A stretch of 29,227 bases of DNA, taken from the IMG/VR virus record IMGVR_UViG_3300025508_000111, positions 1-29,227 of that record. One strand, given 5' to 3'. Positions 1 through 29,227 of this stretch are shown in pieces; within the stretch, counting starts at the first letter, position 1; the number at the start of each line of letters is the position of its first letter. This DNA comes from a virus. The translations under genes were made by a program, and so were the position numbers. Under the pieces are notes generated by a model, which ran no database searches, was not told the origin of the DNA, and worked only from the letters and a program-made list of their open reading frames with translations.

Positions 1-113
1 CCCCTGCTGTGACGGTCTATGACGTTTTCTTCTAGCTCAGACCTTGTGTCAAACCGACCAGTGGTTAATGGCCGGCCCTTCTTGACCGGCTTGGTGAATG
101 GCGCGTGAATCAT
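1..113 (-). CDS. Partial small basic protein, runs off left edge
   Basis: Reading on the minus strand from an ATG at 113, an open frame of 37 codons continues to the window edge without a stop. An AAAGGA ribosome-binding site lies just upstream on that strand. The visible N-terminus begins MIHAPFTKPVKKGRP and then TTGRFDTRSELEENV. It is rich in Lys/Arg and could precede a helix-turn-helix, but too little is visible to assign a function. It follows the gene at 127-363 by 13 nt and is probably the last visible member of a minus-strand operon. Confidence that it is a gene is moderate; its function is unknown. Confidence 0.55.
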   Translation of the reverse strand, partial: MIHAPFTKPVKKGRPLTTGRFDTRSELEENVIDRHSR

Positions 114-126
114 CCTTGTTCCTTTG

Positions 127-363
127 TTACTGGGGTGTGTAAACCATTTTCTGGACTGACATTCTTATGCCTTCCCAGCCTGTTTGGGCGATCCTTACTG
201 CCGTTGCTGCTTGGGCGCGGGTAGCCTTTACACCCAACTCATCAGCAGCAAACTCTGCGGCTTCTTGAAAAGCTCGCTTCCAACAGCAACTGAACTCATA
301 TGAAGTTAAAGCGGCTTCTGCCATTTGCTGAATTTCCCACTGCGATAGGTATCCTGTTTTCAT
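127..363 (-). CDS. Hypothetical small protein (78 aa)
   Basis: An open frame of 78 codons on the minus strand. A GTG at 366 directly precedes an ATG at 363; the ATG is preferred because it sits about 7 nt from the GGGAG ribosome-binding site. The product is Ala-rich and mostly helical by composition (AEAALTSYEF, FQEAAEFAADELGVKATRAQ). It has two adjacent cysteines near residue 26 and no recognisable domain. The gene is 20 nt downstream of the stop of the gene at 384-656, across the conserved hairpin junction, so the two are very likely cotranscribed. I do not recognise the family. It is probably an early accessory gene, since it lies opposite the late virion block. Confidence 0.65.
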   Translation of the reverse strand: MKTGYLSQWEIQQMAEAALTSYEFSCCWKRAFQEAAEFAADELGVKATRAQAATAVRIAQTGWEGIRMSVQKMVYTPQ

Positions 364-377
364 CACCTTCTCCCTTG

Positions 378-393
378 GGCGGCTTACGCCGCC
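378..393 (-). other. Stop-codon hairpin, copy 1
   Basis: GGCGGC at 378-383 pairs with GCCGCC at 388-393 around the four-base loop TTAC, which contains the stop codon (TAA on the minus strand) of the gene at 384-656. There is no T-run, so it is not a canonical terminator. The AAGGGAGAAG ribosome-binding site of the next gene follows at once. The hairpin is part of a 29-bp sequence (367-395) repeated exactly at 660-688. Confidence 0.8.
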
Positions 394-656
394 TCCTTTG
401 CAATTTCCAACTCAGCTTTTATTTCAATCTCAGACATTTTTTCTTTTGTGAAAAAATTTAAGCGGGCAACCTCAATGCCAAAGTCATCAAATAGCATACG
501 AACCGCTATCCCTTCTTGCAGTTGAAATTGATAATACTTCTTTCCCCAGTCCCTTCCATTGGTATTCATACTGTGACGCTGGCATCCTTGGTACATATCA
601 ATCCACTCTAAAATTTTGCTAATTTCGTATGCCGCTTCTTTTGTGATCTTGCTCAT
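384..656 (-). CDS. Hypothetical small protein (90 aa) ending in Glu-Ala-Ala
   Basis: Ninety codons on the minus strand from ATG at 656, with a GGAG ribosome-binding site about 8 nt upstream inside the 29-bp repeat at 660-688. The product begins MSKITKEAAYEISKILEW and looks soluble and alpha/beta, with no domain I recognise. The last codons GAG GCG GCG TAA form part of a GC-rich hairpin, so the protein ends in EAA. Three neighbouring or related small genes end the same way. It lies between the genes at 677-1039 and 127-363 in one minus-strand operon that appears to be driven by the promoter near 1073-1100. Function unknown. Confidence 0.7.
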   Translation of the reverse strand: MSKITKEAAYEISKILEWIDMYQGCQRHSMNTNGRDWGKKYYQFQLQEGIAVRMLFDDFGIEVARLNFFTKEKMSEIEIKAELEIAKEAA

Positions 657-670
657 CTACTTCTCCCTTG

Positions 671-686
671 GGCGGCTTACGCCGCC
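671..686 (-). other. Stop-codon hairpin, copy 2
   Basis: GGCGGC at 671-676 pairs with GCCGCC at 681-686 around TTAC, which carries the TAA stop (minus strand) of the gene at 677-1039. It is identical to the hairpin at 378-393 and lies inside the second copy (660-688) of the same 29-bp repeat, again followed by a strong ribosome-binding site. There is no T-run, so read-through transcription is expected. Confidence 0.8.
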
Positions 687-1039
687 TCGCTTATGTTAAG
701 AGTCTCAAAGCCGCATCCTGCTACCAAGAAGAACTCGCCGTTCATTTCCAAGATGTCACCGACAGAAACGCTGTGCATTCTTGAGTGCTTTTCTACCAGC
801 TCAGGCTTGTGCCAAAGGTTCGTGAGGTGAAAGACCTCGTCCAGATCATCGGCATCTACCGTGGCAACGTGCGAGTAAGCGTGGAACCATTTTGCTGCAT
901 CGTAGCTACCGTCTTCGATTTTCCAGCTACAGCCCTTGTCGGCGTAGGCGGTGATCTTTTCTGAAGCCAGCCAACCATCTTTATTCAAAAGAGCTTCGTC
1001 GGCTTGCGTTAGGTGAAACTGGTAAACTTTAACTGTCAT
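677..1039 (-). CDS. Hypothetical protein (120 aa), first gene of minus-strand early operon
   Basis: Three consecutive ATG codons (1045, 1042, 1039) follow a CGGAGA ribosome-binding site. The third has the best spacing, so the protein is read as MTVKVYQFHLTQADEALLN and onward, 120 residues. Internal segments are acidic and aromatic (DKGCSWKIEDGSYDAAKWF, ATVDADDLDEVFHLTN). The tail GDILEMNGEFFLVAGCGFETL resembles small phage proteins of unknown function found in many marine phage early regions, but I cannot name a family. A well-formed promoter lies about 30-60 nt upstream on the minus strand. The stop codon lies in the loop of a GGCGGC/GCCGCC hairpin and the protein ends in SEAA. Confidence 0.72.
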   Translation of the reverse strand: MTVKVYQFHLTQADEALLNKDGWLASEKITAYADKGCSWKIEDGSYDAAKWFHAYSHVATVDADDLDEVFHLTNLWHKPELVEKHSRMHSVSVGDILEMNGEFFLVAGCGFETLNISEAA

Positions 1040-1072
1040 CATCATTCTCCGTTTGCGTTGTTGATGTCCTTT

Positions 1073-1100
1073 ATTATACTGATCCCGTGTCGATGTGCAA
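1073..1100 (-). promoter_or_regulatory. Sigma70-like promoter for minus-strand early operon
   Basis: Read on the minus strand, a -35 box TTGCAC (1095-1100) is separated by 16 bp from a perfect -10 box TATAAT (1073-1078). The predicted start is near 1066, giving a leader of roughly 27 nt before the ATG at 1039. The spacer contains ATCGACACGGGATCAG, most of which recurs in the promoter region upstream of the gene at 22157. Confidence 0.75.
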
Positions 1101-1151
1101 CAATGTATACACAAATAAATCGAAATAAATGAACTTTTTTTTACTGCCCAG

Positions 1152-1179
1152 TTGTCATAGACTGTAGGTCTGAGATAAA
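1152..1179 (+). promoter_or_regulatory. Weak candidate promoter for the late structural operon
   Basis: TTGTCA (1152-1157) is separated by 16 bp from GATAAA (1174-1179). The -35 matches consensus well and the -10 poorly. The predicted start near 1186 would fall inside the first arm of the leader structure at 1184-1190, so the true start may be elsewhere. This is the only reasonable plus-strand candidate in the 140 bp before the first virion gene. Late genes often use phage activators, so a weak box is expected. Confidence 0.3.
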
Positions 1180-1183
1180 CCCA

Positions 1184-1242
1184 GCCCCAGCGACTGACTC
1201 AGCAGACGTTTACGAAGACTCTGGGGCGAATCCTTTCGTAAA
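1184..1242 (+). promoter_or_regulatory. Structured leader with two interleaved stems before the first virion gene
   Basis: GCCCCAG (1184-1190) is complementary to CTGGGGC (1221-1227), and TTTACGAA (1209-1216) is complementary to TTCGTAAA (1235-1242). The arms interleave, so they can form a pseudoknot or two exclusive structures. The last arm directly abuts the GAGG ribosome-binding site at 1243-1246 of the gene starting at 1255. This could control translation of the late operon, or the arms may be protein-binding DNA sites. Confidence 0.5.
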
Positions 1243-1254
1243 GAGGTTATACTA

Positions 1255-1764
1255 ATGTCACAAACAACATTCTCCGGCCCAGTACGCTCGCTTGGTGGCT
1301 TCATCACCGCAGGCGTAAACAGCAGCATCAGCTTATCAGCAGACACCACGCTTACCGTGGCGGCTCACGCTGGCAAGATTATTTTGCTCAACGACGCAGA
1401 CGGTAAGTTCACCTTGCCATCTATCGACTCCAGCACCCCCTCTGATCCAACGTCTCCAAACCAAGGCAACAACATTGGCGCGTCTTTCTTTTTCTACATT
1501 GAAACCGCAGCCACTGACTTGGACATCCTTACCGATGGCACCGACAAGTTTAAAGGTGCAGCGATGGTTGCTGTCGATGACGGCGCGAAGAAAGCTTTCT
1601 TCCCCGCTGCTGATAATGACGTGATGACTTTTAACGGCTCAACCAAAGGCGGTTTGGTCGGCAGCGTCATTCAGGTAACAGCAATTGATACAGCCAGCTA
1701 CCTTGTACATAACACCTTGCTGCTTGGTTCAGGAACGATTGTTACGCCCTTCGCTGACGCTTAA
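1255..1764 (+). CDS. Probable virion surface/decoration protein (169 aa)
   Basis: First gene of the plus-strand structural block, starting at ATG 1255 with GAGG 8 nt upstream. The 169-residue product is Ala/Thr/Ser/Gly-rich with many alternating hydrophobic residues (SLSADTTLTVAAHAGKIILL, SVIQVTAIDTASYLVH), as expected for a beta-rich decoration or fibre-head protein. It opens MSQTTFSGPVRSLGGF, like small proteins that commonly sit next to the major capsid gene in marine phages. There are no enzyme motifs. Its position at the head of the late operon and its composition support a capsid-surface role. The specific role is an inference; it is too short and the wrong composition to be a typical major capsid protein. 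Confidence 0.75.
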   Translation: MSQTTFSGPVRSLGGFITAGVNSSISLSADTTLTVAAHAGKIILLNDADGKFTLPSIDSSTPSDPTSPNQGNNIGASFFFYIETAATDLDILTDGTDKFKGAAMVAVDDGAKKAFFPAADNDVMTFNGSTKGGLVGSVIQVTAIDTASYLVHNTLLLGSGTIVTPFADA

Positions 1765-1786
1765 TCCACAAAATAGGAGATAGGCA

Positions 1787-2191
1787 ATGGCAGATGCAGT
1801 AACAAGTCAAACCATTCAGGATGGAGAGCGTAAGGCTGTCCTTAAATTCACTAACATTAGTGACGGAACAGGAGAGGCGAATGTAGTCAAGGTTGATGTC
1901 TCAGCCTTGACAGCTAACTCTGCCGGTAAAGCTTGCACTAAAGTTACCGTGGCTAAGATATGGTGGCAGTGTGTTGGGATGGGGGTTGAGCTATTGTGCG
2001 ATGCAACAGCAAATACCCTAATCATTGGCTTGTCACCAGACAGCAATGGCTTCCACGATTACTCTGACTTCACCGGCATTCCTAATAATGCCGGCAGCGG
2101 TGTGACTGGGGACATTCTGTTCACGACAATCGGCGCAAGCAGTGCGGACACTTACACCGTCATTTTAGAAGTCATAAAAGAGTATGCTTGA
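1787..2191 (+). CDS. Conserved phage virion-associated protein (134 aa)
   Basis: Starts at ATG 1787 behind a good AGGAGA site and ends in TGA at 2189-2191, overlapping the next ATG by one base. The 134-residue product is beta-rich. Its central segment VTVAKIWWQCVGMGVELLCD, followed by a Gly/Asp-rich tail, matches a pattern I associate with a widespread unnamed family of marine phage virion proteins. The sequence shows no enzyme motif or signal peptide. It lies between a decoration-like gene and a small basic protein, which supports a head-associated role. The family assignment is from pattern memory only. Confidence 0.75.
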   Translation: MADAVTSQTIQDGERKAVLKFTNISDGTGEANVVKVDVSALTANSAGKACTKVTVAKIWWQCVGMGVELLCDATANTLIIGLSPDSNGFHDYSDFTGIPNNAGSGVTGDILFTTIGASSADTYTVILEVIKEYA

Positions 2192-2484
2192 TGGCTACCA
2201 CCTCTGACGTAGAGCGGTTAAAGAGCGGACGGCTGCGGTATCGCGGCCAGACGTTCCCCGGCTATAACAAGCAGGTTCGCACCTCTGGCGAGAGCAAAAA
2301 GTTTAAGGTTCTAGCCAAGAAGGGTGATCAGGTAAAGGTGGTTCGCTACGGCGATAGCAACATGGAAATCAAGCGAGATAACCCAGAGCGCCGGCGCAAT
2401 TTTCGCGCAAGACACAATTGCGATGCGGTTCAAAAGAAAAAAGACGTTTTCACGGCCTCTTACTGGTCGTGTAAAAATTGGTGA
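2191..2484 (+). CDS. Small basic conserved phage protein (97 aa)
   Basis: The start is taken as the ATG at 2191, which overlaps the TGA of the previous gene (TGATG), rather than the TTG one codon earlier. The 97-residue product is strongly basic and has two recognisable blocks, GRLRYRGQTFPGYNK near the N-terminus and RARHNCDAV...TASYWSCKNW at the C-terminus. Both are typical of a small protein family found in structural operons of marine phages and cyanophages. The function is not established; I see no catalytic motif. The Cys/His/Trp-rich tail (RARH, CD, YWSCK) could bind a metal, which is speculation. Translational coupling to the upstream gene is likely. Confidence 0.75.
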   Translation: MATTSDVERLKSGRLRYRGQTFPGYNKQVRTSGESKKFKVLAKKGDQVKVVRYGDSNMEIKRDNPERRRNFRARHNCDAVQKKKDVFTASYWSCKNW

Positions 2485-2490
2485 CCTAAT

Positions 2491-3411
2491 ATGAGCTTTG
2501 CAGCACCCAAAGAGTTTTACGAGCGGCAGGAAAGAATAAAAGCCAGCCCCCTTTATCCGCAAATTCAGTACATGAATTCGCAACTAAACCAGATGCAAGA
2601 GGGCACCCCTCAGTATGAGATGCTCAAGGCGAAACTCTTTGCCATGCAAGATCAAGCGGCTGGCGGAGTCGCTCCGCAGCAACAGCAAATGCCACAAATT
2701 CCCGGCAGGTCTGGCGGTATTGAGGGATTAGCAGAGATGTTGGTTCGAGATGACGGATTAGGACAAAGAAGCCCGGGGCAGTACCCAGATACCTACCCGG
2801 TGCCTAGCACGGACGACATGATAATTGAGTTCCCAGTGCCAGACCGCCCTTCAAAAACACCACGCGGAAGAGTTCCTGATTACATAAAGACGGCACCACC
2901 AAAGCCGCCAAGACCTCCTATTTTCGAGAATCCCTTCGGAAGCGAAGGCCGGCGACCTCCAAGACCTCCTATCCTAGATGATATTTTTGGGGACGAAGGC
3001 CAGCTTCCTCCAATGATGCGGACTAACGATTTTCAAGACCGAAACGGGAACCGCATTGATGACAGAGACGAAAAGGGCGGCGTTAAACGTAGACGGATTC
3101 CAAGCCGCAGGATAAAAGATTCTTATCGACAAAGGGGCGGTTTAGCGGGACGGATTGCACAGCTTACCGAGCAGATGCAAGGTCGGAAAGATAGACCTAT
3201 GCCCCGTGGAGGCATGTTCAGAGATCTCATGCGTAGAGTTCAGTCGGAACGAGATGAGCCGCGCATGCAAGCTCCTCTGCAAAATATGCTTGCGCCGCCT
3301 CCTGAGCAATACTTTGCAGAAAGAAACCGGCGAGAGATGGATGCGCCGGATATGGAAGCAATACGCAGGCAGATCATGCAAAACATGAGAATAAGGGGCA
3401 TTGGCATCTAA
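2491..3411 (+). CDS. Proline/arginine-rich virion protein with tandem PPRPPI repeat (306 aa)
   Basis: 306 residues starting at ATG 2491. Residues 1-55 are helical and Gln-rich. Residues 60-175 are Pro/Gly/Arg-rich and probably disordered. They contain a 17-residue tandem repeat (about 139-153 and 156-170) with the pattern PPRPPI, two acidic residues, then FG and EG. Residues 183-194 read DRNGNRIDDRDE, which resembles a calcium-binding DxNxN loop of EF-hand/dockerin type. The C-terminal third is Arg/Met-rich and highly charged. There is no enzymatic motif. The stop TAA shares one base with the next ATG. A scaffold, linker or internal head role is possible; I do not recognise the family. Confidence 0.75.
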   Translation: MSFAAPKEFYERQERIKASPLYPQIQYMNSQLNQMQEGTPQYEMLKAKLFAMQDQAAGGVAPQQQQMPQIPGRSGGIEGLAEMLVRDDGLGQRSPGQYPDTYPVPSTDDMIIEFPVPDRPSKTPRGRVPDYIKTAPPKPPRPPIFENPFGSEGRRPPRPPILDDIFGDEGQLPPMMRTNDFQDRNGNRIDDRDEKGGVKRRRIPSRRIKDSYRQRGGLAGRIAQLTEQMQGRKDRPMPRGGMFRDLMRRVQSERDEPRMQAPLQNMLAPPPEQYFAERNRREMDAPDMEAIRRQIMQNMRIRGIGI

Positions 3412-5369
3412 TGGCTATATCCAGCGATTTACAGGCAGCTCAGGACGAGTACGGTAGCTCAGCATCCCCTTATGCCAGTCTAAGCGATTATTTGACGCAG
3501 CGCCCAGCTTACGATAGGGGTGCGAGAGAAGCCCCGCCGGATCCCTCAATGCGGACTTTAGAAGCCATCATGCCTGACACTGACCAGTTGCTGGCTGAGC
3601 AGTATGAAAAGATTATGGCTGAGCAGCGAGAGGCGGAAGAGGCCTCTACGGCAGCTCGTCAGTCTGAAATTGACAGCCTTCAACAGCTACTGAGGCAAGA
3701 ACTTTCAACGTCAGAAGATGCTGCGCTTGGACAAAGATCAGAGCTAACCAAAGCCCTTGAGGGCCAGATAGAGGATATGCGCCGAGGGGTTGACGCAGAG
3801 ACGTTAGATTTGCGGCAGTCCGGCTTAGATGAAAGAGCGGCTCTGGCCCGTCAAATTGAGGAAGGCGACAAGTTAGTTAGAGAGGCGCAGGTTCAGGCCA
3901 TTGGCGACTTGGAAGACCGGCAAGGTTCTTTGGTTGGCGATCTAAAAGAGAGAATAGGTGTTCTCAGCGAAGATCTTACTCAGGTTAACCAAACGATCGA
4001 TGAAAAGTATTTGCAGCTTGACCAAGACCAGCAGGCCTCGGCTCAGCTCGCTCAAGATGAAATTACATCCCTTAACGACCAGCTCAAAACTATAGAGCAG
4101 TCAATTAACGAAGAAAATTTAGCTCAGTCAGAAGCTTTAAGAGCAGAGACCGGAAGCTTGCTTGCAGGCCTAGAAGGCAAAATTAGTGGCGTTACAGGCC
4201 AGTTAAGCGAACTCCCAATACCTGAACTGCAACAGCAGATAGCAGCCCTCTCAACCGATAATACTGCGCTTGCTCAGCAAATTGATGAGCTTTCAGGTCA
4301 GCAGGCTTCTGGAACCGCAGATCTTTCTACAAGAATCGAGGGTGTAAGCTCTGATCTCGCGGCCATTAATGAGCGTATTGACTCCGAAATTTTAAGTCTT
4401 GACCAAGCCTCGCAGGAATCTGCTCTAGCGGCACAAACCGAGATTGACGACCTAAACGCGCAGTTAGAATCTCTTTACAGCGATGTAGAAACCGGGAATG
4501 TGGATCAATCTGAATTGTTGCGTGGAGAGGTTTCTGAATTAATTGCTGGCTTGGAAAGCAGGATAGGTGGCATTCAAGAAAACCTTGGTGCTCTGCCGAT
4601 CGACCAGCTTCAGGCAGAGCTTGCCACAGTCAACGACCAGACGGTTGCTTTTCAGCAGGCAATTGACACTGCTGGCACAGAAAGAACTGACCTCGCCGCA
4701 AGGATAGAGGCGTTGCAGGCTGCTGGTTTGACCCAAGACGACCTGTCTGGCTTGTCTGAGTCGATTGCAGGCCAAAGGCAGACGGACATCACTTCCGCCC
4801 TAGACCCTGTACAGCAGCAGATTGAGGCGCTTCGCGGCCAAATACCCGGAGAAGTTGATACCGAGGCCTTACGCAAACAAATTACCGAAGACATCATGGC
4901 TCAAATGGCCAATCAAGCACCTCCCGCTGGCGGCGGCACGGGTGGCACCGACACAGATGTAGATGTTGGCGACGTTGTTGTTGAACCCGGCCCCGGGTTT
5001 AGCGGAACGCCCTATGAAAACTTTATGGGCGGGTTCGTTCCCGGTGCAGGGCAAACCTATGATGCAGGCATGGACTACGGGCCATCAGCGTCCGAAGCGG
5101 CTGGCTTTAACCCTGCCGGCGGAGGCTCAATGGGCGGAGGCAATCAAAGCATTTACGGACAAGGTGGGTCGGCATCCGCTGACTTCTACGGCAATGCCCC
5201 TGTTGGCTCAATGGGCAATACCGGGGTTGATTACACTCAGTACGATCCCGGCGATTATGCGAGGTCATCTGGACTTGGTTCTGGAGGGGCTGCAAATTAC
5301 AACCAAGGGCCATTCCAAATTCAGAAATTTGACAACGACCTTTTTAACCGAACAAATTTTGGAATGTAG
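3411..5369 (+). CDS. Long coiled-coil protein with a 127-residue internal duplication (652 aa)
   Basis: 652 residues. Residues 55-500 are almost continuous predicted coiled coil rich in Gln, Leu, Ala, Glu and Asp. Residues 505-652 are Gly/Tyr/Asn-rich and probably flexible. Residues 177-280 align without gaps to 304-407: DLKERIGVLSEDL matches DLSTRIEGVSSDL, and LRAETGSLLAGLEGKISG matches LRGEVSELIAGLESRIGG, always offset by 127. This is an internal duplication. The copies have diverged, so it is old. A trimeric fibre, tail-length or internal scaffold function would fit the composition. No catalytic motif is visible. It begins one base into the preceding stop codon. Confidence 0.78.
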   Translation: MAISSDLQAAQDEYGSSASPYASLSDYLTQRPAYDRGAREAPPDPSMRTLEAIMPDTDQLLAEQYEKIMAEQREAEEASTAARQSEIDSLQQLLRQELSTSEDAALGQRSELTKALEGQIEDMRRGVDAETLDLRQSGLDERAALARQIEEGDKLVREAQVQAIGDLEDRQGSLVGDLKERIGVLSEDLTQVNQTIDEKYLQLDQDQQASAQLAQDEITSLNDQLKTIEQSINEENLAQSEALRAETGSLLAGLEGKISGVTGQLSELPIPELQQQIAALSTDNTALAQQIDELSGQQASGTADLSTRIEGVSSDLAAINERIDSEILSLDQASQESALAAQTEIDDLNAQLESLYSDVETGNVDQSELLRGEVSELIAGLESRIGGIQENLGALPIDQLQAELATVNDQTVAFQQAIDTAGTERTDLAARIEALQAAGLTQDDLSGLSESIAGQRQTDITSALDPVQQQIEALRGQIPGEVDTEALRKQITEDIMAQMANQAPPAGGGTGGTDTDVDVGDVVVEPGPGFSGTPYENFMGGFVPGAGQTYDAGMDYGPSASEAAGFNPAGGGSMGGGNQSIYGQGGSASADFYGNAPVGSMGNTGVDYTQYDPGDYARSSGLGSGGAANYNQGPFQIQKFDNDLFNRTNFGM

Positions 5370-5372
5370 CTT

Positions 5373-5735
5373 GTGACTTCATCTGCCCCTAAGAATGTAG
5401 CCAACCCAAGCCTTTATGCAAAAGCTAAGGCTAAGGCCAAGGCTAAGTTTGATGTTTACCCGAGCGCATATGCAAACGGCTGGATGGTTCAGGAGTACAA
5501 GCGGATGGGTGGAAAATACAAAGGCGCTACTGGCGGCGAGGTGAGCTTAGATCCGAAGAAAAGCGATCTTGATAATGACGGCAAGCTAAGCCGTTACGAG
5601 CGTAAGCGCGGCACCGCTATCGCCAAGAGTATGGCAAAGAAAATGAACATGGGCGGAACGGTGATGGTTCAGGGTCGTGGCTGTGGCGCTATCATGCCAA
5701 ACAAGCAAAAGAAGACGCGAGTGCCCCGTGGCTAG
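5373..5735 (+). CDS. DUF5872-like small basic protein with EF-hand-like loop (120 aa)
   Basis: Starts at GTG 5373 shortly after the previous stop; the GGAA upstream is a weak ribosome-binding site. Residues 13-52 (SLYAKAKAKAKAKFDVYPSA, then YANGWMVQEYKRMGGKYKG) match the pattern I know for DUF5872-type phage proteins. Residues 65-76, DLDNDGKLSRYE, form a near-perfect EF-hand calcium loop with Asp at 1, 3 and 5, Gly at 6, Leu at 8 and Glu at 12. The rest is basic and Gly/Met-rich. Calcium binding is inferred from the motif only. Calcium stabilises many marine virions, so a structural role is plausible. It overlaps the next gene by 8 nt. Confidence 0.75.
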   Translation: MTSSAPKNVANPSLYAKAKAKAKAKFDVYPSAYANGWMVQEYKRMGGKYKGATGGEVSLDPKKSDLDNDGKLSRYERKRGTAIAKSMAKKMNMGGTVMVQGRGCGAIMPNKQKKTRVPRG

Positions 5736-6039
5736 AACTGGGCTAAAGAAATGGTTTAGCGAAGATTGGGTAGATATCGGTGCCCCAAAGAAGGATGGCA
5801 AGTATCAATCGTGTGGCCGAAAAAACGCATCAAAAAAAAATGGCCGAGCTTACCCAAAGTGCGTACCGGCGGCAAAAGCGGCAAGCATGACGGAAGGTCA
5901 GAAAAAAAGTGCGGTAGCGCGAAAAAGATCTAAGAGACAAGGTGTGGGCGGAAAGCCTACAATGGTGAAAACATTCGCCGCGAAAGGCGGATCAATCAAC
6001 AAGAAACCGGGCAATTCCGGTTTATTTGGGAGGCGATAA
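5728..6039 (+). CDS. DUF5872-like small basic protein ending GLFGRR (103 aa)
   Basis: GTG 5728 is chosen because it gives MARTGLKKWFSEDWVDIGAP, the conserved N-terminus of this small family, and overlaps the previous gene by 8 nt; the ribosome-binding site is weak. The segment GAPKKDGKYQSCGRKNA followed by YPKCVPAAKAASMTEGQKKSA is the recognisable core, with two Cys that could pair or bind metal. The C-terminal 40 residues are Lys/Gly-rich and end in SGLFGRR, nearly the same as the end of the next protein. Probably a small virion or DNA-associated protein; its biochemical role is unknown. An upstream ATG in the same frame is rejected because it would add non-conserved residues. Confidence 0.72.
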   Translation: MARTGLKKWFSEDWVDIGAPKKDGKYQSCGRKNASKKNGRAYPKCVPAAKAASMTEGQKKSAVARKRSKRQGVGGKPTMVKTFAAKGGSINKKPGNSGLFGRR

Positions 6040-6650
6040 TGAAAAAGATGAAGGCAAAAGGGTACAGTCGTGGCGGCGCTCCAACAACACGCGCACAACG
6101 TCGATCTACGTTAAGCAAAGCGCAAAAAAATCTTTTAGATTCCGTTCAGGGACGAGAAGGCAGTAAGCAGTCAACAAGCGTAATTCAAGACCTGTCCGAT
6201 CAGTACGGCTACAAGCCCGGTAAAAGAGCTGGCGCTAAAGGCGGCATGGGCGGACGTAGGAAGGCGAAGCCGGGTGGTATGAACATGGGCGGTACAGTTG
6301 GTATGAAGCCGATTGACACAACAAAGCTTGGCGCTCTTCCTCCTAGCAGAAAAGTTCCTGCTATGGCGACAAAAGCGCCTTTGGGAGCGCCCGGAACAAA
6401 AAGACCGTCCACAATGAGATCTGGGCCTCGAGAAGAAAAACTTGCTGCTGCTAAGAAGGCAACAGCCATGCGCGGTGCTGCGGCGCGCCGATCAGGTGGT
6501 AGTACGCCACGCGGCATGAACACGGGCGGTGCAGCCATGAAGACCAAGGGTTACGCTAAGGGCGGTGCCGCGATGAAGACCAAGGGCGCAGCAAAAGGTG
6601 GAATCAAGAAACCATCCGCCAAAAAGACGGGATTATTTGGTCGTAGATAG
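6039..6650 (+). CDS. Lys/Gly/Ala-rich histone-like repeat protein ending GLFGRR (203 aa)
   Basis: 203 residues, very basic, with low-complexity Lys, Arg, Gly, Ala and Met. It contains short tandem repeats near the C-terminus: two copies of GGAAMKTKG separated by YAKGG-type linkers, plus GGMNMGG and GMNTGG. It ends KTGLFGRR, like the upstream protein. The start ATG overlaps the preceding TAA (TAATG). The composition suggests nucleic-acid binding or a disordered internal virion component packaged with the DNA, but no domain supports a specific role. The repeats probably evolve by slippage. Adjacent genes are virion-like, so a structural role is the best guess. Confidence 0.72.
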   Translation: MKKMKAKGYSRGGAPTTRAQRRSTLSKAQKNLLDSVQGREGSKQSTSVIQDLSDQYGYKPGKRAGAKGGMGGRRKAKPGGMNMGGTVGMKPIDTTKLGALPPSRKVPAMATKAPLGAPGTKRPSTMRSGPREEKLAAAKKATAMRGAAARRSGGSTPRGMNTGGAAMKTKGYAKGGAAMKTKGAAKGGIKKPSAKKTGLFGRR

Positions 6651-7348
6651 TGGCTTACCTTCAGAGCAATATCCCTCACTTCAAGTGCTGGGTTCGGAAG
6701 GAGTACACGCACAACCATGAGAAGTATCATGGGGAGTTCATCCATGCGATGGCCATTGCTGTAACCACCATGCCGACTCGGTGCTTGTCATTTCCGGTGA
6801 TTTTTACCGGGGCAGAGACATACGACGATGACGATGAGCAAAACGCACATGGTGGAGCCATGTGGGCAAGAATGCCTATCACGGCCTTGGTTGCTGACAC
6901 GCCACTTGACGATTGGCCTGAGGCAATGCCTGTCTGGGCTGCTCAACCTTGGGATTGCAGTTCTTATAATCACGCTACTTACGTCCTTGACCGTTGCACA
7001 CCTTGCCCTTGGCTTGCCAAGATTGATGGTGAGTTTTATCCAGCGAAGTATTATTTCACAGTGGATTATGCAGAGAACGAGATAGCGGATGACCCAGCTC
7101 AACACAAGCAAAGCCACATTTTAGAGCTGCTTGATGCTGGAGAGTGGACGGGCAACATTGTTGCTTTACCTAACAACAGAGTACGGGTAACACACCCTGC
7201 TTGGTTTGAGACAGGGGATGGTGCCCCAGATTTTAAACCAAGCCAGCATATTCACTACTCGAAAAGTGATTTAGACTATACTCTTGACGTAAATCAGGTT
7301 TTTAACAACCTATACGCGGGTGACGAAGATGGCGGTAAGCGGAAGTAA
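6650..7348 (+). CDS. Conserved marine-phage structural-region protein (232 aa)
   Basis: Starts at GTG 6650, sharing one base with the TAG of the previous gene. The 232-residue product (HFKCWVRKEYTHNHEKYHGE, AMAIAVTTMPTRCLSFPVIF, DYTLDVNQVFNNLYAGDEDGG) has the pattern of a conserved protein of unknown function that usually precedes the head-tail adaptor gene in marine phages. It is alpha/beta with many aromatic residues and about six Cys, and has no signal peptide or catalytic motif I can identify. It overlaps the adaptor gene by 20 nt, so the two are probably translated together. Confidence that the gene is real is high; its function is unknown. Confidence 0.8.
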   Translation: MAYLQSNIPHFKCWVRKEYTHNHEKYHGEFIHAMAIAVTTMPTRCLSFPVIFTGAETYDDDDEQNAHGGAMWARMPITALVADTPLDDWPEAMPVWAAQPWDCSSYNHATYVLDRCTPCPWLAKIDGEFYPAKYYFTVDYAENEIADDPAQHKQSHILELLDAGEWTGNIVALPNNRVRVTHPAWFETGDGAPDFKPSQHIHYSKSDLDYTLDVNQVFNNLYAGDEDGGKRK

Positions 7349-8024
7349 AGATTTTGAATTAGACGTAGCAGACTATGTCGAAGAGGCGTTTGAGCGTTGC
7401 GGCTTAGAGTTACGCACAGGTTATGACCTAAAAACGGCAAACAGATCCCTAAACCTCATGCTCGCAGAGTGGGCGAATAGAGGTTTAAACCAGTGGACGA
7501 TCAATCAAAAGACTTTGGCCATGGTCAAAGACACTACCTCCTACACCATTGATGCAGTCACTCCAACCGCGACTATCGATGTACTTGACGTGTTCATTCG
7601 GGAGACGATCGGAGGCGTATCTACAGACGTGCCGATGACCCGCATGTCTCGGTCTGAATACGCCAATATGTCGGTCAAATCCAGCACAGGCAAGCCCAAC
7701 CAGTATTTTGTGGACAAGCAGATTAGCCCGACCATCACGGTTTGGCCTGCACCTGATCAGAATTCTAAGTACGACATTTACCTTAACGTCTTGAGTCGTA
7801 TGGATGATGCCGATGCTGGGGCCAATACATTGCAAATACCTTTTCGGTTTTATCCATGCCTAGCCGCAGGTTTGGCTTACTACTTGGCCATGAAGCGAGC
7901 GCCGGACAAGGTGCAAATGCTCAAAGCGTTGTACGAAGAAGAGTTTCAGCGAGCACTGTCGCAAGACGAAGACAGAGCGTCATTTAGGGTAGCCCCTGAT
8001 TTACGTGGCTACACGATAGCGTAA
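7329..8024 (+). CDS. P22 gp4-like head-tail adaptor / tail accessory factor
   Basis: ATG 7329 gives MAVSGSKDFELDVADYVEEA, 231 residues. The N-terminal helical part (DYVEEAFERCGLELRTGYDL, SLNLMLAEWANRGLNQWTI) and later PNQYFVDKQISPTITVWPAP are typical of P22 gp4-like tail accessory factors, the ring that seals the portal and joins it to the tail in podoviruses. The C-terminal helices (FRFYPCLAAGLAYYLAMKRA) also match. The length is in the usual range for the family. It overlaps the upstream gene by 20 nt and shares TAATG with the next. The family call comes from recognisable motifs; the assembly role is known for P22 and inferred here. Confidence 0.82.
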   Translation: MAVSGSKDFELDVADYVEEAFERCGLELRTGYDLKTANRSLNLMLAEWANRGLNQWTINQKTLAMVKDTTSYTIDAVTPTATIDVLDVFIRETIGGVSTDVPMTRMSRSEYANMSVKSSTGKPNQYFVDKQISPTITVWPAPDQNSKYDIYLNVLSRMDDADAGANTLQIPFRFYPCLAAGLAYYLAMKRAPDKVQMLKALYEEEFQRALSQDEDRASFRVAPDLRGYTIA

Positions 8025-8347
8025 TGGCTTATGCGTCGAACAAGAGGGCATACGGAATCTGCGACATATCAGGATTTCGTTATCGCCTAAAAGATATGAA
8101 GATGACTTGGGATGGCCTTTTAGTTGGGCCAGACCAATGGTCACCAAAACACCCGCAGCTTATGCCCAAGCCTGCGCCCTTTGACCCGCAGGCATTGCAG
8201 ATCACAAGGCCAGACCAAGCTGCTGATGGGAACGATAACAATTTTTTCACCGTCTACACCAATGTGGGAGATGGAATTTTGGGCACAACTTTGCAAACTT
8301 TTGGAATAACCTGTAGTGTTGGTACTGTGGAGGTAACTACGTCATGA
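8024..8347 (+). CDS. Small conserved phage protein, zinc-ribbon-like fold with missing cysteines (107 aa)
   Basis: 107 residues starting in the TAATG junction. The segment GICDISGFRYRLKDMKMTWD followed by GLLVGPDQWSPKHPQL matches a small marine-phage family. As I recall, some members carry CxxC...CxxC zinc-ribbon ligands. Here the positions read CDIS and GPDQ, so at most one of four possible ligands remains, and metal binding is unlikely. The C-terminal part (NNFFTVYTNVGDGILGTTLQ) is beta-rich. The gene lies between two adaptor-type genes, so a head-completion or tail role is probable. It overlaps the next gene by four bases (ATGA), which suggests coupled translation. Confidence 0.75.
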   Translation: MAYASNKRAYGICDISGFRYRLKDMKMTWDGLLVGPDQWSPKHPQLMPKPAPFDPQALQITRPDQAADGNDNNFFTVYTNVGDGILGTTLQTFGITCSVGTVEVTTS

Positions 8348-8994
8348 GCTTCACTTTAGCAACGCTTAAATCGACCGTGCAGGATTACTTGCAGGTTAAT
8401 GAAACCACGTTCAACAACAACCTGAACACGTTTATTCAGGAGTCTGAGAGCCGAATCTTCAAGATGGTTCAGCTCCCAGAGCAAAGAAAAAACGTGCAGG
8501 GTACGTTGACTGCGAGCAATCGGTTCTTGGCAACCCCAAGCGATTACTACGCACCGTTCTCATTAGCGGTCATTGATAGCAACAACAAGTACCATTATCT
8601 GGACTTCAAGCACCCATCATTCATCAAGGAATACAGCCCGGTCACGACGACAACTGGCCGACCAAAGTATTACTCCCTGTTTGATGAGGCAGCTTTTGAG
8701 CTGTCGCCTGTGCCAGATTCTGGTTACACGGCAGAGCTGCACTACCTGTACAAGCCAGCGTCTTTGACGGCTGGAAGCGACTCAGGTACGACGCTTCTGT
8801 CTACGGATCACCCTGATCCATTGCTGTACGGCACCTTGGTTGAGGCTGCTGTGTTTCTCAAGGAAGCTCCTGACGTAATAGCCAACTTCGAGGCTCGTTT
8901 CAAGGAAGGCATATCTAGGATGAAGAATCTTAGCGAAGGCCGTGGAACCCGCGACGAGTACAGGTATGACTTATTACGGACAGGGGTGACCTAA
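8344..8994 (+). CDS. SU10-type phage adaptor protein (216 aa)
   Basis: ATG 8344 overlaps the previous TGA (ATGA). The 216-residue product begins MSFTLATLKSTVQDYLQVNE and continues NNNLNTFIQESESRIFKMVQ, a helical opening typical of the SU10/P22-like adaptor superfamily. It is followed by beta segments (FLATPSDYYAPFSLAVIDSN, AAFELSPVPDSGYTAELHYL) and C-terminal helices (LLYGTLVEAAVFLKEAPDVI). Two adaptor-like genes close together (this and 7329-8024) are common in marine podovirus-like genomes. It probably forms a ring in the head-to-tail connector. The family call rests on sequence pattern; the exact ring position is inferred. Confidence 0.8.
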   Translation: MSFTLATLKSTVQDYLQVNETTFNNNLNTFIQESESRIFKMVQLPEQRKNVQGTLTASNRFLATPSDYYAPFSLAVIDSNNKYHYLDFKHPSFIKEYSPVTTTTGRPKYYSLFDEAAFELSPVPDSGYTAELHYLYKPASLTAGSDSGTTLLSTDHPDPLLYGTLVEAAVFLKEAPDVIANFEARFKEGISRMKNLSEGRGTRDEYRYDLLRTGVT

Positions 8995-9717
8995 TTGGAA
9001 CCAATAAAAGAGTTAGAAGGTAAAAAGGTAGCGATTATAGGCTTAGGCGCAAGCCAGATCGATTACGTTATAGGAAAAGAAAATAGCGTCGAGTGGGACG
9101 AGGTCTGGGTCATTAACTCTGCCTTATCTGTCTTTGAGTGCGACAGGGTCTTTATGCTTGACCCGGTAAGCCGTTTTCTTGACACCGAAGATGCGGGAAA
9201 CCAAACCGAGGTCATGCGAAAAATGCTACCGAAGTTTGAAAAGCCGATCTATACGTGCGAGCTAGATGACCGTGTGCCGGCGTTGGTTGAGTATCCTTTA
9301 GAGGAAGTTATTAAGGATCAGCGTTGCGCTTACATGAATACGACAGTTGCTTACTCGCTGGCTTTCGCGGCGTATAATAAGGTTGGGTCTGTTGACCTGT
9401 TTGGGATGGATTTTAGCTATAAGAATAACTTGCACTTTGCTGAAGCTGGCCGGGCATGTTTAGAGTTCTGGATATGTAAGATGATTGCCATTGGCATAAA
9501 GGTTGGCGTTAGCCCGAGGTCGTCGTTGCTAGACCAGAACGTGCCCCTCCAAGAGAGGCTTTATGGCTACCACCGGCTGGCTAATCCAAAGGTGGCAATG
9601 CCAAACCCAGAGGGTGAGTGGGTTGTCTGTGATCGGTCTGAGTTGGCTCAGATGGTCAAGAAGCACAATCTAGAGACGGTGGAGTTGCCGTCATCACCAG
9701 AGCCGTACAAGGGGTAG
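8995..9717 (+). CDS. Rossmann-fold protein, possibly DUF115/MptE-like (240 aa)
   Basis: Starts with TTG 8995, immediately after the TAA of the upstream gene, with GGGGTGA about 8 nt upstream. The N-terminus KKVAIIGLGASQIDY carries a GxG nucleotide-binding turn after a hydrophobic strand. Later VGSVDLFGMDFSYKNN and a conserved helix (AGRACLEFWICKMIAIGIKV) resemble DUF115/MptE-like proteins, some of which act in glycan or pterin transfer. It is an unusual enzyme-like gene inside a run of virion genes. It could modify virion proteins or the host surface; the substrate is unknown. Confidence is good for a Rossmann-like fold and low for a reaction. Confidence 0.72.
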   Translation: MEPIKELEGKKVAIIGLGASQIDYVIGKENSVEWDEVWVINSALSVFECDRVFMLDPVSRFLDTEDAGNQTEVMRKMLPKFEKPIYTCELDDRVPALVEYPLEEVIKDQRCAYMNTTVAYSLAFAAYNKVGSVDLFGMDFSYKNNLHFAEAGRACLEFWICKMIAIGIKVGVSPRSSLLDQNVPLQERLYGYHRLANPKVAMPNPEGEWVVCDRSELAQMVKKHNLETVELPSSPEPYKG

Positions 9718-9721
9718 TCAT

Positions 9722-10006
9722 ATGTCGCAGGGAGATTTTCAGTTAGGGCAGGTAATGGTTTCTACCACCGACAATCGCGGCCATGACGTGGATTTTTGGG
9801 CAAAAGAAACAACGAAAAAGATATTAGGTATTTCGGAGGAGGCAGCGCCTCACATTCGTTTACAGGCGGAGGCTTTCCGAGATCAAGTTTATACCTTAAT
9901 ATGGATGGGTATGAAAAACGCTGTAGCTTCTGATCGTGTAACAATTAGAGGCTTATTAGCATCTCAAGGGCATGAAGACATGGCGAAAATAATCAAGGAG
10001 CTTTGA
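9722..10006 (+). CDS. Small conserved virion-region protein (94 aa)
   Basis: 94 residues from ATG 9722, with AAGGGG ribosome-binding sequence in the upstream gap. Mostly helical (DFWAKETTKKILGISEEAAP, HIRLQAEAFRDQVYTLIWMG). The DxWAxExxxKI...R.QA..F pattern is common in small proteins of marine phage tail regions. There are no cysteines and no catalytic motif. Its gene lies between a Rossmann protein and a beta-rich virion protein, 1 nt before the next start, so it is part of the late operon. Its role is unknown; chaperone or connector functions are both possible. Confidence 0.75.
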   Translation: MSQGDFQLGQVMVSTTDNRGHDVDFWAKETTKKILGISEEAAPHIRLQAEAFRDQVYTLIWMGMKNAVASDRVTIRGLLASQGHEDMAKIIKEL

Positions 10007-10007
10007 C

Positions 10008-10436
10008 ATGGCAATCACCAGTGCGATTCCTACCAGCTTTAAGCAAGAGTTGCTAGTAGGTACACATAACTTTACAGCCTCTACCGGCAACGCATTTAAG
10101 CTTGCGCTTTATACGTCTAGCGCGACTTTAGGCGCTGCGACTACGGCTTTTACCACAACTGGACAGGCTAGTGGCACAAACTACACCTCTGGTGGCGCGA
10201 CGGTTACATCGGTTACGCCAACAACGAGCGGAACGACCGCAGTTTGTGATTTTGCGGACTTGACATTTGGCACCGCAACTGTTACGGCGAGGGGCTGTAT
10301 GATCTACAATGACACCCAGTCGGACAAGGCTTGCGCGGTAATCGATTTCGGTGGAGACAAGACCAGCACCGCTGGCGATTTCACCATCGTCTTCCCTAGC
10401 CCAACGGCTACTGGCGCGATCATACGGTTGGCGTAA
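10008..10436 (+). CDS. Beta-rich conserved marine phage virion protein (142 aa)
   Basis: 142 residues starting one base after the previous stop with a strong AAGGAG site. It opens MAITSAIPTSFKQELLVGTH and includes NAFKLALYTSSATLGAATTA, SGTNYTSGGATVTSVTPTTS, ARGCMIYNDT and FTIVFPSPTATGAIIRL. These blocks match a very frequent marine phage virion family. It is Thr/Ala/Gly-rich with alternating beta pattern and is probably a tail or capsid surface component. The exact location is not known to me. It precedes the large tail gene at 10443. Confidence 0.82.
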   Translation: MAITSAIPTSFKQELLVGTHNFTASTGNAFKLALYTSSATLGAATTAFTTTGQASGTNYTSGGATVTSVTPTTSGTTAVCDFADLTFGTATVTARGCMIYNDTQSDKACAVIDFGGDKTSTAGDFTIVFPSPTATGAIIRLA

Positions 10437-10442
10437 TGGCTC

Positions 10443-12341
10443 ATGCCGCTACAAACACTAGATTTTCAACCCGGGATCGACAAAGAAGGTACTGATTATT
10501 CAGCAAAAGGCGGCTGGGTGGATGGTAACCTCATTCGGTTTAGAAAAGGCCGAGTCGAGAAGGTGGGTGGCTGGCTAAAGCTTGGCACCAACTATTACCT
10601 CGGCGTAGGCCGGGCGCTGCACTCTTGGATTAGTCTTGGGGGTGTGCGCTACCTCGGTGTTGGTTCTACGTGGAAGTATTATATCGAAGAGGGCAACAGC
10701 TACTACGATATAACCCCTATCAGAACAACAACGTCCGCTGGCGACGTTACCTTTTCCGCAACTAACGGCTCATCCACAATCACGGTGACCGACACCGCTC
10801 ACGGTGCGGTTAATGATGACTTTGTTACCTTTAGTGGCGCGGCATCTCTTGGCGGCAATGTTACTGCAACGGTTCTTAATCAAGAGTACCAGATATCTCT
10901 AGTTACCGGCCCTAACACTTACGAGATCACTGCCAAGGACACCTCTGGCGCAACAGTTACCGCGAACGCATCCGATAGCGGCAACGGCGGCTCTAGCGTG
11001 GTTGGCGCTTATCAAATTAACGTAGGCCTAGATACCTTCGTAAAGTCTTCAGGCTGGGGCGTTGGTACTTGGGGCGCGGGTGGGTTTGGCTCTGCTTCAT
11101 CGATCAGTTCGGTAAACCAGCTTCGGCTTTGGACGCACGACAATTACGGTGAAAACCTGATTATCAATCCTCGCGGCGCGGGAATCTATCGGTGGGTCGA
11201 GAACAACGGAACCAGTATCAGGGCGCAAGAGCTTTCTCAGGTTAGCGGTGCTAACTTGGTGCCTACCGTGGGCTTGCAGGTAATTACCTCAGAAACCGAC
11301 CGTCACTTAGTGGTTCTGGGCGCAGATCCAATATCAGGTAGCAGCAGAACTGGCGTGATTGATCCGATGTTGGTGGCGTTCTCCGACCAAGAGAACGACC
11401 TAGATTTTGAGCCAACAGCAACCAACACGGCAGGATCTCTACGATTATCCTCTGGCTCTTTCATCGTTGGCGGCATCAAGTCTCGCCAAGAGATCTTGAT
11501 ATTTACTGATACCAGCCTGTACAGCATGAATTTCATTGGGCCGCCGCTGACCTTTGCCATTAATTTAATTAATGAAGGTTCTGGCTTGCTATCACCGAAG
11601 TCCGCTGTCAACGCACCAAACGGCGTGTTCTATGCCAGTAAAACGGGCTTTTACTTTTACAGCGGCTCGGTCAAGCGCCTGCCCTGCACTGTGCAAGAGT
11701 ACGTCTTTGAAGATTTAGATCTAGACCAAGCGTTTAAGTGCCATATGGGTGTGAACACTGAGTTTAGCGAGATCTGGTTTTTTTACCCGAGCCTTACGGA
11801 CGGTACTGGCGAGATTAGTCGTTACGTGATCTACAATTACGAAGAGAATCATTGGTCAATCGGTTCGCTGATTCGTTATGCATGGCTTGATGCGGGTATC
11901 GAGGATCTGCCATATGCCACGGCAACCAGCAGCTCTCAGCAGTGTGTCTTTGAGCATGAGACTGGCTTTGATGACAACCAAGACGCAATGACCGATGTCT
12001 ATATTGAAAGTGCGGACTTGGATATTTCCTCTGGCGATACGTTTACCTTTGTCAAAAATATCATCCCAGATATGAAGTTTGTCACTCAGAGCGGCGTAAG
12101 CGTGAATCCCGCAATGAATATCGTGCTGAAGAGTCGAGACTATCCCGGGCAGAGCCTGACGACGGACTCAACCAGTCAGGTTACCCCGACAAGCACCTTC
12201 AGCAATGTAAGAACCCGGGCGCGACAGGTAGCGTTTCGGTTTGAAAGTGATGATGATAATAATGCTGCCGACCAAAAAGGCTACAAATGGCGGCTTGGAT
12301 CGACAAGAATTGATATGCAACCGAGTGGCAGACGTGCATGA
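10443..12341 (+). CDS. Large tail protein, gp10/nozzle-like (632 aa)
   Basis: 632 residues beginning MPLQTLDFQPGIDKEGTDYS and then GGWVDGNLIRFRKGRVEKVGGW. This opening is typical of large tail hub, stabilisation or nozzle-like proteins in podovirus-type marine phages. The remainder is beta-rich, with an Ig-like insertion around residues 100-180 (FSATNGSSTITVTDTAHGAV) and later blocks (VFYASKTGFYFYSGSVKRLP, RYVIYNYEENHWSIGS) characteristic of beta-propeller-like phage tail proteins. The start ATG at 10443 is chosen over an out-of-frame ATG at 10436 that soon stops. It ends in ATGA overlap with the next gene. Structural role is confident; the exact tail position is inferred. Confidence 0.82.
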   Translation: MPLQTLDFQPGIDKEGTDYSAKGGWVDGNLIRFRKGRVEKVGGWLKLGTNYYLGVGRALHSWISLGGVRYLGVGSTWKYYIEEGNSYYDITPIRTTTSAGDVTFSATNGSSTITVTDTAHGAVNDDFVTFSGAASLGGNVTATVLNQEYQISLVTGPNTYEITAKDTSGATVTANASDSGNGGSSVVGAYQINVGLDTFVKSSGWGVGTWGAGGFGSASSISSVNQLRLWTHDNYGENLIINPRGAGIYRWVENNGTSIRAQELSQVSGANLVPTVGLQVITSETDRHLVVLGADPISGSSRTGVIDPMLVAFSDQENDLDFEPTATNTAGSLRLSSGSFIVGGIKSRQEILIFTDTSLYSMNFIGPPLTFAINLINEGSGLLSPKSAVNAPNGVFYASKTGFYFYSGSVKRLPCTVQEYVFEDLDLDQAFKCHMGVNTEFSEIWFFYPSLTDGTGEISRYVIYNYEENHWSIGSLIRYAWLDAGIEDLPYATATSSSQQCVFEHETGFDDNQDAMTDVYIESADLDISSGDTFTFVKNIIPDMKFVTQSGVSVNPAMNIVLKSRDYPGQSLTTDSTSQVTPTSTFSNVRTRARQVAFRFESDDDNNAADQKGYKWRLGSTRIDMQPSGRRA

Positions 12342-12649
12342 GCAGGCTGCTTGAGACAAGATTACCCTTCTCTTTGGGGGAATCTGTCAGCTCAGAAACT
12401 TTTAATCGCTTGGTTCGCATTCTAGAATTGAACCTTGGGGCGGTGGATTTTACGATCTCGCCTCATTTTAACGCTGATGAGATTAGCGAGCTTCAATTTG
12501 CAACGGGTAGTATAATCTTCAATACTACTAACCAAATACACCAAGCGTTTGACGGTAATAGTTTTAGAGACCTCTATAGCCATCAAACCTACCCTTCAGG
12601 CCAATCGATTACGGCTTCAGTTGGGAATGTAACAGTGAGTACACCCTAA
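12338..12649 (+). CDS. Short tail-fibre/adhesin-like protein (103 aa)
   Basis: 103 residues in ATGA overlap with the upstream gene and TAATG overlap with the downstream one. The opening helix ETFNRLVRILELNLGAVDF is followed by FATGSIIFNTTNQIHQAFDG and NSFRDLY. The motif of a strand, Asn-Thr, then DG and an aromatic recurs in short phage fibre domains. The C-terminus is Ser/Thr/Val-rich beta. It probably caps or attaches to the large tail protein. No receptor-binding evidence can be read from the sequence alone. Confidence 0.72.
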   Translation: MSRLLETRLPFSLGESVSSETFNRLVRILELNLGAVDFTISPHFNADEISELQFATGSIIFNTTNQIHQAFDGNSFRDLYSHQTYPSGQSITASVGNVTVSTP

Positions 12650-14730
12650 TGGATGAAATGCTACAAAACCGTATTAAAAGCCTTCTAGGCGGCGCGGACA
12701 TGCCAAACCTTATGACCACGGAAATGCCTAGTGACACCGAGATGAAAGATTTTTCTTCGGTCTCGGTGATTCCTCAGTCACAAAACGGAAATATGGTCGA
12801 GGGTAAGGATTACCTGAACATTGGCGGTCAGTTCTTTTGGCCTTGGGAGCTGGAAAGCGCCCTGCCAAACGGCTTTAGTGACACTAGGGCCATCTCAAGG
12901 TTTCTTGAGTCCCTGCCAGAGAAACCTGCCATCAAAGAATTGCAACGGCTGCAAGGCATCGTTGGGCAAGGCGGCATGGCTTCAAACGCAGAGATGAAAG
13001 ATTTTCGCGGCATAGGCGGCATGAATAAAGGCATGGTCTCAGATGCCGAGATGAAAGAATTTCGCGGCATGGCTGAGGGCGGAGAAGTCGATCAAGGAGA
13101 AATGATGATGGAGTCATCACCAAACGCTGATCTAGAGCAGACAATAATGATGCTCATGCAAGAGCAACAGATGACCGATGACCCCGACGAGCAAAAATCT
13201 TTGCAGGCTGCGGGTGAAAACTTACAAGCCGCAGCGCAAGCCCCAATGGCAGAGCAGGCGGCAATGCTTGCGGCAGAAGGCCGTAACGGCGACACAAGGC
13301 TTGCCCACCTTCGGGTTGGCGAGGTGGTTCTACCCCCAGAAGCGTTCGAGGACGAGCAGTTCGAGAGCATGGTTGGTGCCAAGTTTAAAGAGCTAGACCT
13401 AGACCCAGAGCAGTACGTTGTAGGCGGGGGCATCGCAAGTTTAAACCCAATCACCGGCTTAGAAGAGTTCGGCTGGTTCAAGAAGACGTTTAAGAGTCTG
13501 AAGAAGGTTGTTAAGAAGGTTGCGCCAATCGCAATGTTTATCCCCGGAATTGGCACCGCTCTCGGCGCGGCCCTCGGCGGTATCGGTGGTTTGGCTGGCG
13601 CAGGTATGGCCAAGATTGGATTGGGAGGATTGGCCAGCACCATTGGTGGTGTAGCAAGCTCTGCATTAGGCGGACTCGGATCTCTAGGGATACCGGGGAT
13701 CTCCCCAATCGCAGGCGGCATGGCTTCTGGCGGAGCTGGCGGGGCACTTTCCACGATTGGTGGCGCTTTAAAAAACCCGCTTGCTGGCGGCATATTTGGC
13801 GGGAAAGGGTCTACTTATGGTGGCTTTAATCCGGGCGGCGCAGAGAACCAAGACTTCTTTAGAAGGACTTTGGATAAATTCGTGAGTGCAGCGCCCAAAA
13901 ACACTGCGGAATCCATTCAAAAAATGTTAGACGAGGGCGTGTCTCCAGAAGATATTGCAAAGCAACTTGAAACCCAGCAGCCGGGGATTCTTCAGCAGTT
14001 TATGAGCGGCGTAGGCGGCATGCTAGGCATGGGCGCTGGCGGCAGTGGCGGAATTGGAAGCCTGCTACCTCTACTCGCGGCGGGTGGCCTTGGCAAGCTG
14101 GCTTATGATGAAACCAAGAATATGAGAGGTGTTGACTTAATACCTCTCACCCAAGAGGGCGCTACTGGCCGATACAATATAGAGGCAGAGGTTAACCGCA
14201 GGATGGGCCTCCCAGCGCCAAACCCAACAGAGTATGGATTGCTGCCTGCAAATACATTTGATCCGCTAACTGGCGGAAGAAGAGCGCCTGTCGAGGTTGC
14301 ACAAAATGTTGCGGCAGATCCCGTAGGCGTTACTGACCCCGCAATCGAAGAGACCCCTGTCATGGCCAGATACGGCGGCGCGATCATGTCAGCTAGAAAT
14401 GGTGGGTACGTTATGCCCATGGCTTATAAGAAGGGTGGGAAGGTGTCTACCGAAGATTTTGAGCGCATGAACGGCGGCATCAACGGTGAAGGAACAGAAA
14501 CCAGCGATGATGTCCCAGCCATGCTGTCAGACGGCGAGTTTGTCATGACAGGTCAGGCGGTTAGGGGTGCAGGCGCTTTTGACCTAGCACAAGGGGATGG
14601 GGGAATTATTACCCTGACACCCAACGGCAGTGAAAACCGTGACGGTGGCACAGCACTTATGTACGAAATGATGGACTTGTTTGCCGAGTTTGCAGATAAG
14701 CCCAAGTCAAAGAGGGGGAAGGCAGCATGA
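12649..14730 (+). CDS. Internal virion/ejection-type protein with glycine-zipper segment (693 aa)
   Basis: 693 residues. N-terminal Met/Glu-rich part carries three copies of the motif SDxEMK[DE]F at about 28-35, 112-119 and 131-138. Residues 215-275 include GDTRLAHLRVGEVVLPPEAF and YVVGGGIASLNPITGLEEF, a pattern shared by large internal proteins of marine phages. Residues 277-291 are Lys-rich. Residues 292-385 form a long hydrophobic glycine-zipper region (FIPGIGTALGAALGGIGGLA and similar), compatible with membrane insertion. The C-terminus has TSDDVPAMLSDGEFVMTGQAV, also a shared block. A role in DNA ejection across the host envelope is inferred from the zipper and position. Confidence 0.78.
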   Translation: MDEMLQNRIKSLLGGADMPNLMTTEMPSDTEMKDFSSVSVIPQSQNGNMVEGKDYLNIGGQFFWPWELESALPNGFSDTRAISRFLESLPEKPAIKELQRLQGIVGQGGMASNAEMKDFRGIGGMNKGMVSDAEMKEFRGMAEGGEVDQGEMMMESSPNADLEQTIMMLMQEQQMTDDPDEQKSLQAAGENLQAAAQAPMAEQAAMLAAEGRNGDTRLAHLRVGEVVLPPEAFEDEQFESMVGAKFKELDLDPEQYVVGGGIASLNPITGLEEFGWFKKTFKSLKKVVKKVAPIAMFIPGIGTALGAALGGIGGLAGAGMAKIGLGGLASTIGGVASSALGGLGSLGIPGISPIAGGMASGGAGGALSTIGGALKNPLAGGIFGGKGSTYGGFNPGGAENQDFFRRTLDKFVSAAPKNTAESIQKMLDEGVSPEDIAKQLETQQPGILQQFMSGVGGMLGMGAGGSGGIGSLLPLLAAGGLGKLAYDETKNMRGVDLIPLTQEGATGRYNIEAEVNRRMGLPAPNPTEYGLLPANTFDPLTGGRRAPVEVAQNVAADPVGVTDPAIEETPVMARYGGAIMSARNGGYVMPMAYKKGGKVSTEDFERMNGGINGEGTETSDDVPAMLSDGEFVMTGQAVRGAGAFDLAQGDGGIITLTPNGSENRDGGTALMYEMMDLFAEFADKPKSKRGKAA

Positions 14731-16796
14731 GCATATTAACCCCCGGACAGCTTTCTCGCATCCGTCGATTTGAAGAGGGTGGAGCAGCTACGGCACAACC
14801 TTACGTCTCTGGCGTAACCAAGACCGAGACCCGCATAGATCCGATAACTCAGCAGCTACTGTTTGGCTTAGACGGCGAGGGCGGCTTTATCCCGGGAGCG
14901 TTCCGAGCGGCGGAGCGCACTTTCTTCGATGAAGAGGGTCGCCCGATTGTCATACCCCAAGAGATTGCAGGCTTCAGCCCAGACCAGATCAGGGCCATGG
15001 AAATGGCTCGCTCAAATGTCGGTGTGCAACAACCATTTATCGATGAGGCGATGCGAAGAGGCCAAGAGGGTATTGGTTCCATTCAGCAAGGATTAGCAGA
15101 TCAAGCCGTAGCCTCACAGCAGGCCTTACAAGCCCAGCAGGAGGGTTCTCGCTTCGCACTCGACCAAAGAGATCGAGGTTTGATGGAGTCGCTCAGAGGG
15201 ACTCAGGAGGGCCGTGGACGGGCCATTGCGGCAGAGGAGCGCCTACGTGGAGATATAAGCGACCTCTCTCGCCGTGGTATTAGGGATACACAAAGATTTG
15301 GCATGGACTTGGCCAGTGCTCGACAGCAGGGCAGAAGGTCATATGACGAGTTCGGGCGCGACATAACCGATTCGCTTGGCATGGGAATGATCAGCGCAGA
15401 AGGATTAGACCGAGGTTTGCAGCGCGGCGAGCAGATTGCCGCTCAGGCCGGTGACGTTCAGCGTCAACGATTGGGATTAGCAGAGCTTGGTTTGACCGGC
15501 GCGGCCTCACGATTAGGCCGAGACCTTGACAGACAGGTTGGCGCGGAGCGAGAGCTTCTTGGTGGCTTTGGAGAAAATGTAGGCGAAGCCCGGGGGCAGT
15601 TACGGCAGACTACTGGCGATTTTGACGTAGCAGGCGCTACTGCTAAATACCAAGACCCCTACGAGGATCAAGTCGTTCAGCAGATGATCGAAGATGCTAG
15701 AGAGGGACTGGCTAAGCAAGACACTGCTCAGCTTGCTAGAGATATTCAGACCGGCGGACAGTCGGCCTTTGGCTCTAGGGCTAGGCTAACTGGCCAAGAG
15801 CGAGCCGAGGCAATGGGCAGAGGTTTGGGTAAGGCTGTTGGAGAATTACGCTCACGCGGCTTCCAGCAGGCTCAGCAGACGGCTATTGGAGAGGATGAGC
15901 GACAAAGACAGGCTCAGAGAGCTGCATCTTCTGGATTGGCATCATTGGCCGGTCAAGAGCTGAGTGGCGCAAGAGGATTAGTAGATCGAGCGCAACAGGC
16001 CTCTCAACAAAGATTTGGGGCCGCGCAAAACATTGCCGGCTCAAGACAACAACGCGCAGCGAGCGAGCTGGCCGCTTCTAGAGGCTTAGCCGGCATGTTG
16101 GGACAAGGTGCCCAGCAAAGGTATGGCGCAGGCCAGCAGGTCGCTGGCATGGCTCAACAGGCGGCAGGGCAGAAACTTGCGGCTGGACAAGGCTATGGAA
16201 ATCTACTCCAGCAAACCGCTCAGGCGCAGTTGGGCGCTCAGCAGCAATTAGGTGGCCAGCTAGGACAGATGGCGCAGCAACGATACGCGGCTGGCACCGG
16301 CTTAGGTCAGACATTGTCTGGCTACGGTCAGCAGAGCGCGGCAGCAAGACAGGCGGCAGGGCAGACAGGAATGAACGTAGCAGGCACTATGGCTGGCCAG
16401 TACGGCCAAATCGGAGCGCAGCAAGCGGCTGGAGGTCAGGCACTTGGTCAGGCTCAGACGGGCTATGGTGGCTTCCTGAGCGGACTTGGCAGTCAGGCTC
16501 AGCAGGCAGGCGCACAGGATGTCGCCGCAATGCAGGGTATTGGCAGTATGACTCAGCAGAACAGGCAGCAGCAGCTTGACGCACAACGTGCTGGATTGTT
16601 GCAGGCTCAGCAGGCACCTCTGGCTCAGTACCAGTCTCTGATGCCGTTTGTCCAGATGGCACCAGCGGGTCAGACGCAGTTCCAAACCAACTTTGGGCCT
16701 GCGCCGTCTGCAACGCAGGCAGGCATAGGAACAGGTCTTGCAACGATTGGGGCGCTGGGTAATTACTACAACCCAACCACCCAGCTTACGAGATAG
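14727..16796 (+). CDS. Gln/Ala/Gly-rich internal virion protein with degenerate repeats (689 aa)
   Basis: 689 residues in ATGA overlap with the upstream gene. N-terminal 110 residues are ordered-looking (MSILTPGQLSRIRRFEEGGA). The central region contains YQDPYEDQVVQQMIEDAREG and QTGGQSAFGSRARLTGQERA, a block seen in large marine phage internal proteins. From about residue 390 to 650 the sequence is built of degenerate repeats with the core AQQRYGAGQxVAG or similar, extremely rich in Gln, Ala and Gly. It is likely helical and elongated. Its size, composition and position suggest an ejected internal protein or tape-measure-like role. No lytic enzyme motif is seen. Confidence 0.78.
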   Translation: MSILTPGQLSRIRRFEEGGAATAQPYVSGVTKTETRIDPITQQLLFGLDGEGGFIPGAFRAAERTFFDEEGRPIVIPQEIAGFSPDQIRAMEMARSNVGVQQPFIDEAMRRGQEGIGSIQQGLADQAVASQQALQAQQEGSRFALDQRDRGLMESLRGTQEGRGRAIAAEERLRGDISDLSRRGIRDTQRFGMDLASARQQGRRSYDEFGRDITDSLGMGMISAEGLDRGLQRGEQIAAQAGDVQRQRLGLAELGLTGAASRLGRDLDRQVGAERELLGGFGENVGEARGQLRQTTGDFDVAGATAKYQDPYEDQVVQQMIEDAREGLAKQDTAQLARDIQTGGQSAFGSRARLTGQERAEAMGRGLGKAVGELRSRGFQQAQQTAIGEDERQRQAQRAASSGLASLAGQELSGARGLVDRAQQASQQRFGAAQNIAGSRQQRAASELAASRGLAGMLGQGAQQRYGAGQQVAGMAQQAAGQKLAAGQGYGNLLQQTAQAQLGAQQQLGGQLGQMAQQRYAAGTGLGQTLSGYGQQSAAARQAAGQTGMNVAGTMAGQYGQIGAQQAAGGQALGQAQTGYGGFLSGLGSQAQQAGAQDVAAMQGIGSMTQQNRQQQLDAQRAGLLQAQQAPLAQYQSLMPFVQMAPAGQTQFQTNFGPAPSATQAGIGTGLATIGALGNYYNPTTQLTR

Positions 16797-16801
16797 ATAA
16801 T

Positions 16802-18385
16802 ATGGCCACATCAAAAGCACAATTAGAGCAGCAGATTTTAGGCTTGTCAGGGGAAGCTCCTGCTAGTTCTGGGCCTCAGGTTTTGGCGGTTAACCCTGCT
16901 GCACCTCCTGCTGCGCCGATGTCTGTACAAGATCAGCTTGCTGAGCTAGAGAAGCTTCTTCGAGAGTCTTCGTCGGCAAAGAAAAACGATCCGGTCATAG
17001 AGATTCCTGATTTTGATGAAAGCTTTGAGAAATACCAAACCAGACTGCGGGGTTTGTACGGGCAGACATCTCGCCCTAGCCTTTATGACCTTGCGTCTAC
17101 GGTTGGCGGCGCAATGCTCTCTGCCGACCCGACCATGGGCGCTTTTCGCTCAGCAGGTTTGGGCATGGCTCAGTTTGGAAAAGAGCAGGCGGCGCTAAAA
17201 CAGAGGCGAGCGGAGCAGGATCGAGCCATCGGCTTAAAAGCCTTTGAGATGGCAAAAACCGATGTGGATTCCGCAACCAAGTTGGTTAACGAATACAAAA
17301 TTTTAAGAGCAAAAGAAGACCCTGACAACAAGGTTACAGAGGTTCAAGTTACAGACCCGAATGGCTTAATTGTTTCGGGGGTTCGGTATGAAGAGGGCGA
17401 CAGGGCGTTGCTCACCGAAAGAGAAATTTTTCGGAACAGGAACCGTGTGGCTAATGTCGCTAAACCGACTTCCGGCATCAAGGTTCCCGATGCGGGGGCT
17501 ATTGCGGTTTATCAAAGCAGGCCGGACGCAATACGCACTATAAAAGGCCTTGGCTTGTCTGAAGACAGCCCGTTCTTTTCCGCTGCCGTGGATAGACTGG
17601 TTCCTGATAACCCCGCCAAAATAGGTCGAACAGTTATTGTTGACGGCAAGTATGCCGAGCTTAGGCCTTTTGTGGTTAACGGGGAAGTTCAATCCATCAT
17701 GCTTACGGCTGACTCGAAAGACTCCACGCCATTCACCGGTTATGTCCAAAAGCGACTAGATAAAATTGCCAAAAACGAAGATACCTATATTGACAAAGCA
17801 GTCACGGTTCTGCCGACGGTAGATAGAGCTTTAAATGTTTTAAGAGACTTAAAACGAACAGGACAAGAGACAGGTATAATTACGGAAAAGTTGTTGCCTT
17901 TTAAACAGGCTTTTAAAGAAATCTTTGGCACATCCGACCCAACTATTGCTAATTTAGAATCTTTAGTTGCTATTTCAAATATGCTTGCGCCAAAGATGCG
18001 CCCAGTTGGCTCTGGCGCTACCTCCGATATGGAATTTAGAGCCTACAGAACAGCTATTTTGTCTTTAGGCAATACTCCAGAGGCTAATTATATATCCCTG
18101 TATGTTTACAAAAAGATGACGGAAAACGCCATCGCTAGAAACAGGGCCGAACAAAATGCTCTTACCTCTGGAGACTACACCAAGAGCGAAGAGGTCAATG
18201 ACTATATAGACACTCTTGACACGGGCCTATTTTACTCATTTAAAGGTGACGCAAACGATAATGACGCAGTACAAAAATACTTAGACTCTGTTCCAGACGG
18301 CGAGGTTGTTTCAAACAGAGACCCCCGTGGGGTTGAGCTTGTCAAAGACGCTGGCCCATACATAATTCAAGGTTTTGGAGAATAG
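16802..18385 (+). CDS. Large internal virion protein (527 aa)
   Basis: 527 residues from ATG 16802; ribosome-binding site is weak. Residues 1-60 are Pro/Ala-rich, then a charged helical section (FGKEQAALKQRRAEQDRAIG, SATKLVNEYKILRAKEDPD). The middle has DNP/VDGKYAELRPFVVNGE beta segments. The C-terminal half is helical (NLESLVAISNMLAPKMRPVG, SDMEFRAYRTAILSLGNTPE). The GSGATSDMEF block is familiar from large phage internal proteins. No catalytic residues can be identified. It lies between two other giant proteins, as in ejection-protein clusters. Function inferred from context. Confidence 0.75.
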   Translation: MATSKAQLEQQILGLSGEAPASSGPQVLAVNPAAPPAAPMSVQDQLAELEKLLRESSSAKKNDPVIEIPDFDESFEKYQTRLRGLYGQTSRPSLYDLASTVGGAMLSADPTMGAFRSAGLGMAQFGKEQAALKQRRAEQDRAIGLKAFEMAKTDVDSATKLVNEYKILRAKEDPDNKVTEVQVTDPNGLIVSGVRYEEGDRALLTEREIFRNRNRVANVAKPTSGIKVPDAGAIAVYQSRPDAIRTIKGLGLSEDSPFFSAAVDRLVPDNPAKIGRTVIVDGKYAELRPFVVNGEVQSIMLTADSKDSTPFTGYVQKRLDKIAKNEDTYIDKAVTVLPTVDRALNVLRDLKRTGQETGIITEKLLPFKQAFKEIFGTSDPTIANLESLVAISNMLAPKMRPVGSGATSDMEFRAYRTAILSLGNTPEANYISLYVYKKMTENAIARNRAEQNALTSGDYTKSEEVNDYIDTLDTGLFYSFKGDANDNDAVQKYLDSVPDGEVVSNRDPRGVELVKDAGPYIIQGFGE

Positions 18386-18388
18386 TTC

Positions 18389-20863
18389 GTGCCATTAGAA
18401 AAACTACCACCCGGATACAGCGGAACTAACACAACAGCCCCTCCAGACGATGACGTTATTGCGATGCAAGGTCAACCAGACCAAAGCGTTTTAGATATGA
18501 TCATGTCCGCGCCGTCGGCTATTTCTGGCGAAGGTGCCAATATAGAGTTTCCACAAATCCCAGAAATAACTGATATGGGGTATGACTCGGTTGGTTTCTT
18601 TGAAGGATTTATGCCGTCAATAAAGGGAATGTTTGCCCGTGATGATTTGGGAAAGGCTGAAATTATTGATGATGCGTTTCGTGATGATTCTCGTTATGGG
18701 GGCAAATATGTAGATAAGTATGGCTTGCCAATTATTGTTTGGAACAACGTGCCGTACTATGTCAATAAGCCGGGTGCTTCGACTCAAGACTTCAATACGA
18801 TGCTTGGCGAAATAATCAGATACATCCCTGCTACAAAGTACGCTTCTAAAGCCAAAGGAGTCCTTGAGACCATTTTTAGAGGTACAGCCGGTTACGGAGC
18901 AACAGAAGCAGCGACGATGGGGGGAGAGGCTTTAATCACTCCCGACACGGTCAAAGCGAAAGGTCGCGGATACGGAGATGTGGCTGAAGAAGTTGGAAAG
19001 TCTACAGCTATTGGTGTTGCGACTGACGTTGCTTTACCTCCTATTGGAAAAATTGCCGGTAGAGCTACTAAGGAAGCCCTTAAACGCACTTCTGTTGCGG
19101 GGAGAAATCTCGGGGAAGCTTTTGATGAAATGTTTCCGCGATTTTCGTTCGACGTTTTGCAAGAATCTAAGTATCCCTTAACTCAAGGACAAAGGACGGC
19201 AGAGCTTCCTCAAGGAGTCACACCTAAGCAGACAGAGCAGCTTGGGGTGGAGGATAGACTACGGAATATGCCTTCTTCCGATCCGGCAACCTTAATGATA
19301 CGCGGCTTTGATGAAAATCAGCTTGCAGCTATTCGTAATGACGCTATGGAGTTACAAGCGGAGTTTGGAGCAGGAACCGCTGACCCTTCAGATATTTACG
19401 GAAACATACCAAGTGTTGCAGCAGAGACGGCGCAGGAGACTGTATCTGGCGCTGCACAACGGTTAAAGGAAGCGTCTGGGACATTATACGAAACTATCAA
19501 GGGTGTTGACTCTCCACCTATCATGACTCCAGACGGGGTTCAACAGGTCGCTCAAGAGCTTCTTGATGTTATTCCAGAGATAATGTCTCCAAGCCAGATT
19601 GTTGAAGGGCCGTTGCTCCGGGAAATGACCCAGCTTCGTCGGCTGAGAAAGCTTGCTCAAAATCCTAAGTTCAAAGGGCAAGCACTCAAAAACATTCACG
19701 GATACCAGAAAAGAATTAAAGCGGCGATTGGCCAAGCGCAACCGGGAACCCCAGAGCAAGCTGTTCTGATAAGGATGAAGGATAAGCTTGATGAGGCTAT
19801 CTACAACGGCATTGAGCGCGGTTTCATCACAGGTGACCAAGAGGTTCTTGATCAGCTCCAAGAGGCCACAGGATTGTATGCTGACTACATGGCAACAGTT
19901 GGTCGAGGCACGGGCAGAAACAAGCAGGAACGTGCGGCTAATACAATTTTAGAGCAACTCTCGAACAACCAATACACGCCGGTTCAGGTGGCAAACTTAC
20001 TGTTCGGGCAAAACAAGTTTGCCCCTAATCAATCTATGGGCATAGTTTTAGATAAGTTGAAAAAAGCTTTAGATCCTAGCGATTACCAACAATTTGTGCT
20101 GCTTCTGAAAGACGGGATCATGACCAAGGCCTTTGCTGGTCGGGGCGGAGAAGTTACCAGAAAGTCGATTGTTGAAAATTACAATGACGTATTTTTCAAG
20201 AATAGAGCGATCATTAATAGGGTATTTAGCCCGGATGAAATTGCTAGAATCAAAGAGTTTAGGGCTAACGTGCTTCCCACACTCTGGGCAGAGATCAAGA
20301 TGAATCCATCAGGGTCTGGCTACACGTTGCTTAGCGCAGCAGCTCGCACAGGCATGTTGATGGCCCCAAGCGGTGGAGTAGGGAAGGCGGCTCTTGGCAA
20401 GGTTATGGATATGGCTGAGGGCGCTCAGGCTAGGGATGAGGCTTTTAATGCTGTTAGTCAGACTGTTCAAAGGATGCAAATGCCATTGCTTTCTGCTACC
20501 GCTCAAGGGGTTATTAGAACGGCTTTAGCTCCAGAGCTTCGAGATGAGGCTGAGGCAGAACCTTCTTCTGATGCGGACAAATTAAGAATCTTGCAGACCA
20601 TTGAGTCTTTAGAACCTAAAAAAGAAGAGCCGTCTCCATCGGCTCAAGCAAGGCCCAAGCCTCAAATAGCTCCACCGCCTGATATGCCAATGCCGAAAGG
20701 AGAGGTTTCCGCCTTTGAGCCGTTGCAGCAAAGCTCGTCTAAGCCTCCAGCAATGGGAAAGATAGATCCGGCGATGTCTCCTACTATTCTGCCCTCAGAC
20801 AAGGACAGGGAGCTTGCTATGCGGCTCAGAGGGCCATTAGGCGGGATCGCTTCCCTCGCCTAG
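18389..20863 (+). CDS. Giant internal virion protein (824 aa)
   Basis: 824 residues from GTG 18389, with TTTGGAGAA upstream giving a fair ribosome-binding site. Residues 60-210 contain FEGFMPSIKGMFARDDLGKA, SRYGGKYVDKYGLPIIVWNN and small-residue helices (GATEAATMGGEALITPDTVK). The middle is long helical (IHGYQKRIKAAIGQAQPGTP, ADYMATVGRGTGRNKQERAA). The last 110 residues are Pro/Ser-rich and disordered-looking. It has no recognisable muramidase or protease motif. It is the last gene of the late block and converges with the minus gene at 20837, overlapping by 27 nt. An ejected inner-core protein is the best guess. Confidence 0.75.
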   Translation: MPLEKLPPGYSGTNTTAPPDDDVIAMQGQPDQSVLDMIMSAPSAISGEGANIEFPQIPEITDMGYDSVGFFEGFMPSIKGMFARDDLGKAEIIDDAFRDDSRYGGKYVDKYGLPIIVWNNVPYYVNKPGASTQDFNTMLGEIIRYIPATKYASKAKGVLETIFRGTAGYGATEAATMGGEALITPDTVKAKGRGYGDVAEEVGKSTAIGVATDVALPPIGKIAGRATKEALKRTSVAGRNLGEAFDEMFPRFSFDVLQESKYPLTQGQRTAELPQGVTPKQTEQLGVEDRLRNMPSSDPATLMIRGFDENQLAAIRNDAMELQAEFGAGTADPSDIYGNIPSVAAETAQETVSGAAQRLKEASGTLYETIKGVDSPPIMTPDGVQQVAQELLDVIPEIMSPSQIVEGPLLREMTQLRRLRKLAQNPKFKGQALKNIHGYQKRIKAAIGQAQPGTPEQAVLIRMKDKLDEAIYNGIERGFITGDQEVLDQLQEATGLYADYMATVGRGTGRNKQERAANTILEQLSNNQYTPVQVANLLFGQNKFAPNQSMGIVLDKLKKALDPSDYQQFVLLLKDGIMTKAFAGRGGEVTRKSIVENYNDVFFKNRAIINRVFSPDEIARIKEFRANVLPTLWAEIKMNPSGSGYTLLSAAARTGMLMAPSGGVGKAALGKVMDMAEGAQARDEAFNAVSQTVQRMQMPLLSATAQGVIRTALAPELRDEAEAEPSSDADKLRILQTIESLEPKKEEPSPSAQARPKPQIAPPPDMPMPKGEVSAFEPLQQSSSKPPAMGKIDPAMSPTILPSDKDRELAMRLRGPLGGIASLA

Positions 20864-21109
20864 CATTGGTAGGTCTGGCTCGGATGGAGTGGCGATAATC
20901 ATTGCGCCACTGACGTTCCAGTCGAAGTCATAGCCCATGTGGTAATCACCGTCAATGTCGATCATCAGGTTGCGACTACAGAGCCGCAGGAGCGCGGCTT
21001 GTTGGTGTAAGGTCATCCTACCAAATAGATCGATAACCTCTTTAGAATCCGCTACAGGGCGGTAGGATTGAGGAATCTGGGTCGGTCTTCTCTTAAATAA
21101 ATTTTTCAA
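20837..21109 (-). CDS. Hypothetical protein coupled to an RHH regulator (90 aa)
   Basis: Minus-strand gene starting at TTG 21109, whose TTGA overlaps the stop codon of the upstream RHH gene; AGGGA lies 6 nt before the start. The product is 90 residues: a basic N-terminus (MKNLFKRRPTQIPQSYRP), a helix (KEVIDLFGRMTLHQQAALLR) and an acidic, Gly/Pro-rich C-terminus with DIDGDYHMGYDFDW. No family is recognised. Its 3' end overlaps the 3' end of the giant virion gene by 27 nt, so transcription is convergent. Organisation as RHH regulator followed by a small partner resembles antitoxin-toxin or regulator pairs, but the product lacks any toxin motif I can see. Confidence 0.65.
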   Translation of the reverse strand: MKNLFKRRPTQIPQSYRPVADSKEVIDLFGRMTLHQQAALLRLCSRNLMIDIDGDYHMGYDFDWNVSGAMIIATPSEPDLPMLGEGSDPA

Positions 21110-21282
21110 TGATTATCCCTATCGAACAGGTCGTCGTGCTTCTGCTCAATCATAAGTTGCAACTGGCTGATTATTGTTCGTCGCTCTCGCGCACAGATGT
21201 CGCGTAGCCTCTCGTATGTTTCGAGGTCAATCGCCAGCGACTTTCTTTTTCTGTCTAACGCTGCTTGGTCTTCGGTTTCCAT
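21106..21282 (-). CDS. Ribbon-helix-helix (Arc/CopG-like) DNA-binding protein (58 aa)
   Basis: A 58-residue minus-strand protein from ATG 21282. After a charged N-terminus it has SLAIDLE (residues 15-21, predicted strand), YERLRDICARERR (helix A) and TIISQLQLMIEQ (helix B). This is the strand-helix-helix layout of Arc/CopG/MetJ repressors, which bind DNA as dimers through paired strands. Such proteins repress phage early genes or act as antitoxins. Immediately upstream, between it and the divergent oxygenase gene, are tandem 10-bp ATTG repeats that would suit an RHH operator. It is translationally coupled to the 90-residue gene downstream. Family confidence good; target inferred. Confidence 0.78.
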   Translation of the reverse strand: METEDQAALDRKRKSLAIDLETYERLRDICARERRTIISQLQLMIEQKHDDLFDRDNH

Positions 21283-21300
21283 GACGGATCTCTAATTAAT

Positions 21301-21338
21301 ATTGAGCAATTGTATAGGATTGTATATCATTGCACAAA
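21301..21338. promoter_or_regulatory. Tandem 10-bp ATTG repeats, candidate RHH operator with divergent promoters
   Basis: Units ATTGAGCA, ATTGTATAGG, ATTGTATATC and ATTGCACAAA start at 21301, 21309, 21319 and 21329, so three successive units are spaced exactly 10 bp. They lie between the RHH gene and the oxygenase gene. On the minus strand TTGTGC and TACAAT with a 17-bp spacer could drive the RHH gene. On the plus strand TATATC (21322-21327) could be a -10 box for the oxygenase. One helical-turn spacing is typical of cooperative RHH binding; this is inference. Confidence 0.55.
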
Positions 21339-22051
21339 TGTATGAAATGAAAAATTATATGTTGTCAATGCAGTCGCATTGGATGGTCAACCAGCCGCTC
21401 TACAAGGCGGTTCAGGAGACTGTTCCGATGATTGCTGAGTTCAGGGCTAGGGATGGCAGGGAGCGCCTACAGAAGACTCCTGTGTCTCAGCTATGCAAGA
21501 AGGTCTTCCCCGAGGTATACAAGGTGCCGTTGTTTCGCAGGCAGTTCTGCAAGATGTTGGTCGAAGAGATCAAGCACATGGAGCAGGAGATACCCTTTGA
21601 GCCGAATGAGGCTGAGGATGAGCTGAGGCAGATCCCAGAGATTGTGTTGCAAGAGCATGTGCCTGAGCTGTACCGCACGATGTGGTTTGTCGTGCAGAAC
21701 GTGCTGAATCCGATCTTCAATACGCTGTACCACAGGGACTGCCGGGACGTTTCTTCGATCCAGATTGCGAACTACAACCCCAAGGATAAACAGGCCGGCG
21801 CGTGGCATCACGACGAGAGCGCCGACATCAGCGTGGTGGTTCCCCTCAACACCGATGAGTACAAGGGTGGTGGCACAGAGTTTCATCGCCACGGCATCCT
21901 GAATCCTCTGCCTAGTGGACACGCATTGATATTCCCTTCCTTCACCAATCTGCACCGTGGCCTAGCGGTAGAGAGTGGAGACCGATACCTGTTGGTTTTC
22001 TGGCTGCACGACAAGAAGCGCCTGATCGAGCGGTACAACAACTTAGACTGA
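21338..22051 (+). CDS. 2-oxoglutarate/Fe(II)-dependent oxygenase, P4Hc type
   Basis: About 237 residues if the first ATG (21338) is used; ATGs at 21347, 21359 and 21368 are alternatives and no clear ribosome-binding site decides. The C-terminal half contains the double-stranded beta-helix signature: WHHDESADISVVVPLN with HxD iron ligands (about H157/D159), then GGGTEF, PSGHALIFPSF, LHRG (distal His about 206) and GDRYLLVFW (Arg about 216 for 2-oxoglutarate). Such oxygenases are common in marine phages, where they hydroxylate proteins or nucleic acids. The substrate is unknown. It stands alone next to a regulator, not in the structural operon. Confidence 0.82.
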   Translation: MYEMKNYMLSMQSHWMVNQPLYKAVQETVPMIAEFRARDGRERLQKTPVSQLCKKVFPEVYKVPLFRRQFCKMLVEEIKHMEQEIPFEPNEAEDELRQIPEIVLQEHVPELYRTMWFVVQNVLNPIFNTLYHRDCRDVSSIQIANYNPKDKQAGAWHHDESADISVVVPLNTDEYKGGGTEFHRHGILNPLPSGHALIFPSFTNLHRGLAVESGDRYLLVFWLHDKKRLIERYNNLD

Positions 22052-22053
22052 CC

Positions 22054-22077
22054 TGCAAATATTTACATTTATTTGCA
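22054..22077. promoter_or_regulatory. 24-bp dyad, operator-like (copy A)
   Basis: TGCAAATA (22054-22061) and TATTTGCA (22070-22077) are perfect inverted 8-bp arms separated by 8 bp. The same geometry, TGCAAAAT-N8-ATTATGCA, occurs at 25576-25599 in the replication promoter region. This suggests the binding site of one dimeric regulator, possibly the HTH protein at 24440-24838. It could also act as a weak hairpin after the oxygenase gene, but there is no T-run. Confidence 0.6.
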
Positions 22078-22085
22078 TAAAAGTG

Positions 22086-22114
22086 TGTACAACGACACGG
22101 CATTATGCGATTAT
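22086..22114 (+). promoter_or_regulatory. Candidate promoter for the gene at 22157
   Basis: TGTACA (22086-22091) is separated by 17 bp from GATTAT (22109-22114). The region from 22067 to 22105 resembles the minus-strand promoter region at 1080-1120: both have ATTTATTTG, then 16-18 bp, then TGYACAWCGACACGGSATYA. A start near 22121 would give a leader of about 36 nt that includes the GGGGGC hairpin. Confidence 0.5.
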
Positions 22115-22153
22115 TCCTTTGTCGGGGGCGCTTGCCCCCATAACCAAAGGGAA
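22114..22153 (+). promoter_or_regulatory. Leader hairpin that can hide the ribosome-binding site
   Basis: GGGGGC (22124-22129) and GCCCCC (22134-22139) form a strong 6-bp stem with a GCTT loop. An outer pair, CCTTTG (22116-22121) with CAAAGG (22145-22150), extends it. The outer 3' arm contains the AAAGGGA ribosome-binding sequence of the ATG at 22157. Opening of the outer stem would be needed for efficient initiation. If transcription starts near 22121 the outer stem would be partly missing, so the start site matters. Confidence 0.5.
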
Positions 22154-22156
22154 AAC

Positions 22157-22591
22157 ATGATGAACAAGTACCACGAAATTGTTTTAGAAAAAATCGCAAA
22201 GGCTAAAGAAGAGTTTGCAAAATGCAACATCGATGCTGATGTCGCAAGAAAAGCGTCAGCTCACCAAAGATCGCTTTTTAAAAAATGGAAGGACGAAGAA
22301 GGATTTGATTTGATGGATCATCAATCTTGGTTGATCGAAAACGAAGATGCGGTTCATGCTGCTCAGTTCCTTAGAGAGATAGAGCTTCTTGAAGGCAGTT
22401 TAAAGGTAGAGCTTATTTACGTTTCAACCAAGTATGTAATGACTGACAGCGAGCTGCTTTCCCCCGCAGGATTTTACTTTGACGAGCGAGTTTTTGTAAA
22501 ACCATCGACAGGTGTTTTTATCATGACCGATAAATTGCCCAGATACAGCAACATTCCTTATTACGACATTGACAAGGTGGCGGCGGCTTAA
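22157..22591 (+). CDS. Hypothetical protein (144 aa) upstream of hammerhead ribozyme
   Basis: The ATG at 22157 (or the next one at 22160) is preferred over an earlier in-frame TTG, because AAAGGG lies 5-8 nt upstream and the earlier region is leader structure. The product is 144 residues, helical and charged in the first two thirds (KIAKAKEEFAKCNIDADVAR, HQRSLFKKWKDEEGFDLMD), with a short beta tail. No domain is recognised. The end codes for VAAA and its TAA lies in the loop of a GGCGG/CCGCC hairpin (22582-22599), immediately followed by the ribozyme. It probably shares a transcript with the gene at 22672. Confidence 0.72.
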   Translation: MMNKYHEIVLEKIAKAKEEFAKCNIDADVARKASAHQRSLFKKWKDEEGFDLMDHQSWLIENEDAVHAAQFLREIELLEGSLKVELIYVSTKYVMTDSELLSPAGFYFDERVFVKPSTGVFIMTDKLPRYSNIPYYDIDKVAAA

Positions 22592-22599
22592 TCACCGCC
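22582..22599 (+). other. Stop-codon hairpin, copy 3
   Basis: GGCGG (22582-22586) pairs with CCGCC (22595-22599) around an 8-base loop that contains the TAA stop of the gene at 22157-22591. No T-run follows; the hammerhead ribozyme begins 5 nt later. It has the same logic as the stop-codon hairpins at 378-393 and 671-686. Confidence 0.6.
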
Positions 22600-22604
22600 C
22601 CTTC

Positions 22605-22654
22605 GGGTCTACCAGTTCGGAGCTGGTACTGATGAGGCCACTAGGCCGAAACCC
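22605..22654 (+). ncRNA. Hammerhead ribozyme, type III
   Basis: All conserved core positions are present in order. Stem III is GGGU (22605-22608) with ACCC (22651-22654). C17 is 22609 in a GUC cleavage triplet. Stem I is UACCAG (22610-22615) with CUGGUA (22623-22628) and a 7-nt loop. The core CUGAUGA is at 22629-22635. Stem II is GGCC (22636-22639) with GGCC (22644-22647) and an ACUA loop. GAA is at 22648-22650, and A22651 pairs with U22608. Self-cleavage is expected after 22609. It lies in the 80-nt gap between two genes and ends 5 nt before the next ribosome-binding site, so cleavage would split the two cistrons. Stem III has only 4 bp, so activity in isolation may be modest; stabilising loop I-loop II contacts cannot be judged by eye. 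Confidence 0.92.
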
Positions 22655-22671
22655 AAAACAAGGAGATAGTG

Positions 22672-23079
22672 ATGGAACAACAACAACTTTTAGAAGTCGC
22701 AAACGATTTGACCAACGACAACATTTGTGACCTGATTAATATGGTCGCGCCTCGGCTCGACGTTTACTTCGGTCTTTTAAACATGAGATGCCTCAGCTCT
22801 GGCGTTTCCTTTGCCTCAATGAACGGCACGATCATTCAGGTCAACTGCGAGACGGCAGATCTCAAAGACCTTGCGGATGATGATTTTATCGCCGGCGCAA
22901 TTGAGAAGACTACCTTGAAGGAATTGAGCAGGGCGAAGGTCTTGGCTAATTCGGCTCATGCGCTGGCTGAGAAGATTAATAAAGCAAGATTTGAGGGCAA
23001 AAAAATAAGCGACAAGCAAACGGTGAAGCTCTGCGAAGTGTTGGCCGTTCTTAATGGACTTTTGGAAGAAGCGGCTTAG
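22672..23079 (+). CDS. Hypothetical protein (135 aa) downstream of hammerhead ribozyme
   Basis: ATG 22672 is chosen over a GTG one codon earlier because the AAGGAG site (22660-22665) is 6 nt away. The product begins MEQQQLLEVANDLTNDNICD and has a central hydrophobic segment (LINMVAPRLDVYFGLLNMR), acidic DLKDLADDDF and a helical C-terminus ending LLEEAA. No family is recognised. The reading frame is flanked by a self-cleaving ribozyme on the 5' side and an intrinsic terminator on the 3' side, so the released RNA 22610-23092 would carry just this gene. Such proteins in phage early regions are usually accessory or host-takeover factors; this one is unassigned. Confidence 0.75.
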   Translation: MEQQQLLEVANDLTNDNICDLINMVAPRLDVYFGLLNMRCLSSGVSFASMNGTIIQVNCETADLKDLADDDFIAGAIEKTTLKELSRAKVLANSAHALAEKINKARFEGKKISDKQTVKLCEVLAVLNGLLEEAA

Positions 23080-23092
23080 GCCGCTTTTTTTT
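23069..23092 (+). terminator. Intrinsic terminator containing the stop codon
   Basis: AAGCGGC (23069-23075) pairs with GCCGCTT (23080-23086) around the loop TTAG, which includes the TAG stop of the upstream gene. Eight T residues (23085-23092) follow. This is a textbook rho-independent terminator and the fourth stop-in-loop hairpin in the window, the only one with a T-run. Confidence 0.88.
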
Positions 23093-23119
23093 GCCAGTAA
23101 TTTGACTTAGGATTAAGCT

Positions 23120-23296
23120 ATGCAAAGAGAATCAAACATACCAACCATCCGCGTGTTAGCGATGATCGATAAGATTGTCGATGAGGAAGACGACGATGTA
23201 AGAGCCTACGAGCTGAGCAGGATACACGACTACCTTGCGATGAAGTTCAACAGGGAAACCGGAAGGCTGGCAAGTGAAGAACTAAACAGGCTTTGA
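23120..23296 (+). CDS. Small acidic hypothetical protein (58 aa)
   Basis: Open frame of 58 codons from ATG 23120 with AGGA 7 nt upstream. The product is MQRESNIPTIRVLAMIDKIV, then DEEDDDVRAYELSRIHDYLA, then a basic end. It is helical and acidic. It lies just after the terminator of the previous gene and converges with the minus gene at 23282-23509, overlapping by 15 nt. No family is recognised. Small acidic phage proteins include DNA mimics and inhibitors, but nothing here proves that. Confidence 0.6.
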   Translation: MQRESNIPTIRVLAMIDKIVDEEDDDVRAYELSRIHDYLAMKFNRETGRLASEELNRL

Positions 23297-23509
23297 CTTT
23301 TTCTTTTCCTTTGCCTTTCTCTCTGCGTAATGAATGAGATTCTCACCAAACTTTTTCTCGAACCAATCAGACCAAGTCACTCGTCGGTGCGGCGGATTGT
23401 TCGGCGTGGCCTCGTGCCTTTTCTTCCAGACGCTTCGGGCAGCGTGATATTTAATATCTTCCGCCCACTTCGCTTCCCGCTCCCTTTCCTCTTTAGTTAA
23501 GGTCAGCAA
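23282..23509 (-). CDS. Small basic protein at end of replication operon (75 aa)
   Basis: Starts at TTG 23509, inside the 3' end of the nuclease gene (17-nt overlap), with AAGGAG 7 nt upstream on the minus strand; upstream in-frame codons belong to nuclease coding sequence, so the TTG start is preferred. The product (TLTKEEREREAKWAEDIKYH, HRRVTWSDWFEKKFGENLIH, KAKEKKKSKPV) is very basic at the end and Trp-rich. It could bind nucleic acid or the nuclease. It converges with a small plus-strand gene. I do not recognise the family. Confidence 0.65.
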   Translation of the reverse strand: MLTLTKEEREREAKWAEDIKYHAARSVWKKRHEATPNNPPHRRVTWSDWFEKKFGENLIHYAERKAKEKKKSKPV

Positions 23510-24263
23510 GGCCAAACTCCTTGATGCCTTCTTGATTGTATGGCAGGTAGAGGTCTTGCTCCCGGCACTTGATGCCAATGGCCATGGCTTGCTCATTCTG
23601 AGCGTCAGCATACGCTATGGCTTCGTCAGACAACGTGTATACGCAATAGGGATAGGGCGCTGCCTTTTCCTGAGCCAAGAAATAAAACTTCTCGGTCGGC
23701 AGGCCAACGGCTCGGCAACCAGCCAGATAATACGCAGCCTGCTGGTGGTATCGGAACGTGTTGATCGCGCTCCTGAATCCACGAGGTGAAGCGTCCCGGC
23801 AGGTCTTGAGATCCCAGATGTCTGTCCCGGTATGCCAGTCTAACTTGCCCTTGCAGGGTTGGCCGTTCCACATCCAGCAGAGCGTTAGCTCGACCCGATG
23901 ATCTGGCTCGGGTATGAAGTCAGAGACAACCTCCCGGCGCTCCATGCAGATGTCGTACATATCCTGCTTGCAGGGTGTCTTGTCACCAAGATCTTCCAGC
24001 CACTCGGCGTACTCTTGCTTGCCTGCCTTTGTGCGCCTATCGACTAACGGTTCGATCGCAAACTCATCGAAGAACTTGTGATGCTCCAAGAACACAGTGT
24101 GCTGCACCCGGCCCTCAAGCAGTGCCGGCGAGTTGTTGAACGTCCTGTTCTTCCAAGTGAACGGGCACTTAGCGATTGAGGTTAGGTCGTGTGATCTCCA
24201 TGCAGGGATCGAGTCGTAGGTAGGGTAGTCGAGGTCTTCGTAAATACCTTCTTTGAATTCCAT
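23493..24263 (-). CDS. PD-(D/E)XK exonuclease, RecE/DUF3799-like (256 aa)
   Basis: 256 residues. Motifs of RecE-type and related phage exonucleases appear in order: GRVQHTVFLE (H55), RVELTLCW (E125), KGKLDWHTG (D142), IWDLKTCRDAS (D151, K153) and YHQQAAYYLAG (Q174, Y178). The D...DxK set would bind catalytic metal ions. Such 5'-3' exonucleases resect double-stranded DNA ends for single-strand-annealing recombination with a partner SSB or annealase. The SSB-like gene in the same operon fits. The start at ATG 24263 follows AGGAAA in the structured leader. Length is near the minimum for the domain. Confidence 0.85.
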   Translation of the reverse strand: MEFKEGIYEDLDYPTYDSIPAWRSHDLTSIAKCPFTWKNRTFNNSPALLEGRVQHTVFLEHHKFFDEFAIEPLVDRRTKAGKQEYAEWLEDLGDKTPCKQDMYDICMERREVVSDFIPEPDHRVELTLCWMWNGQPCKGKLDWHTGTDIWDLKTCRDASPRGFRSAINTFRYHQQAAYYLAGCRAVGLPTEKFYFLAQEKAAPYPYCVYTLSDEAIAYADAQNEQAMAIGIKCREQDLYLPYNQEGIKEFGLADLN

Positions 24264-24335
24264 TGGGTTTCCTGATTAGTCCCGCCGAAGCGGCTCAGTG
24301 GACGGGAACACTGTTGGAGGGCCGTGATGGAACCC
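24264..24335 (-). other. Structured untranslated leader of nuclease gene
   Basis: Between the membrane microprotein and the nuclease, the minus-strand RNA can form an outer stem GGGUU/AACCC and two inner hairpins, CAGUG/CACUG with an 8-nt loop and CCGC-UUCG-GCGG with a stable UUCG tetraloop. The layout of one closing stem and two hairpins looks like a three-way junction. It resembles the hammerhead fold but lacks CUGAUGA. It may affect translation of the nuclease. Confidence 0.5.
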
Positions 24336-24443
24336 TTAGCCTAAACCAAATCCTAAAATCAATCCGATACCGAATGCTATCATCACAGCATATGAGGTAA
24401 AGATTGGGTGCTTTGCGTCAGCAATGATCTGTCGAATCCTCAT
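24336..24443 (-). CDS. 35-residue single-span membrane microprotein
   Basis: ATG 24443 overlaps the TGA stop of the HTH gene (ATGA), with GGAG 6 nt upstream in the HTH coding sequence, so translation is coupled. The 35-residue product is MRIRQIIADAKHPIFTSYAV, then MIAFGIGLILGFGLG. A basic amphipathic N-terminus is followed by one hydrophobic helix with GxGxxxGxGxG spacing, suited to helix-helix packing in the inner membrane. Function unknown. Holin-like or membrane-anchoring roles for the replication machinery are possible. The frame and start signals make it credible as a gene despite its size. Confidence 0.68.
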   Translation of the reverse strand: MRIRQIIADAKHPIFTSYAVMIAFGIGLILGFGLG

Positions 24444-24838
24444 GACTGCTCCAGCCGCTTGATCTCAGCGTCGATGTAGAAACGAATCTTCTTAGCATCA
24501 CGCAGTTCACTGCTATGCGACGACTGACCGTATCGATAGGTTGCCCTAAAGATCTCGCCAATCTGAGCGTTCATGTTCTTATAAGAAATCAGATCTTGCA
24601 GTTCCCGGGCCTTGAACGGCAGCTCGTAATAACGCGCTGTCGAGCCGTCAGAGACAGACAATACCTCGGCAACCTTGCGCTGGGCATTGTGCCAGTTCCG
24701 CAGGTTCTTGGCCGCTAGGCTCTTGCTAACGCCTAGCTCAGAGGCCAAGACTTCGGCCTTGGTATCACCATGCTGACTAAGGTAGTCAATGACTGAGTCG
24801 CTCTTTACCGACTTACGGTTATGCTTTTTATTCTTCAT
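24440..24838 (-). CDS. Helix-turn-helix DNA-binding protein (132 aa)
   Basis: 132 residues starting at ATG 24838, with AAGGGGGG overlapping the stop of the SSB-like gene. Residues 25-49 (DTKAEVLASELGVSKSLAAK, then NLRNW) have the helix-turn-helix pattern with Gly-Val-Ser at the turn. The rest is helical and charged and may dimerise. As the second gene of the replication operon it is a good candidate for a local regulator or replication accessory protein. It is also a candidate to bind the 24-bp dyads found at 22054-22077 and 25576-25599, which is inference. It ends in ATGA overlap with the microprotein. Confidence 0.75.
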   Translation of the reverse strand: MKNKKHNRKSVKSDSVIDYLSQHGDTKAEVLASELGVSKSLAAKNLRNWHNAQRKVAEVLSVSDGSTARYYELPFKARELQDLISYKNMNAQIGEIFRATYRYGQSSHSSELRDAKKIRFYIDAEIKRLEQS

Positions 24839-24849
24839 TGCCGCCCCCC

Positions 24850-25557
24850 TTAAAATGGAATGTCATCGTCAACGAATTCCTCGACGGCTGGCTCTGTCTT
24901 CTTCGCCTTCTTCTGTGGCTCGATCTCAGGTTCTGGGACGCCCTTCTTCATCGCGGCCTGAAGCTCGAAACATGGCTCAATCTTGTCCTTGCCGGGTTCG
25001 TCGCACCCACCGATCTGCCACTGCATAAACCGTGGTAGGCCGTCGAAAACATCGCAGGCAATCTTGCTGGCTTTGCCTGAGTTGCCGTTGAACTCATTGC
25101 AGTAATCCTCTAAGTCGAAGACAACCTGATCGTTTACCGTTGGAACTTTCTTTGCCCCACCATCGGCGCAGAACACGCCCTGCACCTTGGCGTTGCCGCC
25201 ACTGGTTAAACCGACATCGACCTTGCACGTTGTTCCCAAGATCTTGGTCAGGTCAAAGGATGCCAACTCTTCTTCGGTGAAAGATTTGTTACGCCATGCC
25301 TGTAAATGCTGCCGCAATTTTGCACGTTCATTCAGGCTTAACGTATACTGGCAGTTGATTGACATTGGTCGATCATCCGCCATACGAAGCTCGGGTAACT
25401 CCCAAAAGATAAAGACGTTGTGACGCTTGCTCACCTCGCCTTGATACTCGTTCAGTGTGGTTCCAGCATCCACCAACTTGTAGCAGATTGCGTTGTGTGT
25501 GCCAGTCGGGACTTGCTCGAAGTCTGATCCGCCGCCACCAGTTGCTATGATTCCCAT
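24850..25557 (-). CDS. Phage SSB-like protein (DUF669-type) with bacterial SSB C-terminal tip
   Basis: ATG 25557 is chosen because AAGGAAA precedes it; upstream in-frame codons lie in promoter DNA. The 235-residue product (GGSDFEQVPTGTHNAICYKL, NVFIFWELPELRMADDRPMS, FDLTKILGTTCKVDVGLTSG) has the pattern of phage DUF669-like replication-associated proteins. The last six residues, DDDIPF, are the same as the tip of E. coli SSB, which binds host and phage genome-maintenance proteins. The Pro/Lys/Glu-rich linker before it is also SSB-like. It probably coats single-stranded DNA and recruits partners; the fold assignment is less certain than the tip. Confidence 0.8.
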   Translation of the reverse strand: MGIIATGGGGSDFEQVPTGTHNAICYKLVDAGTTLNEYQGEVSKRHNVFIFWELPELRMADDRPMSINCQYTLSLNERAKLRQHLQAWRNKSFTEEELASFDLTKILGTTCKVDVGLTSGGNAKVQGVFCADGGAKKVPTVNDQVVFDLEDYCNEFNGNSGKASKIACDVFDGLPRFMQWQIGGCDEPGKDKIEPCFELQAAMKKGVPEPEIEPQKKAKKTEPAVEEFVDDDIPF

Positions 25558-25566
25558 CGTTTTTCC

Positions 25567-25620
25567 TTGTGTGTTTGCAAAATGTTGTACTATTATGCAC
25601 ATCTGGGAAAACGTGATCAA
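25567..25620. promoter_or_regulatory. Overlapping divergent promoters of SSB-like and primase-helicase genes
   Basis: For the primase-helicase, TTGTGT (25567-25572) and TATTAT (25591-25596) are spaced by 18 bp. For the SSB-like gene on the minus strand, TTGATC (25615-25620) and CATAAT (25592-25597) are spaced by 17 bp. The -10 boxes overlap almost base for base on opposite strands, so RNA polymerase can use only one promoter at a time. The operator-like dyad at 25576-25599 covers both -10 boxes. Confidence 0.6.
25576..25599. promoter_or_regulatory. 24-bp dyad, operator-like (copy B)
   Basis: TGCAAAAT (25576-25583) and ATTATGCA (25592-25599) are inverted arms with one mismatch, separated by 8 bp. 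Copy A at 22054-22077 has the same arm length and spacing. The position over the divergent -10 boxes suggests a repressor that shuts both promoters. Confidence 0.55.
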
Positions 25621-25632
25621 GGTGAATTTTAC

Positions 25633-27789
25633 ATGGGATTAAAAATAACTGACGGCAAAAGCAAAGACTTCAGCCGGCCATTGAGTGGTGACCTGCGAGG
25701 TGAGTTCGAGTCTTTTCTTTTGTCGAATGGTATGACGGTAGAGTCAAAGAAGGGGTTAGTCATAGGCGGTGACATTGGCCGCGCCTACATGGACGTTGGT
25801 GGCAAGCAGAAGCTCGTCGGGTGGTATCAGGTGTGGTTGGATCAGGACGTACCCTTCGGTCGCTGTGGTGACCGCACGGTGAGCAACGATGAGCCGACCG
25901 CGACTTGGAAGCCTGACAATGCGGTGAACCATAAGATGACCGACGAGGAGCGCGAGCAGATCAGGATGCTCTCGGAGGAGAAGGCCAAAGAGACCGAGCA
26001 GAATCAACGTGAAGCCGCAAGGCTTGCGAAGGAGCGGTGGGATAGCTACCCCGAAGCGACTGAGGACAACCTATACCTTCAGCGCAAGGGTGTAGAGAAC
26101 CATGGTCTCAGGCAGCGGGGCAATCGTCTGGTTTTGCCCATGCTTGATAAGAAGCTTGAGATCGTTGGGTTGCAGTACATCGACGGCGATGGCCAGAAGC
26201 TTTTTATGAAGCACAGCAAGAAGGCTGGATCATTCTTTGTCATCGACCCACAGCAGATGCGGACGGCGCACACCATTAATTATGTCGAGGGATATGCCAC
26301 GGGTGCGAGTTACTACGCAGACCTTGGTCAGCCCGTGGTTATCTGTTTCGACGCATACAATCTATCCCCAGTCGCAGAGACAATCAGCGGATGGTTTCCC
26401 GAGGCTAAGCATGTCTTCATTGCCGACTGTGATGACACCAAGACGGGCGAGGTTGAGGCAGTCAAAGCCGCACAGGTGGTGCGTCGTATCGGCGCTCAGG
26501 CCGAGGTTCTGATACCCCAGAGCAAGGGTGACTACAACGACCACGCGCTGGAGGGTGAGCTGCTTCCCGACTTGAACAAGGTTGATGTGCCGATCGAGTA
26601 CCAGTGGAACACCAGCGAGAAGGGCCGAATGCTAAACACTAAGGACAATGTTCGGGGTGTGCTGACGGTCAATCAGATTGATGTGCGCTACAACGTGATC
26701 AAGAAGGCGATGGAGATCAACATACCGCACAGCAACTTCATAGCCGATATGCGTGACGAGTCGAGCCTGATCGAGATCGAAGACCGTTGTATCCAGATTG
26801 GAGTGCCGCACCAGAAGGTGCGAGACTACCTAAAGCTCTTAGCCAAGGAGTACAACCCTGTTAAGGAATGGATCGAGAGTAGGCCATGGGATGGCCGCAG
26901 TAGGATGCAGGAGTTCCTGAGCACGATCAAGAGCACCAACGAGCCATTGAAGGAAATGCTGATGACCAAGTGGCTTATCGGTTGCGTGGCCGCAGCGTGT
27001 GAGCCAAACGGTGTATCCCTCGAAGGCATCTTGGTCTTTCAGGGCGCTCAGGGGCTAGGTAAGACCCTCTGGTTTAAGCGTTTGGCGGATTACGAGAAGG
27101 GCTGGCTGTTAGAGGGTGCGACACTGAACCCGAATGACAAGGACAGCGTGAAGCAGGTTGTGAGCCACTGGGTAGCAGAGCTGGGTGAGCTGGGCAGCAC
27201 GTTCAAGAGGGCGGACATAGACTCTCTCAAGCAGTTCACGGGCAAGAAGGTGGACGAGCTGCGCCTACCCTATGATCGGGCCAGCACCACGTACCAGCGC
27301 AGAACCGCATTCTACGGCAGCGTCAACGAGCGTGAGTTCCTGATTGATACCACAGGTAACAGACGGTTCTGGGTCGTCGCCGTGACCGATATCAATGCAA
27401 ACCATGGGATCGACATGCAGCAGTTGTGGGCGGAGATCAGGGAGACGCTGTACCAGAAGGAGAGCTGGTATCTCAACGCAGAGGAGCGCGAGATGCTCCA
27501 GAGCAGCAACGAGACCTACCGCACCCAGAGCACCGTCGAAGATCTAATCCTCGAACACGTACACTTCCAGAGCCAGAACACCAAGCCAGTTCAGATGACA
27601 AAGCTGCTCCGAGACCTCGGAATCAGTCAACCAAGGATGCCGGATATCAAGGATGCAAGCAGGGTACTGGCGCAGTTTGGGCTAGAACCTCGCAAAAGTA
27701 ATGGCAAAAAAGTGTACGACTTGGACTACACGAAGGTCGAGATTGGGAGTGCGGACAAGTTTAGTGATAGCTGGGGCAAGGATTTCTAA
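25633..27789 (+). CDS. Toprim/VirE-family primase-helicase (718 aa)
   Basis: ATG 25633 gives MGLKITDGKSKDFSRPLSGD; AAGGTGA lies upstream and the frame before it is promoter DNA. The N-terminal third has a primase-like region with a Toprim motif: VEGYATG (E219) and ADCDD (D265, D267). The C-terminal half is a VirE/VapE-type P-loop helicase: FQGAQGLGKTLWF Walker A at about 471-478, WVAELGEL acidic Walker B-like at about 514-520, and SVNEREFLIDTTGNRRFWVV at 563-582. It would prime and unwind DNA at the replication fork, as in P4 alpha-type proteins. It is divergent from the SSB-like gene and followed by an origin-like region. Confidence 0.88.
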   Translation: MGLKITDGKSKDFSRPLSGDLRGEFESFLLSNGMTVESKKGLVIGGDIGRAYMDVGGKQKLVGWYQVWLDQDVPFGRCGDRTVSNDEPTATWKPDNAVNHKMTDEEREQIRMLSEEKAKETEQNQREAARLAKERWDSYPEATEDNLYLQRKGVENHGLRQRGNRLVLPMLDKKLEIVGLQYIDGDGQKLFMKHSKKAGSFFVIDPQQMRTAHTINYVEGYATGASYYADLGQPVVICFDAYNLSPVAETISGWFPEAKHVFIADCDDTKTGEVEAVKAAQVVRRIGAQAEVLIPQSKGDYNDHALEGELLPDLNKVDVPIEYQWNTSEKGRMLNTKDNVRGVLTVNQIDVRYNVIKKAMEINIPHSNFIADMRDESSLIEIEDRCIQIGVPHQKVRDYLKLLAKEYNPVKEWIESRPWDGRSRMQEFLSTIKSTNEPLKEMLMTKWLIGCVAAACEPNGVSLEGILVFQGAQGLGKTLWFKRLADYEKGWLLEGATLNPNDKDSVKQVVSHWVAELGELGSTFKRADIDSLKQFTGKKVDELRLPYDRASTTYQRRTAFYGSVNEREFLIDTTGNRRFWVVAVTDINANHGIDMQQLWAEIRETLYQKESWYLNAEEREMLQSSNETYRTQSTVEDLILEHVHFQSQNTKPVQMTKLLRDLGISQPRMPDIKDASRVLAQFGLEPRKSNGKKVYDLDYTKVEIGSADKFSDSWGKDF

Positions 27790-27809
27790 GGGTATGTCAA
27801 TTGATACCC
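27790..27809. repeat. GGGTAT inverted repeat at start of origin-like region
   Basis: GGGTAT (27790-27795) and ATACCC (27804-27809) flank the loop GTCAATTG and start one base after the stop of the primase-helicase. It may act as a weak terminator or as a paired origin element; no T-run follows. Confidence 0.5.
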
Positions 27810-27979
27810 TATTTGAATGTATTATAAGTGCTTGAAATACTTAATGTTCTTAACAGGGTAGGGTAGGGTATCTTAAATAAAATATAAATATATATATATA
27901 GTAATGGGTATGGACAGTGGGGAGTGCTCATAGAGGTTTTAAAAAAGTTTTGATGCGCTGTACCCTGCCCCCTGTACCC
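27790..27979. other. Candidate replication origin with GGGTA/TACCC iterons
   Basis: Eight GGGTA or TACCC motifs lie within 190 bp: 27790-27794, 27805-27809, 27856-27860, 27861-27865, 27866-27870, 27906-27910, 27961-27965 and 27975-27979. Three are in direct tandem. An A/T-only stretch of more than 25 bp (27873-27901) could serve as an unwinding element. The region follows the primase-helicase and precedes TerS. Iterons next to an AT-rich element and an initiator gene are typical origin architecture; initiation here has not been shown. Confidence 0.5.
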
Positions 27980-27997
27980 TAATGAGGGAGAAGGCGG

Positions 27998-28204
27998 ATG
28001 GAGAGGTTCGTGTATGATCAGGAATCGGGTGAGGAAAACAACTTCAGGCGATGGAGGTTGATGAACTCAGACGAGCGGGAGAGCGTCAGAGAAGCGCCTC
28101 TTTCAGAGGAAGAGGCGCGGGTAGTGTTCAACAGATTAAGGAGCAACAAATGGCTGACGACAAGCCCAAACGGGGAAGGCCAAGGAAAGAACGCAAGCAG
28201 TTAG
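27998..28204 (+). CDS. Small charged hypothetical protein overlapping TerS (68 aa)
   Basis: Sixty-eight codons from ATG 27998 with GAGGGAGAAGG upstream, a strong ribosome-binding site. The product is highly charged (MERFVYDQESGEENNFRRWR, then MNSDERESVREAPLSEEEAR) with a Ser/Gly-rich end. It overlaps the start of TerS by 55 nt in another frame, so the end may be a by-product of TerS coding. The early part and start signals argue for a real gene. Function unknown. Confidence 0.55.
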   Translation: MERFVYDQESGEENNFRRWRLMNSDERESVREAPLSEEEARVVFNRLRSNKWLTTSPNGEGQGKNASS

Positions 28205-28677
28205 TGGAGACGCCGAAGTCATTCTTAGCGGATGACGAGGCAGGGATCACTGACATGCAGACAGCGTTCGTCTGGCATTACACCGAGGGCGCGTGTGGAC
28301 AGACAGAAGCGGCACGAAGGGCTGGGTTCTCATTCCCGGCAAGCGCCGCGACCAAGATGCTCAACGGCAAGGACTTCCCGAAGGTCACGCGAGCGGTTCG
28401 CATCAAGCAGGATGAGTTGCGGGAGAAATACGCGATCACGCCGCAGAAGACTGGGGCGATGCTGTGGAACATTGCGGAGACGGCTTTCGAGACAGGAGCG
28501 TACAACGCAGCGGTGAGCGCAGTGAAGGAGTTGAACCAGCTTGCGGGGCTGACGATCCACCGCAGCCAGAACTTGAACATCAACGCAGACTTGCAGAAGA
28601 TGAACAAGGAAGACATCAAGCATCGGCTGAATGAACTGCTGGGTGTGGAGGCGGAGTTCGACGACAAAGACCATTAA
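28150..28677 (+). CDS. terS: Terminase small subunit (175 aa)
   Basis: ATG 28150 is preferred over an upstream in-frame start because AAGGAG sits 6 nt away and the conserved sequence starts here. It has a basic N-terminus (MADDKPKRGRPRKERKQLVE, AT-hook-like), then MQTAFVWHYTEGACGQTEAA and RRAGFSFPASAATKML, the conserved HTH core of terminase_2-type small subunits. The remainder is helical oligomerisation and an acidic tail (LLGVEAEFDDKDH). TerS recognises the packaging site on viral DNA and stimulates the large subunit. The large subunit would normally follow but is not present in the remaining 550 bp. Confidence 0.85.
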   Translation: MADDKPKRGRPRKERKQLVETPKSFLADDEAGITDMQTAFVWHYTEGACGQTEAARRAGFSFPASAATKMLNGKDFPKVTRAVRIKQDELREKYAITPQKTGAMLWNIAETAFETGAYNAAVSAVKELNQLAGLTIHRSQNLNINADLQKMNKEDIKHRLNELLGVEAEFDDKDH

Positions 28678-28905
28678 CCTTGTCGGCTTCGCGCATTCCG
28701 AAAAAGAACCTCGTCTTGGCCCCGCCTCCCGCCCGACCCCTCAAAATTCTACAAAAATGCTGATTTTGCCCTTTTTTCGGGGAATTCCCTGCAAAAACAA
28801 TGACTTACGCAGGACGCAGAGGTTGTTCTGGTTGCGCCAAGACTGCGCGGCTCTGAGCAGGGGCGATACGGCATGCGTCATGACCGCGTCCTGCATGGTT
28901 TATGT

Positions 28906-28932
28906 GCCCTCAGAGCGCCCTCAGAGGCCTCT
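28906..28932. repeat. Tandem GCCCTCAGAG repeats with overlapping palindrome
   Basis: GCCCTCAGAG occurs at 28906-28915 and 28917-28926, an 11-bp period, and runs into the palindrome AGAGGCCTCT (28923-28932). Short direct repeats near TerS are typical of TerS-binding packaging sites, so this is a candidate pac element. Confidence 0.5.
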
Positions 28933-29115
28933 CAGGCGCACCCAAGCGCGAGCAAAGGAACCCTATGGGGCAGGAAAAAGGGGCTGAAATCGCGTTAGAT
29001 TGCGACCCCCACACCCCCCTTTTTGGCGACCGCCTGTGGCGCGATAGCTATAGCAAGGTTTTACGCACCCAGTCACCAAAATTCTGTATGAGGTATTGTT
29101 TGCTTAGAAAGGAAC

Positions 29116-29179
29116 CCTGCCCTTCAGTTTTTTGTTAAGGGGAACAAAAACTGATGACGGCTGAGCAGGATTTTTTTTT
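29116..29179 (+). terminator. Strong intrinsic terminator without an upstream gene
   Basis: An inner stem (TCAGTTTTTTGTT, 29124-29136, with AACAAAAACTGA, 29143-29154, one bulge) closes on the loop AAGGGG. An outer CCTGC/GCAGG pair (29116-29120 and 29165-29169) extends it, and nine T residues follow at 29171-29179. It would end plus-strand transcription from TerS or from a noncoding RNA in 28680-29115. Confidence 0.75.
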
Positions 29180-29227
29180 GGGAGGACTGATACGATATCC
29201 CTTATAAAATTTTATTTCTATTTTTTT

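Follow-up and report, generated by a model that had tools for sequence, protein, structure and literature searches.

The window, the whole stretch of 29,227 nucleotides analysed here (IMG/VR virus record IMGVR_UViG_3300025508_000111), carries between two phage genes of the same strand an RNA motif that is, on the evidence of its sequence, a genuine type III hammerhead ribozyme (plus strand, 22605–22654). In viral contigs, hammerheads of type III are preceded by an abutting G+C hairpin far more often than those of types I and II, and the window fits this rule, its stop-codon hairpin (22574–22603) adjoining the ribozyme. The arrangement suggests that phage hammerheads give messages clean, structured 3′ ends without stopping transcription. 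What hammerheads do for phages has been a question ever since they were discovered there, and a rule that ties circular permutation to upstream context makes one specific role, the formation of protected mRNA 3′ ends between cistrons, directly testable.

Core, stems and covariance score of the window hammerhead

Stem III pairs GGGU (22605–22608) with ACCC (22651–22654) and is open, while stem I (UACCAG, 22610–22615, with CUGGUA, 22623–22628) and stem II (GGCC, 22636–22639, with GGCC, 22644–22647) are closed by the loops UUCGGAG and ACUA, respectively, giving helices of 4, 6 and 4 bp. The core strands are CUGAUGA (22629–22635) and GAA (22648–22650). The cleavage triplet GUC lies at 22607–22609 with C22609 as C17, and A22651 and U22608 form the A15.1–U16.1 pair. 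The motif thus has both an NUH triplet with the A15.1–U16.1 pair and the CUGANGA/GAA core, and cleavage is expected after C22609. The core, the triplet, the A15.1–U16.1 pair and the three stems had been named in the initial annotation, and each was recovered in its place.

In a cmscan search of all Rfam (4227 families), the single strong hit of the window was Hammerhead_3 (RF00008) at 22602–22657, with 38.7 bits and an E-value of 3.6e-5; when RF00008 was searched alone, the E-value was 8.8e-9. A type III descriptor made looser than the observed sequence had a single match in the window, and 300 dinucleotide shuffles of the full window sequence gave two. Given these covariance E-values and the rarity of the relaxed descriptor in shuffles, we do not regard the ribozyme as a chance occurrence.

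The score of 38.7 bits is below the Rfam gathering cut-off of 48.5 bits for RF00008, as were the scores of all other phage type III hammerheads scanned (29.4–47.6 bits; contigs L002, L003, L026, L034, L050, L060, L064, L068, L073, L074, L095, L098, L115, L121, L126, L153 and L165). We did not count this against class membership, because the cut-off is a curator's threshold for listing and not a structural feature, and because the scanned phage copies never reach it. A covariance search had been proposed as a check in the initial annotation; the score obtained supports the assignment, and the core is intact in the relatives L002 and L003. Since the gathering score misses phage copies, annotation at the default threshold leaves them out, and phage type III hammerheads are probably under-annotated. 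The window ribozyme shares with RF00008 the CUGAUGA/GAA core, the GUC triplet, the A15.1–U16.1 pair, the three stems and the open stem III; it differs in its score, in its loop II (ACUA) and loop I (UUCGGAG), and in lying between phage cistrons and not in a rolling-circle RNA. Loop I starts with UU and loop II reads A..A throughout the subfamily, and no clear pairing between the two loops was found. In a predicted 544-nt transcript that begins with the upstream gene, the ribozyme was part of the minimum free energy structure. The full ribozyme fold held 7–24% of the ensemble in contexts of 80–141 nt and 544 nt, a low weight explained by competition from upstream sequence for the 4 bp of stem III.

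The gene boundary and its relatives

The upstream gene (22157–22591, plus strand, 144 aa) had no family match and the downstream gene (22672–23079, plus strand, 135 aa) no confident one; a fold search for the downstream protein was ruled out by a model of too poor quality (pLDDT 51). In the 80-nt gap between them (22592–22671), the ribozyme is followed by a Shine-Dalgarno sequence, AAGGAG (22661–22666), and a terminator-like hairpin with a T-run, AGCGGC TTAG GCCGCT TTTTTTT (23070–23092), overlaps the downstream stop codon. Gap, Shine-Dalgarno sequence and 3′ hairpin were thus all present as had been described. The G+C-rich hairpin at 22574–22603 spans the upstream stop codon (UAA, 22589–22591) and abuts the ribozyme; the fold of 22572–22609 was calculated at −14.6 kcal/mol, and no T-run stands behind this hairpin. 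A promoter scan gave nothing above chance. The initial annotation had called the two genes early, for which we found nothing, both lying on the far side of the block with head and tape-measure-like genes. A 2OG-Fe(II) oxygenase-like gene (21302–22051) lies upstream of the ribozyme and a VapE-like primase/helicase gene (25567–27789) downstream. In known phages there was no DNA match to 22050–23120 and only a chance-level match to the ribozyme. The primases of characterised phages, and those encoded by loci in Dyella, Pseudomonas and Stutzerimonas genomes, are only distant relatives of the primase here (33–41% identity), too distant for a host to be assigned.

Thirteen loci in IMG/VR were related to the downstream gene and three to the upstream gene. 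Just two contigs have kept the ribozyme (L002/L015/L022 and L003/L016), and both carry the same pair of genes. There it is identical to that of the window, the nearest change being T22603C in the spacer just 5′ of the ribozyme, and the stop-codon hairpin is present with one change; the downstream protein has meanwhile diverged to 79% identity. The ribozyme was absent from L017, where the same upstream gene has a different neighbour, and from L004–L011, where the same downstream gene has one; at several such ribozyme-free boundaries a stop-codon hairpin leads straight into the Shine-Dalgarno sequence. We considered whether L002 had recombined at the ribozyme, and dropped the idea because the downstream gene, too, is nearly identical at its start. 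On the minus strand of the window, two ribozyme-free boundaries share one and the same stop-codon hairpin, GGCGGCGTAAGCCGCC-CAAGGGAGAAG (hairpins starting at 393 and 686), which leads into a Shine-Dalgarno sequence; in the related phage L050 the same hairpin is followed by the ribozyme.

Matches to the ribozyme of 86–91% identity over 48–84 nt were found in L040, L060, L098 and L126. The match in L040 lies at another gene boundary of a related phage, with a weaker stem III, and the other three contigs have almost nothing else in common with the window. Judged from these contigs, the ribozyme is an interchangeable part of the boundary and not part of a gene, because close copies stand at other boundaries and in unrelated phages and because it is absent beside either gene elsewhere. 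For the same reasons, namely relatives of both genes that lack it and close copies that flank other genes, we rejected the idea of a dedicated regulator of either flanking gene. In L040 (5815–6171), a small gene on the minus strand (5872–6105) was seen between two hammerheads, with a hairpin and a type III copy in front of it and a type I copy directly behind its stop codon.

Hammerhead type and the upstream hairpin in phage contigs

Public viral contigs were scanned with the pattern CTGATGAGGCC(3-8)GGCCGAAAC and its GTCC equivalent, each giving at least 120 stretches, so that the sample consists of hammerheads with GGCC or GTCC in stem II and core positions fixed by the search patterns. Among the matches listed, 112 of 116 distinct flanked matches of the first set had complete type I or III stems; shuffling of the flanks left a mean of about two complete hammerheads. 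Redundancy was removed by shared 8-mers only, which removes the relatedness of the phages in part, so that Fisher p-values treat the copies as more independent than they are. Genes in the contigs were delimited with simple ORF rules and not by a gene finder. On this basis, of 183 copies of types I and III left after redundancy was removed, half (50%) had genes of the same strand on both sides, against 4% for the opposite strand, and the families of the neighbouring genes hardly repeated. In 70 type III copies the stems varied by compensating pairs, with all four Watson-Crick types at stem I positions 1–5 and stem III position 3; detection itself required pairing, and this variation is to be weighed jointly with the result of the flank shuffling.

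We then scored a G+C hairpin as abutting when it was exact, had 5 bp or more and ended within 8 nt of the ribozyme. Among the matches listed, such a hairpin preceded 35 of 68 type III copies, in contrast to 3 of 112 of type I and 18 of 200 of type II. The difference was seen in the first set (type III 15/38, type I 1/49) and again in the second, which was gathered afterwards with the other pattern (20/30 and 2/63). With shuffled flanks, hairpins appeared in 2–6% of the type I and III sets and in 3% for type II, for which the 200 copies were non-redundant. The low rate in type II was a prediction written down before the test: no extra hairpin was expected there, because a type II hammerhead leaves its stem III as a hairpin at the end of the 5′ product.

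Ribozyme-free boundaries of the same contigs have hairpins as well. Where the contig carries type III, I or II, the rate is 27, 24 or 29%, respectively, compared with 55, 8 and 18.5% at the ribozyme boundaries. We rejected lineage or composition as the source of the rule, since the ribozyme-free boundaries are alike whatever the ribozyme type. About half of the type III copies are without an exact hairpin, and since hairpins stand at about a quarter of the ribozyme-free boundaries, the hairpin of a single case could have arisen earlier and independently of the ribozyme. Type III was not set apart from ordinary boundaries by the overall fold z-score of the 40 upstream nucleotides; the separation comes only from the position of the hairpin, abutting the ribozyme, and from comparing the types with one another. 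The median distance from the upstream stop codon was −1 and 0 nt for types I and II and 23–31 nt for type III. The initial annotation had given the stop-codon hairpin no role, whereas its distribution over the hammerhead types suggests that it is of importance; the context, which had been judged unusual, turned out to be a common one, as the order of hairpin, type III hammerhead, Shine-Dalgarno sequence and start recurs in phages. One hairpin, GTGTCTTC-AAAGACAC or close variants of it, was found before type III copies in L153, L158, L165, L180, L182, L196, L218, L224 and L246.

Probable processing between cistrons

We consider it likely that the ribozyme cuts in cis after C22609 and acts as an interchangeable, protein-independent processing site that makes separate mRNAs with structured ends. 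In the cell, a two-gene transcript would be cut between its cistrons, parting the upstream gene from its downstream partner. The upstream mRNA would end in the hairpin 22574–22603 plus six nucleotides with a 2′,3′-cyclic phosphate, an end resembling the hairpin end of a terminated transcript, and the downstream mRNA would start with a 5′-hydroxyl, carry the body of the ribozyme as its leader and run about 480 nt to the terminator at 23070–23092. The benefit to the phage may be separate lifetimes for neighbouring genes while RNA polymerase is not stopped. In enterobacteria, 3′ hairpins slow 3′-to-5′ exonucleases, and 5′-hydroxyl ends avoid the decay that depends on a 5′-monophosphate. Types I and II would keep on their 5′ cleavage product a structured end from the ribozyme itself, whereas on the product of type III no more than the 5′ strand of stem III would remain; a separate hairpin would supply the missing structure and protect the 3′ end. 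We favour a role at the 3′ end of the upstream message because the extra hairpin fills the gap left by type III. With somewhat less assurance, we lean towards the broader view that all three permutations form a common system for phage mRNA 3′ ends between genes, replacing terminators, in which types I and II at the stop codon supply the end themselves and type III does so together with a hairpin, the window being one instance. The type III assignment and the cleavage site of the initial annotation are backed by sequence, covariance score and wide recurrence. Its proposal that a two-gene transcript would be split has the same support, though not as regulation dedicated to this gene pair.

The cut could instead serve the downstream gene, through a decay-resistant 5′-hydroxyl end or a freed ribosome-binding site. 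The distance from ribozyme to start codon is nearly constant (median 19–25 nt where a Shine-Dalgarno sequence and start were found) and the 40 nt after the ribozyme are unstructured, as this would predict. However, the permutations leave quite different 5′ leaders (the whole ribozyme, half of it or a few nucleotides) and yet all are used, and what varies with the permutation is found upstream, so we think such a function improbable. That the ribozyme is mainly a mobile or recombination module, which moves from one phage gene boundary to another and hardly affects expression, appears more doubtful still. The copies of 86–91% identity at other boundaries, some of them in phages with no other close relationship, the patchy presence and the changing neighbour families would agree with it. 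The strong strand bias relative to the genes, a catalytic core that stays intact while the stems change in compensating pairs, and the dependence of the hairpin rule on the geometry of cleavage do not, and these three together point to selection on RNA function. That the ribozyme is a decaying or inactive relic is very unlikely. Its score under the gathering cut-off, the short stem III with its competing folds and the weaker stem III of L040 might suggest decay, but all core positions are intact, other phage type III copies score similarly, and the ribozyme of L002 and L003 is unchanged although the downstream protein has fallen to 79% identity. A processing site that forms the upstream 3′ end thus remains the reading we prefer.

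Such a site has a parallel in the glmS ribozyme, which also cleaves a bacterial mRNA in cis and leaves a 5′-hydroxyl end; that ribozyme differs in having another fold, in needing a ligand and in lying within a regulated leader rather than between two cistrons. The window ribozyme is itself new, while phage hammerheads as a kind are already known. They were reported in 2011 (Perreault et al., PMC3088659), and the accessible text of that paper and of PMC7761336 covers all hammerhead types in phages, with mRNA processing as their likely job. Like the hammerheads described in the accessible part of PMC3088659, which lie in phage intergenic regions flanking single genes, that of the window has phage neighbours on the same strand whose identity is not constant; in contrast to them, only a single copy was found here, and the same part of the paper does not describe a stop-codon hairpin or its restriction to type III. 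An upstream hairpin that depends on permutation was not found in the passages, titles and abstracts of open-licence papers that the literature search covered, which is weak evidence of novelty.

Three further contigs from the scans deserve mention. L030 carries seven type I hammerheads within 10 kb of one phage contig, L260 has six type II pattern matches within 8.5 kb, and in L067 (7026–7119) the stem III loop of a type I hammerhead contains a direct repeat of CATGAGTCCGCAAATTG.
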